Part shown: positions 1 to 64,000 of the stretch, in pieces
How positions within the stretch are numbered: position 1 is the stretch's first letter
How the letters are laid out: the number at the start of each line of letters is the position of its first letter
Origin: Verrucomicrobiota bacterium
Lineage (GTDB): Bacteria; Verrucomicrobiota; Verrucomicrobiia; Opitutales; Opitutaceae
Assembly (NCBI GenBank): GCA_016222805.1
Contig: JACRQG010000007.1
Span: 558,001 to 622,000, forward strand
DNA length: 64,000 nt
Direction of reading: 5' to 3'
The notes under the pieces: model-generated
What the model was told of the DNA's origin: nothing
Database searches by the model: none
What the model saw: the letters and a program-made list of their open reading frames with translations, nothing else
Position numbers and translations under genes: made by a program

Positions 1-1
1 C

Positions 2-613
2 CTGACCCAGGGCACGGTGCTCGCGGTGACCTCCAATCCGACCCGCACTTCGCCCGTGAAACGGGGGTTGTTCATCCTCGACAACTTCCTCGGCACGCCG
101 CCGCCTCCGGCGCCTCCCAATGTCCCGGATCTCGAGGAGTCGCGGAAGGAGTTCAAGGCCCGTGAACCGAAGCTCAGCGAGATCCTTGCCGTGCACCGCG
201 CCAACAAGCTCTGCCATTCTTGTCACTCCCGGATGGATCCCCTGGGACTGGCCCTGGAGAATTTCAACGTCCTTGGCGGTTGGCGAGAGACCGACGCCCG
301 GCAGCCGATCGACCCTTCCGGCCAACTTATCACCGGCGAGAAGTTCGCGGACATCCGGGAACTGAAGCGTGTGCTGGCACGGGATCGGGCCGCGGATATC
401 TACCGGTGCCTCGCCGAGAAGGTCTTCACCTATGCGCTGGGTCGGTCGGTTGAACCCCAGGATGCCCATACGCTGGACGAGATCGTCGCGCGGCTGCTCC
501 GGGAAGGCGGGCGGTTCTCGCTCCTGCTCGAGGGCGTTGTCACGTCGAGCGCTTTTCAAAAGCAGCGGGTCGCGCCTGTGCCGCCGGGCGCGGTCTCACT
601 GGCCGCGCCGTGA
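2..613 (+). CDS. C-terminal part of a DUF1592/DUF1588/DUF1585 (planctomycete-type cytochrome c-like) protein, cut by window edge
   Basis: The reading frame is open from the first bases, so the gene begins outside the window. The visible part opens with LTQGTVLAVTSNPTRTSPVKR, the typical C-terminal piece of a DUF1588 domain. It is followed by a CxxCH heme-type motif (CHSCH) with DPLGLALENFNVLGGWRETD, then a DUF1585-like helical tail (ITGEKFADIRELKRVL, RCLAEKVFTYALGR). Proteins of this family are large, secreted and c-type-heme-like. They are abundant in Planctomycetes and Verrucomicrobia and nearly always precede a DUF1552 gene, as here. The biochemical function is not established. The stop is followed by a 69-nt gap to the DUF1552 gene, consistent with one operon. 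Confidence 0.85.
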   Translation: MTQGTVLAVTSNPTRTSPVKRGLFILDNFLGTPPPPAPPNVPDLEESRKEFKAREPKLSEILAVHRANKLCHSCHSRMDPLGLALENFNVLGGWRETDARQPIDPSGQLITGEKFADIRELKRVLARDRAADIYRCLAEKVFTYALGRSVEPQDAHTLDEIVARLLREGGRFSLLLEGVVTSSAFQKQRVAPVPPGAVSLAAP

Positions 614-682
614 CGGCTCCCCATACTTCCGCCTTGGCCGCCCGTCGCGCTTCCCGCTAGGATCCTCTCACCCACCCACCCC

Positions 683-2098
683 ATGAGCTCGCTCCCGTTT
701 TCGCCGGCCGTTCCCGCCGCCCAGGTTCCGCCCGCCACCAGCCGCCGACAGTTCCTGCGGGGCGTCGGTGTCTGCCTCGGTCTGCCGGTGCTGGAGTCGG
801 CTTTGGGTCCGGTGGCGCGAGCGGCCGCGACCGGGCCGGATTCGGCGGCGCCCCTGGCCGTCACGTCGACCGGGGCCCCGTTGCGCATGGCGTATGTCTA
901 TTTCCCGAACGGCGCGCATCAGGACTACTGGTGGCCGACCGGCGAGGGCCGGGCCTTCACGCTGGGGCGGACGATGCAGCCGCTGGCGCCACTCCAGGGC
1001 TCCCTCCAGGTGCTGGGCGGCCTTGACCACAAGAACGCCACCGCGGGCAACGATGGGGCGGGAGACCACGCCCGGGCCAACGCCACCTTTCTCACCGGGG
1101 CGCGGGCGCGGAAGACCGACAGTACCGACATCCGCGTCGGGGTTTCGGTCGATCAGGTCGTGGCGCAGCGGATCGGATCCCGTACCCGCTTTCCCTCCCT
1201 CGAGTTGTCCTGCGATGCGGTGCGCAAGTCCGGGGGCTGCGATTCCGGCTACTCCTGCGCCTACCAGTACAACCTTTCGTGGTCCTCGGCCACGACGCCG
1301 ATGGCCCCCGAGGCCAATCCGCGCCTCGTATTCGAGCGCCTCTTCGGCAGTGGCAGCCCGGCGGAGCGGCAGCGGAACTACCGCCTGCGGCAGCAGACGC
1401 AGAAGTCGCTGCTGGATTTCGTTCTTGAGGACGCACGCGCACTGCAGCGCGAGCTGGGTGGCAGCGATCGCCGCAAACTCGACGAGTACCTGACCGGAGT
1501 GCGGGAGATCGAGCAGCGGATCGAGCGGTCCGAGCGGTTCGGCGACCTCCCGACTCCGGGGATGGAAGCGCCGTCGGGGATCCCCGGCAATTACGGCGAC
1601 CACATGGACCTGATGTACGACCTGCTGGCGACCGCCTTCGAGACGGATTCGACGCGGGTGGCGACGCTGCTGCTCGCTGGCGACGGCAGCAACCGCCCGT
1701 ATCCGCAAATCGGAATCCCGGAGGGCCATCATTATTGCTCCCATCACCGGAATGACCCCGACCTCATGGAAAAGGTGGCGAAGATCGATCGGTACTACCT
1801 GGAGCACTTTGCCCGGTTTCTGCAGCGTCTCGAGGAGAAGAAGGACGTCGACGGTCGATCCGTGCTGCACAATTCGATGATCGTGTACGGGTGCGGCAAC
1901 GCCGACGGCAACCGCCATACCCACCACAACCTGCCGGTGATCCTGGCGGGGGCCGGGGGCGGCACGCTCACCGCGGGCCGCTTCCAACGCTTTGGCGGGG
2001 AGCCGATGAGCAATCTCTTCCTCAGCCTGACGGATCGCATGGGAGTGACCGGGGTGGATCGGATCGGGGACTCCAGCGGGCGGCTGCAGGCGCTGTAG
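683..2098 (+). CDS. DUF1552 domain-containing exported protein
   Basis: 471-residue protein with a Tat-like N-terminus (SRRQFLRGVGVCLGLPVLES, about residues 19-38), so probably exported folded. The body matches the DUF1552 family: MAYVYFPNGAHQDYWWPTGEG near residue 75, LGGLDHKNA, HARANATFLTGA, and a late HHRNDP / DGRSVLHNSMIVYGCGN segment reminiscent of the alkaline phosphatase/sulfatase-like fold of DUF1501/1552 proteins. The family accompanies DUF1592-type cytochrome-like proteins, and the partial gene immediately upstream is one. No reaction is assigned to the family. Length fits full-length members. Confidence 0.88.
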   Translation: MSSLPFSPAVPAAQVPPATSRRQFLRGVGVCLGLPVLESALGPVARAAATGPDSAAPLAVTSTGAPLRMAYVYFPNGAHQDYWWPTGEGRAFTLGRTMQPLAPLQGSLQVLGGLDHKNATAGNDGAGDHARANATFLTGARARKTDSTDIRVGVSVDQVVAQRIGSRTRFPSLELSCDAVRKSGGCDSGYSCAYQYNLSWSSATTPMAPEANPRLVFERLFGSGSPAERQRNYRLRQQTQKSLLDFVLEDARALQRELGGSDRRKLDEYLTGVREIEQRIERSERFGDLPTPGMEAPSGIPGNYGDHMDLMYDLLATAFETDSTRVATLLLAGDGSNRPYPQIGIPEGHHYCSHHRNDPDLMEKVAKIDRYYLEHFARFLQRLEEKKDVDGRSVLHNSMIVYGCGNADGNRHTHHNLPVILAGAGGGTLTAGRFQRFGGEPMSNLFLSLTDRMGVTGVDRIGDSSGRLQAL

Positions 2099-2118
2099 GC
2101 AAAGGAGCGACGGAATCG

Positions 2119-2505
2119 ATGAGCATCAGCGTCGTCCGGCTCGGCAGTTCGCGGCTCCCGGATGAAGGCGTCCGTATCGGCACGGTCCGCCGGCCACCGC
2201 GGGGCGTCCCCAAGGCCGAGTACGCGGCCCAGAACTGGTACGATGTCTGGTTTCCCGAACTCGCCCCCAGTCCCGCCACGATGAAGCTCGGGCAGGCGGC
2301 CACCACGCCGGCGGAGTGGAGCCGCTTCGCGCGGAAGTACCGGGCGGAGATGGCGCAGCCGGGATCGAGGCACGGGCTGGAGCTGCTGGCGGCACTGTCG
2401 CACACCTCGGACTTTTCAGTCGGCTGCTACTGCGAGGACGCGGAGCGCTGCCATCGCACGCTGCTGCGCGACCTTTTGCGCGAACACGGCGCCGCCTTGC
2501 GCTGA
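2119..2505 (+). CDS. DUF488 family protein
   Basis: 128-residue protein starting at an ATG preceded by AAAGGAG about 11 nt upstream. The frame is open further upstream but overlaps the preceding gene. Features of the DUF488 family are visible: an N-terminal strand SISVVRLGSSRLPDEGVRIGTVRR, a central WYDVWFPELAPS motif, and the C-terminal CYCEDAERCHRTLLRDLLREHG, the conserved Cys/His motif of the family. The function is unknown and the protein is probably cytoplasmic. It follows the DUF1552 stop by 20 nt but has no obvious functional link to it. Confidence 0.82.
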   Translation: MSISVVRLGSSRLPDEGVRIGTVRRPPRGVPKAEYAAQNWYDVWFPELAPSPATMKLGQAATTPAEWSRFARKYRAEMAQPGSRHGLELLAALSHTSDFSVGCYCEDAERCHRTLLRDLLREHGAALR

Positions 2506-2663
2506 CCGTTCGCTGAAGCGGGGAGGGCCGCTGGTCTCCATCGGCCGGCGCTGGGCATCAATCTCCTTGCGGCGATCGGCGGCGTCGCTTCCGATGCAGG
2601 TCCGTGGGTTACGGCGCGGTGGCCGATGAGCGCCGCGAGGGGCCTGCGGCCAATTTCCCTGCC

Positions 2664-3500
2664 ATGCTTAAATCGGAACTCGCCCAGCGCCTCGCCGTCT
2701 GCAGTTGGTCACTCCGCCCCAATAGTCCGGCGGAACTCCTGGCGTCCCTCGCCGCCACCGGCATCAACCGGGTGCAACTCGCCCTTGATCCCCTGCGGGC
2801 CGAGCCCGCCGTGTGGGGCTCCTTCCCGGCGCTGGCGAAGGAGCGGGGGGTGAGCATCGCGTCGGGGATGTTCGGCACGGTGGGGGAGGACTACACCACG
2901 CTGGAGACCATCAAGCGCACCGGCGGCGTCGTTCCGGACGAAACCTGGGAGGCGAACTGGCGCAATATCCAGGCGGTGGCCGAGATCGCCGCCCGGCTGG
3001 GCCTCCGGCTGGTGACCTTCCACGCCGGATTCCTGCCTCACGAGGAGTCGGATCCGGCTTTCGCCAAGTTACTCGGGAGGATTGAGCAGATCGCGGCGCT
3101 CTTTGCCCGGCACGGCATGGCGCTGGGCTTTGAAACCGGCCAGGAAACCGCCGAGACCCTCGCCGCCTTCCTGCGGAAGCTGAACCGGCCGAATGTCGGG
3201 GTGAACTTCGATCCGGCGAACATGATTCTCTACGACAAGGGCGATCCGTTGCAGGCGCTGCGGACCCTCGCGCCCTGGCTGAAACAGTGCCACATCAAGG
3301 ATGCGCGGCGCACCCGCGTGCCGGGCACGTGGGGCGAGGAGGTTTGCGTCGGAACCGGCGAGGTTCCGTGGCCGGCCTTCCTCTCGACGATCGAGACCCT
3401 CGGCTACCGCGGTGATCTCTGCATCGAGCGCGAAGCGGGCGAACAGCGCGTGGCGGACATCCGCGCGGCGCGCCTGCACCTCGAGACCCTCGTTCGCTGA
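2664..3500 (+). CDS. sugar phosphate isomerase/epimerase (xylose-isomerase-like TIM barrel)
   Basis: 278 residues from the ATG at MLKSELAQRL; the frame extends 20 codons upstream to a GTG but that stretch looks non-coding. The protein has the AP-endonuclease-2/xylose-isomerase-like TIM barrel pattern: CSWSLRPNSPAELLASLAATGINRVQLAL at the start, RLVTFHAGFLPHEE, GFETGQETAETLAAFL (metal-binding Glu), NVGVNFDPANMILYDKGDPLQAL, QCHIKDARRT (metal-binding His/Asp), and a late Glu in YRGDLCIERE. These residues form the metal site of sugar-phosphate isomerases. The substrate cannot be told from sequence. An oxidoreductase of the Gfo/Idh/MocA type follows after 21 nt, a common pairing for oxidation/isomerisation of unusual sugars. 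Confidence 0.85.
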   Translation: MLKSELAQRLAVCSWSLRPNSPAELLASLAATGINRVQLALDPLRAEPAVWGSFPALAKERGVSIASGMFGTVGEDYTTLETIKRTGGVVPDETWEANWRNIQAVAEIAARLGLRLVTFHAGFLPHEESDPAFAKLLGRIEQIAALFARHGMALGFETGQETAETLAAFLRKLNRPNVGVNFDPANMILYDKGDPLQALRTLAPWLKQCHIKDARRTRVPGTWGEEVCVGTGEVPWPAFLSTIETLGYRGDLCIEREAGEQRVADIRAARLHLETLVR

Positions 3501-3521
3501 ACCCCTTATCCTCCACTCATC

Positions 3522-4547
3522 ATGGTCAACGTCGCTGTTGTCGGTCTCGGATTCATGGGGGTTACGCACATCAAGGCGTACCTGAAACTGCCCGGAGTGC
3601 GCCTCGCGGCCATCTGCGACGCGCTCCGGCTGCCGGAGGACGGGGATTTCTCGAAAATCTCCGGCAACTTCAGCACGGGCGAGCCGCTGAAGCTCGACAT
3701 GCGGCAGGTGAAGGCGAGCCGCGATCTGAACGAACTGCTGGCGGATCCGGCGATCGACCTCATCGACCTCTGCGTGCCGACGCCCACGCACGTGAAACTC
3801 GCGACCCTGGCGTTGAAGTCGGGCAAGCATGTGATCTGCGAGAAGCCCCTGGCCCGCACGTCGGCGCAGGCCCGGGAAATTGCGGAAGCGGCCCGGCAGG
3901 CGAAGGGGTACTTCATCCCGGCCATGTGCATGCGGTTCTGGCCCGGCTGGTCGTGGCTGAAGACGGCGATCGACCAGGAGACCTTCGGCAAGGTGAAGGC
4001 GGCGCGCTTCCGCCGCGTGGGCGAGCCGCCGGCCTGGGGCCGCGAGGCCTATTTCTATGGCGCGCAGTCCGGCGGGGCGCTGCTCGACCTGCACATCCAT
4101 GACGTCGACTTCGTGCAGTTCCTCTTCGGCCGTCCCAAGGCCGTCTACGCCCAGGGTTTCTCGTTCTACAGCGGCGCCATCGACCACGTGGTCGCGCAGT
4201 ACACCGTCGCCAACGGCGCCGCGGTCAGCGCCGAAGGCAGCTGGATGATGAGCGACGGCTTCGGTTTCAACATGGCGTACACCGTGATCTTCGAGCGGGC
4301 CACCGCCGACTACGACCTCGCCCGCGGGGCCGAGGCGCTGAAGATCTTCGAGCAGGGCAAGGGGGCGCGGGTGGTGCCGCCGGAGGCGGGCGACGGCTAC
4401 ACGGGTGAACTCGGCTACCTGGTCGAGTGCATCGCCCAGCGCCGGCCGCCGGCGCGGGTCACCGCCCAGGATGGGCTCTCCGCCGTGGAAATCTGCGAGG
4501 CGGAGGAGGAGTCGATCCGGACCGGCCGCCCGGTCGCCCTGGCCTAG
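3522..4547 (+). CDS. Gfo/Idh/MocA family NAD(P)-dependent oxidoreductase (cytoplasmic)
   Basis: 341 residues with no signal peptide. The N-terminal Rossmann fold is marked by NVAVVGLGFMGVTHIKAY (GxGxxG-like), LIDLCVPTPTHVKLATLAL and GKHVICEKPLARTSAQA (the EKP motif with the conserved Lys). The C-terminal GFO_IDH_MocA domain carries GGALLDLHIHDVDFVQFLFGRP, with the conserved D-x-x-x-H-D-x-D pattern. The protein probably oxidises or reduces a sugar or inositol derivative using NAD(P). It lies 21 nt after the isomerase/epimerase gene and is likely co-transcribed. It converges with the minus-strand gene that ends at 4550. Confidence 0.9.
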   Translation: MVNVAVVGLGFMGVTHIKAYLKLPGVRLAAICDALRLPEDGDFSKISGNFSTGEPLKLDMRQVKASRDLNELLADPAIDLIDLCVPTPTHVKLATLALKSGKHVICEKPLARTSAQAREIAEAARQAKGYFIPAMCMRFWPGWSWLKTAIDQETFGKVKAARFRRVGEPPAWGREAYFYGAQSGGALLDLHIHDVDFVQFLFGRPKAVYAQGFSFYSGAIDHVVAQYTVANGAAVSAEGSWMMSDGFGFNMAYTVIFERATADYDLARGAEALKIFEQGKGARVVPPEAGDGYTGELGYLVECIAQRRPPARVTAQDGLSAVEICEAEEESIRTGRPVALA

Positions 4548-4549
4548 GC

Positions 4550-7055
4550 TCAGGGCGCCGAGGGCACCGCGCCCATCGCCCGGCGCAACTCCGCGAGCCG
4601 TACCTCGGGCCCGAGAAAGAGGCCCGCCGGGATCGTCCGGTGTCGCAGGATCTCGAGGTAGGCGTCGGATCCAGCGGTCGAATCGAGGCGCAGGCCCGCC
4701 AGGTACTGCAGCCGAAGCGTGCGGTCCCGGTTGATCTCGGCGGTTGCGCGCCAGGGTCTGAGACCAGGCGACGCGGATTCGGACGTGATCCGACCGCTCC
4801 AGCCGCTCCTCCAGGGCGGCGACGTCGACGTGCAGGGGGCGGTCCTGGCCGATCACCACGGTATCGTAGCCGAAGCCGTCGTCGTCGTTGCCCCAGAGCG
4901 TGCCTTCCGGAAAGACGGAGAAGAAGGTGGCGAGTTCACTCTGCACGACGGCGCGATCGGATTCGTACAGGGGCACCCATTGGGAGACGATGCCACCGGG
5001 CCGGAGGCGCGCGCGGCAGAGCTCAAAGTACTCCCGGGAATAGAGGACGGCGGAGCCCTTGACCCAGGGGTGAATCGGATCCGACGTGATCACGTCGAAA
5101 CGCTCCCGGGTGGTGGCGATGTAATGGCGGGCGTCGTCGTGCACCACCTCCACGCGCGGATCCCCGAGGACGTTGTGATTCTCCTCGCGGAAATGCCGGG
5201 CGACGACGCGCGGAATCAGCGGCTCGATGTCGCAGATCACGATGCGTTCGACGGCCGGATGCAGGACAAACGTCCCGGCGGTGACACCGGCGCCACAACC
5301 CACGATCAGCACCGACCGTGGCTGCGGGTGGAGCAGGGCGGGCAGGTGTCCGAGCATGCGCTGCAGCCGCATGTCTTTCACCAGGCTGGAGGCCTCGGTC
5401 TTGCCACTGACGTGGAAGTAGCGGGCTCCGTCGAGGGTTTCGGAAACCGCCACCGACGCATTCATGCCCTCGCCGAGGTAGAGGGCACGGGCGCCGTATT
5501 CGGTCGTGCCGGTGTGGCGGCCGTAGGCCACCAGTTGCCACGGAATCGGTGGAAGCTGACGGAGGAGCAGGACGGCGGCGAAGGTCGCCGCCGGGAGAGC
5601 GACCCACTCGAGGGTGCGACGGGGACGCGCCAGAAGGAGGGCTCCGCCGAGGGAGAGGGCGCCCAGCAGCACCTGGGTCTGGTGGGAGCCGAGCCCGGGC
5701 ACGAGGAGCAGCCCGGCCAGCACCGCGCCACCGATGGCGCCCAGCGTGTTGGCCGCGTACGCGCGGCCCACGAGGTGGGACGGATCCCGATTGGGTCCCG
5801 CCAGGCAGGCGAGGGCGACCGGAAAGGTTGCCCCCCAGAGGCACGCCGAGGGGAAGACCGCCCAGGCGCAGCGTAGCAAATCCACCAGGAATCTCGTCGC
5901 GGGCGACGGAGCCACGGCGTTGGTCGCCGTGGGCAGCGACACAGCCAGCACGTGGGCCGCCCAACACAGTGCACCGACCTGCAGCAACTGGCAGGCCGCG
6001 AGCAGTCCGCGCGGACTGGCGCAGGTTCGGGTCAACCTCGCACCCACTCCGCTGCCGACAGCCAGACCCGCCAGAAAAACAGCCAGGATGAGGGAAAACG
6101 TGTAAACGGTGGCGCCAATCGCGAGCGACAGCAGCCGGGTCCAGACCACTTCGGCTGCCAGGGCGCAGAAACCCGACAGCGCGAGGACGACCAAGGGGAG
6201 GGTGGAATGCGATGAGGGTTCCGCGAGCCCGCGGTTGAATGGGACGGTCTCGCCGCGCGCGCCGGGTGGTGCGTCTGGAGTTTCGAACGCCGCCGGCTCG
6301 TGGTCCGATGAGGGCGCATGTCCTGGTTGGCGGTTGCTGCCGGCTGCGAGGAGGCCGGCCTCAGGGTCACCGCCCGCGGCTAGATGAGGATCCGCCACCG
6401 CCAGCAGGGAGGTTCGTCCGTCCGCTGCCCTTGGAGCTGCGGATCGCCGCTCGAGGCGATCGAGCCCCAGGGCCAGCAGGGCAACGAGCAGGTTGAGGGT
6501 GACCGCCACGGCGGTCGCGATGGTTGAATCGTGGACTCGCAACAGGTAGAAACCGGCGAGGAGGCAGCCGACCACGGCCCCCACCGTGTTGCCTCCGTAG
6601 AAGAACCCGAGCCAGGACATGCCCCGCGGGGTCGCCTCGAGGCCGCGGGCAATTGCGGGAAGGGTCGCACCCATCGCCATGGTGGGTGCCAGCAGGCAGA
6701 TCGCGCACAGCAGCGCCCTTAGCAGGATTCCGGGCAGTCCGTGGCCCGCCAGCGAGGTGTAAACCCCGCCGAGGGCCGGCACGGCCAGGAGCACGCCGAT
6801 TCCGGCGACGGCCATGCCCAGTTCGAGGACGGCGTAGGCCTGCAACGGGCGGATGTGGGGCGGCAGCCAGCGCGGCAGGGCCAGGCTGCCGAGGCACATC
6901 CCGCCCATGAAGGTCCCGAGCAGAACCGCGAGCGAGATGGCCGAGGAACCGATCACCAGCTGCAGCATCTGCAGCCAGACAACCTCGTAGATCAGCGCGG
7001 CGCAGCCGCTGCCGACGAACAACGGCAGCAGCAGGGGCGGCGTTTGCGGGCGCAT
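4550..7055 (-). pseudogene. fused membrane / spermidine synthase-like protein, apparently frameshifted near its 3' end
   Basis: The N-terminal ~570 residues hold two homologous multi-span membrane halves, opening with SGCAALIYEVVWLQMLQLVIG and SGFCALAAEVVWTRLLSLAIG. A SpeE-like methyltransferase-fold domain follows (VLIVGCGAGVTAGTF, VICDIEPL, DARHYIATTRERFDVITSD). At about 4757-4785 the homology jumps frame. The first frame ends sensibly at LERSDHVRIRV and then runs antisense through the neighbouring genes to about 3069. The expected C-terminus (PWRATAEINRD, LRLQYLAGLRLD, ending LAELRRAMGAVPSAP then TGA at 4550) is in another frame. About 20-30 residues usually present between these points seem missing, so a small deletion plus frameshift is likely; an assembly error is possible. 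The linker between the membrane halves contains a palindromic repeat (see 6312-6400). Substrate unknown. Confidence 0.75.
6312..6400. repeat. palindromic repeat element embedded in a coding sequence
   Basis: This segment resembles the intergenic element at 60741-60848. Both start GGGCGCAT, continue into GGTTGGCGGTTG, and share GAGGCCGGCC and GGGTCACCGCCC at matching spacing. Here the right arm is more degenerate. The element lies in frame within the membrane/spermidine-synthase-like gene, where it encodes the poorly conserved, Gly/Ala/Pro-rich linker (around LAAGGDPEAGLLAAGSNRQ) between the two membrane halves. Boundaries are approximate because the flanks are degenerate. Confidence 0.6.
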
Positions 7056-7086
7056 CGCGTCACCTGACGCAGGCGTGCCGGAAGAG

Positions 7087-8031
7087 TTACTCGCCGTGCC
7101 GGCGGAGACGCTCCACCACGGCCCCGGGAACCTCGATGACCGTGCCGTGGCGCATGCGCACCGGAGTGCCTTCGTCCGGCAGCACGAGCCGCGCGGTCAC
7201 GTCCTCCCAGGTCTTGAGGTCGCGGGAACGCATCGCCCCGTAGTGCTTCTTTTGATAGGCGTCGAAGTAGACCACGTAGTCGTCCCCGATCCTGAGCGCG
7301 GTGGGTCCCTCCACCCAGAGCCCGGCGGGAGAGAAGGGAGCGGAGAGATTCCGGTACGGGCCGCGCGGGTCGTCGGCCTCAGCGAGCTGGAAGTACTTGC
7401 GGGGCGGATGCCTCGTCTCGTCCTTGAGGATCAGGTAAAACCGGCCGTCGGCGGGCAGGATCGTGGCGTCGATCACGCTGAAACCGGGGTCCAGGAAGAG
7501 CCGGGTCGGGGCAAAGGACGTGAAATCCCGCGTGGTCGTGTAGTACATCCGGTGGTTGTACTCGCTTTCCGAGGACCCCGCGGTGGCGGTGAACCGTCCC
7601 GGAATGGTGGATGCCCAGTAGATGAGAAACTCGTCCCGCCGGGTGTCGTAGAAGATTTCCGGGGCCCAGGTGTTCCGCACCTGCGGCTCGTGGGCCATCA
7701 CCGGGATCTCCTTCTGGGCTGTCCAGGTGATGAAATCCCGCGTGGAGGCGTAGCCGATGTTGTTTTCGTTCCAACCCGAGGTCCACACGAGGTGATAGGT
7801 GCCGTCCGGGCTCCGGGCCACGCAGGGGTCGCGCATGAGTTTCGACTTCCCGACGGCGGGCGTCAGGTAGCTGCGCCCGCGATTCAGCCGCTCCCAGCGG
7901 TAACCGTCGGAACTGGCGGCGAGGTGCAGGCCATCCTCGCCGTTCTTGGTGAAGTACGTGAAGAGATAATCGGCGCGCATGGGCAGGGAGGAGATCAGGA
8001 CCAGCAGGGCGAACAGGGGCAGTGGCTTCAT
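7087..8031 (-). CDS. GH43-like secreted five-bladed beta-propeller glycosidase
   Basis: 314 residues from the ATG at MKPLPLFALLVLISSLPMRA, a Sec signal peptide; longer upstream frame rejected. The body has GH43/62/32/68-clan repeats: LMRDPCVARSPDGTYHLVWT (candidate catalytic base Asp), NTWAPEIFYDTRRDEFLIYWA, FSVIDATILPADGRFYLILKDE (pKa-modulating Asp) and LWVEGPTALRIGDDYVVYFDAY (candidate acid Glu). The enzymes hydrolyse alpha-L-arabinofuranosides, beta-xylosides or galactans; specificity is not readable here. It follows the rhamnogalacturonan acetylesterase gene by only 19 nt, so an operon for attack on pectic side chains in the periplasm or outside the cell is likely. The arabinose genes at 27-32 kb fit an arabinan-related substrate. 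Confidence 0.8.
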   Translation of the reverse strand: MKPLPLFALLVLISSLPMRADYLFTYFTKNGEDGLHLAASSDGYRWERLNRGRSYLTPAVGKSKLMRDPCVARSPDGTYHLVWTSGWNENNIGYASTRDFITWTAQKEIPVMAHEPQVRNTWAPEIFYDTRRDEFLIYWASTIPGRFTATAGSSESEYNHRMYYTTTRDFTSFAPTRLFLDPGFSVIDATILPADGRFYLILKDETRHPPRKYFQLAEADDPRGPYRNLSAPFSPAGLWVEGPTALRIGDDYVVYFDAYQKKHYGAMRSRDLKTWEDVTARLVLPDEGTPVRMRHGTVIEVPGAVVERLRRHGE

Positions 8032-8050
8032 GGCGGGGAACGTGGGAGGC

Positions 8051-9394
8051 TCAGCGGTTGGCTTCGTCGCCGAGGGGACGCTGGTTGGTGAAGTCACCAC
8101 TGACCGGGAGCGCAAGGCGATCCGGATCGTCGGGACGCGCCGGATTGTATCCGGTAAAATCGCTGACCAGATGCCGGGCGAGCGCGGGCTGGACGGTCCG
8201 GATCCCCTGCGCGACACACTTGGCCAGTTGGTAGCTGCCGAAGTTGTTGTGGTGCGTGTTGTCGACCCGGCCTTCCGGGGCGGCGAAGGCGCGGGCGGAA
8301 AGGTCCGGCCCCAGCGCGCCATACAGCACCAGGCTCATCGCCTGGAGATCGATGAACGGGGCCCCGAGTTCGGTCGCGGCCTGCCGCGCCGCCTCGGCAT
8401 ACTCCTGCAAGGTGGCCTGCGGGCGCCCCTGTTCGTCGAACCGGCGGCGCTCCATCGGAGATACCACGATGGGGGTGCCGCCCCGCGCGCGAAACGCCTC
8501 CACGTGCCGGGCCAGTTCGGCCTTGTAGGTCGTGAACGGCCCGCCGGTGCCGGCGGCGACCTGCTTCTGGTCGTTGTGGCCGAACTGCAGGAGCAGCCAG
8601 TCTCCGGGCCGCATCACGCTGAGGATCTTGTCCAGCCGCCGCCGGCCGATCGAGTCGCGATAGGTTTCGCCCGATTCACCATGGTTGGCGACCGCGACGG
8701 TCGGTTGAAACCAGCGGGTCAACATCTGGCCCCAGGACGAATAAGGCTCCTTCGACTGGTCGCAGACCGTCGAATCGCCGAGGAGAAAGACGGTCGGGAC
8801 CTCGACGGGCTCGATCTCCACCGCGCAGACCGCCGGGCGCGTCCCCGAAAACTCCAGCGTGATCGCCTCGTCCCAGGCCCAGGCCTCCTGCACTGTTTCG
8901 CGAGGGGCCTTGAGCTTGACGGCGCCCGCGGCGATGCCGGCCGTCGCGGCGATGGCCGGGGTGCGGGTGTTGACCACCAAGACGGCCCGCGCAAACCCGC
9001 CGCGCGGGGTGGTCACCCGCTCGGCCATCAGCCGGCGGAGCTCGGCCTTGATGCTCGTGGTGGATTCGCCGGCGGCATCCCCGAGCGTGACGGTCACGCG
9101 GTAATTGCCCTCGCGTGGAACCCGCGCCGTGAAATGGAACGACCGCTCGGCGGTCACAAAGTCGCGGCGAAGGGCGTCGGTCCCGCCGCGATCGACCGCG
9201 GAGAGGGCGACCCCCGGCTCAAAACCGTAGCCCCGCCCGGCGGTGTAGGTGTCGCCGGGTTGGACCCCGATGAAACCCGGGGCGACGGTCCCTCCTCCAA
9301 AGTCGAATCGCAGGGACTGAGCCAGGCCCGGAGCCGCCGGCGAGAAGAGGCAGAGCAGGACGGCCGCATGGCGGAGCGGGGGTAGGATCGGCAT
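8051..9394 (-). CDS. rhamnogalacturonan acetylesterase-like SGNH hydrolase
   Basis: 447 residues beginning MPILPPLRHAAVLLCLFSPA, a signal peptide. An N-terminal carbohydrate-binding-like beta domain (RFDFGGGTVAPGFIGVQPGDTY, residues ~28-170) is typical of this family. The SGNH/GDSL domain follows: block I FLLGDSTVCDQ with the nucleophile Ser, NHGESGETYRD, the block III LLQFGHNDQK, and the C-terminal DNTHHNNFGSYQLA with the catalytic Asp and His. Such enzymes deacetylate rhamnogalacturonan I. It is the first gene of a probable two-gene unit with the GH43-like gene. Both would work on pectin. Confidence 0.87.
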   Translation of the reverse strand: MPILPPLRHAAVLLCLFSPAAPGLAQSLRFDFGGGTVAPGFIGVQPGDTYTAGRGYGFEPGVALSAVDRGGTDALRRDFVTAERSFHFTARVPREGNYRVTVTLGDAAGESTTSIKAELRRLMAERVTTPRGGFARAVLVVNTRTPAIAATAGIAAGAVKLKAPRETVQEAWAWDEAITLEFSGTRPAVCAVEIEPVEVPTVFLLGDSTVCDQSKEPYSSWGQMLTRWFQPTVAVANHGESGETYRDSIGRRRLDKILSVMRPGDWLLLQFGHNDQKQVAAGTGGPFTTYKAELARHVEAFRARGGTPIVVSPMERRRFDEQGRPQATLQEYAEAARQAATELGAPFIDLQAMSLVLYGALGPDLSARAFAAPEGRVDNTHHNNFGSYQLAKCVAQGIRTVQPALARHLVSDFTGYNPARPDDPDRLALPVSGDFTNQRPLGDEANR

Positions 9395-9496
9395 GGCGGG
9401 GAAGAGAGCGGTTCGCCCCGCGGGGGGCAGCCCCAACGAAGGGCGGACGGTCCGGCAGGGCTTCGTTCGCGGGAGTGCCGCGTCGTGGGTGCGACC

Positions 9497-9733
9497 TCAG
9501 GAATCGAGGCGGCGGGCCGGCACCTCGGTGGCCTTGATGTCGATCACCTCGCCCTGGGCCGGTGGCGGCGGCGCCGGGTTGCGGCCAAAGCGGACCGAGG
9601 CGGGTTTGCCGCGGAGCCGGAGGTAACCGTAGACGAGCAGGCCGATGATCGCGACGCCGAGCGCAAACAGCAGGCTCGCGGCCATCGCCACCGCGGTGAC
9701 GAGTCCGGCCAACACGATCTTCAGTAGGCGCAT
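9497..9733 (-). CDS. small single-pass membrane protein of unknown function
   Basis: 78 residues from the ATG at MRLLKIVLAG. One long hydrophobic segment (about residues 4-42, LVTAVAMAASLLFALGVAIIGLLVYGYL) may span the membrane once or as a hairpin. A basic stretch follows, then a Pro-rich tail (NPAPPPPAQGEVIDIKATEVPARRLDS). No family recognised. The start was placed here because upstream codons lack coding character. Its gene lies 102 nt upstream of the esterase gene on the same strand and is divergent from the TonB receptor gene. Confidence 0.6.
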   Translation of the reverse strand: MRLLKIVLAGLVTAVAMAASLLFALGVAIIGLLVYGYLRLRGKPASVRFGRNPAPPPPAQGEVIDIKATEVPARRLDS

Positions 9734-10022
9734 GGAAAATATCTTCGGTCCATTCCGCCAAAGATGCAATGCGATCGGCGGGGTTGAGATCGGATTTTCT
9801 GCCGGGGAGCGCACGGCCTCGTTCGATCCCCTGGTTGCGATTCACCGCCCAGGCGGGAAAGGCACGGCCGGTCGGGGCGGCCGCCTCGGTGCCTTTCGTG
9901 ACTGCCTCCGGCTGGTCCGCTGCGAGTATTTCGTTGTCGGGGCCGGCGCGAAACCTACGATGGCGCGTCTGCCCGCGGCGCCGACCTCTGCCGGCATCGC
10001 GGCGATCGCTGCGAACCCTGCC

Positions 10023-13000
10023 ATGAACTACCTCCCCTGCCGTTTCGTCCCTCCGCCCTTCCGGGCCGGGATTGTCTTACTGAGCGCCTTCCTGACGCTG
10101 CTGGTTCCGCTCCTGGCCCAGTCGGCCGGGACGGGAACGATCGAAGGCCGGGTCTTCGACCCGCGCCGCGGTGAATACGTGGAGAATGCGCGGATCACCC
10201 TGGAGGGCACGGGCCGCCAGGTGTTCACCGACGCCACGGGCTATTACTCGATTCCCAACGTGCCGGCGGGCACGGTGAGGCTGGCGATCTTCTTCACGGG
10301 CCGCGGGACGCAGACCGAGCAGGTGAGCGTGACCGCCGGCGATCGCGTGGTGCGCGACGTCAACCTGACGGCCGCCGGAGCCGCCAAGGAGGGCGCGGAG
10401 GTCGTAAAGCTCGATGCGTTCGTCATCTCCTCGTCGAAGGAGATGGAGGGGGCGGCCATCGCGATCAACGAGCAGCGCTTCGCGAGCAACATCATGCAGG
10501 TCGTCTCGGCGGATGAATTCGGGACGATCGCGGACGGCAGCATCGGCGAGTTCATGAAGTTCCTGCCGGGCATCACCGCGGACTACACCGGCGGCGACGC
10601 GCGCCGGTTCTCGATCAACGGCGTGCCCGAGGACAACGTGCCGATCTCGATGGGCGGTTTCGAGATGGCGAGCGCCGCCGGCGCCGGCACGCGGCGGGCG
10701 GTTGAGCTCGATCAGGTGTCGATCAACAACGTCGCGCGGATCGAAATCAACCGCGCACCCACGCCGGAGTCGCCGGGTGCCGCGCTGGCGGGCACGGTGA
10801 ATTTCGTGCCGCGCAGCGCCTTCGAGCGCAACAAGCCCTCCTACAGTTACAACGTCCAATGGATGTTCAAGGATGCCGAACCCGCCTTCAAGAAGACGCC
10901 GGGACCGCGCTGGGGCGAATACTCGCGCAAGGTGGATCCCGGCTTCGACGTCTCGGCGATCGTGCCGGTCTCGAAGACGTTCGGATTCAGCGTCTCGGCC
11001 GGGTACTCGCTGCAGTACACGCCGCAGCCCGCGGCCGGCATCCAGTGGCGCGGGGTCGGGGCCGTGACCAACCAGCCGGTGACCTACACCGGCACCGGCT
11101 CCTTCTACCCCGACACCACGCCGGACAACCCCTACGCGACCAACTTCAACTGGCGCGACAGCGGCAAACACACGACGCGGCACTCCTTCTCCACCACGAT
11201 CGACTGGAGGCCGGCCCGCCACGACCGGCTGTCCTTTGGTTTTCAATACGGCATGCTGAAGGAGAACTTCGCCACCCGCACGCAGACCTTCATCATCAAT
11301 CGCATCACGCCCGGCAACTGGGGCCCGACGCACAGCTGGGGCCAGTTCCCGACCTTCCCGACGACGGGCACCGCGCTCAACTCGGGTCAGATCGAAATCA
11401 CCAACGGCGGCCGCATCCGCCCGGGGCGCACCGTCTCCCCCTCGCTCCGCTGGCTGCACGAAGGGCCGCTCTGGAAGAGCGACGCCGGCGTCTCCTACGG
11501 CCACTCGCGCATCCACTACCAGGACATCGACCTTGGCGCGTTCAACGCCATGACGATCCGGCGGACGCACGTGCAGGTGCTGTTCGACGACATCTTCTAC
11601 CTCCGGCCCAACGCGATCACCGTGCGCGATCACCAGGGCCGGCCGGTGGACTGGACCGATCTCGACAGCTATTCGATCGTCAACGCCAACAGCAACCGCC
11701 AGATCACCTACGACACCGTCCGGCAGGCCTATTACAACCTGCGGCGCGACCTGATGGTGCGGAGCGTTCCCGTCTCGCTGAAGGCGGGCTTCGACGTGCG
11801 CAACAAGGCCCGCGATCTCCGCGGCCCCGGAGGCAATCTCGAGACCTACACGTACGTCGGCGCCGACGGCCGCGCCAGCACCACGCCGTTCACGCAGGCC
11901 GGCCTCGTCAACGACGACAGCCCCGGCCGCTTCCTCGACGAGGCGTTTTCGCAGCGGATCCCGGATTTCGGTCTGCCGCGCCAGGAACACGTCGACAACA
12001 AGAAGCTCTGGCAGGACTATGTGGCCAATCCCCTGCACTGGACGCGCAACGCCGCGACGGACTACTCGGCCCTGACCCGGTTTTCGCGTCGCGCCGAGGA
12101 ATGGATCTCCTCCCTCTTCCTCCGCGGCGATGCCACCTTCTTCAGCCACCTGAAGGTCGTGACCGGCGTTCGCGCCGAGCAGACGAACATCGAGGCCGAG
12201 GGGCCGCTCACCGACGTGACGCGCGGCTACCTGCGCGACGCCAACGGGAACGTCGTGCGCAACGCGGCGGGTACGCCGCAGCCGTTCGCGCCCACCACCT
12301 CGCTCGAATACGCGCAGGCCACGGTCCTCGATCGCGGCTACCGGGCGAAGAAGGAGTACCTCCGGCTCTTCCCCAGCCTCAACGTCAGCTACAACCTCCG
12401 CGACAACTTGATCGCCCGCGCCGCGTACTACCAGACGGTCGGCCGGCCCGATTTCAACCAGTACGCCGGCGGCCTCACGCTGCCCGACACGGAGCTGCCG
12501 ACCCCCAACGTCAGCAACGCGACACGCATCCAGGTGAACAACGTCTCGATCAAGGCCTGGCAGGCGGAGTCCTACATGGCCCGGCTGGAGTACTACTTCG
12601 GCAACATCGGCCAGTTGTCGGTCGCGTATTTCGTCCGCGACTACGAGAACATGTTCGGCAACGTCACCGCTCCGGTCACCTCCGAGTTCCTCGCGGCCTA
12701 CGATCTCGATCCGGACACCTACGGCATCTACGAGGTCGTCACGCAGTTCAACGTGCCCGGCGTGATTCGCACCAAGGGCATCGAGGTTGACTACCGCCAG
12801 CAGCTCACGTTTCTGCCCAACTGGGCGCGTGGGCTGAACTTCACCGCGAACTTCAGTTCCCAGCGGGGCAAGAACACCTATGACTACTTCCAGAACATGA
12901 TCCCCTTCAACGTGAACTGGGGGCTCAGCCTGGTGCGGCCGAAGTTCAACCTCCGGATCAACGAAAACTACCGCGGGATCCAGCGCCGCGCGCTGGTGAC

Positions 13001-13235
13001 CGGCCGCAGCATCGAGGGCGGCACCTACAACTACCGGCCCAAGCGGCTCTACATCGACGTGAGCGGCGAATACTTCCTCCGACGCTCGCTCGGTCTCTTC
13101 CTTTCGATCCGCAACATCGGTGGGGCGACGGAGGACTCGAAGATCTACGGGCCGAGCACTCCCCGGTACGCGAGATTCCGCCAGCGTGACGACTACGCCT
13201 CGCTCTGGACGATTGGCGTGAAGGGCACGTTTTGA
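10023..13235 (+). CDS. TonB-dependent receptor with N-terminal carboxypeptidase-regulatory-like domain
   Basis: 1070 residues if started at MNYLPCRFVPPPFRAG; an in-frame ATG at 9960 is an alternative. A hydrophobic signal (IVLLSAFLTLLVPLLAQ) precedes a CarboxypepD-reg-like domain (GTIEGRVFDPRRGEYVENARITL ... GYYSIPNVPAGTVRLAI). A TonB-box-like DAFVISS comes next, then the plug (INEQRFASNIMQVVSADEF, GEFMKFLPGITADY, RIEINRAPTPESPGAALAGTVNFV) and a long 22-strand-type barrel ending in the aromatic SLWTIGVKGTF. It is an outer-membrane active importer energised by TonB-ExbB-ExbD. The oxidoreductase 13 nt downstream suggests a sugar-derived ligand, but this is inference. There is no SusD-like partner. 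Confidence 0.92.
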   Translation: MNYLPCRFVPPPFRAGIVLLSAFLTLLVPLLAQSAGTGTIEGRVFDPRRGEYVENARITLEGTGRQVFTDATGYYSIPNVPAGTVRLAIFFTGRGTQTEQVSVTAGDRVVRDVNLTAAGAAKEGAEVVKLDAFVISSSKEMEGAAIAINEQRFASNIMQVVSADEFGTIADGSIGEFMKFLPGITADYTGGDARRFSINGVPEDNVPISMGGFEMASAAGAGTRRAVELDQVSINNVARIEINRAPTPESPGAALAGTVNFVPRSAFERNKPSYSYNVQWMFKDAEPAFKKTPGPRWGEYSRKVDPGFDVSAIVPVSKTFGFSVSAGYSLQYTPQPAAGIQWRGVGAVTNQPVTYTGTGSFYPDTTPDNPYATNFNWRDSGKHTTRHSFSTTIDWRPARHDRLSFGFQYGMLKENFATRTQTFIINRITPGNWGPTHSWGQFPTFPTTGTALNSGQIEITNGGRIRPGRTVSPSLRWLHEGPLWKSDAGVSYGHSRIHYQDIDLGAFNAMTIRRTHVQVLFDDIFYLRPNAITVRDHQGRPVDWTDLDSYSIVNANSNRQITYDTVRQAYYNLRRDLMVRSVPVSLKAGFDVRNKARDLRGPGGNLETYTYVGADGRASTTPFTQAGLVNDDSPGRFLDEAFSQRIPDFGLPRQEHVDNKKLWQDYVANPLHWTRNAATDYSALTRFSRRAEEWISSLFLRGDATFFSHLKVVTGVRAEQTNIEAEGPLTDVTRGYLRDANGNVVRNAAGTPQPFAPTTSLEYAQATVLDRGYRAKKEYLRLFPSLNVSYNLRDNLIARAAYYQTVGRPDFNQYAGGLTLPDTELPTPNVSNATRIQVNNVSIKAWQAESYMARLEYYFGNIGQLSVAYFVRDYENMFGNVTAPVTSEFLAAYDLDPDTYGIYEVVTQFNVPGVIRTKGIEVDYRQQLTFLPNWARGLNFTANFSSQRGKNTYDYFQNMIPFNVNWGLSLVRPKFNLRINENYRGIQRRALVTGRSIEGGTYNYRPKRLYIDVSGEYFLRRSLGLFLSIRNIGGATEDSKIYGPSTPRYARFRQRDDYASLWTIGVKGTF

Positions 13236-13248
13236 TCTCACTCCTCCG

Positions 13249-14583
13249 ATGAAAAATTCGCCGCTCACCCGCCGCCGCTTCCTCCAATCCACCGCCGCCA
13301 CCGCCGGCGCGATCTCGTTTCCGCACGTGCTACGGAGCCAGCAGGGCACCTCGCCCAACGCGCGGTTGAATGTCGCCTGCGTCGGCGTGGGCGGGCGGGG
13401 GGCGGCCGCCGTCGGGGCGATGAAGGACGAGAACCTCGTGGCGCTGTGCGACGTAGACGAGGCCCGCGCGTCCCGCACCCTCAAGGCCCAGGCCGGGGTG
13501 CCGTATTTCCGCGATTACCGGAAGATGCTCGATCAACTGGCGAACCGGATCGATGCCGTCACGGTGTCGACGCCGGATCACATGCACTATCCGATCGCGA
13601 TGGCCGCGATGGCGCTCGGGAAGCACGTCTTTGTCGAGAAGCCGATGGCGCACACGATCTGGGAAGCGCACCAGATGGCGAAGATTGCGCGGGAAAAGAA
13701 ACTCGCGACCCAGATGGGCAACCAGGGCCATGCCGGCGAAGGCATCCGCCTGCTCAAGGAGTGGTACCAGGCCGGGGTCTTCGGCGAGGTGCTGGAAATC
13801 CACACTTGGACCGATCGCCCGATCTGGCCCCAGGGCGTGAAGGCGCCCGACCACAGCAAGTTCCGCCCGGTCGTGCCCGCGACCCTCGACTGGGATGTCT
13901 GGCTCGGCGTGGCTCCCGCCCGGGCCTATGACCCCGCCTACCTGCCGTTCAATTGGCGCGGGTTTTGGGATTTCGGCACCGGCGCCCTGGGCGACATGGG
14001 CTGTCACATGATGGATGCGTTCTGGGCGCTGGATCTTCCAGCCCCCGCGACCGTCGAGGCCTCTTCGGCGGGCCAGACCGATATCAGCGCGCCGACCGCC
14101 TCGGTGGTCACGTACCAATTCCCGGCGCGCGGCAAGCACCCGTCGCTCAAGTGGGTGTGGTACGACGGCAAGCTCGAGCCGGTCCTCCCGCCGGAGTTCG
14201 AAGAGGGACGCAAGTTCCCGGACAACGCCACGTTCATCCTCGGCACGAAGGCGTCGGCCATCGCCGATCCGAATTACTTCACCCTTCGCCTCATGCCGGA
14301 AAAGCGGATGCAGGAGATGGCGCCCTCGCTCCCACCCAAGACGATTCCACGCATCCCCGGCGGAAATCACTTCGCCGAGTGGATTCGGGCCTGCAAGGGA
14401 GGCGAGCCGGCGGGAGCGAACTTCGACTACTCGGCGCGCCTCACCGAGATGGTGCTGCTGAGCAACGTGGCCGTCCGCGCCCGCCGGAAGATCGAGTGGG
14501 ATGGCGTCGCCCGAAAGGTGACCAATGTCGCCGCCGCCAACGCCTTCCTGACAAAGGAGTACCGCCCGGGCTTCGGGGTCTGA
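13249..14583 (+). CDS. Tat-exported Gfo/Idh/MocA family oxidoreductase
   Basis: 444 residues. The N-terminus MKNSPLTRRRFLQSTAATAG is a twin-arginine signal, so the enzyme is exported folded, probably with its nicotinamide cofactor bound. Rossmann motifs: NVACVGVGGRGAAAVGAM (GxGGRG), DAVTVSTPDHMHYPIAMAAM, GKHVFVEKPMAHTIWEAH (EKP) and QMGNQGHAGEG. The second domain has GFWDFGTGALGDMGCHMMDAFWAL. These features match the exported glycoside-processing-type members common in Bacteroidetes and Verrucomicrobia, of which some are retaining or inverting glycosidases using NAD transiently. It follows the TonB receptor by 13 nt and is probably co-transcribed. Confidence 0.9.
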   Translation: MKNSPLTRRRFLQSTAATAGAISFPHVLRSQQGTSPNARLNVACVGVGGRGAAAVGAMKDENLVALCDVDEARASRTLKAQAGVPYFRDYRKMLDQLANRIDAVTVSTPDHMHYPIAMAAMALGKHVFVEKPMAHTIWEAHQMAKIAREKKLATQMGNQGHAGEGIRLLKEWYQAGVFGEVLEIHTWTDRPIWPQGVKAPDHSKFRPVVPATLDWDVWLGVAPARAYDPAYLPFNWRGFWDFGTGALGDMGCHMMDAFWALDLPAPATVEASSAGQTDISAPTASVVTYQFPARGKHPSLKWVWYDGKLEPVLPPEFEEGRKFPDNATFILGTKASAIADPNYFTLRLMPEKRMQEMAPSLPPKTIPRIPGGNHFAEWIRACKGGEPAGANFDYSARLTEMVLLSNVAVRARRKIEWDGVARKVTNVAAANAFLTKEYRPGFGV

Positions 14584-14636
14584 GCGGAGCCGGAAGGGGC
14601 GTGGCCGGCGGTTTGGGCTGAACCACGTCAAGGGTG

Positions 14637-14678
14637 GGCGCGACGACCTCGTCGCGCCGCGGGGCGGGGGCGCCCCGC
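14637..14678. repeat. double-hairpin GC repeat, copy 1
   Basis: Two adjacent perfect hairpins: 14637-14658 has a 10-bp stem (GGCGCGACGA with its complement, loop CC), and 14659-14678 has an 8-bp stem (GCGGGGCG / CGCCCCGC, loop GGGG). The same two-hairpin order recurs at 15309-15348, and the second hairpin recurs near 60584. Copies 1 and 2 flank the exbD-like gene. Confidence 0.75.
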
Positions 14679-14771
14679 CAGCAAGTGCGCGTCGAAAGCG
14701 CCGGGAGGGAGCGAATCGGGGCCAAGATCCGGCGTCCTGGATCGTTGATCCTGGCAGAGGACCTTCCCGCC

Positions 14772-15212
14772 ATGACCACTCCCAACTCCTTCGACCTGCC
14801 CGAATCCCGGCCGCCGCGGGTGGAGATCATCCCGCTGATCGACGTCATCTTCTTCCTCCTCGCGACGTTTGTCCTCTTCACGCTGTCGCTGGAGAAGATT
14901 CGGGCCATCGATGTGGAACTGCCGAAGGCCGGCACGGCGGGGGACGAGACCGGCACGCTCTTCCTGCAGGCCGCCGAGGGCGGGGTCTACTATTGGAAGG
15001 AAGGCTCCAGTGGGCGGGCGGAGCCGATTTCGGCCGTCGAATTGCCCGGGCGGTTGCGTGATTACAAGGGACGGGCGACCGTGCCGCGGGTTTTCATCCG
15101 CAGCGACGGCAAGGCCAGGCTCGGGTCGGCGGTGGTCCTTTTCGACGAGGTCCGCAAGGCCGGGATCCGGCAGGTGTCGGTGGAGACCTCGGCCAGCGCG
15201 CCAGGAAGCTGA
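14772..15212 (+). CDS. ExbD/TolR-family biopolymer transport protein, orphan
   Basis: 146 residues from the ATG at MTTPNSFDLPES. One transmembrane helix near residues 20-42 contains the family motif PLIDVIFFLLATFVLF with the essential intramembrane Asp. A periplasmic ExbD/TolR domain follows (DVELPKAG ... VPRVFIRSDGKARLGSAVVLFDEVRKAGIRQVSVET). The protein would form the proton-conducting motor with an ExbB-like partner to energise TonB, but no ExbB/TolQ or TonB gene is present nearby. The upstream frame is open for 46 more codons through a hairpin repeat and was not used. The gene is flanked on both sides by double-hairpin repeats. Confidence 0.85.
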   Translation: MTTPNSFDLPESRPPRVEIIPLIDVIFFLLATFVLFTLSLEKIRAIDVELPKAGTAGDETGTLFLQAAEGGVYYWKEGSSGRAEPISAVELPGRLRDYKGRATVPRVFIRSDGKARLGSAVVLFDEVRKAGIRQVSVETSASAPGS

Positions 15213-15308
15213 GAACACGGGGCCAAGGTGGCCGCACCGCCCCTTCCGAGAGGTGGTCTCCAGCCGGAACGATGCAGTCGAAGTCGACGCGCACCGCAGC
15301 AATGTAGC

Positions 15309-15348
15309 CGCGACGACCTCGTCGCGGAGCGGGGCGCGGTCGCCCCGC
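15309..15348. repeat. double-hairpin GC repeat, copy 2
   Basis: Hairpin 15309-15326 (CGCGACGA / TCGTCGCG, loop CC) is followed by hairpin 15329-15348 (GCGGGGCG / CGCCCCGC, loop CGGT) and a CCACAGG tail. It matches copy 1 at 14637-14678 in order and orientation. It lies in the 298-nt gap between the exbD-like and rhomboid-like genes, where no gene was seen. Confidence 0.75.
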
Positions 15349-15510
15349 CCACAGGCCACCGTTTCGTCAGTGGACTCCCGCAGGTGCGTCAGCCCGACTG
15401 CATGGTTCCGGCTCCAGAGCGGTGGCCGGGGGATCGGAAGATACTCCCGGTTTGGTGCCGGTCACAGCTTGCCGAGGCTGCGAGGGCGCCTCAACGTGCG
15501 GGCAGGGAAC

Positions 15511-16371
15511 ATGAGTCGATACGGCTTCGGAATCACAGACGATCATCAACCCGTCACGTGGTGGCGCGGGTATCCGATTTTTGCGGCCCATTTCATCGTG
15601 GTCGTCTTCTGCGCCTCCATGCTGCTGACCACGGTGATGCTCTTCGCCGGGGTCGGACACTGGCTGGGGTGGCTGGCGTTCGACAGTGCGCTCGTGCTGC
15701 GAGGCCAGGTGTGGCGGATCCTCACCTACGGCCTCGTCAATCAGCCGAGCATCGAGTTCGCCCTCGATATGCTGATGATCGTGTGGTTCGGCCGGGAGGT
15801 GGAGCAGCATTTTGGCCGGCGGCGGTTCTTCGGGCTGTACGCGGGGATCTACCTCGTGACGCCGGTGTTGTTCAGCCTGCTCGGCTTCTGGACTCCGCGC
15901 ACGTTTGCCGGTGAGACCGGGGCGTTTGCGCTGTTCGTGGCGTTTGCGACCCTCCACCCCAACGCGCCCCTGCTGTTCAACATCCTCGCCAAGTGGGCCG
16001 CCCTCGTGTTGGTGGGGATCTTCGCGCTCATGGCTCTCGCGGCTCGCAATTGGGTGCAGTTGATCGAGTTGGGGGCCACGTGCGGGCTGGCCTACGGCTT
16101 TGTCCGCTGGCAACAGGGTGAACTGCGCCTGCCGTCGTGGGGCCTGCGGAAACGGCAACCGCCACTGCGCGTGCTGCCGGACCTTCCGGCGGGAGGGTCG
16201 GCGGATCCCAAAGGCCCGGGTGCTGCGGGGGCGGGGGGTGCGATGGCCGAAGTCGACGCCTTGTTGGACAAGATCGCGCGCTCGGGCATCCGCAGCCTGA
16301 CCGCAGAGGAGCGGGCGCGCCTGGAGGCGGCGCGGGCTGACCTGCTCAAACGGGACGCCGGGCGGCGCTGA
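15511..16371 (+). CDS. rhomboid-family membrane protein, predicted catalytically inactive
   Basis: 286 residues from the ATG at MSRYGFGITDD. About six membrane segments fit the rhomboid fold: FAAHFIVVVFCASMLLTTVMLF, the loop ALVLRGQVWRILTYGLVNQP, ALDMLMIVWFGREVEQHFGRRRF, the YAGIYLVTPVLFSLLG helix, and two more. The usual nucleophile motif GxSG reads GETG (in FAGETGAFALF), and the TM6 His motif (AHLGG-like) reads IELGATCGL, so neither Ser nor His is present. The C-terminal piece AEVDALLDKIARSGIRSLT with EERARLEAARADLLKR resembles the small helical domain (DUF6576-like) found at the end of many rhomboids. It is probably a pseudoprotease. Confidence 0.75.
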   Translation: MSRYGFGITDDHQPVTWWRGYPIFAAHFIVVVFCASMLLTTVMLFAGVGHWLGWLAFDSALVLRGQVWRILTYGLVNQPSIEFALDMLMIVWFGREVEQHFGRRRFFGLYAGIYLVTPVLFSLLGFWTPRTFAGETGAFALFVAFATLHPNAPLLFNILAKWAALVLVGIFALMALAARNWVQLIELGATCGLAYGFVRWQQGELRLPSWGLRKRQPPLRVLPDLPAGGSADPKGPGAAGAGGAMAEVDALLDKIARSGIRSLTAEERARLEAARADLLKRDAGRR

Positions 16372-16464
16372 CGCGGCGTCATCCTGAAAACGCGCCCAGT
16401 CCGCGCAGCGGCGGGCGCGGCAAGTGGAAGGGGATCCGAAGCGGGACCCGCGCCGACCGCGCTT

Positions 16465-17772
16465 CTATCCGTAGAGTTCCCGGCCGACGCGTCGCGCCCG
16501 AGAGTGCAGCGTGGTCGGAAGTTGCGACGGGAACGGCCAGCGACGCCGCGCGGCGAGCGTTTGGGCCAGTGGCAGGACTCCGCGCAGCAGGCGCTGGATC
16601 TCAGCGACCGAGACGTTTTCAAGCGAGTCGTGACCGCTGTGGTGCTGCCAGCGCCCACCAGGGAAATTGGTCCGCATGAACCAGAGCGAGGGAATCCCCG
16701 CGCGGTTGAAGGGAAAATGGTCGGAGAACGGCGTGAGTTCCGGCTGCAGCGCGACATCCAGTCCGCCGGCGGCGAGTTGGGCCGCGACGTACCGACCGAG
16801 CGTCGGCGCGCCGGCGACGGACAGGACAAAGTGGCCGAGGGGCGACGCGACGCTGTCGAAATTGATGACCAGGCCGGTGTCACGGGGCGTGACATGGTGC
16901 TGGCGGACATAGGCCGACGAACCGACCGACAACTGCTCCTCGGTCCCAAACGAGATGAATCGGACGGTGCGGAGCCGGGTCCGCGGACGGGAACTGCCCA
17001 ACACCCGCGCCAGCGCGAGGAGGCAAACCACCCCGGAGGCGTTGTCGTCGGCACCGACGTTGTTGCACTGGGTGTCGTGGTGGGCGGTAAACACCACGGC
17101 GGGGAGGGTGGGGTCGCTCCCGGGCAGCTCGGCGATGACGTTCTGGGAGGCGGCAGGCCGGAAATCGACTGCCACGCGCACCTTCAACTCGGTTACCCCT
17201 TCCCGCCGCCAGCGCCACGCGTCGAGATAGGGCACCGCCACGGTGGGCAGCATCCCGTGCTCGCGGGCCCAGTATGGATACACGCCGTCGTTCTTGGCCC
17301 ACGTGAAGGGCAGGCGGTCATCCACGTGAATGACGGCGCGGGGGGCGGCGGCGATCAGCTGGCGATGGATCGCCAGCGAGGTCGGGAGCGGCCCGAATAC
17401 GGCAAGAATCTTCCCGCGCAGGCTCCCGGGACGCAGGGCCCGGGCGCCTTCCGGCAACTCCAGCCACGCCAGTTCGCCGCGCACGTCTCGTTCACCCGGG
17501 GTTGAAGGCGCGCCGACCAGCGGGCGCGCTTCGACGCGCCGCCAGCCACGACCCTTCGGTTCGCTCACCTCGGCCTTGGCCGCCCGCAGGCTGAAACACG
17601 GAAAGAGCTGGATGGCGACCTGGTCGAGGCCGGCCTCGTTCAGGCGATGGGCCACGAATCCCGCCGCCCGCGCTTCCTCGACGGTACCGGCCCGTCGCTC
17701 GCCAATCGTCTCGCACAACATCCGCCAATCGCTCCAGAGGGTGTCGGCGTCGAGTGAAGGTAGCTTCGGCAT
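16465..17772 (-). CDS. M28 family zinc metallopeptidase
   Basis: 435 residues from the ATG at MPKLPSLDADTL. The C-terminal half has the M28 metal ligands in order: VVFTAHHDTQ (His; Asp next), NNVGADDNASGVV (bridging Asp), SFGTEEQLSVGS (catalytic Glu pair), NFDSVASP (Asp) and WQHHSGHDSLENV (final His). An inserted domain between residues ~90 and 200 resembles a PA-type segment. Members are aminopeptidases or carboxypeptidases. No clear signal peptide is visible, so location is uncertain. Starts divergently from the PLC/GDPD-like gene. Confidence 0.88.
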   Translation of the reverse strand: MPKLPSLDADTLWSDWRMLCETIGERRAGTVEEARAAGFVAHRLNEAGLDQVAIQLFPCFSLRAAKAEVSEPKGRGWRRVEARPLVGAPSTPGERDVRGELAWLELPEGARALRPGSLRGKILAVFGPLPTSLAIHRQLIAAAPRAVIHVDDRLPFTWAKNDGVYPYWAREHGMLPTVAVPYLDAWRWRREGVTELKVRVAVDFRPAASQNVIAELPGSDPTLPAVVFTAHHDTQCNNVGADDNASGVVCLLALARVLGSSRPRTRLRTVRFISFGTEEQLSVGSSAYVRQHHVTPRDTGLVINFDSVASPLGHFVLSVAGAPTLGRYVAAQLAAGGLDVALQPELTPFSDHFPFNRAGIPSLWFMRTNFPGGRWQHHSGHDSLENVSVAEIQRLLRGVLPLAQTLAARRRWPFPSQLPTTLHSRARRVGRELYG

Positions 17773-17919
17773 GCGTTGGCTATTGGCCGAGGAAAAGCGA
17801 CCGGGTGCAAGCTCCGATGCGTGGGGTCCCGGGTCGAGACGGGCGCGGCCCGGTCGTCCGGCGGCTCTCACCTTTGCAGGGTTGTTTCCGTCCGCCGGGG
17901 ACGTTCACTGGGAGGTCCC

Positions 17920-18777
17920 GTGCCTCCCTTGAAACCGCTCACCCTCCTGGTCTCCTGCCTCGGCCTCGTCAGCGCGGTGGCCGCCGCCACCTCCAACGGC
18001 GAACCTCCCGTCCTCCTCGGGGCTCATGCCCACAATGATTACCGGCAGAAGCGGCCGCTTCGGGATGCCCTGGACCACGGCTTCGGGATCATCGAGGCGG
18101 ACATCTGGCTCGTGGAGGAGCGCCTGTTGGTGGCCCACGATCGCAAGGACGTAAATCCGGAGCGGACGCTGCAGGCCCTTTATCTGGAACCCTTGCGGGA
18201 GCGGGTGCGCCAGAACGGGGGGAGAGTCTACCGCGGCGGGCCCACGGTGACCCTGGTGATCGATGTGAAATCAGAGGCCGGGCCGACGTTGGTCCGGCTG
18301 CACCCGGTGCTCGAGCAGTACGCCGAAATGCTCACCGAGTTTGACCGGACCGGAAGGCGCGAGCGCGCCGTGACGGTGATCCTCTCGGGCAACCGCGACC
18401 AGGCCGGCCTGGCCGCGATGCCCCGGCGGTTGGCGGCGCTGGACGGGAGGCGGGAGCATCTTGATTCCGATGTCTCCGTCGACCTCGTGCCCATCATCAG
18501 CGAGAACTGGCGGACCTTGTCGGACTGGAATTGGCGCGATCCCATGCCGGAATCGGTGCGGCCGCGGCTCGCGGAGTGGGTGCAGCGGGCGCATGCGCGG
18601 GGCCGGCTGGTGCGCTTTTGGGGGGTGCCGGATCGGCCGGATGCCTGGGAGGTGTTGCTGGCGGCAGGGGTGGACGTGATCGGGTCCGACAATTTGGGCG
18701 CCCTGCAGGCTTTCCTGTTGCAGAGGCGCGAGCGGGCCCGGGGGGCCGACGGTGACGGCCACCGGCCGCGGCCCTAA
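17920..18777 (+). CDS. secreted PLC-like/glycerophosphodiester phosphodiesterase-fold protein
   Basis: About 285 residues. The start is either GTG at 17920 or TTG at 17929; GGAGGT at 17911-17916 sits close to both, at 3 and 12 nt. An N-terminal signal (LKPLTLLVSCLGLVSAVAAA) is followed by GAHAHNDYRQKRPLRDALDHGF with IIEADIWL and LLVAHDRKDV, the His/Asn/Glu/Asp pattern of the PI-PLC/GDPD TIM barrel. Further elements are VTLVIDVKSEAG, a late RLVRFWGVPD, and the final strand AAGVDVIGSDNL. It would cleave a phosphodiester outside the cytoplasm; the substrate is unknown. The family also includes fungal AIM6-like proteins. Confidence 0.78.
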   Translation: MPPLKPLTLLVSCLGLVSAVAAATSNGEPPVLLGAHAHNDYRQKRPLRDALDHGFGIIEADIWLVEERLLVAHDRKDVNPERTLQALYLEPLRERVRQNGGRVYRGGPTVTLVIDVKSEAGPTLVRLHPVLEQYAEMLTEFDRTGRRERAVTVILSGNRDQAGLAAMPRRLAALDGRREHLDSDVSVDLVPIISENWRTLSDWNWRDPMPESVRPRLAEWVQRAHARGRLVRFWGVPDRPDAWEVLLAAGVDVIGSDNLGALQAFLLQRRERARGADGDGHRPRP

Positions 18778-18974
18778 CCTCGGTCCGATTTTCACCGGGA
18801 GGAACCCCGGCGGTCTTCGTCGTCGAGGCGGCAAGCAGCCGTGCGGCGTCGCCCCGGTGGCGGGAGTGTTAAGGCCTTGCCAATCCTGGCTTGGAGCGGT
18901 CTCTTCACAGTCTCAAGCGCCTGGTCGCCCGGAGACCGGAAGGCCCGTCTTTCTGCCTGAAAATCTTTCCCGCC

Positions 18975-21359
18975 ATGACGAGAACTACCGCGTCCTTTCA
19001 CTTGCTTCGCTTCGCGCTGCGCGTGCTGGCGGCTGGCGGATCGCTGATGCTGGCCGGCACGGGTTGGGGACAGACGCTCGGAGATGAGTTCGAGCCGGAT
19101 GACGGGGCGACGACGGCCAAGCCGATTGCCAATGGGCAGACCCAGACGCGTTCCCTCGTACCGGCGGATGCCGACTGGATTGTGTTCGTGGTGGGGGCGG
19201 CGGGCGCCACCAACGTGCGGATTGAAACCGGGGCGCCGACCGGGGCGGCCCCCAGTGACACCGAGATCTGGCTCTATAACTCCCAGAGCCTGGTGAAGGA
19301 ACTCGCCTACAACGACAATGCGGCGTCAACGACCGGATTCTCCCTCATCACGCTGACGTCCCTTCCGGGCGGGACTTACTACATCAAGGTGGCGGCAAAG
19401 GGCGGAACAACCTTGGTGCCAGCCTATGTGATCCGGGCGACCTGGACGGACCGGAGCGATGCCTTCGAATCCGACAACAGCGCTGCGGCGGCGAAGCTGA
19501 TCACCAACGGGGTGAGCCAGGAACACTCGATCCATGCGACGGACGACGAGGACTGGGTGGCTTTTGTCGTCGGAAGCGGAGGGGCGACGAACCTGCGCAT
19601 CGAAACGTCCGGGCAGGTGGGCGACACGGAAATGTGGCTCTTCGGGCCCGGCAGCGCCACCGCGCAGCTGGGATACAACGACGACGCAGACGGCACCAAG
19701 TTTTCGGTCATCACCCAGGCATCCCTGGCGGCGGGGACGTACTTCATCAAGGTGACCTCCTTCGGCCTGGGCAGCACCCTCAGCGCCTACAACCTGCGCG
19801 CAACGTGGACGGAGCGGGGGGATAGTTTCGAGTCCGACGACACACCGGCGACCGCGAAGACGATTGCCAATGGCGTGACGCAGAACCGCTCGATCCACGT
19901 GGCGACCGACGTGGATTGGGCCACCTTCACCGTGGGGGGCAATGGCGCCACCAATGTGCGGATCGAGACCGCCGGGAACAGCGGCGACACCGAGATGTGG
20001 CTCTTCGGGCCGAACAGTTCGACGGCGCAACTGGACTACAATGACGATGGTGGAACGAGCACGTTTTCCGCGATCACGCGCGCGACCCTTGCCCCCGGGA
20101 CCTACTACGTGAAGGTGGCGGAGTTCGGCGGCAACGCGACGATCAGCGCCTATTCCCTGCGGGTGACATGGACGGACTCCGTCCCGCCGCCTCCGGGAGA
20201 CTCGTATGAGACTGACGACACACCCGAGACGGCGAAAGCGATCGCCAACGGCGCGACCCAGAACCGGTCGATCCACGTGGCCGGCGATGTCGACTGGGCG
20301 ACCTTCACGGTCGGGCCAACCGGGGCGTCCAATGTGCGGATCCAGACCGCCGGCGCGAGTGGTGACACCGAATTGTGGTTGTACGGGCCGGACAGCCCAA
20401 CGCTGCCGGTGGCCTACGATGACGAAAGCGGGGGCGGGGGATTCTCGCTCATCGCCGTCAACGGCCTGGTGGCCGGCAAGTATTACGTCAAGGTGGCGGA
20501 GTTCGGGAACAACAGCGCAATCAACAGTTATACGCTGAGGGCGAGCTGGAGTGACGGTCTGCCTCCGGCGCCGTCCGGCGGGCGTCTCGTCAACCTCTCG
20601 ATCCGCACCAGCGCCGGGAGCGGGGCACAAACCGTGGTGGTGGGATTCGTGCTCTCGGGGGCCGGCACCAAGCAGGTGCTTCTGCGGGGAGTCGGGCCCA
20701 CGTTGGGCAGCCTGGGCGTGGCCGGGGCCCTGGCCGACCCGACGATGCAGCTCTACAGCGGCACGAACGTGTTGGCGGCCAACGACAATTGGGGCACCAG
20801 TGCGGGCGTACGGGAGGCCGCCACTACCGTCGGAGCCTTCGCCTTGCCCACGGGCAGTCTCGACGCCGCCCTGCTTCAGACCCTGGGGGTCGGCGCCTAC
20901 ACCCTCCAGATTGGCGGCGGCAGCGGTGTGACCCTCGTGGAGGCCTACGAGGTACCGTCGACGGCGCCCGTGCGGTTGAGCAATGTGTCCGCCCGGACTC
21001 AGGTCGGACTCGGAGACGATGCCTTGATCGCCGGCTTTGTGATTGCAGGCAACGGCGCTCGCAACGTCCTGATTCGCGCCATCGGACCCGGTTTGTCGCA
21101 GTTTGGCGTCAACGACGTGCTCGCGGATCCCAAGCTCGATCTCTATCGCGGTTCGGCCGTGATTCAGACGAACGACAACTGGGGCGGCACCGCCGCCCTG
21201 ACCGCGGCTTTCGGCCAGGTGGGTGCGTTTGCGCTTCCCACCAATTCGCGCGATGCCGTGCTCCAGACGTCGCTCCAGCCGGGAGCCTACTCGGTGCAGA
21301 TCTCCGGCGTCGGCGGCACCACCGGCGTGGCGATGGTCGAAGTCTACGAGCTGCCTTGA
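18975..21359 (+). CDS. secreted repeat protein: four PPC-like domains and two C-terminal IRA(V/I)GP repeats
   Basis: 794 residues with a signal peptide (to about residue 33, ending AGTGWGQ). Four tandem ~121-126-residue units begin at nt 19083, 19458, 19821 and 20199. Each runs D-x-F/Y-E-x-D-D ... AKxIxNG ... DxDWxxFxVG ... GDTExWLxGP ... AGxYxxKV, the bacterial pre-peptidase C-terminal (PPC)-like pattern. Two further repeats begin about 20580 and 20968 (RLVNLSIRT / RLSNVSART, then GVGPTLGSLGV / AIGPGLSQFGV, then NDNWG). The latter module is frequent at the C-terminus of Opitutales surface proteins and probably has no defined role. There is no catalytic domain, so it is likely a binding or surface protein. 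Repeats 3 and 4 are also very similar at the DNA level, pointing to recent duplication. Confidence 0.8.
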   Translation: MTRTTASFHLLRFALRVLAAGGSLMLAGTGWGQTLGDEFEPDDGATTAKPIANGQTQTRSLVPADADWIVFVVGAAGATNVRIETGAPTGAAPSDTEIWLYNSQSLVKELAYNDNAASTTGFSLITLTSLPGGTYYIKVAAKGGTTLVPAYVIRATWTDRSDAFESDNSAAAAKLITNGVSQEHSIHATDDEDWVAFVVGSGGATNLRIETSGQVGDTEMWLFGPGSATAQLGYNDDADGTKFSVITQASLAAGTYFIKVTSFGLGSTLSAYNLRATWTERGDSFESDDTPATAKTIANGVTQNRSIHVATDVDWATFTVGGNGATNVRIETAGNSGDTEMWLFGPNSSTAQLDYNDDGGTSTFSAITRATLAPGTYYVKVAEFGGNATISAYSLRVTWTDSVPPPPGDSYETDDTPETAKAIANGATQNRSIHVAGDVDWATFTVGPTGASNVRIQTAGASGDTELWLYGPDSPTLPVAYDDESGGGGFSLIAVNGLVAGKYYVKVAEFGNNSAINSYTLRASWSDGLPPAPSGGRLVNLSIRTSAGSGAQTVVVGFVLSGAGTKQVLLRGVGPTLGSLGVAGALADPTMQLYSGTNVLAANDNWGTSAGVREAATTVGAFALPTGSLDAALLQTLGVGAYTLQIGGGSGVTLVEAYEVPSTAPVRLSNVSARTQVGLGDDALIAGFVIAGNGARNVLIRAIGPGLSQFGVNDVLADPKLDLYRGSAVIQTNDNWGGTAALTAAFGQVGAFALPTNSRDAVLQTSLQPGAYSVQISGVGGTTGVAMVEVYELP

Positions 21360-21378
21360 CCGGCGGGCGCGCCGGGGG

Positions 21379-22416
21379 CTACGGCGTCAGGATCACCTTC
21401 ATGTAGCGCCCGCCGTCCTTGGCGCTCAGGCGGGCGAACCAGGCCGCGCCTTCCGCGAGGGGAGCGACGGTTTCGATCATCGGCTGCACGTCGATGATCC
21501 CACGTGCGATCAGGTCGAGACAGAGCGGGTACTCCCCGGCGCTTGCGCATGAGCCCAACAGGGTGAGCTCCTTGGTCACGACCGCCTGCAGCGGGAAGTC
21601 CTGGGTCTTGGGCGCGAGATTGCCCACCAGGACGCACGTGCCGCCGCGTTTCAAGACGGCGAGCGCGAGATTGAGGGTCGGGGTGAAGCCCACGACTTCA
21701 AACGCGAGATCGGCCCCGAGGCCCCCGGTGAGCCGGGCCACTTCCGCGGCGACGTCGGCGGTGCCGGAATTGAGGGTGTGCGTCGCTCCGAGGCGGCGGG
21801 CGAGAGCCAGCCGGTTGTCGGCGAGATCGACGGCGATGATTGCCTTCGCCCCCGCCCACCGCAGGGCCTGGATCACGAGCAGGCCGATCATCCCGCTGCC
21901 GATCACCACGGCGGTCGCCCCCGGGTTCAGCCGGGCCCGCTGCACGGCATGCACCGCGATCGAGACCGGCTCGACCATCGCGGCGTGCGGATAGGAAAGG
22001 GCGTCGGGCAGTCGGTACAGAATGCGAGCGGGCAGGGCGAGGTGCTCGGCGAAGGCGCCGTGCTGCTTGTATTCCGCCGGCGAGACGCCGACGACGCGGC
22101 GATTCTCGCAGAGGTTCACCTGGCCCGCGTGGCAGAAGCGGCAGCGGCCGCAGGAAATCGTCGAGTCGAACGTCACGCGATCGCCCGGGCGCCAGCCGGT
22201 CACCTGCGAACCCAGGGCGACCACTTCGCCCGAGGCCTCGTGCCCCATGATCAACGGCGGCTGCCGCCGGCCGCTCGAGCCATCCCAGCCGTGGATGTCG
22301 CTGCCGCAGATTCCGCAGGCGTGCACGCGCACGACTACTTCGTCGTCCGCGGGCCGAGGGTCGGGAAAGTCGACCAGTTCAAGCTGGGACGGGGCGGTGA
22401 GGAGGAGGGCTTTCAT
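21379..22416 (-). CDS. zinc-dependent medium-chain alcohol/sugar dehydrogenase
   Basis: 345 residues from the ATG at MKALLLTAPSQ. The catalytic zinc ligands are in ACGICGSDIHGWDG and IMGHEASGEVV. The structural zinc cluster is CGRCRFCHAGQVNLC. A Rossmann fold follows (AVVIGSGMIGLLVIQALRWAGAKAII). The pattern is that of sorbitol, threonine or related polyol dehydrogenases, with NAD(P) as cofactor. It is divergent from the sugar-binding-protein gene of the ABC transporter (170 nt between starts), which suggests a role in metabolism of the imported sugar or polyol; this link is inferred. Confidence 0.88.
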   Translation of the reverse strand: MKALLLTAPSQLELVDFPDPRPADDEVVVRVHACGICGSDIHGWDGSSGRRQPPLIMGHEASGEVVALGSQVTGWRPGDRVTFDSTISCGRCRFCHAGQVNLCENRRVVGVSPAEYKQHGAFAEHLALPARILYRLPDALSYPHAAMVEPVSIAVHAVQRARLNPGATAVVIGSGMIGLLVIQALRWAGAKAIIAVDLADNRLALARRLGATHTLNSGTADVAAEVARLTGGLGADLAFEVVGFTPTLNLALAVLKRGGTCVLVGNLAPKTQDFPLQAVVTKELTLLGSCASAGEYPLCLDLIARGIIDVQPMIETVAPLAEGAAWFARLSAKDGGRYMKVILTP

Positions 22417-22586
22417 GGAGATCGGCGGGCGCCCCGGACGACAACGTGGCGCCTGATTGCTCTCGATACGCGGTTGCCGCCCATCGGCCAGTCTATTCCC
22501 GCGCGGCGGAATGCCCCTGCCGGCGCACACCTTTCTTGCCGCGGCTCCCGCGAGCGTTCAACGTGCGAACTTCGCTCCTTCCTTCC

Positions 22587-23552
22587 ATGCATCGCACCCT
22601 GCTTCGCCCCCTGGCTTCCCCCTTCCTGCTGCTTGCCGCGGCCCTGTGCATCGCCTGCCCGGCCCTCCACGCCGCGGGCAAGACCCTTAAGGTCGGGTTT
22701 GCGCAGACTGGGGCGGAGAGCGCCTGGCGCACGGCCAACTCGGAGTCGATGAAGTCCGAAGCCGCCAAGCGCGGTATCGACCTCAAGTTTTCCGACGGCC
22801 AAGGGAAGCAGGAGAATCAGATTCGCGCGGTGCGGTCCTTCATCACCCAGGGGGTGGATGCCATCGTGATCGCGCCGATTGTCGAGACCGGCTGGGATCC
22901 GGTGCTGCGCGAGGCGAAACGGGCCAAGATCCCCGTGATCCTCACCGACCGCACCATCCAGACCTCCGATGAATCGCTGTATGCGTGCTTTATCGGCTCG
23001 GATTTCTACGAGGAGGGCAAGATGGCGGCCGACTGGCTGGCGAAGTTCACGGGCGGCAAGGGCAGCATCGTGGAACTGCAGGGCACGCCTGGCTCCGCCC
23101 CGGCCAACGAACGGCGCAAGGCCTTTGGCGACGGCATCAAGAAATACCCCGGCCTGAAGATCATCGACTCGCAGAGCGGCAATTTCGAGCGCAGCGGCGG
23201 CAAGCAGGTGATGGAGGCGTTCCTCAAGAAACACGGCAAGGCGATCGGGATCGTGTACGCCCACAACGACGACATGGCGCTCGGCGCGGCGCAGGCGATC
23301 GAGGAAGCCGGCCTGAAGCCCGGCAAGGACATCGTCCTGGTGAGCATCGATGCAATCAAGGAAGCGGTCGCGGCGGTGGCGGCGGGGCGGTTGAACTGCA
23401 CCGTCGAGTGCAATCCGCTCTTCGGCCCGAAGGTCTTCGATACCGTCAGCAAGCTGCTGGCCGGTGAAAAGGTGCCGAAGAAGATGTACAACAAGGACGA
23501 GCTGTTCGACGCCACCAACGCCGCCAAGGTGCTGCCGTCGCGGCAGTACTGA
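22587..23552 (+). CDS. ytfQ: periplasmic sugar-binding protein of a YtfQ-type ABC importer
   Basis: 321 residues from the ATG at MHRTLLRPLASP, with a Sec signal ending about CPALHAAG. The mature protein starts KTLKVGFAQTGAESAWRTAN and continues FSDGQGKQENQIRAVRSFI, GVDAIVIAPIVETGWDP, the family-typical VILTDRTIQTSDESLYACFI, and YAHNDDMALGAAQAIEEAG. These match the galactofuranose-binding YtfQ group of periplasmic-binding-protein family 4. The two permeases and ATPase downstream complete the importer. The furanose form of arabinose or galactose is a plausible ligand; the ara genes nearby favour arabinose, but this is inference. Confidence 0.88.
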   Translation: MHRTLLRPLASPFLLLAAALCIACPALHAAGKTLKVGFAQTGAESAWRTANSESMKSEAAKRGIDLKFSDGQGKQENQIRAVRSFITQGVDAIVIAPIVETGWDPVLREAKRAKIPVILTDRTIQTSDESLYACFIGSDFYEEGKMAADWLAKFTGGKGSIVELQGTPGSAPANERRKAFGDGIKKYPGLKIIDSQSGNFERSGGKQVMEAFLKKHGKAIGIVYAHNDDMALGAAQAIEEAGLKPGKDIVLVSIDAIKEAVAAVAAGRLNCTVECNPLFGPKVFDTVSKLLAGEKVPKKMYNKDELFDATNAAKVLPSRQY

Positions 23553-23553
23553 G

Positions 23554-23570
23554 GCCCCTGAATCGGGGGC
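23554..23570 (+). terminator. hairpin between binding-protein and ATPase genes
   Basis: Directly after the ytfQ stop, GCCCC pairs with GGGGC around a 7-nt loop (TGAATCG). No T-tract follows, so it is more likely an mRNA-stabilising or attenuating hairpin that favours higher binding-protein expression than a full terminator. Confidence 0.35.
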
Positions 23571-23639
23571 GCGGCGCTCGCACCACGGCCGCCATCCGGG
23601 CGGGTGAGGGCACCCGTCCTCCCGTCACTCCCTTTCATC

Positions 23640-25187
23640 GTGCCCGACCAGCCTCTCCTCGAACTCCGCGGAATCACCAAGCGGTTCCCCGGAGTGCTGG
23701 CGTTGAGCGGGGTGGACTTCACCCTGCGGGTGGGAGAAATCCACGCCCTGCTCGGAGAGAATGGCGCTGGTAAGTCGACTCTCATCAAGGTCCTGACGGG
23801 CGTGCACCCGGCCGAGGAAGGGACGATCACCCTGGCGGGTCGGAGGGTGGCGCCGGCCTCGCCGAAGGAGGCGGAGCGCGCGGGCATCAGCACGGTTTAC
23901 CAGGAGGTGAATCTCATCCCGGCGCTCTCGGTCGCCGAGAACATCGCGCTCGGCCGGCAACCCGGGCGGCTGGGCTTCATTCACTGGCGGGCGATGCGGC
24001 GGCATGCGCGCGAGGCCCTGGCGCGGCTCGAAATCGACTGCGACGTCGATGCCGAGCTGGGTTCGCTGTCGGTGGCCCTGCAGCAAATGGTGGCCATCGC
24101 CCGCGCCCTCGACCTGCGGGCACGCCTGCTGGTGCTCGATGAGCCGACCGCCAGTCTCGACGAGAAGGAGGTCGCGGAGCTCTTCAAGGTGATGCGCCGC
24201 CTGCGCGGCGAGGGGCTCGGCATCGTGTTCGTGACGCACTTCCTCGATCAGGTCTATGCCGTGAGCGATCGGATGACGGTCCTGCGCAACGGCCAGCTCG
24301 TCGGCGAATACGTCCCGGCCGAACTGCCGCGGCTGGGTCTCGTCAGCAAGATGCTGGGACGCGAGGTGAAGGATGAGGTTGGGCGGACCCAGCCGTCCGA
24401 CACAATGGGCGCAAAGGTTGAAACCCCGCTCAGGGACGCCGCGGTGCCACGCCCGGCCGGCACCGTGCTGCTGGAGGCGAAGGGTCTGCACCGCCGGGGT
24501 GCCGTGCAACCGCTCGACTTGCAGCTGCGGCCCGGGGAAGTGGCGGGACTGGCCGGCCTGCTCGGCTCCGGACGCACCGAGACCGCGCGCTTGCTGTTTG
24601 GAATCGACCGGGCGGACGGGGGCAGCCTCATCCTCAAGGGCCAATCCGTACGGATCGGTTCGCCGCGCGACGCCGTCCGGCTGGGCCTGGCGTTCTGTTC
24701 CGAGGACCGAAAGACCGAGGGCATCCTGCCCAACCTGTCGGTGCGGGAGAACCTGATCTTTGCGCTGCAGGCGAAACAGGGGGCCTGGCGGACCCTGGCC
24801 CGGGCGGAGCAGGAGCGGCTCTGCGACCACTACATTTCGGCGCTGCGGATCAAGACCGCCGATGCCGAGACGCCCATCCGCAACCTCTCCGGAGGCAACC
24901 AACAGAAAGTCCTGCTCGCGCGCTGGCTCGCGACCCGGCCGGAACTCATCATTCTCGACGAACCGACGCGGGGCATCGACGTGGGGGCGAAGGCCGAGAT
25001 CGAGCAACTGATCGCGAAACTGCGGGCTGACGGTCTTTCGGTGCTGCTGATCTCCTCGGAGATTGAGGAGATTGTCCGCAACTGCGCGCGCGTCCTGGTG
25101 CTGCGGGAGCGGCGGCCGGCGGGAGAGATCGCCGGCGCGGAGGTCACGACCGAACGGCTGATGCAGAAAATGGCGGGGCACGCATGA
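23640..25187 (+). CDS. ytfR: sugar ABC transporter ATP-binding protein (two tandem ATPase domains)
   Basis: About 515 residues from GTG at 23640 (VPDQPLLELRGITKRF); an in-frame GTG at 23604 is an alternative. The first ATPase domain has Walker A GENGAGKSTLIKVLTG, the Q-loop TVYQEVNLIP and Walker B LLVLDEPTASLDEKE. The signature here is LSVALQQ, the usual degenerate form. The second domain has a degenerate Walker A (GLLGSGRTETARLLFG), LSGGNQQKVLLARWL and LIILDEPTRGIDVGAKAE. This is the RbsA/MglA/AraG/YtfR architecture. It energises import through the two permeases that follow; its stop overlaps the next start by 4 nt. Confidence 0.93.
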   Translation: MPDQPLLELRGITKRFPGVLALSGVDFTLRVGEIHALLGENGAGKSTLIKVLTGVHPAEEGTITLAGRRVAPASPKEAERAGISTVYQEVNLIPALSVAENIALGRQPGRLGFIHWRAMRRHAREALARLEIDCDVDAELGSLSVALQQMVAIARALDLRARLLVLDEPTASLDEKEVAELFKVMRRLRGEGLGIVFVTHFLDQVYAVSDRMTVLRNGQLVGEYVPAELPRLGLVSKMLGREVKDEVGRTQPSDTMGAKVETPLRDAAVPRPAGTVLLEAKGLHRRGAVQPLDLQLRPGEVAGLAGLLGSGRTETARLLFGIDRADGGSLILKGQSVRIGSPRDAVRLGLAFCSEDRKTEGILPNLSVRENLIFALQAKQGAWRTLARAEQERLCDHYISALRIKTADAETPIRNLSGGNQQKVLLARWLATRPELIILDEPTRGIDVGAKAEIEQLIAKLRADGLSVLLISSEIEEIVRNCARVLVLRERRPAGEIAGAEVTTERLMQKMAGHA

Positions 25188-26173
25188 AACGGCACTCCTC
25201 GCTCCTCTGGCTCGCGGTGGGCCTGATCCTGCTGGTGGCGTACAATCTCGTCGGCAATCCGGCCTTCCTGAAGATTTCGGTGCAGGACGGCCACCTTTAC
25301 GGCGTGCCGATCGACATCCTCACCCAGGGTTCGCGAACGATGCTCCTGGCCCTGGGCATGACGCTGGTCATCGCCACGGGCGGCGTCGATCTGTCGGTGG
25401 GGTCGGTCGTGGCGATTGCCGGGGCGGTCTGCGCCTTGCTGCTCAACAGCGGGACCAGTCTCGTGGTGACGCTGGCGGCGGCGGTGGGCGTCGGCGCGCT
25501 GGCCGGCGGCGTGAACGGAACCCTGGTGGCGCGGCTCGGGATCCAGCCGATTGTGGCGACCTTGATTCTGATGGTGGCGGGCCGCGGTATCGCCCAGCTG
25601 ATTTGTGGCGGCCAGGTGATCATCATCGACCGCAAGTCCTTTGAGTTTCTGGCCAACGGGTTCGTGGCCGGCCTGCCCGTGGCCCCGTTGGTCGTGGGGG
25701 GGCTCTACGGGCTGACGCACCTGTTCCTGCGCCGCACCGCGGTGGGCCTTTTTGTCGAGGCGGTGGGAGACAATGAGACCGCGAGCCGCTTCGCGGGTCT
25801 CGCAGCCGCCCGCGTCAAGATCCTGGCCTATGTGTTCTGCGGGGTCTGCGCCGGGCTCACCGGAGTCCTGACGGCCGCCAATATCCGTGCCGCGGATGCC
25901 AATCGCGCGGGTGAGAACGCCGAGCTCGACGCCATCTTTGCGGTGGTGGTGGGCGGCACGGCGCTGACCGGCGGTCGATTTTCGATCCTCGGGACGTTCC
26001 TCGGGGCCCTGTTGATCCAGACCCTGGCCGCAACGATGTACTTCCGCGGGGTGCCGCCGGCGGTGGCGCCCGTGCCCAAGGCGCTGCTCATCCTGGCGGT
26101 ATCGCTGCTGCAGTCGGAAAAACTACGGACCTGGATCGCCAGTCATTGGCGCAGGAAGGAGGGCGCGGTATGA
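25184..26173 (+). CDS. ytfT: sugar ABC transporter permease, YtfT-like
   Basis: 329 residues, hydrophobic, with about eight to ten membrane helices of the BPD_transp_2 family. Typical stretches: LLALGMTLVIATGGVDLSVG near residue 60, ARLGIQPIVATLILMVAGRGIAQLICGGQ, GLFVEAVGDNETASRFAGL (cytoplasmic coupling loop), and AIFAVVVGGTALTGGRFSILG. The start ATG overlaps the ATPase stop by ATGA, and the stop overlaps the next permease start in the same way, so the three are translationally coupled. It forms half of the membrane channel with the YjfF-like protein. Confidence 0.92.
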   Translation: MKRHSSLLWLAVGLILLVAYNLVGNPAFLKISVQDGHLYGVPIDILTQGSRTMLLALGMTLVIATGGVDLSVGSVVAIAGAVCALLLNSGTSLVVTLAAAVGVGALAGGVNGTLVARLGIQPIVATLILMVAGRGIAQLICGGQVIIIDRKSFEFLANGFVAGLPVAPLVVGGLYGLTHLFLRRTAVGLFVEAVGDNETASRFAGLAAARVKILAYVFCGVCAGLTGVLTAANIRAADANRAGENAELDAIFAVVVGGTALTGGRFSILGTFLGALLIQTLAATMYFRGVPPAVAPVPKALLILAVSLLQSEKLRTWIASHWRRKEGAV

Positions 26174-27117
26174 AAAGAAACCTCCCGCTGCTCGCCACCG
26201 GGGCGATCCTCCTGGTGCTCTTTGGCGCGGCCGCGGTGGCCTATGACGGCTTCCTGTCGTCCCGCGTGATCGTGAACCTCTTTGCCGACAATGCCTTTCT
26301 CGGCATCGCGGCGGTGGGCATGACCCTGGTGATTTTTGCGGGCGGCATCGACCTCTCGGTGGGGGCGGTGATTGGCTTCACCTCGATCTTCACGGCCACG
26401 CTGATCACCGGCCGGGGCCTGCATCCGGCGGCGGTCTGGCCGATGGCGATCGGGCTCGGGGCCGTGTTGGGAGCGCTGATGGGAACCCTGGTCCACGTGT
26501 ACCGCCTGCCGGCGTTCCTCATCACCCTGGCGGGCATGTTTCTCGCGCGGGGCATGGGGTTTTGGCTCAACACGGAATCGGTGGGCATTTCCCATCGCTG
26601 GTACGATGCGCTGGCGAACTTCGATCTCGCGATTGGCGATGCGGTGCACGTGCCGGCGGCAGCGCTGCTTCTGCTGGGGGTGGTCCTGGTGGGCTATGTG
26701 GTGGGTCACCACACCCGCTTCGGCCGCACGCTGCTGGCGATTGGCGGCAACGAGCAGTCGGCGCTGCTCATGGGTCTGCCGGTGGGGCCGGCCAAGATTG
26801 CCGTCTACACGCTCAACGGGGCCTGCGCGGCCCTGGCGGGAATCGTGGCGACCGTCTACACCAGTTCGGGGAACGCGAGCATGGGTATCGGGCTGGAACT
26901 CGATGCCATCGCCGTGGTGGTGATCGGCGGCACCTTGCTGACGGGTGGGCGTGGCCATGTGGCCGGCACCCTGTTGGGCGTGCTGATTTTCGGCACGATT
27001 CAGGCCGCGATCCTCTTCGACGGTCGCCTGAGCTCCTGGTGGATGCGCATCGTGGTTGGAGCCCTGCTGCTGACCTTCATCCTGCTGCAGCGGATCTTCG
27101 TCCGGCGAAAGTCCTGA
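26170..27117 (+). CDS. yjfF: sugar ABC transporter permease, YjfF-like
   Basis: 315 residues from the ATG overlapping the previous stop (MKRNLPLLATGAILLV). BPD_transp_2 family: FLGIAAVGMTLVIFAGGIDLSVGAVIGFTS, LPAFLITLAGMFLARGMGFWL with NTESVGISH, FGRTLLAIGGNEQSALLMG, and AIAVVVIGGTLLTGGRGHVAG. The NTESVGI-type periplasmic loop is characteristic of the YjfF branch of the galactofuranose importer. It completes the ytfQRT-yjfF unit and converges with araD, with 28 nt between stops. Confidence 0.9.
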   Translation: MKRNLPLLATGAILLVLFGAAAVAYDGFLSSRVIVNLFADNAFLGIAAVGMTLVIFAGGIDLSVGAVIGFTSIFTATLITGRGLHPAAVWPMAIGLGAVLGALMGTLVHVYRLPAFLITLAGMFLARGMGFWLNTESVGISHRWYDALANFDLAIGDAVHVPAAALLLLGVVLVGYVVGHHTRFGRTLLAIGGNEQSALLMGLPVGPAKIAVYTLNGACAALAGIVATVYTSSGNASMGIGLELDAIAVVVIGGTLLTGGRGHVAGTLLGVLIFGTIQAAILFDGRLSSWWMRIVVGALLLTFILLQRIFVRRKS

Positions 27118-27145
27118 CCGGGCTCGAGGTGCGAGTACCCGCAGG

Positions 27146-27859
27146 CTACGACTTTCGACGTGCGGAATCCTGCCCGTAGTAGGCCCCGGGGCCGTGCTTG
27201 CGCTTGAAGTGCTTGGCGAGCAGCGCGGGCTCGATCGATCGCAGCGCCGGATGGAGTTGCAGCGAAGCCAGCGCCATCTGCGCGATGCACTCGACCGCCA
27301 CGGCCACTTCGACAGCCCTGGCCACGGTCGGTCCCCAGGTGAACGGAGCGTGCCGGTTGACGAGCACGGCCGGAAAGTCGAGCGGGTCGAGGTTGCCCGC
27401 GGCGAATCGCTCCACGATGACGTTGCCCGTTTCCCACTCGTACTCCCCGCGAATCTCCCCGGTGGTCAGCTTGCGCGTGACCGGGATGTCGCCGGCGAAG
27501 TAGTCGGCGTGCGTGGTTCCAAAGATTGGGATGGAGCGCCCGGCCTGGGCAAAGGCGGTGGCATGGGTCGAATGGGTGTGCACGACGCCGCCCACTTCCG
27601 GAAACGCCAGGAAGAGCCGGCGGTGCGTGGCGGTGTCGGAGGAGGGACGGAGCCGGCCCTCCACCACCCGGCCTTCGAGGTCGACCAGGACCATCTGCGC
27701 GGCGCGGAGCGCCGCGTACTCGACGCCACTGGGCTTGATGGCGAAGATGCCGCGGGCGCGATCGAGCGCGGAGGCATTGCCAAAGGTGAGGTTGATCAAC
27801 CCGTGGCGCGGCAGGGCGAGATTGGCCTCGTAGGCTTCGCGTTTGAGTTCAGTGAGCAT
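27146..27859 (-). CDS. araD: L-ribulose-5-phosphate 4-epimerase
   Basis: 237 residues from the ATG at MLTELKREAYEANLAL. Class II aldolase/adducin fold: GLINLTFGNASALDR, FAIKPSGVEYAAL, RPSSDTATHRRLFLAF, the zinc-binding VVHTHSTHATAFAQ (two His ligands) and IPIFGTTHADYFAGDIP, then the C-terminal AYYGQDSARRKS. This converts L-ribulose 5-phosphate to D-xylulose 5-phosphate, the last step of bacterial L-arabinose catabolism before the pentose phosphate pathway. It lies 43 nt downstream of araA on the same strand, in the order araF-like, araB, araA, araD. Confidence 0.95.
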   Translation of the reverse strand: MLTELKREAYEANLALPRHGLINLTFGNASALDRARGIFAIKPSGVEYAALRAAQMVLVDLEGRVVEGRLRPSSDTATHRRLFLAFPEVGGVVHTHSTHATAFAQAGRSIPIFGTTHADYFAGDIPVTRKLTTGEIRGEYEWETGNVIVERFAAGNLDPLDFPAVLVNRHAPFTWGPTVARAVEVAVAVECIAQMALASLQLHPALRSIEPALLAKHFKRKHGPGAYYGQDSARRKS

Positions 27860-27902
27860 GGTAACGGTGGCGGGTCCGCAGTGGCACACGCCCTTCCGGG
27901 GC

Positions 27903-29420
27903 TCAGCTCCCGCGAATTCCCTGCGCCAGGTGGTAGTAGACCTCGTTCGTCCGGAGGTCCTGCTTGAACTGGCTGAGCTTTGTGTCGGCGTCGATCACCG
28001 CCAGTTCGATGCCGGCGATGGTTGCCAGGTCCTCGAGGTGTTCCCGGGTGACGCAGTAGCTGTAGCCGGTGTGGTGCGCGCCTCCGGCGAGGATCCAGGC
28101 GGCGCAGGCCGTCTTGAAGTCAGGCCGGCACTCCCAGACGGCGCGGGCGACCGGGAGCTTGGGAAGCTTGGGCGTCTTCACGGCATCGACCTCGTTGACG
28201 AGGAGTCGGAAGCGGTTGCCCAGATCGATCAGGGAGGCGTTGAGGGCGGGACCGGTGCGGGCGTCGAAAACCAACCGGACCGGGTCTTCCTTGCCGCCGA
28301 TGCCCAGCGGGTGGATTTCGAGGCTGGGCTTGGTGGCGGCGATACTCTCGCAGATCTCCAGCATGTGCGCGCCGAGCACCTGGTGTCCCTTGGGCGAGAG
28401 ATGGTAGGTGTAGTCCTCCATGAACGAAGTGCCGCCGGGCAGATCGGCGCCGATGACCTTCATGGCGCGGAGGAGGGCTGCCGTCTTCCAATCGCCCTCT
28501 GCTCCGAATCCGAAGCCGTCGGCCATCAGGCGCTGGACGGCGAGGCCCGGAAGCTGGCGCAGGCCGTGGAGATCCTCGAACGTGGTCGTGAACCCCTTGA
28601 AACCGCCGTCGGTGAGGAAGTCGCGCAGGCCGAGTTCGATGCGCGCGCCGTACCGCAGGGCATCGTGGCGCGCTCCGCCTTTCCGCAGCTCCCTGGCGAT
28701 GGCATAGGAGTCGGCGTATTCGGCGCACAACTTGTCGATGCGGGGATCATCGATGCCGGCATCGGAGATGCGGGCGACGAGATCGCCGACTCCGTAGCCA
28801 TTGACGGCGAAGCCAAACCGCATCTCGGCGGCGACCTTGTCGCCCTCGGTCACCGCGACCTGGCGCATGTTGTCGCCGAAGCGGGCGAACTTCGCGCCCT
28901 GCCAGTCGTGCCAGGCGCGGGCGGCGCGCATCCAGGCGGCGAGCCGATCTTGCACCTCCGGATCCTGCCAGTGACCGACGACGACTTTGCGGCCGAGCCG
29001 CATCCGGGTGTGGATGAACCCCGCCTCCCGGTCGCCGTGCGCCGACTGGTTGAGGTTCATGAAGTCCATGTCGATCGTGCCCCACGGCAGGTCGCGATTG
29101 AACTGCGTGTGCAGGTGGACGAAGGGCTTGCGCAGGGCGCCGAGGCCGCCGATCCACATCTTCGAGGGCGAAAACGTGTGCATCCACAGCACCAGCCCGG
29201 CGCATTCCGGGGCATGGTTGGCGTCGAGGCACAGGGCCCGGACCTCGTCCGGGGTCTTCAGGACCGGCTTGAAGGCGACCGGCAGAGGGAGGCGTTTCGC
29301 GGCGTTCAGTCCGGCGACAATGGCCTGCGAGTCGCGCGCGACCTGCTGCAGGGTCTCCGGTCCATAGAGATGCTGGCTGCCGGTAACGAACCAGACTTCG
29401 GGCGTGGCAAGGAGGTGCAT
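27903..29420 (-). CDS. araA: L-arabinose isomerase
   Basis: 505 residues, close to the family's usual ~500. The N-terminus [20 protein letters not shown] is diagnostic. Other family segments: [59 protein letters not shown] and [19 protein letters not shown], then [22 protein letters not shown] with [16 protein letters not shown], carrying the metal-binding Glu and His residues. It interconverts L-arabinose and L-ribulose in the cytoplasm with Mn2+. The upstream (29438-29684) gap from araB carries inverted arrays of short repeats. Confidence 0.97.
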
Positions 29421-29437
29421 GGTGAGTGGTGAGCAGT

Positions 29438-29684
29438 TCTCAGTGATCGGTAATCAGTGACCGGTGTACGGTACCTAGTGATCAGTAATCGGTGGTCAGC
29501 GATCGGGGGCAGGGATCCCGCCCCGGCGGTTGAAAGGAGGAAGCGGGCGAAGGGAATCGAGGATCGGAGTGTGGCTCAGGGTTTGCCTGCTTCGGCTCAC
29601 GGTTCGCCGATAACGGATTACTGATGACTGAATACTGATTACTGAATACTGATTACTGAATACTGGTTGCTGGTTACGGACTAC
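29438..29684. repeat. inverted arrays of AGTAATCAGT-type repeats between araB and araA
   Basis: The 264-nt araA-araB gap has no gene. At 29438-29505 runs of the CAGTGATCGGTAATCAGTGA type occur. At 29615-29684 there are five 14-bp units, the middle ones TGAATACTGATTAC repeated head to tail and ending exactly at the araB stop. The two arrays are in opposite orientation (the second reads GTAATCAGTATTCAG on the other strand), so the ~110-nt centre could sit in a stem-loop. The same architecture occurs at 47085-47335. Confidence 0.7.
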
Positions 29685-31346
29685 CTACCGCCGTGCGGCG
29701 TGCTTGATGACGAGGAGGTCCTTCATCACGCGTGAGAGGTCGGCGTTCCGATCGACGCCGCCGAAGGCATCGTGGACCCGACGGTACAGCCGGTAGAGGT
29801 CATCGTAGACCTTTTGGTTGGCGGAATTCGGGCGGTAGCTCTTGGGCAGGACGTGGGTCATCGCCTTCTGGGCGGCCGGGAAGTTCTTGTGGGCTCCGGC
29901 GAGCACGGCGGCGCTGATGGCGGAGCCGAGCGCACAGGCCTGCGAGGAACCGGAGACCTGCATGGTGCAGCCGGTGATGTCGGCGTAGATCTGCATCAAC
30001 ATCGGGTTCTTCTCGGCGATGCCACCGGCGCAGACGATGCGCTGCACCGGCACCTCGTATTCCTTGATCCGCTCCAGGATCGCTCGGGCGCCGAAGGCGG
30101 TCGCCTCGATCAGGGCCCGGTAGATCTCCGCCTTGGTCGTGTACAGGGTCTGGCCGAGGAGGAGCCCGGTGAGCAGGGGGTCGACCAGCACCGTGCGATT
30201 GCCGTTGTTCCAGTCGAGGGCGAGCAGACCCGACTGGCCGGGTTTCTGCCGCGCGGCTTCCTTGGTCAGCTCGGCGTGCAGGCCGGCATCCCCGCCGCAG
30301 ACGACCTCGACCCACCACTTAAAGATATCTCCGACTGCGGACTGGCCGGCCTCGATCCCATAAAAGCCGGGCAGGATGGCGCCCTTGACGATGCCGCAGA
30401 TGCCGGGGATGTCGCGGATCATCTGGTCGGCGGAGACGACGCCGCAGTCGCAGGTCGAGGTGCCGATGACCTTCACCAGTACCCCTTCCGCCACGCCGCA
30501 GCCGATGGCGCCGTAGTGGACATCCATCTCGCCGATCGCGATCGGAAGGTTGGGCTGGAGGCCCAGTTTCTCGGCCCAGGCGTAGCTCAGCTTCCCGGCG
30601 GCGGTGGTGGCGTCGTAGGCCTTTTCATACAGCCGGTCGCGGAGTGCGGCGAGCTTGGGGTCGAGGCGGCCAAGGAATTCCTTGTCGGGGAGCCCTCCCC
30701 ACTCGTCGCTGTAAAGCGCCTTGTGACCCGCGCAGCAGACGCCGCGCGTGATGCGCTCCGGCTTTTCCACGCCGCCGAGAACCGAGGGAATCCAGTCGGC
30801 GAGTTCGACCCAGGAGTACGCGGCGTCAAAGACGTCGGGGGCGACGCGCAGGCAGTGCAGCACCTTGGACCAGAACCACTCGGAGGAATAGGTGTTGCCG
30901 CACTTGGCGATGTACTGCGGCCGGAGGTGCGAGGAGAGCTCGGTGATCTGCGAGGACTCGTTCAGGCTGGTGTGGTCCTTCCACAGCCAGCATTGGGCGT
31001 TGAGATTCTTCCGCCATTTCGGGTCCAGCGCCAGCGGGCGATTCTTCGCGTCGACGGGAATCGGGCTCGATCCCGTGGTGTCGACGCCGATGCCGATCAC
31101 CTTGTCGCGGGAGAACCCGCGCTTTTTCGCCGCGGCGGCGAGGGCACCCTTGACGCTCTTCTCGAGGCCGACGAGGTAGTCACCGGGAAATTGCCGCGCG
31201 AGATTGTGGTCCTTGGGATCGAGGAGCACGCCCTGGTGGCCGCTGGGATAATTGAACACGGCGGAGCCCATTTCTTCTCCGTCGGCGCAGCGTACCACGA
31301 GGGCGCGCACGGAGTTGGTGCCGAAGTCGATGCCGAGGGTGAACAT
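29685..31346 (-). CDS. araB: ribulokinase
   Basis: 553 residues from the ATG at MFTLGIDFGTNSVRAL; the frame extends upstream without coding character. FGGY kinase fold with the phosphate-1 motif GIDFGTNSVRALVV, the mid segment IGIGVDTTGSSPIPVD, WLWKDHTSLNESSQI, YSWVELADWIPSVL, and the C-terminal domain ATAFGARAILERIKEY and RIVCAGGIAEKNPMLMQIYADITG. Length and motifs fit AraB rather than xylulokinase. It phosphorylates L-ribulose at O5 using ATP. It stands 113 nt downstream of the AraF-like binding protein gene and upstream of araA. Confidence 0.96.
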   Translation of the reverse strand: MFTLGIDFGTNSVRALVVRCADGEEMGSAVFNYPSGHQGVLLDPKDHNLARQFPGDYLVGLEKSVKGALAAAAKKRGFSRDKVIGIGVDTTGSSPIPVDAKNRPLALDPKWRKNLNAQCWLWKDHTSLNESSQITELSSHLRPQYIAKCGNTYSSEWFWSKVLHCLRVAPDVFDAAYSWVELADWIPSVLGGVEKPERITRGVCCAGHKALYSDEWGGLPDKEFLGRLDPKLAALRDRLYEKAYDATTAAGKLSYAWAEKLGLQPNLPIAIGEMDVHYGAIGCGVAEGVLVKVIGTSTCDCGVVSADQMIRDIPGICGIVKGAILPGFYGIEAGQSAVGDIFKWWVEVVCGGDAGLHAELTKEAARQKPGQSGLLALDWNNGNRTVLVDPLLTGLLLGQTLYTTKAEIYRALIEATAFGARAILERIKEYEVPVQRIVCAGGIAEKNPMLMQIYADITGCTMQVSGSSQACALGSAISAAVLAGAHKNFPAAQKAMTHVLPKSYRPNSANQKVYDDLYRLYRRVHDAFGGVDRNADLSRVMKDLLVIKHAARR

Positions 31347-31459
31347 GGTCGGGGAGGTTGAAGCGGTGCCGGGGGAGGCGGGACGGTTGTGATGCGGAAC
31401 GCAGACTGGAACCTGCAAGTGTGCGAAGGGGCGGGAGGCTCGGCAAGATCCGTAGCGGC

Positions 31460-32488
31460 TCAGGGCAGGATGCCTTCCTGCTGCAGGACCTGCTCGAAGT
31501 TCTCGCGGGTGATGAAGATCCCGGTGGTGCGGGTGTCGAGCGGCGGCGGCGTGCCCCGCTGCACCCAGTGGTAGAGCATCTCGGCGGTGCGGAAACCCTC
31601 GCCCGGCGCGGAAACCAGCATCGACCCGAAGAACCCGGTCGGTTTCGCCTTGCGGAGCTCGTCGATGCAGTCGGTGCCGTTGATGCCGATGCCGATCACG
31701 TGTTCGGCTGAAAAACCGCGGCCTTCGGTCGCGCGCACGGCCCCGAGCACGCCGGTGTCGTTGAGCGCACAGATCAGCCAGCGTTTCACCTCCGGGTGCT
31801 GCGTGAGGAGGATGTTGGCGGCATCGAAGCTGCCGGGAACATCGGTGGTCTTCTGCGGCGCCTTGAAGATCCGGTTGGCCGGAAAGCCGGCGGCCGTCAG
31901 GGCCGCCACCGCCCCGTTGGTGCGCTGGCGGGCGGTGTCGAGCTCCTCAAACGTGACGACACACGCGCCGGTTTCCGCGAGCGGCCATTTTCGCCGCTGC
32001 AACTCCGCCCACAAGGCCGCGCCGACCGCCTCGCCGATCTTCGTGGCCGACATGCCGAGGTAGGGGACGTCAGCCATGAACTTGCCGTCGGGCCCGACGA
32101 ATTGGTCGTCGACGGTGATGACCTTCAGCCCGGCCTGGCGGGCCTTCTGCATGATGGCCGGGCCGAGCCGCACGTCGGGTGTGCAGATGACGAAGCCTTT
32201 CGCCCCGAGTGCGGCGAGGTTGTCGATGGCGGCAAGGGTCTTCTCCCCGTCGGGCACCCCGAGCTTGATGACCTCGAAACCGTACTGCGCCGCGGCGCGA
32301 TCGGCCCCCCGCCACTCGTACTGGAACCACGGCTCCTCCGGCTGTTTCACCAGGAATCCGAGTCTGAGGCGGGCCCCGCCGCGGGGCGATCCCTCCGTTG
32401 GCGTCGGTGCGGATTCGCGACTGCAGCCAAACAGGGCGGCGACTGCGGCACCGAGGCAAAGCAGGGGCAACAGGCGATGCAATTTCAT
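31460..32488 (-). CDS. arabinose-binding-like periplasmic lipoprotein
   Basis: 342 residues. The N-terminus MKLHRLLPLLCLGAAVAALFGCS has a lipobox (LFGC), so the protein is a membrane-anchored lipoprotein. The mature part RLGFLVKQPEEPWFQYEWRGAD, GFEVIKLGVPDGEKTLAAID, GAKGFVICTPDVRLGP, VITVDDQFV, LICALNDTGVLGAVRATEGRG and IGIGINGTDCIDELRK closely follows AraF, the L-arabinose-binding protein of E. coli type. No permease or ATPase follows it; araB does. It could feed the ytfR/ytfT/yjfF complex or act as a sensor. Named araF in other organisms, but left unassigned because its transporter is missing here. Confidence 0.85.
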   Translation of the reverse strand: MKLHRLLPLLCLGAAVAALFGCSRESAPTPTEGSPRGGARLRLGFLVKQPEEPWFQYEWRGADRAAAQYGFEVIKLGVPDGEKTLAAIDNLAALGAKGFVICTPDVRLGPAIMQKARQAGLKVITVDDQFVGPDGKFMADVPYLGMSATKIGEAVGAALWAELQRRKWPLAETGACVVTFEELDTARQRTNGAVAALTAAGFPANRIFKAPQKTTDVPGSFDAANILLTQHPEVKRWLICALNDTGVLGAVRATEGRGFSAEHVIGIGINGTDCIDELRKAKPTGFFGSMLVSAPGEGFRTAEMLYHWVQRGTPPPLDTRTTGIFITRENFEQVLQQEGILP

Positions 32489-32650
32489 CGGTTCCCGGAG
32501 TCTGCGGGCGGGGCCGGCGGGAGTTCAATCCCGGGCTTGTTTGACCGTTCGGCAGGCAGGGGCTTCGGCGGTTTGGTCCTCGCCGAGCGGCGCGCGCCGG
32601 GGTGTTTCGACGCGGGAGCCGGGCTGGGCTGGAGCGGAGCAGCAGGCGGG

Positions 32651-33979
32651 TTACTGCAGCCAGCGGTCCAGCCAGTCGAAGGCCTCTTCCTGCATGGGCG
32701 GCTTGAAGGAGTGCGGCTCGTTGTAGAAAGCGCCGCGGAAGCGCTCGGGCGCGCCGGCCTTGGCGTAGATCCGCGCCAGCTTGGCGACGGCGCCTTCCAT
32801 GCCGCTCATCGGGAACAGGGTGTCCTTGCGGCACTGCTGGACCAGGAGAGGCGATGGCGCGTGGAGCGCCGCGGCATCGGGGAGATCGAGAAAACGGTAC
32901 AGGCCCGGCGTGAAGACCATCCAGGTATGCCGGATGTGGTGGGCGAGCTGGTGGGCGAACTCCGTCATCCAGCCGGTGACCACGGCGGCCTTGAGGCGGG
33001 GATCCGAGGCGATGGCCAACGCGGTGCGGAAGCCGCCCCCGGAGAGGCCGGCGCAGCCGATGCGCTCCGGGTCGACGTCCGGGCGCGTGCACAGGTAGTC
33101 GACGGAGCGCAGGTCGTCCCAGACATGGATCCCGGGCCAGGTCGCGCCCGTGGCGGCGATGGTCTTGGCCGTGTGATGCTCGTAGAAGCTGCAGACCTTG
33201 TTGACCGAGGTGATCCAGGCGGGCGAATCCGGCTGGGTGTTGCGGACCGTGGTGAATGCTTCGCGGACCTCGGAAAACACCCGTGCGGGATCGAGCTCCT
33301 CGACGCGCAGCCGGCGCTCGCCGAAGTAGAAGGCATCGATCACAATCACCACGTAGCCGCGGCGCACCAAGGCCTCGGCCCACGGGCGCTCATAGGTGCC
33401 GTTGCGAAACAGGGTGAGGTAGGCCGGCTCCCCGGGACGGGAGATGAGCTTTTCGTGGCCCCACGTGTAGCGGCCGCTGTGGCAATGCAGGGCGAGCACC
33501 GCCGGGAGTCGCCCGCGCCGGCCGCCGGGCACGAGCACTCGGGCGGGAATGGAATAGGCGTCGGTCGCGTGGATGCGGACCGTCTCGATGGAAAATCCCT
33601 CACGCTCCTCGCGGCTCACCAGGTCTGCACCCAGCGGACGGGCGGCCGGCTGGTACGAAAGCCGCTCTCGCAGCACGGGACGGGCGGCGGCCTGCCATTC
33701 CGGCAGGGAGGTCCAGCGGGGGTCGAGGAAGGAGAGGCGCGGGCTGTTCTGCCGCGCAAGCCACTCCATGAACGGATGGAAGTTGGGGAGATCGGGCATG
33801 AGAGGAGGCGGGACCGGAGAAGGGGGGGCAGGAAGGGGAGCGACCGTCGCCGGGGTTGCCTGTGCCAGGGCAGAGGGGCGGGGAAGTGCCAGCGCACCGA
33901 GCAGGCCCAGGGCGGTGCGGCGCGTGAGCGGTGGCCCGACGCGAGAAGGGGCGGCGGCGGACGGGGACGGCGTGGACAC
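32651..33979 (-). CDS. Tat-exported alpha/beta hydrolase (acetyl-xylan-esterase/dienelactone-hydrolase-like)
   Basis: About 442 residues from GTG at 33979; an ATG at 34042 is a possible longer start. The N-terminus PLTRRTALGLLGALALPRPSALA is a twin-arginine signal. The hydrolase domain has LPAVLALHCHSGRYTWGHEK, YVVIVIDAFYFGERR, the nucleophile elbow IGCAGLSGGGFRTALA (Ser), LLVQQCRKDTLFP (Asp) and YNEPHSFKPPMQ (His). It is of the large secreted alpha/beta hydrolase type that deacylates plant polysaccharides. Specificity is not readable. It is 162 nt upstream of the AraF-like gene on the same strand. Confidence 0.78.
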   Translation of the reverse strand: MSTPSPSAAAPSRVGPPLTRRTALGLLGALALPRPSALAQATPATVAPLPAPPSPVPPPLMPDLPNFHPFMEWLARQNSPRLSFLDPRWTSLPEWQAAARPVLRERLSYQPAARPLGADLVSREEREGFSIETVRIHATDAYSIPARVLVPGGRRGRLPAVLALHCHSGRYTWGHEKLISRPGEPAYLTLFRNGTYERPWAEALVRRGYVVIVIDAFYFGERRLRVEELDPARVFSEVREAFTTVRNTQPDSPAWITSVNKVCSFYEHHTAKTIAATGATWPGIHVWDDLRSVDYLCTRPDVDPERIGCAGLSGGGFRTALAIASDPRLKAAVVTGWMTEFAHQLAHHIRHTWMVFTPGLYRFLDLPDAAALHAPSPLLVQQCRKDTLFPMSGMEGAVAKLARIYAKAGAPERFRGAFYNEPHSFKPPMQEEAFDWLDRWLQ

Positions 33980-34396
33980 AGGGGTGCAATGGCAAGGAAT
34001 CCGCCGGAGCCCAATGGAAAAAGGGACCGGCGGGCGCGGCATCTTTCCCTGCACGCCGGAGCCCATGAAGACCGAAACTCGCGGTGAATGGGTGTCGTTT
34101 CCCGAGTCCGAAAACCACGGCTGGATACCATCGGGCACGGATGGAGTTCATCTTCTCGGTTCAGGGATCGATCCGCTTCGTACCGCTTCGTGATGATTCG
34201 GTGCCGCCGGGGGGCGCGGGACGTGACCGGCCGGATTTTCATTCGGGCCGCGGCCGGCCCGGCCCGACTGTCCGGCAGTGGGGGGGGTTGCCTGCCTCGG
34301 CGGCCGATCCGACCGTTCCTTCCAGCCGCGCCTGCAGGGCTCTTGCTGGCATCGTTTGAGACCTCCAGGATGCAGCCCCCACCGGCAAAGCGTTTC
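33980..34396. other. 417-nt divergent intergenic region, no gene seen
   Basis: Between the esterase (minus) and oxidoreductase (plus) starts. A 42-codon ORF from ATG 34064 exists on the plus strand but has no recognisable features. No repeat or convincing promoter was identified. The N-terminal extension of the esterase may occupy the first part. Confidence 0.4.
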
Positions 34397-35788
34397 ATGT
34401 CCGAATCCCATTCCCAGACGAGTCTCGAACGTTTCGGGCGCCGCCGCTACGCCATCGTGGGCCTGGGTTCCCGTCGGGAACTCTACCAGGACGGAATCGA
34501 GAAGGTGCACGCGCGCTGGGCGCAGTTGGTCGGAGTGTGTGATGTCAATCTCGGGCGCGTCGAACTGGCGCGGGCCCGGTCGGCCCGCAACGGGGCGCCG
34601 GTGCCGCCGGGCTACCTGGCCGGGGACTTCGATCGGATGCTGCGCGAGCAGCGGCCCGAGGTCGTGATTGTGACCACGGTGGATGCCACCCACCACGACT
34701 ATCTCATCCGCGCGATGGAGGCCGGGTGCGACGTCATCACGGAAAAGCCGATGACGACGGACGCGGAGCGGTGCCGGCGGATCCTGGAAACCTGCCGCCG
34801 CACCGGCCGGCGGTGCCGCGTGACCTTCAACTACCGGTATTCGCCACCCCGCGCGCAGGTGAAGGATCTCTTGATGCGGGGCGAGATCGGCGACGTGCTG
34901 TCGGTCGACTTCCATTGGCTGCTGAACACGCACCATGGGGCGGACTATTTCCGGCGGTGGCATTCGTTGAAGCGGAACTCGGGCGGCCTCTTTGTGCACA
35001 AGTCGACCCACCATTTCGACCTCGTGAACTGGTGGCTTGGCGCGGTGCCGGAAACGGTGGCGGCCACGGGCAAGCGCGAGTTCTACACGCCGGCGATGGC
35101 GAGGCGCATGGGGCTGAGCGGCCCGCAGGCCCGGTGCCTGACCTGTCCGGAAAAGGCCCGGTGCGGATTCGCCCTCGACCTCGCGGCCAGCCCCGGACTC
35201 AAGTCACTGTACCTCGAGCAGGAGGCGCATGACGGCTACCTGCGCGACCGCTGCGTCTTCCGCGAGGAGATCGACATTGAGGATACCCTGAATGCGTTGG
35301 TGACCTACGATACCGGTGCGACCCTCAGCTACTCCCTGAATGCATTCAACGCGTGGGAAGGTTACACGGTGGCCTTCAATGGCACCAAGGGGCGGATCGA
35401 GCACAGCCTGGTGGAGTCTGTCTACGTCAACGGCACCGAGTCGATACAGGGCGGGGTCGCCCCGGACGGGGTGAAGATTCGGGTGATTCCCATGCGAAAC
35501 CCAGGCTACGACGTCACACCTTGGACGGCGGAAGGCGACCACGGGGGAGGGGATCGCCTGATGCTTGAGGACATCTTCCTGCCGGAACCGCCCAGAGATC
35601 CGTACCTGCGGGCGGCGGACGAGCGCGCCGGAGCGTGCTCCATCCTGGTGGGAATCGCCGCCAATCGCAGCCTGGAAACCGGTACGCGCGTCCGCGTGGC
35701 CGACCTGGTTGGCCAGGTGCCGCGGCCGGACTATCCGCCGATGCCCGCCCGTACCGCGGCCGTGCCGATGCCGCTGCGCCCGGCGTAG
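34397..35788 (+). CDS. Gfo/Idh/MocA family oxidoreductase with a cysteine-rich insert
   Basis: 463 residues from the ATG at MSESHSQTSLERF. Rossmann domain: YAIVGLGSRRELYQDGI, VVIVTTVDATHHDYLIRAM and CDVITEKPMTTDAERC (EKP motif). Second domain: GEIGDVLSVDFHWLLNTHHG, SGGLFVHKSTHHFDLVNWWLG (the conserved Lys/His/Asp) and FNGTKGRIEHSLVE. An insert near residues 240-285 carries four cysteines (CLTCPEKARCGF, then DRCVF), which could bind a metal or an Fe-S cluster. It has no signal peptide. Probably acts on a sugar-derived substrate with NAD(P). It stands alone and converges with the M20 peptidase gene. Confidence 0.88.
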   Translation: MSESHSQTSLERFGRRRYAIVGLGSRRELYQDGIEKVHARWAQLVGVCDVNLGRVELARARSARNGAPVPPGYLAGDFDRMLREQRPEVVIVTTVDATHHDYLIRAMEAGCDVITEKPMTTDAERCRRILETCRRTGRRCRVTFNYRYSPPRAQVKDLLMRGEIGDVLSVDFHWLLNTHHGADYFRRWHSLKRNSGGLFVHKSTHHFDLVNWWLGAVPETVAATGKREFYTPAMARRMGLSGPQARCLTCPEKARCGFALDLAASPGLKSLYLEQEAHDGYLRDRCVFREEIDIEDTLNALVTYDTGATLSYSLNAFNAWEGYTVAFNGTKGRIEHSLVESVYVNGTESIQGGVAPDGVKIRVIPMRNPGYDVTPWTAEGDHGGGDRLMLEDIFLPEPPRDPYLRAADERAGACSILVGIAANRSLETGTRVRVADLVGQVPRPDYPPMPARTAAVPMPLRPA

Positions 35789-35819
35789 CGGGCGTGCTTC
35801 GACTTCAGTTCAATCAGCT

Positions 35820-37001
35820 TCAGCGCAGTGCGACCGCACCGGTTGCCACGCGATGAAGGAACAGCGCGGCGATCTGCGCCCGGGGGGCGATGGTCGCCGT
35901 CTGGATGAACTCGCGATTGCTGTGCAGTTGATCGCCGATCGGGCCGACGCCATCGAGGTGGGGAAGACCGGCGGCCGCCAGGAGATTGCCGTCCGAGGCT
36001 CCGCCCGTGTGGATCCACGTGAAGGGAGGCACGCCGACATCGGCCGCCGCCTGCTGCCAGGCGGCAAAGACCCGCTCCTCCGCCGGCACGCACTCCTTGG
36101 GTGGTCGGTTGAAGGTGATCTGCAGGTCGAGCTTCAGGCCGTCGCGGGCGTTGAATTCAGCGGTCAGCGCGGCGAGGCGGGCCTCGAGCTTCGCGCGGTC
36201 GCCGACGGCCGTGATGCGGATGTCGATTTCCGACTCCGCATAGTCCGGCACAACGTTGGTGGCCGGCCCGCCACCCCGGATGTTGCCGACGTTGAGCATC
36301 ACGCCGGGGAGTTCGGCCGGAATCCGGCTGGCCGCGAGGAGGAACTCGGCGAGGGCGAGGATGGCGCTGCGCCCGTCGTTGGGGATGCGGGCGGCGTGGG
36401 CGGCGCGCCCGTGCATGCGGGCGACAATCCCGCCGGTCCCCTTGCGCGACTTCACGATGTCGCCCGTGGTCCGCCCGGGTTCAAAGACGAAGCCGAAATG
36501 GTGCCGCTTCGCGGCCGCGAGAAAAAGGTGCGCGCTGCCGTGGGAGCCGACTTCCTCGTCCGGCGTCAGCAGAACCTCCCAGCCCAGCGCGGACGCGCCG
36601 GGTGAAGCCTCGAAGGCTTGGAGTGCGGCCAGCATCACCACGATGCCGCCTTTCATGTCGATGACCCCGGGACCGCGGAGCGTCTGGGCATCGACGCGGG
36701 TGCAACGCTGGAAGGGATCGTTGGCTTCGAAGACGGTGTCGAAGTGGCCGCTGAAGAAGATCTGCGTTGGAGCCTGGGGGCGCATGACGACCCGCAGGGC
36801 GCGCACCGTCCCGGGGCACTCCGGTTCCTCGACGGCGGCGGCCGGAAAGGCGCGGGCAAAGGTCTCGCGCAGGGCGGCACGCATGCGGTCGAGGCCCGCG
36901 TGGTGGCCGGAACCGGAGTTGATGTTGCCCCACGTCTCGAGCAGGTCGACGAGTTCCGCGGTGCGCCCCGGCAGGGCGGCGATGGCAGGTGGCAGGATCA
37001 T
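35820..37001 (-). CDS. M20 family metallopeptidase (carboxypeptidase/dipeptidase-like)
   Basis: 393 residues from the ATG at MILPPAIAALPG, which overlaps the preceding gene's stop by 4 nt. M20 zinc-site motifs: FFSGHFDTVFEAND (His86, Asp88), GVIDMKGG (bridging Asp115), LLTPDEEVGSHGS (Glu149 general base, Glu150 ligand), a downstream FEPGRTTGD (Glu) and a C-terminal DQLHSNREF (His). The dimerisation/lid domain lies in the middle (KGTGGIVARMHGRAAHA). The pattern resembles carboxypeptidase G2 and related glutamate/aspartate-releasing peptidases. No signal peptide, so cytoplasmic. Its tight coupling to the exported S51 peptidase suggests it completes degradation of the imported peptides. Confidence 0.9.
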   Translation of the reverse strand: MILPPAIAALPGRTAELVDLLETWGNINSGSGHHAGLDRMRAALRETFARAFPAAAVEEPECPGTVRALRVVMRPQAPTQIFFSGHFDTVFEANDPFQRCTRVDAQTLRGPGVIDMKGGIVVMLAALQAFEASPGASALGWEVLLTPDEEVGSHGSAHLFLAAAKRHHFGFVFEPGRTTGDIVKSRKGTGGIVARMHGRAAHAARIPNDGRSAILALAEFLLAASRIPAELPGVMLNVGNIRGGGPATNVVPDYAESEIDIRITAVGDRAKLEARLAALTAEFNARDGLKLDLQITFNRPPKECVPAEERVFAAWQQAAADVGVPPFTWIHTGGASDGNLLAAAGLPHLDGVGPIGDQLHSNREFIQTATIAPRAQIAALFLHRVATGAVALR

Positions 37002-38104
37002 GGTGAAGGATTGGCGTGGTCTTCCACGCGGCCGGCGGTGACCTGGACGGTCCGTCGCACGGCCGGTCGGTCGACCTTGAACTGGGCCAGATCGAGATGC
37101 GAGTCGGGACCGAGGCCGAGGACGCGGACGCCGGAGACCGCCAGCGGCTGGCCGGGAACAAGCGCCGGGGGATCCGGGGGAGGGAGCACGAGCCAGGCGA
37201 GACCCTGCTTCTCGGAAAACACCCGGCTGCTCCCACCGGGCTCCACACACAGGGCGGTTCCCTCGTCGAGGCCAAGGCCGGCGAGGCGCGAGGGGCGTTC
37301 GTCGTGCTGGACGCGCGCGAGAAACGTGATCAGCCGGCCGAGGCGCTGCCGGGCCATGAAATGGGAATCCGTCAGGACCCCCACCAGTTCCGGAGCCTGG
37401 AGGAAATCACGACCAACCGTCAGGCGGCGGTCGAAGGGATCCGCGAGCGCCGCAGGGCTCGTGATGGTGTCCGCAAGGGCGGAGAAGTAGTATTGGCCGA
37501 GCACGGCGAGTCCGGCGCTCGTCCCCCCGAGCGGCCGGCCGCGACGGAGATGTTCGTTCAGGGCCGCGGCGATCGGCGTGTCCTTCCAGAGCCGGACGTA
37601 GCGCGCCTGATCCCCTCCGGCGAGGAAGATCCCCTCGGCCCGTCGGATGAGGTCGAGCACCCGGGGATCCGTTGCCGCGGCCGGGTCGTTGAACTTGATG
37701 GTCTCGACGGAATCGGCGCCGCCGATTTCGTCGAAGACATAACTCTGGTAGCCGTTGCCACCGGAGGCGCGGAGAATCACGATATCCCCGCCGCCCGCAC
37801 AGGCGACGAACCACTTCCAGGCGGCGGCCACATCTCCACCCCCTCCGGAAAGGAAGAGCCCGGGCCGCGTTTGGGGCGGGCGGGCGTCGGCGGCATTGCC
37901 GGTCAGCCAGTAGTCGAAGGTTGCATCTTCCGCGGCCGGCGCCGGGCGGGGGACGCCCAGCAGTGCAACGAGCAGGATCACCGCGGCGCGGCCAAGGCCG
38001 CCACCGAGGAGGGAGGCGGCGACACCGGGGAAGCGACGACCGCCTGTCGGCCCGCGGGAGGGGGGCGGCCGGGCGGAGGCGGAGGTCCGGGAGGAGCGCA
38101 ACAT
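36998..38104 (-). CDS. exported cyanophycinase-like S51 peptidase
   Basis: 368 residues from the ATG at 38104. A long basic N-region and hydrophobic core (GRAAVILLVALLGVPRPAPAA, about residues 38-58) form a signal peptide. The S51 fold is clear: LFLSGGGGDVAAAWKWFV, a GGDQARYV segment near residue 163, the nucleophile GGTSAGLAVLG (Ser196), LVGVLTDSHFMARQRLGRL (His248), and GLGLDEGTAL. In cyanophycinases the Ser and His cleave the Asp-Arg polymer cyanophycin into beta-Asp-Arg dipeptides; relatives may cleave other beta-linked or acidic peptides. It lies 4 nt into the M20 gene and divergent from the peptide-binding lipoprotein, with a shared candidate operator between. Confidence 0.88.
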   Translation of the reverse strand: MLRSSRTSASARPPPSRGPTGGRRFPGVAASLLGGGLGRAAVILLVALLGVPRPAPAAEDATFDYWLTGNAADARPPQTRPGLFLSGGGGDVAAAWKWFVACAGGGDIVILRASGGNGYQSYVFDEIGGADSVETIKFNDPAAATDPRVLDLIRRAEGIFLAGGDQARYVRLWKDTPIAAALNEHLRRGRPLGGTSAGLAVLGQYYFSALADTITSPAALADPFDRRLTVGRDFLQAPELVGVLTDSHFMARQRLGRLITFLARVQHDERPSRLAGLGLDEGTALCVEPGGSSRVFSEKQGLAWLVLPPPDPPALVPGQPLAVSGVRVLGLGPDSHLDLAQFKVDRPAVRRTVQVTAGRVEDHANPSP

Positions 38105-38164
38105 GGCCGGAGATTGCGCAACGGCCGGCGGGATGGCTAGGGCGAAGCCCGCGCGGCCTCTGAT

Positions 38165-38180
38165 TACAACTTTGGTGGTA
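38165..38180 (+). promoter_or_regulatory. candidate operator dyad, copy 1 (LuxR-type regulator site)
   Basis: The 16 bases TACAACTTTGGTGGTA, flanked by AT and TGG, match copy 2 (42916-42931, read on the minus strand) at 20 of 21 positions including the flanks. The half-sites are TACAACT and TACCACC, an imperfect dyad. It lies between the starts of the S51 gene (38104) and the peptide-binding gene (38199 or 38226). Confidence 0.65.
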
Positions 38181-38225
38181 TGGTTTTGGGGGTGCAGAAT
38201 GCGCCCTCCGGCGCAGACTGCCGCG

Positions 38226-39878
38226 ATGGGATTTTGGGAAAGCCTTGCGTCGGTGATTTCGGGGGCCGGGTGGCGGTTGGGCGTGACGATCGCGCTCGGG
38301 GCTGCGGGGGCGGCGGGCTGCGGCCGGCGCGAGACCCCGGTGGCGGCCGGCAACCGCGATCAGGTGCTCCTCCGCGGCAATGCCTCGGAACCGGAATCGC
38401 TGGATCCGTACCTGGTGCGCGGTGCGGTGGAGTGGACGATTGTGGGCGGACTGTTCGAGGGTCTGGTGGTGCCGGACCTGGCAACCTTGGAGCCGCGGCC
38501 CGGCGCGGCGGAGCGCTGGGAGATCTCGGCGGACGGGCTGCGGTACGTCTTTCACCTGAGGGCTGGCCTGACCTGGAGCGACGGTTCCCCGCTGACCACG
38601 CGGGACTTTGAGTATGGCGCGCGCCGTCTGCTGGCGCCCCGCCTTGGCTCGGCGCACTCGGAGAACACGCTCGTCTTCGTCCGCGGGGCGCGCGACTACC
38701 AGGCGGGCCGCAACCCGGACTGGCGCTCGGTGGGGGTGCGGGCGTTGGATGAACGGACCCTGGAGATGCAGTTGGCACGGCCCACGCCGTTCTTCCTGTC
38801 GGCACTGTACCTCTTCTTTCCGGTGCCGCAGGCCGTGGTGGAAAAGCACGCGCCGATGGATGAGCGGGTGAACAACTGGATTCGACCGGGGCACCTCGTG
38901 GGCAATGGTCCGTTTCGCCTCAAGGCCTGGAGGCAGGGCCAGGGGGTGGTGCTGGAACACAATCCCCGCTACTGGGACGCGGCGCGGGTGCGCTTGCGGG
39001 AGGTGCATTTCCTGCCGATTGAGAACGCTTCGACGGAGGAGAATGCGTTCCGCACCGGTCAGATTCACCTCACCAGCGCGGTGCCCTTGAGCAAACTCGA
39101 CGTCTACGCCCGTGAACAACCGGAGGCCCTGCGGGTGGTGGATGATCGCGGGGTCTATTTCTACTCGCTCAATGTCGCCCGGCCGCCGCTGCAGGACCGC
39201 CGCGTGCGACAGGCCCTGTCGCTGGCGATCGATCGGGAACGCCTCGCGCGGCAGGTGCTCAAGGGCGGGCGCCAGCCGGCCGGGCATTTTACCCCTCCGG
39301 GCATCGGCGGTTATGTGGCCCGTGCGCACCTCACGTTTGACCCGGCGCAGGCGCGGCGCCGGCTGGCCGAGGTCGGCGGGAGCCTGCCGGCCCTGGAACT
39401 GTTGGTCGATGCGCGCGAACACCACCGGGTGATCGCCGAGACCGTGCAGGAGATGTGGCGCCAGCACCTCGGCCTGACGGTGACCCTGCGGCAGCAGGAG
39501 ACGCAGGTGCTCAACAGCGCCAAGCGCGGCATGGACTTCCAGATGGTGCGCGGTTCCTGGAACGCCACCACCTACCAGGATCCCTACTACTTCCTCGGAG
39601 CCTGGCAGACCGGGGGCCTCTACAACGAAGCCCGGTGGAGTCACGCCGAGTTCGACCGGTGGATCGAGGCGACCTGGACGACCGATCTCGCGGCGCGCGA
39701 GGCGGCATTTCAACGCGCGGAGGCGATCTTCCTCGAGGAACTTCCGGCCATTCCGCTCTTCTTTTCGACGCAGACCTTCCTGATGAGCCCGGCAGTGCAG
39801 GGGTGGCGGCCGGTGCCGTTCGCCGACCGCCGCCTGAAGGAGCTGTGGCTCGCGGCCCCGGCGGGCCGGGGACCCTAG
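38226..39878 (+). CDS. oligopeptide/dipeptide ABC transporter substrate-binding lipoprotein (SBP family 5)
   Basis: About 550 residues from the ATG at MGFWESLASVISGAGW; an ATG at 38199 is an alternative. The signal ends in a lipobox (LGAAGAAGC), so it is a lipoprotein. The SBP_bac_5 domain starts LLRGNASEPESLDPYLVRG and has GLTWSDGSPLTTRDFEYGAR, the family-typical WIRPGHLVGNGPFRLKAWRQG, YFYSLNVARPPLQDRRVRQALSLAIDRE and PAIPLFFSTQTFL. This is the DppA/OppA type, which delivers peptides to an ABC permease. No permease or ATPase genes are present, so partners must be elsewhere. It is divergent from the cyanophycinase-like gene. Confidence 0.88.
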   Translation: MGFWESLASVISGAGWRLGVTIALGAAGAAGCGRRETPVAAGNRDQVLLRGNASEPESLDPYLVRGAVEWTIVGGLFEGLVVPDLATLEPRPGAAERWEISADGLRYVFHLRAGLTWSDGSPLTTRDFEYGARRLLAPRLGSAHSENTLVFVRGARDYQAGRNPDWRSVGVRALDERTLEMQLARPTPFFLSALYLFFPVPQAVVEKHAPMDERVNNWIRPGHLVGNGPFRLKAWRQGQGVVLEHNPRYWDAARVRLREVHFLPIENASTEENAFRTGQIHLTSAVPLSKLDVYAREQPEALRVVDDRGVYFYSLNVARPPLQDRRVRQALSLAIDRERLARQVLKGGRQPAGHFTPPGIGGYVARAHLTFDPAQARRRLAEVGGSLPALELLVDAREHHRVIAETVQEMWRQHLGLTVTLRQQETQVLNSAKRGMDFQMVRGSWNATTYQDPYYFLGAWQTGGLYNEARWSHAEFDRWIEATWTTDLAAREAAFQRAEAIFLEELPAIPLFFSTQTFLMSPAVQGWRPVPFADRRLKELWLAAPAGRGP

Positions 39879-39895
39879 ACCGCGGGTGAGCGGTC
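39878..39895. terminator. hairpin between convergent genes (possible bidirectional terminator)
   Basis: GACCGC and GCGGTC form a perfect 6-bp stem with loop GGGTGA, beginning at the last base of the peptide-binding gene's stop and ending 5 nt before the TonB receptor's stop. There is no T-tract, so termination is uncertain. Confidence 0.35.
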
Positions 39896-39899
39896 CGTG

Positions 39900-42821
39900 T
39901 CAGAGGTTCCAACGCACGCCGACGGTCGCGGTCCAGTCGGCGTATTCGTTGAAGTCGAGGCGCAGGGACTTGTCGCCATTGTAGCCGTGCCGCGGGACGC
40001 CGAGGGCGTTCTGCACCTCCGCGAAGACGGTCCACCGCCGGAGGAAGCGGTAGCTGGCCGTGAGGTCGAGCTCGGTGCTGGGCGACTCGAAGCGGGCGAG
40101 GGCGTAGGGATTGTCGGTCGCCAGCTCAAACACGGTGCGGCTGCGTTGGTGCGCCGAGGCGCGCAGGCGCAGTCCGTGCTTCTCGTAATACAGGCCGGCG
40201 TTCAGGGTGTTCTTCATCTGGTCGAAGAGCGGAATCTTCCGGCCGGTCAGTTGCGGCAGACCGGTGTCGAGCTCCGAATCGGAATAGGTGTAGTTGCACG
40301 TGATGCCGAGGCCATCCCACGGTGCGGGCAGGAAGCGGAGGGGGTAATCGATCGCGAGTTCGACCCCGGTGAGGCGTCCCCCGCGGGCGTTGCGTTCCTG
40401 CGTCACCTGCGTGTTGGGTTCGTCCTCGAAGAGTTCCCGCTGCGTCGAGCGATAGACGTTGTTGCGGTATCGCTTGTGAAAGACCCCAGCCGACACGTAA
40501 CCGACGCTGCCGAGGTAGTAGTCGAAATTCAGGTCGAAGTTGCGCGAGTACACCGGCTTGAGGTCGATGTTCCCCCGGGTGACGACATCGGAGGTCGTGT
40601 TAATCGTGGCGCGTGGATTGAGCTGGTTGAAGGTGGGTCGGGCGAGGGTCTCGGTGTAGGCGGCGCGCCAGACGAGATTCTTCGCCTGGTCGAAACGCAG
40701 ATGGAGACCGGGCATCACATCGGTGTAGCTGCGGCTCGGCGTGATGCGAAGGGGGGTGCCGTTCACCACCGCGTAGGTCTTGAACTTGGTGGTGGTGCGT
40801 TCCGCACGCAGGCCGCCGAGCAGGGTGAGCCGGCCGGAGGAGACCTGTGCCTCGGCGTAGGCCGCCCCGACATCCTCCCAGGCCTGATAGTCGCCGAGCT
40901 GGCTGTTGAGAACGTTGGTCGATGAGGGTACGAGCAGGCCTCGGGTGATGAGCAGTTCGCCGACCTCCCGGACCTTCTGCGGATCGAGAAAGTAGCCGTA
41001 GTTGTAGTGTCCGTCGGCGGTGGCGCCCCGCTTGGCTCCGTAGTCGGCGAGGACCGGGGGAATGTCGGGCTGGCCGACATAGCCGAGCAAGTGCCAGTTG
41101 GTGTTGGCATTGAAGGTGCGCTGGATCTCGTCGCGATCCCGCGACTTCGTGCGGTACTTGGCACCGGCCTTGAACCATCCAGGCCAGCCGGCGACCGTGA
41201 GCGAGTGCCGGCCGTTGACGGCGGCGTTCCATTCACCGTCGGTGTAGTTGCGGGTCCCGCGGACCAGACTGCGATTCTGGTAGGCGCTCGCATTGGCGGG
41301 ATCCAGCCGATCCAGGGTGGTGGTGATGACCGGGAAGCGGGCGTTGCCCGGGGTGATCGTGTAGCCGTTGGTCGAGGTGGCGCGCTGGAACTGCGCCTGC
41401 ACGCCGGTCGCGAGCCCGCCGTCGAACTTGCCGCGGTTGTAACCCAGCAGGTACGTGAGGTCGAAACCCCCGATCCGGGACTCGCCATCGAAGGCGAGCG
41501 TCCGGGTGTCCTGGATCTCGTCGAAATCGCGCACCTCCTTGCGGACGGTGTTGTTCGTCGCGGCGATGCTCGTGTAGGTGTCGCCGGTGATGACGGGCGT
41601 GCCGACCGTGCTGGCGGGAGAGAGGGAGAGCGGGAAGAAGATCTGCTGGCGCTGGCGGCCGCGGTTGGTCTCGCGGCGATTCACGCCGGCGTAGAGGCGC
41701 AGCTTGTGCCCGGCCGCCGGGCGAAACTCCAGCGAGCCATTCGCCCCCCGGTTCGTCATGTCGTCGAAGTAGTGTTGCAGCACGAAGGAATCCATCAGGA
41801 ACGGGGAGGCGGCGGTGCCGGCGCCATTCCAGCCGGTGGTGCTGTTGCGCTGCTTCACGAAGGCGCGGTCGCGATGGTGGGCCGAGACGGAAAGCCCCCA
41901 GCGACGCTCCCAGCCCAGAAGATCCGAGTAGTTCACGGCGAATTCCCGCGTCGGGTTCCGGTGCGGGTAGTTGAAATAGTCCTCGAGCAGTGCGGAGTGT
42001 CCCAGGGCCGCCTTGATCGACGCCACCCGCCCGTCCCGCGAAAAGGCGCTGCGCGTCTTGATGTCGACCGCCCCGCCGATCGAGTCCGCATCCTGGTCCG
42101 GTCGCAGCGCCTTGGTCACCTCAATCTGATCGGCCACATCGGAGGAGACGACGTCGAGCGGGACGCGCCGGGTCAGGCCGTCGAAGTCGGTCACGTTGAT
42201 CCTCATGCCGTTCACCGTGACGGCATTGAAGTCCGCGGTCATGCCCCGGATGGTGACATAGCGACCCTCGCTCCCACCGGTGTCGCGATCCGTCTCCACC
42301 GTGACCCCGGGAAGCCGCTTCACCGCATCGGCGATGTTCTTGTCCGGGAACTGTCCGCTGAAATCCGCCGACACGATGTGCGTGAGGTTCTGCGCCGCCC
42401 GTTGCTGATTGAAGGCGCGGGCCTGCCCGGTGCGCGACGCCTCGACCGTGACGGCCGCGAGGGCGACCGTGTCGGCCCCGAGGGTGAGGGCGAGCCGGGC
42501 CGTTTCCCCCGCGCGCAGCTGCACGGACTGGGTCTTGGGCGGCAACCCGAGGTAGTCGAGGGCGAGCGTGTAGGTGCCGGGCTGGCCGGCCAAAGTGAAC
42601 TCCCCGTTGGCGTCGGTGGCCGTGCGCTGCGAGGGGGCGTCGTGGGTCGATGGAGCAAGGGTGACCGTGACGCCGCGCAGGGCGTTCTGGGTCACGGCAT
42701 CGGTTACGCGGCCGGTCAGCGAGGCCGGGATCTGGGAGAGCAGGGGGGAGGCCATCGCAACCCAGAGGAGCGGAAGCCAAGTGGCGCGAAGCCAGGTACG
42801 AGGAAGGTGACTGGGAGACAT
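39900..42821 (-). CDS. TonB-dependent receptor of the peptidase/LuxR cluster
   Basis: 973 residues from the ATG at MSPSHLPRTWLRATWLPLLW, with signal peptide ending near SPLLSQ. CarboxypepD-reg-like domain: ASLTGRVTDAVTQNALRGVTVTL ... GEFTLAGQPGTYTLAL. A TonB-box-like VTVEASRTG precedes the plug (FNQQRAAQNLTHIVSADFSGQ, NIADAVKRLPGVTVETD, DSIGGAVDIKTRSAF), and the barrel ends in DWTATVGVRWNL. Outer-membrane importer; the barrel loops hold the ligand site, which cannot be read here. The divergent LuxR gene and the shared dyad with the peptide genes point to a peptide-type ligand. Its plug subtype differs from the other three receptors in the window. Confidence 0.92.
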   Translation of the reverse strand: MSPSHLPRTWLRATWLPLLWVAMASPLLSQIPASLTGRVTDAVTQNALRGVTVTLAPSTHDAPSQRTATDANGEFTLAGQPGTYTLALDYLGLPPKTQSVQLRAGETARLALTLGADTVALAAVTVEASRTGQARAFNQQRAAQNLTHIVSADFSGQFPDKNIADAVKRLPGVTVETDRDTGGSEGRYVTIRGMTADFNAVTVNGMRINVTDFDGLTRRVPLDVVSSDVADQIEVTKALRPDQDADSIGGAVDIKTRSAFSRDGRVASIKAALGHSALLEDYFNYPHRNPTREFAVNYSDLLGWERRWGLSVSAHHRDRAFVKQRNSTTGWNGAGTAASPFLMDSFVLQHYFDDMTNRGANGSLEFRPAAGHKLRLYAGVNRRETNRGRQRQQIFFPLSLSPASTVGTPVITGDTYTSIAATNNTVRKEVRDFDEIQDTRTLAFDGESRIGGFDLTYLLGYNRGKFDGGLATGVQAQFQRATSTNGYTITPGNARFPVITTTLDRLDPANASAYQNRSLVRGTRNYTDGEWNAAVNGRHSLTVAGWPGWFKAGAKYRTKSRDRDEIQRTFNANTNWHLLGYVGQPDIPPVLADYGAKRGATADGHYNYGYFLDPQKVREVGELLITRGLLVPSSTNVLNSQLGDYQAWEDVGAAYAEAQVSSGRLTLLGGLRAERTTTKFKTYAVVNGTPLRITPSRSYTDVMPGLHLRFDQAKNLVWRAAYTETLARPTFNQLNPRATINTTSDVVTRGNIDLKPVYSRNFDLNFDYYLGSVGYVSAGVFHKRYRNNVYRSTQRELFEDEPNTQVTQERNARGGRLTGVELAIDYPLRFLPAPWDGLGITCNYTYSDSELDTGLPQLTGRKIPLFDQMKNTLNAGLYYEKHGLRLRASAHQRSRTVFELATDNPYALARFESPSTELDLTASYRFLRRWTVFAEVQNALGVPRHGYNGDKSLRLDFNEYADWTATVGVRWNL

Positions 42822-42915
42822 GAAAAGCGCGGAGCGAAGGTGACGGGAAGTGGCGGCCGGTGGGTCGGCGAGACCGAAGCCAGCAAGGGTAGCAGCCGGT
42901 TTCGGGCCCGGTCCA

Positions 42916-42931
42916 TACCACCAAGGTTGTA
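42916..42931 (-). promoter_or_regulatory. candidate operator dyad, copy 2 (LuxR-type regulator site)
   Basis: On the minus strand the 16 bases read TACAACCTTGGTGGTA, with half-sites TACAACC and TACCACC (6 of 7 symmetric). It sits 94 nt upstream of the TonB receptor start (42821) and 30 nt upstream of the LuxR gene start (42962), so it could control both and give autoregulation. Copy 1 is at 38165-38180. Confidence 0.65.
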
Positions 42932-42961
42932 ATTTCCGCCGGAGGCCGGCAGGGTCCGCGC

Positions 42962-44176
42962 ATGACGCGGTGGGTGCAACAGTCCGCGACCGACGCCGGT
43001 CCCGGCCGCCGAGGCGGCGCGGCGGCGGCTCCGGACGCGCTGCTGGCGGCGCCCGAACTCACGCGCCGGCTGCACGCGCCGCTCGTCGCCTTGCAGGCGG
43101 CGATGGAGGTCGGCCCGCTGTGGCGATCCGTCCGGCGGCTCCTGCGGGCGGCGTTCGCCCCGCACCGGGTGACGCTGTTCCTCGGTCATCTCGGGATGGG
43201 CGAGGCCCGCATGGTCTTCACCGATCCGCCGATTGATCACCCGGAGCAGTGGTACGCCGCCCGCGGACGCGTGAATCCGTTCTCTCCGTACATCGAGGCC
43301 AATCGGGGGCTGCGCTTTTACCGGTTTTGCGACGTGCTGCCTCCCCGCGAGCGGTTTGTGCGCAGCGAATTCTACCGGCGCTTCGCCCGGCCGGAGGGAT
43401 GGGACAAGGGCGTCTCGGCGCTTTATTGGATGCGACGGGAGGTGACGGCGATGTTCAGCCTCTACCGGGCGCCTGCCCAGGCGGATTTCACGGAGGCCGA
43501 TCTCGCGCTCTTGCGGATCCTCTATCCCTTCATCGGGGCGGCCGTCCAGCGCGTGCAGCGGCTGCACACGGAGCGGTTGGCGCGGCGCAGCCTGGAGGAG
43601 TTCAACCGGAATCTCCCGGTTGGCCTGGTCCTCCTGGACTGGGAACTGCGCGTCGAGTTTGCGAACCCGGAAGCCCAGCGCCTGTGTGCGCGGTGGAACT
43701 ACGGTCCGGCGGCTTCGCGCGGCCTGAATCCGCGGGACACGTTTGCCCTCCCGCCGGCGATTAGCGAGGCGGCGCGGCGGTTGCGGACGGCGATCCTGGC
43801 GCGCGATCCCAGAAAACTGCGGCTGCAGCCAGGCGAGGTGGCGCTGGTCGAGGAGGCCGGCGTCGGGCTTCGGTCCCGGGTGTCCGTTCTGAACAATGCC
43901 TCGAGTTCGCTGGCGCGGCCGAAGTTCCTCGTGATCCTGGATGCCCGCGAACCCTGGGCGCCTGGGGGGGAGGAGCCGGCGGAACGGTGGCGGATTCTGC
44001 GGGCGTTGACCCCGCGCGAACGGGAGATCGCTCTTCTGGTCCGGGAGGGACAGAGCAACGCCGAGATCGCCCACGGCCTGAGCAAGAGCGTGCTGACCAT
44101 CAAGACCCAGCTGAATTCGATTTTCCGCAAACTCGGAGTCAAGTCCCGCGCCCGGTTGATGGCGCGCCTCCGTTGA
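42962..44176 (+). CDS. LuxR-type transcriptional regulator
   Basis: 404 residues. The C-terminal LuxR/GerE helix-turn-helix is explicit: LTPREREIALLVREGQSNAE through HGLSKSVLTIKTQLNSIFRKL to GVKSRARLMARLR (residues about 349-404). The N-terminal ~330 residues form a sensory region without a receiver Asp pattern, so it is not a typical two-component partner. It begins with a GAF-like stretch (LWRSVRRLLRAAFAPHRVTLFLG ... YWMRREVTAMFSLYRAP) and a PAS-like middle (LPVGLVLLDWELRVEFANPEAQRL). It is divergent from the TonB receptor, and its own promoter overlaps dyad copy 2. It is the most plausible binder of both dyads. Confidence 0.87.
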   Translation: MTRWVQQSATDAGPGRRGGAAAAPDALLAAPELTRRLHAPLVALQAAMEVGPLWRSVRRLLRAAFAPHRVTLFLGHLGMGEARMVFTDPPIDHPEQWYAARGRVNPFSPYIEANRGLRFYRFCDVLPPRERFVRSEFYRRFARPEGWDKGVSALYWMRREVTAMFSLYRAPAQADFTEADLALLRILYPFIGAAVQRVQRLHTERLARRSLEEFNRNLPVGLVLLDWELRVEFANPEAQRLCARWNYGPAASRGLNPRDTFALPPAISEAARRLRTAILARDPRKLRLQPGEVALVEEAGVGLRSRVSVLNNASSSLARPKFLVILDAREPWAPGGEEPAERWRILRALTPREREIALLVREGQSNAEIAHGLSKSVLTIKTQLNSIFRKLGVKSRARLMARLR

Positions 44177-44198
44177 GCGTGTTCTCCAGGTGGCGACG

Positions 44199-44812
44199 TC
44201 AGGCGCCGGCCAAACTCCGGCGCAGCACGTCCCGCGCCCCGGCGATCTCGGGCGGCAGGGGTTCCGCGGCGATCCACCCGCGGGCCGGGTAGTCGACGAG
44301 GCGGTCGAGTTCCCCGGCGAGGTGGGCGACGTAGTCGATCCCCTGCAGGCCGTAGGTGGCCCATTCCGATTCGAGGCTGAACGGCGGCAGCTGGCGGCAG
44401 ACTTCGAGCCCGGGCTGGAGGAGTTTCAGCGTGAGGCCGACCCTCCGAAGCCGGGAGGGCGAGGCCACGACGATCCCCCGCCGGCTACCCCGCCCGAAGG
44501 CGAGCGCGGGATGCTTTCGAGAATCACCTCCGTCGCGGGGATCTCGGGGCGGGCGCGCCGCAGGGCGTCGTGCCACGCGTCGGCCTCCGGTCGGCCCAGA
44601 TTGCCGGTGCCGGCGCCGATCCCGCCGGTGAAGATCAGCCGGGGAGCGAGCCCGCGGCGGTGCAGTTCGCCGCAAAACACGGGCAGCCGCAGATCAAACA
44701 TGCCGAAGCCGAGGATGGCGTCGGCCGGCGCGGACGGGGTCGGATCGACCGTCGCGAGGTAGTGCAGCGTGCGGCGGGCGGCCGCGACCAGTTCAGGAGT
44801 GGGGGCCGGCAT
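44199..44812 (-). pseudogene. YdcF-like (DUF218) protein with a frameshift and probable internal deletion
   Basis: The first frame starts MPAPTPELVAAARRTLHYL and has ADAILGFGMFDLRLP, RLIFTGGIGAGTGNLGRPEA and EIPATEVILES, all typical of YdcF/DUF218. At about 44505-44515 the homology moves to another frame (HPALAFGRG, IVVASPSRLRRVGLTLKLLQ, YVAHLAGELDRLVDYPARG) ending at 44199. About 20 residues normally lying between ILES and the next conserved strand are absent, so a small deletion with frameshift is inferred; sequencing error is not excluded. Function of intact relatives: exported or cytoplasmic DUF218 proteins, unknown. The start overlaps the SDR gene by 20 nt. Confidence 0.75.
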
Positions 44813-45602
44813 GGACGGAAAACGACATCCGGCGCACGACCTGCGCGAACAGCGCCGGGCAGAAACGCTGCAGGTAGATGCCCGCCACCTCCCAGCCGCC
44901 CACGTAGACCTCGCGGCGGCGGCGGGCCACGCCCTGCAGCAGGGCGGCGGCACATTTCTCCGCGGCGATGCCGGTCTGGTGCGTGGCGTCGGTCCGGCCG
45001 TGCTGTTCGCCGCGGGGACCGAGGGCATTGGCGGAGACGGCGGTCCGGACGTACCCGGGGCACACCAGCGTCACCAGAATCCCATGACGCCACACCTCCG
45101 CCCGCAGGGAATCGAAATAGCCGTGCAGCGCGTGCTTCGCGGCGGCATAGGTGGACCGGCCCGGCGTGCCGACGAAGCCCATCACGCTGCTCACGACCAC
45201 CAGGTGCCCGGCCCGGCGCGCGATCATGCCCGGAAGGACGACCTTGGTGAGGGCGACGGTGCCGAAGTAGTCGACCTCCATCAGGGCGCGCTCGACTTCC
45301 GGCGCGGTCTCGACCGCGAGGGCGCGCTGGCTGACCCCGCCGTTGTTGACGAGGATATCGATCGGCCCCCTCGCCTGGGCCTGGTCGGCGACTGCGGGAA
45401 AGGTGTCGCTGCGCGTGAGATCGAGCGGGAGGACGAGGTGATCGGCCGGCCGGTCGCAGGAGAGGCGCACGCGTTCGAGTTCCGCGGGACGCCGGCTCGA
45501 CAGGATGAGATGGGCCCCTTCGGCGGCAAAGGCGCGGGCCGTCGCCTCGCCGATGCCGGAGGAGGCGCCGGTGATCCAGACTCGCTTGCCCGCGAAGCGC
45601 AT
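44793..45602 (-). CDS. short-chain dehydrogenase/reductase
   Basis: 269 residues from the ATG at MRFAGKRVWITGASSG. Classical SDR motifs: the cofactor site VWITGASSGIGEATA, IDILVNNGGVSQRAL (NNGG, usually NNAG), the catalytic Ser in VVVSSVMGFVGTPG, and the STYAAAKHALHG segment with Tyr and Lys. NAD(P)-dependent oxidoreductase of unknown substrate. The start follows the sulfatase stop by 7 nt, and its end overlaps the YdcF-like start by 20 nt, so the three form an operon. Its C-terminal region (GYFDSLRAEVWRHGILVTLVCPGYVRT) is well conserved. Confidence 0.9.
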   Translation of the reverse strand: MRFAGKRVWITGASSGIGEATARAFAAEGAHLILSSRRPAELERVRLSCDRPADHLVLPLDLTRSDTFPAVADQAQARGPIDILVNNGGVSQRALAVETAPEVERALMEVDYFGTVALTKVVLPGMIARRAGHLVVVSSVMGFVGTPGRSTYAAAKHALHGYFDSLRAEVWRHGILVTLVCPGYVRTAVSANALGPRGEQHGRTDATHQTGIAAEKCAAALLQGVARRRREVYVGGWEVAGIYLQRFCPALFAQVVRRMSFSVHAGPHS

Positions 45603-45609
45603 GCCGGGT

Positions 45610-47073
45610 TCAGCCCTTCTTTTTCCTCCCGCCTTTGGTGATGGCGGCGCTGTACTCGGGTCGGGCCTGAAGTTGCCGGAGGTAGGGGGCGTATTCGGGA
45701 GCCTCGACCCAGTCGCGGGAGCCCGGTTCGCGCGGATCCACGCGGCCCTCGGGGTAGTCCTTGCCCTCGTAGCTGGACTGAACGGAGGCGTTCCAGGCGA
45801 GGAGTGCCTGCTTGAGGCGGGCGGTGAGGGCAGGCTGCGTCTCGGCGAGGTCGGTTTGTTCGCGGGGATCTGCCACCAGATCAAACACCTGGAAGGGTCC
45901 GCGCTCGAGGTTGAGGGCGACGATCTTGTAGCGGTCCTCGATGAGTGCCGCCCGGCGCGTGTGGCGGAAGCCCATGGCGCGACCGCGTTCCTTCAGGTCG
46001 GTGGTGAACAACGGGCGGAGGCTGATCCCGTCGACCGGCTGGAGCAGCGCGGTGGCCGGCAGGCGGGTGATTTCGGCCACGGTGGGAAAAATGTCGAACG
46101 TGCCGCACGGATACGTGGTGACGCGCGGGGCCTTGATCACCGCCGGCCATTCGACGATGCCGGGTACCCGCAGTCCGCCTTCGTAGACGGAGCCCTTGAA
46201 GCCGCGGAATTCCCCCACGGTGCCGGGTTGGATTTCGGGGAGGCCGCCGTTGTCGCTGCAGAACCAGAGCAGCGTGTTCTCCGCCATGCCCAGCCGCCGG
46301 AGGCCGGCCCGCAGGGTGCCGATGCTGCGGTCCATCGCGACGAGTTCACCGTAGTGGTTGGCGGAGTTCCGGGCGAGGGCGCCGAAGTCCTTCATGTCGG
46401 CTTCGGCGGCGATCATCGGCGCATGCGGCGTGCCGAACCAGATGACGGTGAACGTCGGCTGCGCGCCGCCGGCGGCGCGCGCGAGGTGCTTCAGCGCTTC
46501 GTCGACGACGACTTCCGAGGAATCCCCCTTGAACTCCTCCCACTTGCCCTGGCGGCTCAGGATGGGGTCGCGGTCGAAGAAGTTCGTGACGGACAGCCAC
46601 TCGTCGAAGCCGAACGCGCCCGGGCTGTGATCGTCGGCGCCGAGGATCGGAGCCCCTGGTCCGCGGTAGCCGTTGAGGTGCCACTTGCCAAAGTGGGCCG
46701 TGCGGTAGCCCTCCTGGCGCAGTCCCTGGGCGATGGTCTTTTCCTGTCGCCGGAGGGCGAAGCCGTGGTTCTCGACGCCGCAGCGATCGTTGCTCCGACC
46801 GGTCATCACCGTCGCCCGCGTGGGCGAACAGTTGGGCGCGCCGGCGTAGAAACGATCAAACCGCAGGCCGGCGGCTGCCATCGCGTCGAGGTTCGGGGTC
46901 TTCAACACCGGGTGCCGATAATAGCTGGTTTCGCCCCAGCCCATGTCGTCGGCCATCACGAGGACGATGTGCGGGCGGCTGGTGTCGGGAGGGGTGGCTG
47001 CAACCGCCGGGGCGGCGATGGCCGCCGAAAGCGAAAAGAGCAGGGTGAAGGAGGCGGGGAGGCGAGGGAGCAT
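45610..47073 (-). CDS. secreted arylsulfatase-family sulfatase
   Basis: 487 residues with a signal peptide (MLPRLPASFTLLFSLSAAIA). Sulfatase fold: IVLVMADDMGWGETSYY (metal Asp pair), the formylglycine motif NCSPTRATVMTGR (C-S-P-T-R; Cys is converted to formylglycine by an activating enzyme, canonical form C-x-P-S-R), HFGKWHLNGY, VIWFGTPHAPM, LLWFCSDNGGLPE (Asp/Asn metal ligands) and SVYEGGLRVPGIVEWP. It removes sulfate esters from glycans or other metabolites outside the cytoplasm. The substrate cannot be told; sulfated polysaccharide is plausible given the surrounding polymer-use genes. First gene of the SDR/YdcF unit. Confidence 0.92.
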   Translation of the reverse strand: MLPRLPASFTLLFSLSAAIAAPAVAATPPDTSRPHIVLVMADDMGWGETSYYRHPVLKTPNLDAMAAAGLRFDRFYAGAPNCSPTRATVMTGRSNDRCGVENHGFALRRQEKTIAQGLRQEGYRTAHFGKWHLNGYRGPGAPILGADDHSPGAFGFDEWLSVTNFFDRDPILSRQGKWEEFKGDSSEVVVDEALKHLARAAGGAQPTFTVIWFGTPHAPMIAAEADMKDFGALARNSANHYGELVAMDRSIGTLRAGLRRLGMAENTLLWFCSDNGGLPEIQPGTVGEFRGFKGSVYEGGLRVPGIVEWPAVIKAPRVTTYPCGTFDIFPTVAEITRLPATALLQPVDGISLRPLFTTDLKERGRAMGFRHTRRAALIEDRYKIVALNLERGPFQVFDLVADPREQTDLAETQPALTARLKQALLAWNASVQSSYEGKDYPEGRVDPREPGSRDWVEAPEYAPYLRQLQARPEYSAAITKGGRKKKG

Positions 47074-47084
47074 GGACGGAAGGG

Positions 47085-47335
47085 GGCGGTGACCGGTAGT
47101 CAGTAATCAGTGGTCGGTAATCAGTGGTCTGCGGACAAGAAGGAGCGAAGGGGCGGCGTTGAACGACGGTGAGTGATCCCCGTCTGGAAGTTAGTGGCAA
47201 GCGATCGGTGAACGGCAGAGGCGAATCACCAGCTGCTGGCGGAGAGACCTACTGCCGGTCTGCCGGCTTCCCTTCGCTGCCCTCGGCCCACCGACCACTG
47301 ACCACCGACCACTGATTACTGATCACTGACCACGG
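47085..47335. repeat. inverted arrays of AGTAATCAGT-type repeats upstream of the sulfatase gene
   Basis: The 281-nt gap between the sulfatase start and the TonB receptor stop holds no gene. At 47085-47127 there are runs such as GTCAGTAATCAGTGGTCGGT; at 47290-47335 the complement-type run (CACTGATTACTGATCACTGA) appears. The pair flanks a ~160-nt centre and matches the organisation at 29438-29684, with a different centre. Confidence 0.7.
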
Positions 47336-47354
47336 ATTGTCTCCAGCGCCCGCC

Positions 47355-50300
47355 TCACCACGTGCCCTTGACGCCAAAGGTCCACAGCGAGGCATAGTCG
47401 ATCCGTCGGAAGAACTGCGCATGAGCCGGGGTGCTCGGACCGGCGCGCTCGACGTCCTCGGTGGCGTCGAAGGCATTGCGCAGGTTGAAAAACGCCGCGA
47501 GGCGCCGGTGAAAATAGTATTCGCCCAGCACGTCGACGTAGAGGCGCTTTGAGCCCCAGGTGAAGGTCCCGGGTTCGATGCTGGCACCCGCGGCGACCGG
47601 GGCCTGGCGCTGGCGGCCGCGGTAGTTCCAGTTCACGCGGGCATTCCATTTCTCGCGGGTCACGGAGATGCCCCAACTGCCGCTGCGCGGGACGTAGCCG
47701 GCGAAGTTGGCGTCGTCATCGGCGAGGATGCGCTGGGCACTGCCGTTGGCGAAGACCTGCACGCCGCGCGCCCAGCGGGGCAGGAAGGTGAGGGCCTGGC
47801 GGTAGTTGAAGTTCCACCCCTCCATCCGCACGGAGCCGGGGATGTTGTGGTTGGTCGACACGTCGTAGGGGTCGTAGGTGGCCGGATCGAGGCCGTAGAG
47901 TGCGAGGAATTCCGGGGTGGCATTGAAGACCACAGAGCCGAAGAAGTTCTCGACCTGCCGCCGGAAGGCGCCGACCGCGAACTGTCCCACTCCCTCGAAG
48001 TAATGTTCGAGGCGAACGGCCACGGTGCGGGCCTGCCAGGCCTTGATGCCCGCGTTGTTGACGGTGATCCGGTTGTTGTTGGCGGGAGGTGAATCGAGAT
48101 CAGGCAGGGTCAAGCCGCCGGCGTACTGGTTGAAGTTGGGCCGGCCCACCGATTCGTAATAGGAGGCCCGCGCGATCAGGTTGTCGCGCAGGTTGTAGCT
48201 GGCATTCAGATTGGGAAAAAGCCGCAGGTACTCCTTTTCCGTGTGCGCGGCGCGCTCGAGGAGCGTGAGGCGGGAATACTCGAGCGAGTTGGTGTTGGCC
48301 ACGATGGGCAGCGGCCGGCCATTGGGTCCGAGGATGGGCCGGCCCTGGGCATCGCGCTGGACGTTGCGCGACGGGTCGGTCAGGGGGCCGTCCGCTTCGG
48401 CGTTCGTCTGCTCGGCGCGCAGGCCGCCCACGAGCTTGAGGCGGCGCTCGAAAAACGCCGCGTCGCCTCGGAGATAGAGTGCGGAGACCAGCTCGGACGC
48501 CCGCTTGGAGTTGGTGGCGAGGGTGCGGTAGGAGGTGTTCTCGTTGATGGTGAAGTAGGAGGGGTGGGCGACGTAGTGCTCCCAGACCTTGCGGGCGCTG
48601 ACGGTCTGGACCTTGGGAAACCCCATCGGCAGCACGCGCTCCGAGTAGATCGGATCGAAGAAGGGCGCCGCGCTGTCGTCGCTGCCGATCGGAGTGGTGC
48701 TCGCCCGGCCGTCGGGGCCGACGTAGGCGTAGGTGATGGTCCCGCCCGTGATGTCGCGGACCGACTCCCGGACGTGGAAGCCGGCCTTGAGCGAGAGTGG
48801 GATGCGGGTGCCGAAATCGCGGCGCAGGCTGCCGTAGGCGGTGCGCTGCCAGTCGTGCGTGGCATCGCGCTGGCTCGTGGCCTGGGTCAGCGCAAACGGG
48901 GCGAGCTGGAACGGATCCAGCGGCGCACCGGCGCCATCGCGCACCGTGATGGTGGCGGGCCGGAGGTAGAAGATGTCGTCGAAGGCGACCGTCAGCCCGG
49001 TCCGGCGGATCTGCACGGTGCGGAAGTAACCCTGCTCGATGTCGCGGTTGTAGTCGCTTTGCTGCGACAGGCCCGCCCCGAGGTCGGCCTTCCAGACCGG
49101 ACCCTCGTGGCGCCACACCAGGGTCGGCATGTAGGTGCGGTTGTAGCGGTTTCGCTCGTTGTGCGCCCGGATGACGTCACCGGCGCCCGCGGCCCCGTGG
49201 GTGAAGGTGGTCGAGAAATCCCCGGGCAGGATGCGGAGCGGGTTGAACTGGACGTTGGAGACCAGGAAGTGGCCGTCGAACGACGAGTACTGGAAGCCGA
49301 AGGTCACGCGATCGTGGGGGGTGAACTTGAAGTCGACGGAGGCTCCGAACGAACGCCGGGTGGTGACCTTGGGCGCGTCCTGCACGAGGAATTGCGAAAG
49401 ATACGGCCGGTCGAAGGTTGTGTGCGGGAACGCCGCGCCGTTGGTGGCGGCGCTGGTGCCGCGCCAGGTCATCGTCACCTGGTCCTGCGGCGAGTAGTTG
49501 GTGGAGACCCCGCCGGAGAGGGTGTAGCCAAAGCGCTTGTTCACCGGGGCGACCCAGGAGAAGTCGAAACCCGGGTGAACATTGCGCATCGGGCTGGGAT
49601 CGGGTCCCGGCACCTTTCTGAAATCGCGGGCGTTGTCCCGCATCAACAGGTAGGCGCTGGCGTTGAAGACCGGGCGGACGCGCTCGAAGGCGCTCCGGGG
49701 CACCATGTTCACCGAGCCCGCGAGCGCGGCTCCCTGCGACTCCGGCGTGGGGGCGTAGGTCACCTCGATGCGCGACAGGTTGTTGATCGAGATCATGTCG
49801 GACTGGACCTGGCGGTTCGTCTCGCGGCCCGCCGCCGCGGCGACGTTGAACCCATCCACGGTGACCGGGACGAAGTCCGACGGCACGCCGTTGATCGAGA
49901 TGTCGCGCGCGTTGCCGCCGGTGTAGTCGATGTTGATCCCCGGGAGGAACTTGATGAACTCGGCGACATTGCCCTCGGCCACGTTGCCGAAATCATCGGT
50001 CGAGACGACGGTCTTGATGTTGGACGCGAAGCGCTGCTCGTTGATCGCCAGGGCGGCGCCGTCCATCTCGCGTGAGGTTTCCACCCGGAACTCGTCGAGC
50101 TTCACCACGGCGTCATCGGCCCGAGCCCCGGCGGTGGAGAGCGAGAAGTCGACGGTGGTGGTGCCGCCGGCCGGGACGACCGCCGGCTTCGTCTGGGGCG
50201 GCAGGCCGGTGTAGAAGGCGGTGACCCGCACGGTTCCGGCCGGCACGTTGGCGAGGAGGAAACTGCCGTCCGTCTCGGTGAAGGTCTCGAGATTGGTCCC

Positions 50301-50474
50301 GGGCACGGTCACGCGGGCGCCTTCGAGATATTCTCCGGAACGGGCGTTGAGGATACGGCCTTCGACCGTGCCCGTGGCGGGGGATGGCGTCGCCGCGGTC
50401 AGGGCGGAAAACGTGGAGGCGGCGGCGAGGGACGCGCAGAGCAACACGGAACGGAGGCGCAGCAGGGGATGCAT
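47355..50474 (-). CDS. TonB-dependent receptor with N-terminal carboxypeptidase-regulatory-like domain
   Basis: 1039 residues from the ATG at MHPLLRLRSVLLCASLAAAS; a GTG eight codons upstream is possible. Signal peptide, then GTVEGRILNARSGEYLEGARVTV ... GSFLLANVPAGTVRVTAFY. TonB-box-like DEFRVETS, plug INEQRFASNIKTVVSTDDF, EFIKFLPGINIDYTGGNARD and ISINGVPSDFVPVTVDGF, and barrel end SLWTFGVKGTW. Its overall sequence parallels the receptor at 10023-13235, including the NEQRFASNI start of the plug, so the two are paralogues. Ligand unknown; the sulfatase operon follows it on the same strand after the repeat region. Confidence 0.92.
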   Translation of the reverse strand: MHPLLRLRSVLLCASLAAASTFSALTAATPSPATGTVEGRILNARSGEYLEGARVTVPGTNLETFTETDGSFLLANVPAGTVRVTAFYTGLPPQTKPAVVPAGGTTTVDFSLSTAGARADDAVVKLDEFRVETSREMDGAALAINEQRFASNIKTVVSTDDFGNVAEGNVAEFIKFLPGINIDYTGGNARDISINGVPSDFVPVTVDGFNVAAAAGRETNRQVQSDMISINNLSRIEVTYAPTPESQGAALAGSVNMVPRSAFERVRPVFNASAYLLMRDNARDFRKVPGPDPSPMRNVHPGFDFSWVAPVNKRFGYTLSGGVSTNYSPQDQVTMTWRGTSAATNGAAFPHTTFDRPYLSQFLVQDAPKVTTRRSFGASVDFKFTPHDRVTFGFQYSSFDGHFLVSNVQFNPLRILPGDFSTTFTHGAAGAGDVIRAHNERNRYNRTYMPTLVWRHEGPVWKADLGAGLSQQSDYNRDIEQGYFRTVQIRRTGLTVAFDDIFYLRPATITVRDGAGAPLDPFQLAPFALTQATSQRDATHDWQRTAYGSLRRDFGTRIPLSLKAGFHVRESVRDITGGTITYAYVGPDGRASTTPIGSDDSAAPFFDPIYSERVLPMGFPKVQTVSARKVWEHYVAHPSYFTINENTSYRTLATNSKRASELVSALYLRGDAAFFERRLKLVGGLRAEQTNAEADGPLTDPSRNVQRDAQGRPILGPNGRPLPIVANTNSLEYSRLTLLERAAHTEKEYLRLFPNLNASYNLRDNLIARASYYESVGRPNFNQYAGGLTLPDLDSPPANNNRITVNNAGIKAWQARTVAVRLEHYFEGVGQFAVGAFRRQVENFFGSVVFNATPEFLALYGLDPATYDPYDVSTNHNIPGSVRMEGWNFNYRQALTFLPRWARGVQVFANGSAQRILADDDANFAGYVPRSGSWGISVTREKWNARVNWNYRGRQRQAPVAAGASIEPGTFTWGSKRLYVDVLGEYYFHRRLAAFFNLRNAFDATEDVERAGPSTPAHAQFFRRIDYASLWTFGVKGTW

Positions 50475-50642
50475 GGGGGGTGGTGTGATGGCGCGCACCT
50501 GGATCGATGCGGGCCTTCCTTGGGTGCAGGGAACAAGGTCGTGCCCATCGGGACGTCGAGTCGCAGCGGCGCCCGGGGGCGAGTCTCACGAAAGCACCCC
50601 GCCAAGCTCACACAAGGCAATAGTCGGGTCGCGCGGGCGCCC

Positions 50643-51242
50643 TCAGCGGCGCCGCCATTCCTGCCAGCGTTCCTGCCCGGCGAAGAGCGGGGCGGATTCT
50701 GCCGCAGGCACGGGTTCGTCGTGCAGTTGTTCGAAAGCACCACCGAACAGTTGCCCGGCCTCGTCCGGGGCAAGGCCGAAGGGAGGGCCGTCCTCCTTTG
50801 GCCCGTGAAAGAAGAGCCCGATCAGCCGGCCACCCGGACGCAGCAGTCGGGCACAACGCTCGCCCACGGCCGGCCAGCGCGACGGTGGCAGCGCGCAGAG
50901 AAACGTGCGTTCATAGATGAGGTCGAACGGCGCCGGCGGGAAAGGGTGCAGAAAGAAGTCCGCGGCCAACAGGCAGGGTTCAAGGTGCGGAGGCAAGGTC
51001 GCCCGCGCGCGCGCCACGGCGGCGGTGCTGAAGTCGACCGCGGTGGGCACGTAGCCGGCGGCGGCAAACGCGGGCAGTTCGTGCGCCGAGCCGCAACCGG
51101 GAATCAGGACGCGTGCCCCGTGGCCGGGATGCCGCGCCAGGAAACGCGCCAGCGGGGCCGGCACCCCGGGGAACTCCCACGGAGTTCGCCCGGCCTCGTA
51201 GCGCACGTCCCAGAAACCGGGGTCGGTCGGGTCCATCGACAT
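50643..51242 (-). CDS. thiopurine/thiol S-methyltransferase-like SAM-dependent methyltransferase
   Basis: 199 residues from the ATG at MSMDPTDPGFWDVRYE; the frame is open 40 codons further but without coding character. The N-terminus PGFWDVRYEAGRTPWEFPGV is the TPMT-like substrate end, with SAM motif I RVLIPGCGSAHELPAFAAAG (GxGxA), then TAVDFSTAAVARARATL and FDLIYERTFLCALPPSRWP, and LLRPGGRLIGLFFHG. Members methylate thiols, chloride or selenium/tellurium compounds. It is divergent from the FAD oxidoreductase; no substrate inferred. Confidence 0.86.
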   Translation of the reverse strand: MSMDPTDPGFWDVRYEAGRTPWEFPGVPAPLARFLARHPGHGARVLIPGCGSAHELPAFAAAGYVPTAVDFSTAAVARARATLPPHLEPCLLAADFFLHPFPPAPFDLIYERTFLCALPPSRWPAVGERCARLLRPGGRLIGLFFHGPKEDGPPFGLAPDEAGQLFGGAFEQLHDEPVPAAESAPLFAGQERWQEWRRR

Positions 51243-51373
51243 GGGCCGAACCTCGGTGGCCCGCGTTCCCGCCGCAAGCCACGAACGCCGCGGGAAAGCC
51301 GAGGTTGGCCGGGAAGGAGTCGGTGCGCCGGAGGCTCGACAGCGCCGGGGGAAAGACGCCATTACCTGCGGCG

Positions 51374-53047
51374 ATGAAAACCTCGCGGATCTTTGGTTGG
51401 TTGGGGGCTGGGCTGCTGAGTCTGGCCGCGGCGCAGGCTGCCGACTACGATGTCGTCGTGTACGGAGGCACGAGCGGTGCCGTGGTGGCCGCGGTGCAGG
51501 CCCGGATCATGGGGAAATCGGTGGTGCTCGTCAGCCCGGACAAGCACCTCGGCGGATTGTCGAGCGGCGGGCTCGGGTGGACCGACACGGGCAACAAGGC
51601 GGTGATCGGCGGCCTGGCGCGGAATTTCTACCATCGGGTCTGGCAGCACTACGAGACGGACGCCGCCTGGAAATGGCAGAAGAAGGCGGAATACGGCAAC
51701 AAGGGCCAGGGCACGCCGGCGATCGACGGCTCGCAGCGGACGATGTGGATCTTCGAGCCGCACGTGGCGGAGAAGGTGTTCGAGGATCTGGTGCGCGAGC
51801 ACGGGGTGACGGTGGTGCGGGACGAATGGCTGGATCGCGCCAAGGGCGTGCGGAAGACCGGCGCGCGGATCACGGCCATCACCACGCTCAGCGGCCGGAC
51901 CTATGCCGGGAAGATCTTCCTCGATGCCACGTACGAGGGCGATCTGCTGGCGGCCGCCGGCGTGAGCTACCACGTGGGGCGCGAGGCCAACCGCGTCTAT
52001 GGCGAGGAGCACAACGGCGTGCAGACCGGCGTGCTGCACCACCGGCATCATTTTGGCGTGCTCCTGCCGCAGAAGATCAGCCCGTATTGGGTGCCCGGTG
52101 ACCCCTCCAGCGGCGTCCTCCCGCGGGTGAGCGCGGCGCCTCCCGGCCAGTTTGGCGAAGGGGACGACAAGGTGCAGGCCTACTGTTTCCGGATGTGCCT
52201 GACCGATCACCCGGAGAATCGCATCCCCTTCGCGAAGCCCGAAGGTTACGATCCGAAGCAGTATGAACTGCTCGCACGGATTTATGCCGCCGGCTGGAAG
52301 GAGACCTTCGGCAAGTTTGATCCGATTCCCAATCACAAGACCGACACCAACAACCACGGTCCGTTCAGCACCGACAACATCGGGATGAACTACGACTACC
52401 CGGAGGCGAGCTACGAGCGGCGCCGGCAGATCATCAAGGAGCACGAGATCTACCAGAAAGGGTGGCTGTACTTCATCACCACCGACCCGCGCGTGCCGGC
52501 GGACGTGCGGGAGAAGATGCGGCAGTGGGGCCTGCCCAAGGACGAATTCAAGGACAACGGCGGCTGGCCGCACCAGATCTACGTGCGCGAGGCGCGGCGG
52601 ATGGTGGGCAGCTTCGTGATGACCGAGAACGAACTGCGGAAGAAGAAACCCACTCCCGACTCGGTGGGCATGGGGAGCTACACCATCGATTCCCACAACG
52701 TGCAGCGCTACATCACGCCGGAAGGCTACGTGCAGAACGAGGGCGACATCGGCGTCGGCCTGAGGGCGCCGTACGAGATCGCCTACGGCGCGCTGGTGCC
52801 GAAGCGCGGGCAGGCGGACAACCTCCTCGTGCCGGTCTGCGTCTCGAGCACGCACATCGCCTTCGGTTCGATCCGCATGGAGCCGGTGTTCATGATTCTC
52901 GGTCAGTCGGCGGCGACGGCGGCGGTCCTGGCCATCGACGGCGGCCTGGCGGTGCAGGACGTGCCCTACGCGAAACTGCGCGAGCGCCTGCTCCGCGACG
53001 GCCAGATCCTGCACTATACCGCGGCGGCCGCGAAAGGCGGCGAATGA
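51374..53047 (+). CDS. exported FAD-dependent oxidoreductase (FAD_oxidored family)
   Basis: 557 residues from the ATG at MKTSRIFGWLGAGLLSLAAA, a signal peptide. The FAD-binding Rossmann motif is degenerate but present: YDVVVYGGTSGAVVAAVQARIMG with the second-strand SVVLVSPDKHLGGLSSGGLGW. A further conserved element is IFLDATYEGDLLAAAGVSYHVGREA, then the C-terminal FMILGQSAATAAVLAIDGG. The family is frequent in Verrucomicrobia and Bacteroidetes, often annotated with xanthan-lyase-like names without enzymatic proof. Probably periplasmic; substrate unknown. It precedes the EamA gene by 64 nt. Confidence 0.87.
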   Translation: MKTSRIFGWLGAGLLSLAAAQAADYDVVVYGGTSGAVVAAVQARIMGKSVVLVSPDKHLGGLSSGGLGWTDTGNKAVIGGLARNFYHRVWQHYETDAAWKWQKKAEYGNKGQGTPAIDGSQRTMWIFEPHVAEKVFEDLVREHGVTVVRDEWLDRAKGVRKTGARITAITTLSGRTYAGKIFLDATYEGDLLAAAGVSYHVGREANRVYGEEHNGVQTGVLHHRHHFGVLLPQKISPYWVPGDPSSGVLPRVSAAPPGQFGEGDDKVQAYCFRMCLTDHPENRIPFAKPEGYDPKQYELLARIYAAGWKETFGKFDPIPNHKTDTNNHGPFSTDNIGMNYDYPEASYERRRQIIKEHEIYQKGWLYFITTDPRVPADVREKMRQWGLPKDEFKDNGGWPHQIYVREARRMVGSFVMTENELRKKKPTPDSVGMGSYTIDSHNVQRYITPEGYVQNEGDIGVGLRAPYEIAYGALVPKRGQADNLLVPVCVSSTHIAFGSIRMEPVFMILGQSAATAAVLAIDGGLAVQDVPYAKLRERLLRDGQILHYTAAAAKGGE

Positions 53048-53111
53048 ACGGCGACGCGGGACGGCGGAACAACTCCGGGGCGGCCGGCGGCCGCGCGGAC
53101 CCGCGCCGATC

Positions 53112-53987
53112 GTGGTAGTTTCGCTCTGGCTCGGCCTGTTGGCCGCGGTGCTCTACGCCGCGTCGGCGCTCCTGGTGAAACGGGCGGCGGACCTCGGCGT
53201 GGGGCTCTGGCGTTCCGCGTTTCTCGCGAACATCACGACGGCGCTGCTCTTCCAGCCCTTCTGGCTGCTCGGCGGCACCCTGCATCCGGAGTGGTGGTGG
53301 CAGCCGCTCCTGACGGCCGCGTGCTTTGTCTGCGGCCAGTGGCTGACGTTTCTCTCGCTGGAAAAGGGCGACGTTTCGGTCGCGACCCCGGTGCTGGGGA
53401 TCAAGATCCTCCTGGTCGCGGTGCTGGTGTCGTGGCTGGGTGGCGGCGGGGTGGGCTGGCGGATCTGGGTCGCGGCCGTGCTCGCCACCGCCGGGGTGGC
53501 GCTGATCAACCGCAGCGGCCGCGGCCAGGCGCATCACCACGTAGGCCGCACGATTCTCACCGCCGGGCTGGCGGCGACGGCCTACGCGCTGTTCGACGTG
53601 CTGGTGCAGCGCTGGACGCCCGCCTGGGGTGTGGGGCGGTTCCTGCCGATCACGCTCGCGATCGGCGGTACGATGTCGCTGGGGTACGTGACCCGCTTCC
53701 GGGCTCCGCTGCGGGAGATCCCGCGAAGCACCTGGCCCTGGCTGGCCGGGGCGATCGGGCTGATGGGTCTGCAGTCGCTCACAATCACGGGCACGATTGC
53801 CTACTGGGGCAATGCCGCGGCGGTGAACGTCGTGTACAGCTCGCGCGGACTCTGGAGCGTGGTGCTGGTCTGGCTCGTGGGGCACTGGGTGAAGAACCGG
53901 GAGCAGCAGCTCGGCGGCGAGGTGCTGCGGGTCCGGTTGGTGGGGGCGGTGCTCATGCTGGCGGCGATCGCGCTGGTGTTGGTGTGA
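53112..53987 (+). CDS. EamA/DMT-family membrane transporter
   Basis: 291 residues from GTG at 53112 ([20 protein letters not shown]). About ten hydrophobic segments in two EamA halves, e.g. [74 protein letters not shown] and LGYVTRF. The [14 protein letters not shown] turn is typical of the family. It would export a small metabolite, but no substrate is known. Start codon choice is uncertain. Confidence 0.8.
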
Positions 53988-54066
53988 GCGGGCCGGCGCG
54001 GCGAATCGCCGCGAATCGCACTTGCCAGCCGGGAGGACGGCCGCTCATTTCCGGAGTCTTTTCCCG

Positions 54067-55908
54067 ATGGCTTCCAACTACACCGAAGCGAGCATCAAGA
54101 CCCTGTCCTCCCTGGAGCACATCCGGCTGCGGCCCGGCATGTACATCGGCCGCCTGGGCAGCGGCGCCCATGCCGAGGACGGCATCTACGTGCTGCTCAA
54201 GGAGACGATCGACAACTCGATCGACGAATTCACGATGGGCTACGGTCGAAAGATCGAGGTGGAGCTCACCGAACGCACCCTGCGGGTGCGGGACTACGGC
54301 CGGGGCATCCCGCTCGGCAAGCTGATCGACTGCGTCTCGATCATCAACACGGGGGCCAAGTACGACAGCGAGACCTTCCAGAAATCCGTCGGCCTGAACG
54401 GCGTCGGCCAGAAGGCGGTCAATGCCCTCTCGCTTACCTACCGGGCGCAGGCCTTCCGCGACGGGCAGACGAAACTGGTGGAGTTCGAGCAGGGCCGGCT
54501 GCGCAAGGATCACAAGCTGGCGAAGACTGAGGAGCGCAACGGCACCCTGGTGGAGTTCACGCCGGACGAATCGCTCTTCGGTCGGGATTTCCGGTTCCGC
54601 CCCGAGTTCATCGAGGACATGCTGTGGAACTACGCCTTCCTCAACCGCGGCCTCACCCTCACGTTCAACGGCAAGGCCTTCAAGTCGGAGCACGGCCTGC
54701 GCGACCTGCTGCAGAAGAACCTCAGCGGCGAGCCGCTGTACCCGATCATCCACCTCGAGGGTGATGACATCGAGGTGGCGTTCACCCACGGGGCGCACTA
54801 CGGCGAAGAGTACTTCTCCTTCGTCAACGGCCAGCACACCACCATGGGCGGCACGCACCTCAACGCGTTTCGCGAGGCCCTGGTCGAGACCGTGCGGAAC
54901 TTCTTCAAAAAGGACTACGACGCGGCGGACATCCGGCAGTCGATCGATGCGGCCGTCGCGGTCCGCGTCATGGAGCCGGTCTTCGAATCGCAGACCAAGA
55001 CCAAGCTGGGCTCGGCCAATGTCGGCCCGAGCGGCCCGAGCATCCGGGAGTTCGTGGGGAAGTTCATCCAGCAGTCGCTCGACGTCTACCTGCACAAGAA
55101 CAAGGAGACCGCGGAGGCGCTGCGCACGAAGGTTGAGGAAAGCGAGCGCGAGCGGAAGGAACTGGCGGGCATCCGCAACCTCGCCCGCGAGCGCGCCAAG
55201 AAGGCGTCGTTGCACAACCGCAAGCTCCGGGACTGCCGCCTGCACCTCGGGGATCGCCACGAGCGGGCCGAGGAGAGCACGCTCTTCATCGTCGAGGGTG
55301 ACAGCGCCGCGGGGTCCCTCACGGCCACGCGCGACGTGCAGACGCAGGCGGTCTTTGCCCTCAAGGGGAAACCCCTCAACACCTACGGCCTGTCGAAGAA
55401 GGTGATCTACGAGAACGAGGAGTTTCACCTGCTGCAGTCCGCCTTGAACGTCGAGGAAGGCCTCGACGGCCTGCGCTACAACCGGATCGTGATCGCCACG
55501 GACGCGGACGTGGACGGCATGCACATCCGGCTGCTGCTCATCTCGTTTTTCCTGCAGTTCTTTCCCGATCTCATCCGCAACGGACACCTCTTCATCCTGG
55601 AAACGCCCCTCTTCCGCGTGCGCAACAAGAAGGAAACGGTGTACTGCTATTCCGAGGCGGAGAAGCAGGCGGCGCTGCAGCGGCTCGGCGCCAATCCCGA
55701 GACGACGCGGTTCAAGGGCCTCGGCGAGATTTCGGCCGGTGAATTCAAGGGCTTCATCGGCGATTCGATCCGGCTCGAGCCCGTGAACCTGAGTCACCTG
55801 CACAACAGCGACGAACTGCTGGCGTTCTTCATGGGGAAGAACACCCCGGAGCGGCAGGACTTCATCATTGGGAACCTGCGGGTGGAGAAGGATCTGGTGG
55901 AAGTGTGA
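54067..55908 (+). CDS. parE: type IIA DNA topoisomerase B subunit, ParE-like (GyrB family)
   Basis: 613 residues from the ATG at [20 protein letters not shown] ATPase motifs: [26 protein letters not shown] (Asn), [15 protein letters not shown] (DxGxG) and [14 protein letters not shown]. The transducer and TOPRIM domains follow: [12 protein letters not shown] (catalytic Glu), [18 protein letters not shown] (DxD metal site), and [12 protein letters not shown]. The size and the short C-terminus match ParE of Bacteroidetes/Verrucomicrobia rather than GyrB. It works with the ParC-like subunit at 60936 to decatenate or relax DNA. Symbol is by similarity; a gyrase assignment cannot be excluded. Confidence 0.9.
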
Positions 55909-56006
55909 CGAGGTGCGGCCGAGGGGAGGCGGGCGAACGGGAGCCGGCGCGTGATCGCTCCGCCGCCGGACCGGCCGTGAGCGGCAGGTGCGAAGCCGGG
56001 GCGGAG

Positions 56007-57215
56007 GTGCGCCGGCGTTTCCGACCGTGGCTCGGGGTCCTGGTGCTGGTTCTCTCCGGCTGCGCGACCACCCCACCGCCGAAGTTTCCGCTGCCGATCG
56101 TTCCGGCGGCGCAGGCGGAGCGGGCGTCGCGCAATCTCGAGGTGTTCGAGCGCGTGTGGCAGTTGGTCGCGGACCATCACTATAGCCCGGCGCTGACTGG
56201 GGCGGACTGGCGGGCCGCGGGCGAGAAACACGGGCCCGAGGCGGTCGCGGCCGCGGACGAGGCATCGCTCTACCGCGTGCTCAACGCCATGCTGGCGCCG
56301 CTTCGCGACAGTCACACCCACGCGCTGGCGCCGACGCAGGCGAGGGAACGGCGGACGCGCACCCGGGCGCGGACGGGATTCAACCTCACCCGTCTGGAGG
56401 AGCGCTGGGTGGTTTCCGAGGTGTTGCCCGGCAGCCCGGCGGAAGAGGCGGGGATTCGGCCCGGCTGGATCGTGGTGGCACGGGAAGGCGTGCCCCTCGG
56501 ACTGCGGATCAACTTCCGGCCCAAGGTCGGCGAAGCGGCGGTCTGGGAGTTCCTCGATGAACAGGACCGTCCGGTGCGGCTCGCGCCCGCCGCCCGGCCG
56601 CTCTCCACCGCCCCGCGGCAGGTGGCGCGCGTGCTGGAGGACGGCAACCTCTACCTGCGGTTCGACGAATTCAACGGGGCAGGGCGCCGCTGGCTGAGCC
56701 GCCAGTTGAAGGAGCATGCAACCGCGCCGGGCGTGATTGTGGACCTGCGGCAGAACCCCGGCGGCGAGACGATTTCGCTCGGCATCACCGTCGGCGAGTT
56801 CTTCGACCGCGCAGTGGACTGCGGTACCTTCATCACCCGGGGAGGCGCGCGCTCGGTGAAGAACTCCTGGCAACTCGGTTCGGCCGGGTACCGCGGCCGG
56901 GTGGCGGTGCTCGTGGACGGCGCCACCGGAAGCGCGGCGGAGATCTTCGCGGCCGTCCTGCAGGATCACGGCCGGGCGACAATCGTCGGGCGCAGGACCG
57001 CCGGCGCGGTGCTCGCCAGCTGGTTTTACGATCTGCCGGGCGGCGGGCAGCTGCAGCTCAGCCGGGAGGACTACGTGGCCCCCAAGGGGCGGCGGCTCGA
57101 AGGGAAGGGCCTCGAGCCCGACGTGCTCGTGCCCCGGACACTGGCCGACCTTCGGGCGGGCCGGGATGCGGATCTGGAGGAGGCGCGGAGGATCCTGCGC
57201 GAGGATCGCCGTTGA
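56007..57215 (+). CDS. S41 family C-terminal processing peptidase-like lipoprotein
   Basis: About 402 residues from GTG at 56007, where the protein starts VRRRFRPWLGVLVLVLSGC with a lipobox; GTG codons at 55977 and 55905 (overlapping the parE stop) are alternatives. A PDZ-like region (NLTRLEERWVVSEVLPGSPA, EEAGIRPGWIVVAREGVPL) precedes the S41 catalytic core APGVIVDLRQNPGGET and VAVLVDGATGSAAEIFAAVLQD (nucleophile Ser) with GRRTAGAVLASWFYDLPGGGQLQL. These are tail-specific proteases. It lies between the two topoisomerase subunit genes. Confidence 0.87.
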   Translation: MRRRFRPWLGVLVLVLSGCATTPPPKFPLPIVPAAQAERASRNLEVFERVWQLVADHHYSPALTGADWRAAGEKHGPEAVAAADEASLYRVLNAMLAPLRDSHTHALAPTQARERRTRTRARTGFNLTRLEERWVVSEVLPGSPAEEAGIRPGWIVVAREGVPLGLRINFRPKVGEAAVWEFLDEQDRPVRLAPAARPLSTAPRQVARVLEDGNLYLRFDEFNGAGRRWLSRQLKEHATAPGVIVDLRQNPGGETISLGITVGEFFDRAVDCGTFITRGGARSVKNSWQLGSAGYRGRVAVLVDGATGSAAEIFAAVLQDHGRATIVGRRTAGAVLASWFYDLPGGGQLQLSREDYVAPKGRRLEGKGLEPDVLVPRTLADLRAGRDADLEEARRILREDRR

Positions 57216-57342
57216 GGGCGGGGCGGCGCGGGTGGGTCGGGGCTGGCGGTTCCTGACCTTTTCGTAAGCAAATAGCCCCCCTGCCGCAAAGGTCGGGCAT
57301 TTTCGAGTTGTCTCGGGGCCGCGCAGGGGACGAACTGACAAG

Positions 57343-57356
57343 TAACCATACGGTTA
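57343..57356. promoter_or_regulatory. perfect inverted repeat upstream of TonB receptor
   Basis: TAACC-ATAC-GGTTA, a perfect 5-bp inverted repeat with a 4-nt centre, lies about 68 nt upstream of the receptor start at 57424 in a locally A/T-richer stretch. A candidate operator for an unidentified regulator; no regulator gene is adjacent. Confidence 0.35.
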
Positions 57357-57423
57357 TCACGGGGCGGCCGGCGCGATCGGCCGTCCGCGGTTGACCGGTG
57401 GCCGCACCAACTCCCCCCCGCCC

Positions 57424-60400
57424 ATGCCAACCTCCACGCCCCGCCTCCTGTCCCGCGTCCTTGGATTCCTCGGTGCCGCCCTTTTGGCTCTCGTCGCCGA
57501 CTCCGCCCTGGCCCAGCCGGCGGGGACGGGCCGGGTGACCGGCCGGGTGTTCAATCCCTCCACCGGCGAATACGTGCGCAACGCCGAAATCCGCCTCCAA
57601 GGCACCGAGCGCGTGGCGTATTCCGAGGAAGGAGGCGTCTATCAGCTGGACAACGTGCCGGCCGGGGCGGCCACGCTCCAGGTGTCGTTCACGGGCTACC
57701 GCACCGCCTCCGCCACGGTGCAGGTTGCCGCCGGGGCGACCGCCACGCGGGACTTCGATCTCGTCAGCACCCTCGCGGGACCCGGGACCGCCGGGGACGT
57801 GGTGAAGATGGGGCAGTTCGTCGTCTCCACCGAGCGCGAGGGCAACGCCAAGGCCATCATGGAGCAGCGGCGCAACATGAACATCTCCACCTCGGTCGCC
57901 TCCGACACCTTTGGTGACATCACCGAGTCCAACGTCGGCGAGTTCCTGAAGTTCCTGCCCGGAGTCGACGTCGAGTACGTCGACGGCATCAGCCGCGGTC
58001 CGCGCATCGGCGGCCTCGACCAGCAGTACGTCGGCGTCACCATGGATGGGGCGAGCGTGGCCAGCGCCGACGCCTATGCGGCGTACGGGGCGACGCTCAA
58101 CGGCACCACCGGCAGCCAGGCGCGCTCGGTGGGCTTCGAACAGATGGCGATCACGGCCGTCGAATCGATTGAGATCAGCCGCACGCTGAGTGCGGACATG
58201 GATGCCAATTCGCCGGCGGGTTCGATCAACATGAAGAGCCGGCGCGCGTTCGACCGGCCGGGCCGGCGGATCGACTGGCAGTTCAGCCTCGCCTTCAACA
58301 CGCCCGATGCCGCGAAGCCCGGGAAGGTGTACGGCTGGGACGACGATCTGCGCTACCAATGGCGGCCGAACTGGCAGTTCGATTACGCGGACGTCTTCCG
58401 CAACAAGACCCTCGGGGTGCGGTTGAGCCTCAGCCAGAGCAGCACGCGTTCGGAGCAGCAGTATGTGACCAACAACTACCACCGGACCCCGACCGCCGCG
58501 GACCCGCGGCCGATGGTGCTCTACTCGATTGTCTTCACGGATGGTCCGCGCCTCTCCAGCCGGAACAACGCGACCGCCACCGTCGACTTCAAGGCCTCCC
58601 CGCGGCTGGTGCTGTCGCTCACCTCGATGTTCAACGCCTTCGAGAACAGTGCGCACACCAAGAGCCTCACCTTCTCCGCGGCGGCCAACGGCACCGCGGC
58701 GGCGACCGGTCGGCAGAACGTGCTGGGCAATGGCATGACCGAGATTCGCACGAACGGGACCGCGGCCAACACCTCGCGCACCTTCGCCCACGGCGGCGGC
58801 AGCGCGGTGAAGCTGACGAACTCCGCCACGCTCACGCCGAAGTTCGAGTACAAGGTGGGCAGCCTGACCCTCGACGGCACGGCGAACTTCTCGCGCTCGA
58901 AGAACGACTACGAGACCTCGAGCCGCGGCACGGTGCGATCGGAGCTCGTCAACAGCCTGCCCGTGGACTTCGTCGCCACGCGCTCGGACCCGATGTCGGC
59001 GGAATGGACGATCCAGCAGACCGGCGGCGCCGACTGGGGGCGGCTCAGCAGCTACATCTACCCGCGCATCACGGAGGAGGGGCGCTTCGCCTTCACGGAA
59101 ATCTACACGGGCGAGATGAATGCCAAGTGGGTGTCGCCCTGGCGCCTGCCGTCGTTCTTCAAGTTCGGCGGCAAATGGGGGGAGGAAAACCGGAAGACCG
59201 ACAATACGACGGTGTACGAGACCTACGCCTACACCGGCCCGGGCGGCAACATCCTGAACCCCAACGGCACGATCACGCAGGCCGGCAACTGGGCGGCGTT
59301 CCCGTCGCCGCGCGCCTTCAACCCCCAGATGGGGGAAATTCGCGCGCTCAACATCGCGAACCTCCCGACCATCGCCAATCGCAGCGCCATCTCGCTGCTC
59401 TACCGGCAGCACCCGGAGTACTTCACCAACATCGCCACCGCGGAGAACTACTACTCGGCGTTCGTCGCCAACAAGCGGGACTTCCGGCAGCACGTGACCG
59501 CCGCCTACGGCATGGGCAACGTCCGCCTCGGCAAGGTACAGGTGCAGGGAGGGCTCCGCTGGGAGCGCACGGAGTCGGAATCGCGGGAATTCGATCCCCT
59601 CACCGCCGCCGAGGTGCTCGCCGCGGGGTATCCGATTTCCACGACCACGCGCCGCGCCAGCACCATCGACGGCATGCGCTACCAGTATTTCTCCCGGCCG
59701 CGCGTCGGTCGCACGGGCGAGTATGACAACCTCTTCCCGAGCGTCGGGGCGAAGTACACCCTGCGGCCCAACCTCCATGCGCAGGCCGGCTACAGCCGCG
59801 CCATTTCCCGTCCGCCGATCGACTCCCTCGCCGGCATCTGGAACATCAACGACGTCGCCATGCTGATCACGGCGCCGAATCCGAACCTGCTGCCGGAGAA
59901 GTCCGACAACTACGTCGCCCGCCTCGCCTACTATTTCGAGCCGGTCGGCAGCCTGACGGTGCTCGTGCAGCAAACCGAGATCACCAACCAGCGGGTGACG
60001 GTGCGCGGGCGGGCCGAGGACTTCGGGTTCAACGATCCGGAGTACGAGAACTACGAGTTCCAGTCGGTGCTGAACAACAACCTGCTTTACCGCTATCGCA
60101 GCCTCGAACTCGGCTACAACCAGCAGCTCTCGTTCCTGCCCGGCGTGCTGCGCAACACCAACGTGAACCTCAGCTACACGCGCAACTACGCCAACCAGTA
60201 CTTCCCGGGCGTGATGCCGCACAAGGCCACCGGCAGCATCGCGTGGAGCTACCGCCGCGTGAGCCTGCGCGTGGGGGCGGTCTGGCAGGACGACACGCCC
60301 TTCACCACGACGTTTGGCCGCTACCAGCCGGCCAACATCAAGGTGGATCTCAGCGGCAGCCTCCGGCTGACCGCGCGGTCCAGCGTGTTCTTCCAGGGCC

Positions 60401-60525
60401 GCAACATCTTCAACGACCCGACCCTGCTCTACGAGGGGGATCCGATCCGCAACGTCCCGGCCGCCCTGTACCGCTACGGCAATTATGGCGTGACCTGGAG
60501 CGTGGGCGTGCGCGGCAATTTCTGA
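57424..60525 (+). CDS. TonB-dependent receptor between topoisomerase subunit genes
   Basis: 1033 residues from the ATG at MPTSTPRLLSRVLGFLGAA; signal peptide to about LADSALAQ-type cleavage. CarboxypepD-reg-like GRVTGRVFNPSTGEYVRNAEI ... GGVYQLDNVPAGAATLQVSF. TonB-box-like GQFVVSTE, plug MNISTSVASDTFGDITESNV and GEFLKFLPGVDVEYVDGISR, then RTLSADMDANSPAGSINMKS; barrel end VTWSVGVRGNF. The plug subtype (QRRNMNISTS) differs from the NEQRFASNI pair elsewhere in the window. Ligand unknown. Confidence 0.92.
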   Translation: MPTSTPRLLSRVLGFLGAALLALVADSALAQPAGTGRVTGRVFNPSTGEYVRNAEIRLQGTERVAYSEEGGVYQLDNVPAGAATLQVSFTGYRTASATVQVAAGATATRDFDLVSTLAGPGTAGDVVKMGQFVVSTEREGNAKAIMEQRRNMNISTSVASDTFGDITESNVGEFLKFLPGVDVEYVDGISRGPRIGGLDQQYVGVTMDGASVASADAYAAYGATLNGTTGSQARSVGFEQMAITAVESIEISRTLSADMDANSPAGSINMKSRRAFDRPGRRIDWQFSLAFNTPDAAKPGKVYGWDDDLRYQWRPNWQFDYADVFRNKTLGVRLSLSQSSTRSEQQYVTNNYHRTPTAADPRPMVLYSIVFTDGPRLSSRNNATATVDFKASPRLVLSLTSMFNAFENSAHTKSLTFSAAANGTAAATGRQNVLGNGMTEIRTNGTAANTSRTFAHGGGSAVKLTNSATLTPKFEYKVGSLTLDGTANFSRSKNDYETSSRGTVRSELVNSLPVDFVATRSDPMSAEWTIQQTGGADWGRLSSYIYPRITEEGRFAFTEIYTGEMNAKWVSPWRLPSFFKFGGKWGEENRKTDNTTVYETYAYTGPGGNILNPNGTITQAGNWAAFPSPRAFNPQMGEIRALNIANLPTIANRSAISLLYRQHPEYFTNIATAENYYSAFVANKRDFRQHVTAAYGMGNVRLGKVQVQGGLRWERTESESREFDPLTAAEVLAAGYPISTTTRRASTIDGMRYQYFSRPRVGRTGEYDNLFPSVGAKYTLRPNLHAQAGYSRAISRPPIDSLAGIWNINDVAMLITAPNPNLLPEKSDNYVARLAYYFEPVGSLTVLVQQTEITNQRVTVRGRAEDFGFNDPEYENYEFQSVLNNNLLYRYRSLELGYNQQLSFLPGVLRNTNVNLSYTRNYANQYFPGVMPHKATGSIAWSYRRVSLRVGAVWQDDTPFTTTFGRYQPANIKVDLSGSLRLTARSSVFFQGRNIFNDPTLLYEGDPIRNVPAALYRYGNYGVTWSVGVRGNF

Positions 60526-60583
60526 GGCGGCGCCGCCACGGGCCGATCAACCGCAGCCAGACTTACCTGATTGCTTCATGTCG

Positions 60584-60656
60584 GCGGGGCGACCGCGCCC
60601 CGCGCCCTCGGATCCAGCGTCCCCTGAACGCGGGGCGAGGTCAACCCGCCCACAGG
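60584..60656. repeat. inverted pair of the GCGGGGCG hairpin repeat, copies 3 and 4
   Basis: Copy 3 (60584-60603) is GCGGGGCG-ACCG-CGCCCCGC; the loop ACCG is the reverse complement of the CGGT loop of copy 2 (15329-15348), so it is inverted. Copy 4 (60630-60656) is a degenerate direct copy ending in the same CCACAGG tail as copy 2. Confidence 0.65.
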
Positions 60657-60740
60657 ACATTAGAGACACTGGACGGCCACGGGGTTCGGCGCGCCGCTGC
60701 CCGTTCACTCTGCCACAAGCAAGGCGGCGCCCCTCTGTAC

Positions 60741-60848
60741 GGGCGCATCATTCGGTTGGCGGTTGTAGCTGGCCGCGGGGAGGCCGGCCACCGGGGTCAC
60801 CGCCCCCGGCCACACCAGACAAATGACCGCCAACCGGCAGATGCGCCC
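60741..60848. repeat. large palindromic repeat element (intergenic copy)
   Basis: Arms 60741-60763 and 60826-60848 are inverted repeats matching at 20 of 23 positions (left arm begins GGGCGCATC and ends CGGTTGGCGGT). The ~60-nt centre has internal GC stems (CCGGGG / CCCCGG around TCACCG). A copy with a degenerate right arm sits inside the coding sequence at 6312-6400. Confidence 0.65.
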
Positions 60849-60935
60849 CACTGCACCCGCGAAATCCTCACCCCTTGACGCGGCGGCGCACGGCATGCCA
60901 GCGTTGCCGCTTTTCCCAACCCTTTCACCGCCAGA

Positions 60936-63092
60936 ATGGCCAAGAAGAAGAGTTCACGCCCTGACGCCGATCAACCCGAGTTGCCCTTGGGCAACGGGAC
61001 AACCCCGCCGCCTCCGCCGGCGGCCAAGGCGACTCCCGCGCCGGCGCGACCGGTCGAAACGGCGCCGGAACCGCTCTCCGCGGCACCGGTTCCGCCCCCC
61101 GTGCGGCCGCGCGGCGGCAAGGTGCAGGAAGAGGCGGCGCCGCTCGCGCAGCACTACCGCAACTGGTTCCTCGAATACGCGAGCTATGTCATCCTCGACC
61201 GCGCCGTGCCGCATCTCGACGACGGGCTCAAGCCGGTGCAGCGGCGGATTCTTCACACCCTGTGGGACATGGATGATGGCCGTTTCCACAAGGTGGCCAA
61301 TGTCGTCGGGCGTACGATGTCGCTGCACCCGCACGGCGACGCCTCGATTGGGGCGGCGCTGGTGGCCATCGGGCAGCGGGCCTTCCTGATCGAGCCGCAG
61401 GGCAACTTTGGCAACACCCTTACCGGCGACGAGGCGGCGGCCCCGCGCTATATCGAGGCGCGCCTCACCCCCTTTGCCCGGGACGTCCTCTTCAACCCGA
61501 AGACCACCTCCTGGCAGCTGAGCTACGACGGCCGCGCCCGCGAGCCGGTGACGCTCCCCGCCAAGTTCCCGATCGTGCTGCTGGAAGGCGCCGAGGGCAT
61601 CGCGGTCGGCCTCGCCACCAAGATCCTCCCGCACAATTTCAACGACCTCTGCCGCGCGGCGATCAATCACCTCCAGGGAAAGACCTTTCGCATCTATCCC
61701 GACTTCCCGTCCGGCGGCATCGCGGATTTCTCCGAGTACAACGACGGCGAGCGGGGCGGAAAGGTGAAGGTTCGGGCGCGGATCGAGCAGCGCTCGAAGT
61801 ACCTCCTGGCCGTCACCGAGCTGCCTTTTGGGACCACCACGGAAACCCTGATCGAGTCGATCCTCGCGGCCAACGCGAAGGGGAAGATCAAGGTCCGCCA
61901 TGTCGACGACAACACCGCCGACCAGGTGGAGATTCTCATCCATCTTCCGCAGGGCAGCGACCCCGATCAGGTGATCCAGCAGCTCTACGTCTTCACGGCC
62001 TGCCAGCAAAACCTGTCGCCGGCGGCCTGCGTGATTGTCACCGAGGAGAAGACGGGCGAGGAGCGGCCGGAGTTCCTCGGCATCCGGGAAATCCTGAAGC
62101 GCTCGGTCGACCAGACAAAGGCGCTCCTCAAGCGCGAGCTCGAGATCAAGCTCGGTGAACTCGAGCAGCAGTGGCACTGGGACTCGCTGGAGCGGATCTT
62201 CATCGAGGAGCGGATCTACCGCCGGATCGAAAAGTCGAAGACCTGGGAGAGTGTCCTCGAGGAGATCCGCGAGGGCCTGAAGCCCTTCCTGAAGCAGCTG
62301 CGCCGCGAGGTGACCGACGACGACATCACGCGCCTGACCGAGATTCGCATCAAGCGCATCTCCGCCTACAACCGCTTCCAGGCGGACGAGGCGATCAAGA
62401 AGATCGAGGAGGGCATCAAGGAGACGAAGGCCAACCTGCGCAACCTCACCGGGTACGCGGTGGCGTGGTTCGAGATGCTGCAGGAGAAATACGGCAAGGG
62501 GCTCAAGCGCCGGACGCAGTACGACGAGATCGAGCAGATCAACGCGGCGGAGGTTGTGTCGGCCAACCAGCGGCTCTACGTGAATCGCGAGGACGGCTTC
62601 ATCGGCCTGAACTGGCGCCAGCACGAGTTCGTGCAGGAATGCACGATCCTGGACAGTGCGCTGACGATCATGCGCGATGGTTCGCTCAAGGTCTCGAAGG
62701 TGGGCGACAAGGTTTTCATGGGCCGCGACATCCTCCATTGCGCGGTCTGGCCGAAGGACGGCGACACCGCCTTCTACACCATGGTCTACCAGGACAAGGA
62801 GAGCGGGAAGGCCTTCGCGAAGCGCTTCCAGATTGGCGGACTTTCGCGCGACAAGCTGTACCCGCTGGTGAAGAGCGAAGGCTCGAAGGTGGTCTACTTC
62901 GAGGTGAGCAAGACCGAGAAGGAGATGCCGAAGAAGCTGATGATCTACATCGACGGCCGCAGTGGCGCGCGGATCCGGGAGTTTGAGTTTGATCTCACCA
63001 ACATTCCGGTGAGCACGCGCACCGCCAAGGGCCTCACGGTCACGAAGTGGCCGGTAAAGGACGTCAAGCGCGTGGACCTGGCGCTGGGGTAG
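60936..63092 (+). CDS. parC: type IIA DNA topoisomerase A subunit, ParC-like (GyrA family)
   Basis: 718 residues. The first ~65 are a Pro/Ala-rich, low-complexity extension (PELPLGNGTTPPPPPAAKAT and on) not seen in most relatives. The breakage-reunion domain has ASYVILDRAVPHLDDGLKPV, RRILHTLWDM, NVVGRTMSLHPHGDASIG, and the catalytic Tyr in EAAAPRYIEARLTPFARDVL. A coiled tower region (LEIKLGELEQQWHWDSLERIF) and a C-terminal beta domain follow. The short C-terminal domain lacks an evident gyrase GyrA box, which favours ParC. It pairs with the ParE-like subunit at 54067, from which it is separated by an S41 peptidase and a TonB receptor gene. Confidence 0.88.
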   Translation: MAKKKSSRPDADQPELPLGNGTTPPPPPAAKATPAPARPVETAPEPLSAAPVPPPVRPRGGKVQEEAAPLAQHYRNWFLEYASYVILDRAVPHLDDGLKPVQRRILHTLWDMDDGRFHKVANVVGRTMSLHPHGDASIGAALVAIGQRAFLIEPQGNFGNTLTGDEAAAPRYIEARLTPFARDVLFNPKTTSWQLSYDGRAREPVTLPAKFPIVLLEGAEGIAVGLATKILPHNFNDLCRAAINHLQGKTFRIYPDFPSGGIADFSEYNDGERGGKVKVRARIEQRSKYLLAVTELPFGTTTETLIESILAANAKGKIKVRHVDDNTADQVEILIHLPQGSDPDQVIQQLYVFTACQQNLSPAACVIVTEEKTGEERPEFLGIREILKRSVDQTKALLKRELEIKLGELEQQWHWDSLERIFIEERIYRRIEKSKTWESVLEEIREGLKPFLKQLRREVTDDDITRLTEIRIKRISAYNRFQADEAIKKIEEGIKETKANLRNLTGYAVAWFEMLQEKYGKGLKRRTQYDEIEQINAAEVVSANQRLYVNREDGFIGLNWRQHEFVQECTILDSALTIMRDGSLKVSKVGDKVFMGRDILHCAVWPKDGDTAFYTMVYQDKESGKAFAKRFQIGGLSRDKLYPLVKSEGSKVVYFEVSKTEKEMPKKLMIYIDGRSGARIREFEFDLTNIPVSTRTAKGLTVTKWPVKDVKRVDLALG

Positions 63093-63409
63093 CCAGGTTC
63101 GACTGAGTATCGGGGCCCAGGCCGGAGGTTGGCGGCCTTGCAGCCCCGGACGATGGCGGCCCCAGTGGGGTTTCCGATCCCAGGGGTTTCCCTGGCGTTT
63201 CCGCGTCGGCGCGGGGGAGCCTCCGGGCCCAGGTCGCGAACGAGCTCTGAGTATCCTGTCGGATTTGCTTACATCGGAAGCGCGGAGGTTCCACGGGGTC
63301 GTTTTCACCGGGGAAGAACTTCGATCGCATTGCTCTACGAGCCTGTAAGATGGAACGTGCGAGCGAGAGCGATGGGGGTAGTGGCCCTGGTAATGCTCGG
63401 GTATCCTGA
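63093..63409. other. 317-nt intergenic region, nothing identified
   Basis: Between the ParC-like stop and the final gene. A few short ORFs occur without recognisable content. CTGAGTATC occurs twice (63103 and 63246) with no evident role. No repeat family from elsewhere in the window was recognised here. Confidence 0.5.
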
Positions 63410-64000
63410 ATGAAAGCGCGTTTATCCCCGATCTTCCTGTTGGCGGCGTGTGCTCCCTTCGGCTTCGACGCTTCCACGGCTGATGCTGCGGTGCTTTTCT
63501 CGAACGGCACCGCGAGTGAATTTGGCGGCTTCAACCGGTTTTCCTACGAGGATGTTTTCGTGGCGCAGGACTTCGTCCTGACCAGCTCCACGAGCTTGAG
63601 TGCGGTGGTGTTCAACGCCTTCTCCCTGACCGAGCCAGCACCGAATATCGCTTCGGTTCAGGTGAAGATCTACGCTGACAACGCCGGTGCCGTCGGAGCC
63701 GAGCTTTACGGCGGGGTGTTCGCGCCGACGTCGATCTTCACCGAACAACGGGCCTCGTTCTCCCATTATGATTTCACCGCCGCCTTGCCGGGTTGGACGC
63801 TGGCGGCGGGAAACTACTGGTTGGGACTTCAGGCGGACCCGGCGCAGGTGGATGTGATGTGGTCAATCCCGGCGGCGAACATCGGACAAGGGGTCTACGG
63901 AAGTTGGTATGGGAACAACGCCGGAGATCCCTCGGCCTACACGCCTTTCGCTTACGAGCATGTTTTTCGGGTCGAAGGGGATTACCAACCTTCGGTTCCC
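63410..64000 (+). CDS. secreted protein of unknown function, cut by window edge
   Basis: Open from ATG 63410 (MKARLSPIFLLAACAPFGFD) to the window end, 197 codons, no stop reached. A signal peptide (about 1-27, ending TADAA) is followed by VLFSNGTASEFGGFNRFSYEDVFVAQDFVL, NAFSLTEPAPNIASVQVKIY, ADNAGAVGAELYGGV and a jelly-roll-like pattern of alternating hydrophobic strands (YWLGLQADPA, MWSIPAANIG). Such secreted beta proteins often end in a PEP-CTERM sorting signal, but the C-terminus lies outside the window. Codon usage looks less GC-rich than in the neighbours, a possible sign of transfer. No family assigned. Confidence 0.65.
   Translation, partial: MKARLSPIFLLAACAPFGFDASTADAAVLFSNGTASEFGGFNRFSYEDVFVAQDFVLTSSTSLSAVVFNAFSLTEPAPNIASVQVKIYADNAGAVGAELYGGVFAPTSIFTEQRASFSHYDFTAALPGWTLAAGNYWLGLQADPAQVDVMWSIPAANIGQGVYGSWYGNNAGDPSAYTPFAYEHVFRVEGDYQPSVP

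Follow-up and report, generated by a model that had tools for sequence, protein, structure and literature searches.

Comparison with described systems

The cyanophycin utilization locus of Ben Hania et al. (cited in PMC10206079) comprises, as summarized there, genes for a cyanophycinase, an isoaspartyl dipeptidase and a transporter. In Citromicrobium sp. JLT1363 a TonB receptor gene adjoins a cyanophycinase gene and was proposed to serve cyanophycin uptake; the passages on this pair name no operator or regulator for it (PMC3400609). The secreted Pseudomonas cyanophycinase CphE is described with a signal peptide, a Ser-His-Glu triad and a pocket of Gln, Asp and three Arg, and carries a hydroxyl residue, Thr, in place of CphB Gln173 (PMC3235067). 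For regulation, the closest described case is Escherichia coli NarL, which at ogt and yeaR-yoaG uses 7-base inverted elements separated by 2 bp; the ogt site lies at -44.5, and that of yeaR immediately precedes the -35 element (PMC7419079).

The window, the whole stretch of 64,000 nucleotides that was analysed, contains a gene cassette that resembles these systems in part. The gene names given in an earlier note on this DNA (S51, peptide-binding, TonB receptor and LuxR) agree with Pfam. The cassette and its two 16-bp sites are as follows.

35820-37250, minus strand: M20 metallopeptidase ORF, true start uncertain
36998-38104, minus strand: S51 peptidase, cyanophycinase-like, with an N-terminal signal sequence judged by eye
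38165-38180, plus strand: operator 1, TACAACTTTGGTGGTA, a candidate site in the S51/SBP5 divergent spacer
38226-39878, plus strand: SBP family 5 oligopeptide-binding protein (SBP5), 550 aa, lipoprotein by eye
39900-42821, minus strand: TonB-dependent receptor, 973 aa, TIGR01782
42916-42931, minus strand: operator 2, TACAACCTTGGTGGTA, a candidate site between the TonB receptor and LuxR genes
42962-44176, plus strand: LuxR-type regulator, 404 aa, GerE HTH at 348-400, proposed binder of both operators

The M20 ORF lies downstream of the S51 ORF and overlaps it. For S51 we preferred the ATG at 38104 over a longer TTG ORF, and SBP5 has an alternative in-frame ATG start at 38199. As in the cyanophycin utilization locus, a cyanophycinase-like S51 is accompanied by a peptidase and transport genes; the window differs in having M20 instead of IaaA or IadA, neither of which was seen among the window genes examined, and in its TonB receptor, SBP5, LuxR and operators. 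Neither the word TonB nor the word LuxR occurs in the text of PMC10206079. The pairing of receptor and cyanophycinase-like gene is that of Citromicrobium, which belongs to another organism group.

We compared the S51 protein with characterized cyanophycinases. It keeps the catalytic Ser, His and Glu and the pocket Gln, Asp and three Arg, the residues listed for CphB and CphE (PMC3235067), and the motifs GGDQ, GxSAG and D(S/T)H, the three Arg and the Glu are present in all 19 orthologues. The position of CphB Gln173 is Ser or Thr across these 19, with Ser in the window. All three PDB matches are cyanophycinases. Against the NCBIfam cyanophycinase model TIGR02069, however, S51 scores 86.3 bits, under the curated cut-off of 126.6, and this, together with a signal sequence assigned by eye, separates it from CphE. 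The nearest solved relatives of M20 are carboxypeptidase G2 and, lower down, poly-aspartate hydrolase.

A richer version of the cassette is found in genome G189 (locus L247, C123:117000-136000), with M20, AstA, AstD, a basic amino acid antiporter, LuxR, receptor, a beta-aspartyl-peptidase-like protein, S51, an acetylornithine-type transaminase, AstB and a second S51 that is cut by the end of the stretch. The Ast genes are those of the arginine succinyltransferase pathway. The likeness to the utilization locus may extend here to beta-aspartyl-peptidase-like and arginine catabolism genes. The beta-aspartyl-peptidase model gives 344.8 bits against a cut-off of 567, and the transaminase scores far below its cut-offs. 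Together, these genes could take cyanophycin to beta-Asp-Arg and onward to the degradation of arginine. Because the S51 residues are kept and G189 adds isoaspartyl-peptidase-like and arginine-catabolism genes, cyanophycin scavenging is the likely job of the cassette, and we favor cyanophycin or a similar isopeptide as its substrate.

The regulator ends in a GerE domain (PF00196, 43.8 bits against a cut-off of 23.5), which recurs in all 41 relatives aligned out of 120 listed matches. NarL has the same type of HTH, and the NarL chains 1je8, 8u3b and 1a04 are among the 24 solved-structure matches of the regulator. NarL responds to phosphorylation and controls many targets, whereas a single site-bearing locus was found for the window LuxR and no receiver was found in the protein: the N-terminal part has no confident Pfam match, and no phosphoryl-receiver domain occurs among the 17 families matched by the 41 members at E up to 0.5. 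Autoind_bind, the autoinducer-binding domain of quorum-sensing LuxR proteins (5 of 41 members, best E 0.044), PAS_4 (6) and GAF_2 (2) matched, all weakly. The consensus heptamer of NarL is TACYYMT, from which the window operator arms differ at inner bases.

Two near-identical sites in the window and its genome

The earlier note had drawn attention to two nearly identical 16-mers on opposite strands in divergent spacers, with a likeness that continued into the flanks. This holds: with their flanks (AT on the 5' side, TGG on the 3' side), operators 1 and 2 share 20 of 21 bases. The imperfect dyad noted within them is also real, and resolves into a conserved 7-2-7 inverted repeat, TACNNNN-N2-NNNNGTA, with 7-base arms and a 2-base center; perfect palindromes occur in relatives, for example TACCACCTTGGTGGTA.

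Scanning the window at up to 3 mismatches to the 16-mer returned 3 matches, a number not attained in any of 100 shuffles (mean 0.11). Besides the two operators there is a match at 19406-19421 with 3 mismatches. In the window's own genome (7,906,178 bases in 51 contigs, 95.6% complete), operators 1 and 2 are the only matches at up to 2 mismatches; reversing the pattern as a control yields none. When the palindromic pattern is loosened and 1 mismatch allowed, one further place appears, which we treat as background since the reversed control matches 9 times per strand.

Sequences of 16 bases are short, and exact matches occur in at least 117 stretches of the genome collection, nearly all of them unrelated, as would suit a chance likeness of two short sequences in one window. 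Against this stand the window shuffles, the occurrence of just 2 sites in the genome and conservation at the same promoters across genera. The comparison with relatives already refutes chance similarity, whose probability we put as vanishingly small.

The motif follows the LuxR orthologue across genomes

We compared the locus with relatives. Within the genus (27 genomes including its own), 12 have a motif match at up to 2 mismatches, although single matches mean little at this level because control patterns match too. Apart from the window's genome, G005, G010, G012 and G025 have pairs of sites at a distance of 4.7-5.9 kb, and G008 has a single strong site. LuxR orthologues with at least 50% identity are found in G000, G005, G010, G012, G014 and G025, with a partial one in G008. 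Genus loci with a close LuxR orthologue have the cassette and sites at both promoters, those of G014 being variants with 1 and 2 mismatches to TACMACCWWGGTGGTA. The exception is G008, where the fragment stops inside LuxR and the receptor with its site is on a different contig.

We then extended the comparison to 252 family genomes, searched with the LuxR protein and with the motif at 1 mismatch. LuxR orthologues (E 6.6e-77 or better, identity 46% or more) are present in 17. The motif occurs in 16 of these 17 and in 21 of the 235 others (Fisher p 2.6e-14), against 3 of 17 and 32 of 235 for the reversed control pattern (Fisher p 0.43); the genomes are related, so these p values are not strict probabilities. 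In genomes that lack a LuxR orthologue, the motif does not exceed the reversed control in frequency. A search of the complete genome and of relatives was the test set by the earlier note, and with two own-genome matches and this distribution its reading was not refuted. The sole genome with a LuxR orthologue and no motif match, G189, has degenerate dyads. Order-wide, among 372 genomes including the family, three further LuxR orthologues were found (G278, G303 and G433); in G433 there was no other cassette match and no good site in the 19 kb examined.

Longer stretches were examined for five of the 21 motif-positive genomes without LuxR (G001, G021, G089, G129 and G220). G001 has a receptor with a type B operator, and a LuxR orthologue was not found in this genome, which is 85% complete; this case counts mildly against the LuxR model. 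The other four have no match to the cassette queries, matches to the window's second receptor being left aside. An S51 orthologue is present in 19 of the 252 genomes, namely all 17 with LuxR and G009 and G017. The latter two keep SDR, S51 and M20; LuxR, receptor and SBP5 are absent from the stretch examined, and no site lies near S51 at up to 4 mismatches. The SDR oxidoreductase gene (44793-45884 in the window) adjoins the cassette in L175, L177, L179 and L249, and in G009 and G017 it neighbors what is left of the cassette, S51 and M20.

With the inner letters left free (TAC-N10-GTA, 3 of 4 inner pairs required), there are 26 matches in the window and 18 match-bearing cassette loci. L248-L251 had been chosen for their motif before this search. 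All 26 are at cassette promoters, while two simulated megabases gave 0 and 1. The pattern has 4 matches in L255-L257, motif-chosen loci without the cassette, and none in L239 or L242. More distant LuxR homologues (about 30-37% identity, L180-L191) lack a dyad of this kind. Some of these homologues lie close to other TonB or SBP5 genes.

The receptor promoter

Every LuxR genome in which the receptor promoter is covered has a TAC-N10-GTA dyad there (16 of 16; the G112 contig ends before it). Thirteen have up to 2 mismatches, and G116, G189 and G097 have 3, 4 and 5, these degenerate sites having been found by inspecting those spacers. In G278 and G303, from other families, the receptor has a dyad with 4 mismatches each. 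There are two gene orders: LuxR is either transcribed away from the receptor gene or placed between it and SBP5. The operator remains at the receptor promoter in both, despite the relocation of LuxR. In G032 and G189, M20 is apart from S51 and heads its own operon, and dyads with 2-4 mismatches (1 at the G032 receptor) lie upstream of M20, receptor and S51. Weak dyads with 2 of 4 inner pairs were also found away from promoters in the same loci, so the argument from these two genomes rests on the position of the dyads.

The promoters share a further element downstream of the site.

42886-42891, minus strand: predicted -10 box of the receptor promoter, TACCCT, starting 25 nt after operator 2

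A TAnnnT sequence starts 23-25 nt after the receptor site in all 17 promoters compared (15 LuxR genomes, G001 and G303), where permutation gave a mean of 0.46 and a maximum of 5 in 20,000. Two receptor promoters added later have TAnnnT (G116) and TGTAAT at that place (G278). If the -10-like box is numbered -12 to -7 in the usual way, the inferred transcription start would put the center of the site at -42.5 to -44.5. Class II activators sit near -41.5 to -44.5 at a fixed distance from the -10 box, an arrangement found in this cassette at the receptor promoter only. NarL acts from a 7-2-7 site at -44.5 at ogt (PMC7419079), and on the basis of this shared position we propose class II activation at the receptor promoter.

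The fixed -10 spacing also speaks against a rival in which the two sites are the inverted ends of a mobile element that contains SBP5 and the receptor. In favor of this rival, the copies are inverted and 4.7 kb apart, and G009 and G017, with SDR beside S51, lack both the intervening block and the sites. But each copy is palindromic by itself, the type A order (below) puts LuxR outside the pair, and the S51-M20 side, also outside it, is kept in relatives. Moreover, G032 and G189 have three dyads, and two gene orders rather than one fixed block are seen. We consider a mobile element highly improbable, and return to the sites as operators.

The divergent S51/SBP5 spacer

The S51/SBP5 spacer has a site with up to 2 mismatches to TACMACCWWGGTGGTA in all 15 genomes that have LuxR and an SBP5 orthologue (67% identity or more). 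On the SBP5 side, TAnnnT within 32 nt of the site occurs in 0 of 15; on the S51 side it is found 25-28 nt from the site in 4 of 15. For this reason we limit the case for class II activation to the receptor promoter. Alignment of the spacers indicated a second conserved box.

38185-38195, plus strand: conserved box TTT-N5-TGC on the SBP5 side of the spacer

Each of its six bases is present in 14 or 15 of the 15 aligned spacers, and the S51 side has a conserved TT...CC stretch. The box is in frame with SBP5 in G000, and we considered a coding or lipobox origin; this was rejected, as the box is out of frame in 8 of 15 genomes, 4 of which have stops between it and the SBP5 match. A sigma-54 promoter was likewise rejected, since the TGC is kept but a -24 GG is poorly conserved, with G in 7 of 15 spacers at +2 and in 12 of 15 at +3. 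The box is possibly part of the SBP5 promoter or the site of a second factor.

The geometry of these spacers allows another reading, in which LuxR represses at the sites and induction is their release. Between operator 1 and the SBP5 ATG there are 45 nt that lack a -10 box of the receptor kind, and operator 2 is just 30 nt from the LuxR ATG. Repressor sites usually overlap the -10 element or the start. In all 17 receptor promoters the site instead precedes the -10-like box, at a position from which NarL activates (PMC7419079). Repression is thus unlikely in our view, and we retain activation as the favored mode.

LuxR subtypes and the receptor operator

The LuxR proteins fall into type A, which includes that of the window, and type B, with 44-56% mutual identity. 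Type A is divergent from the receptor, and type B, where alone, lies between SBP5 and the receptor; G099, G112 and G116 carry both. We compared the recognition helices, some positions of which matter for DNA contact in NarL-type proteins. QLN is present in all 9 type A helices (KTQLN in 8, KKQLN in G010), and KKQ(L/V/A)T in all 8 of type B. The LuxR fragment of G008, which lacks the HTH, was assigned to type B from its N-terminal sequence.

At the receptor promoter, the upstream operator arm, which is the one farther from the receptor gene, reads TACAACC in all 8 type A genomes, compared with TACCTCC (4) or TACTCC (2) in the 6 genomes with type B only. Counted without G116, the arm is found in 7 of 7 type A and 0 of 7 comparison promoters (p 2.9e-4). 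The latter comprise five of type B together with G001 and G032; in G032 it is the other arm that reads TACAACC. The constancy of this distal arm is the part that stands of the earlier note's view of the copies as facing the SBP5 and receptor genes; direction is otherwise only partly meaningful because the site is nearly symmetric. Operators in the S51/SBP5 spacer show no separation by LuxR type. The receptors of G025 and G097 are 73-76% like that of the window, yet have B-type arms, and those of G012, G099, G247, G113 and G116 are 40-46% like it, yet have A-type arms. Within the family, the receptor operator arm follows LuxR subtype rather than receptor subtype.

Outside the family this link between helix and arm fails: G303 has KTQLN with TACTCCC, and G278 has KTQVT with TACAACT. 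The KKQLN helix of the type A protein in G010 also runs against helix/operator matching. G303 and G278, and the receptor and operator without a detected LuxR orthologue in G001, are what might be expected if the sites were operators of another protein, such as a global regulator or a sigma-linked factor, and LuxR a mere neighbor. A global regulator, however, would be expected to bind at more than the 2 places found in the 7.9 Mb genome, motif presence tracks the LuxR orthologue in 252 genomes, the receptor arm follows LuxR subtype within the family, and the operator layout suits a NarL-type HTH. We regard a different binding protein as improbable and the adjacent LuxR as the better candidate.

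Proposed regulation and function

The best explanation overall, which we hold to be likely on this comparative evidence, is that the 16-mers are operators of the adjacent LuxR and that it activates scavenging genes. We infer LuxR binding from co-occurrence, the NarL-like layout, the matching of subtype and operator within the family and the activator-like spacing at the receptor promoter. A dimer of the GerE/NarL-type HTH would bind the 7-2-7 inverted repeat. At the receptor promoter, the bound LuxR would replace the -35 element and recruit RNA polymerase, while the same regulator would act on the divergent S51-M20/SBP5 promoter, and operator 2 may control the luxR gene too. The suggestion in the earlier note of one regulator for all the transcription units is supported by sites at the same promoters in relatives and by their co-occurrence with LuxR.

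In such a system, the secreted cyanophycinase-like S51 would cut the polymer outside the cell, the TonB receptor and SBP5 protein would import peptides, and M20 would complete their breakdown inside. The N-terminal region of the regulator may sense a pathway product such as beta-Asp-Arg or arginine. Should the substrate be correctly assigned, this would link Opitutaceae to cyanobacterial nitrogen stores.

The regulon is new, while the types of regulator and operator are familiar. In a largely open-access literature collection, in which papers on cyanophycin and LuxR were judged by their titles, we found neither a cyanophycin-LuxR regulon nor a verrucomicrobial LuxR regulon with a binding motif. 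The outcome is a candidate regulator, operator and small regulon for Verrucomicrobiota, supported across genera, with a testable inducer class. More tentatively, a one-component LuxR family of Opitutaceae and neighboring families of the order might sense a cyanophycin product and activate a local scavenging regulon through NarL-like 7-2-7 operators, with two paralogous subtypes that diverged in helix and receptor operator. If this is true, the two LuxR subtypes offer a natural system in which to study how specificity changes.

In L238, L239 and L240, paralogues of both LuxR types occur in one cluster, and L239 has a second S51.
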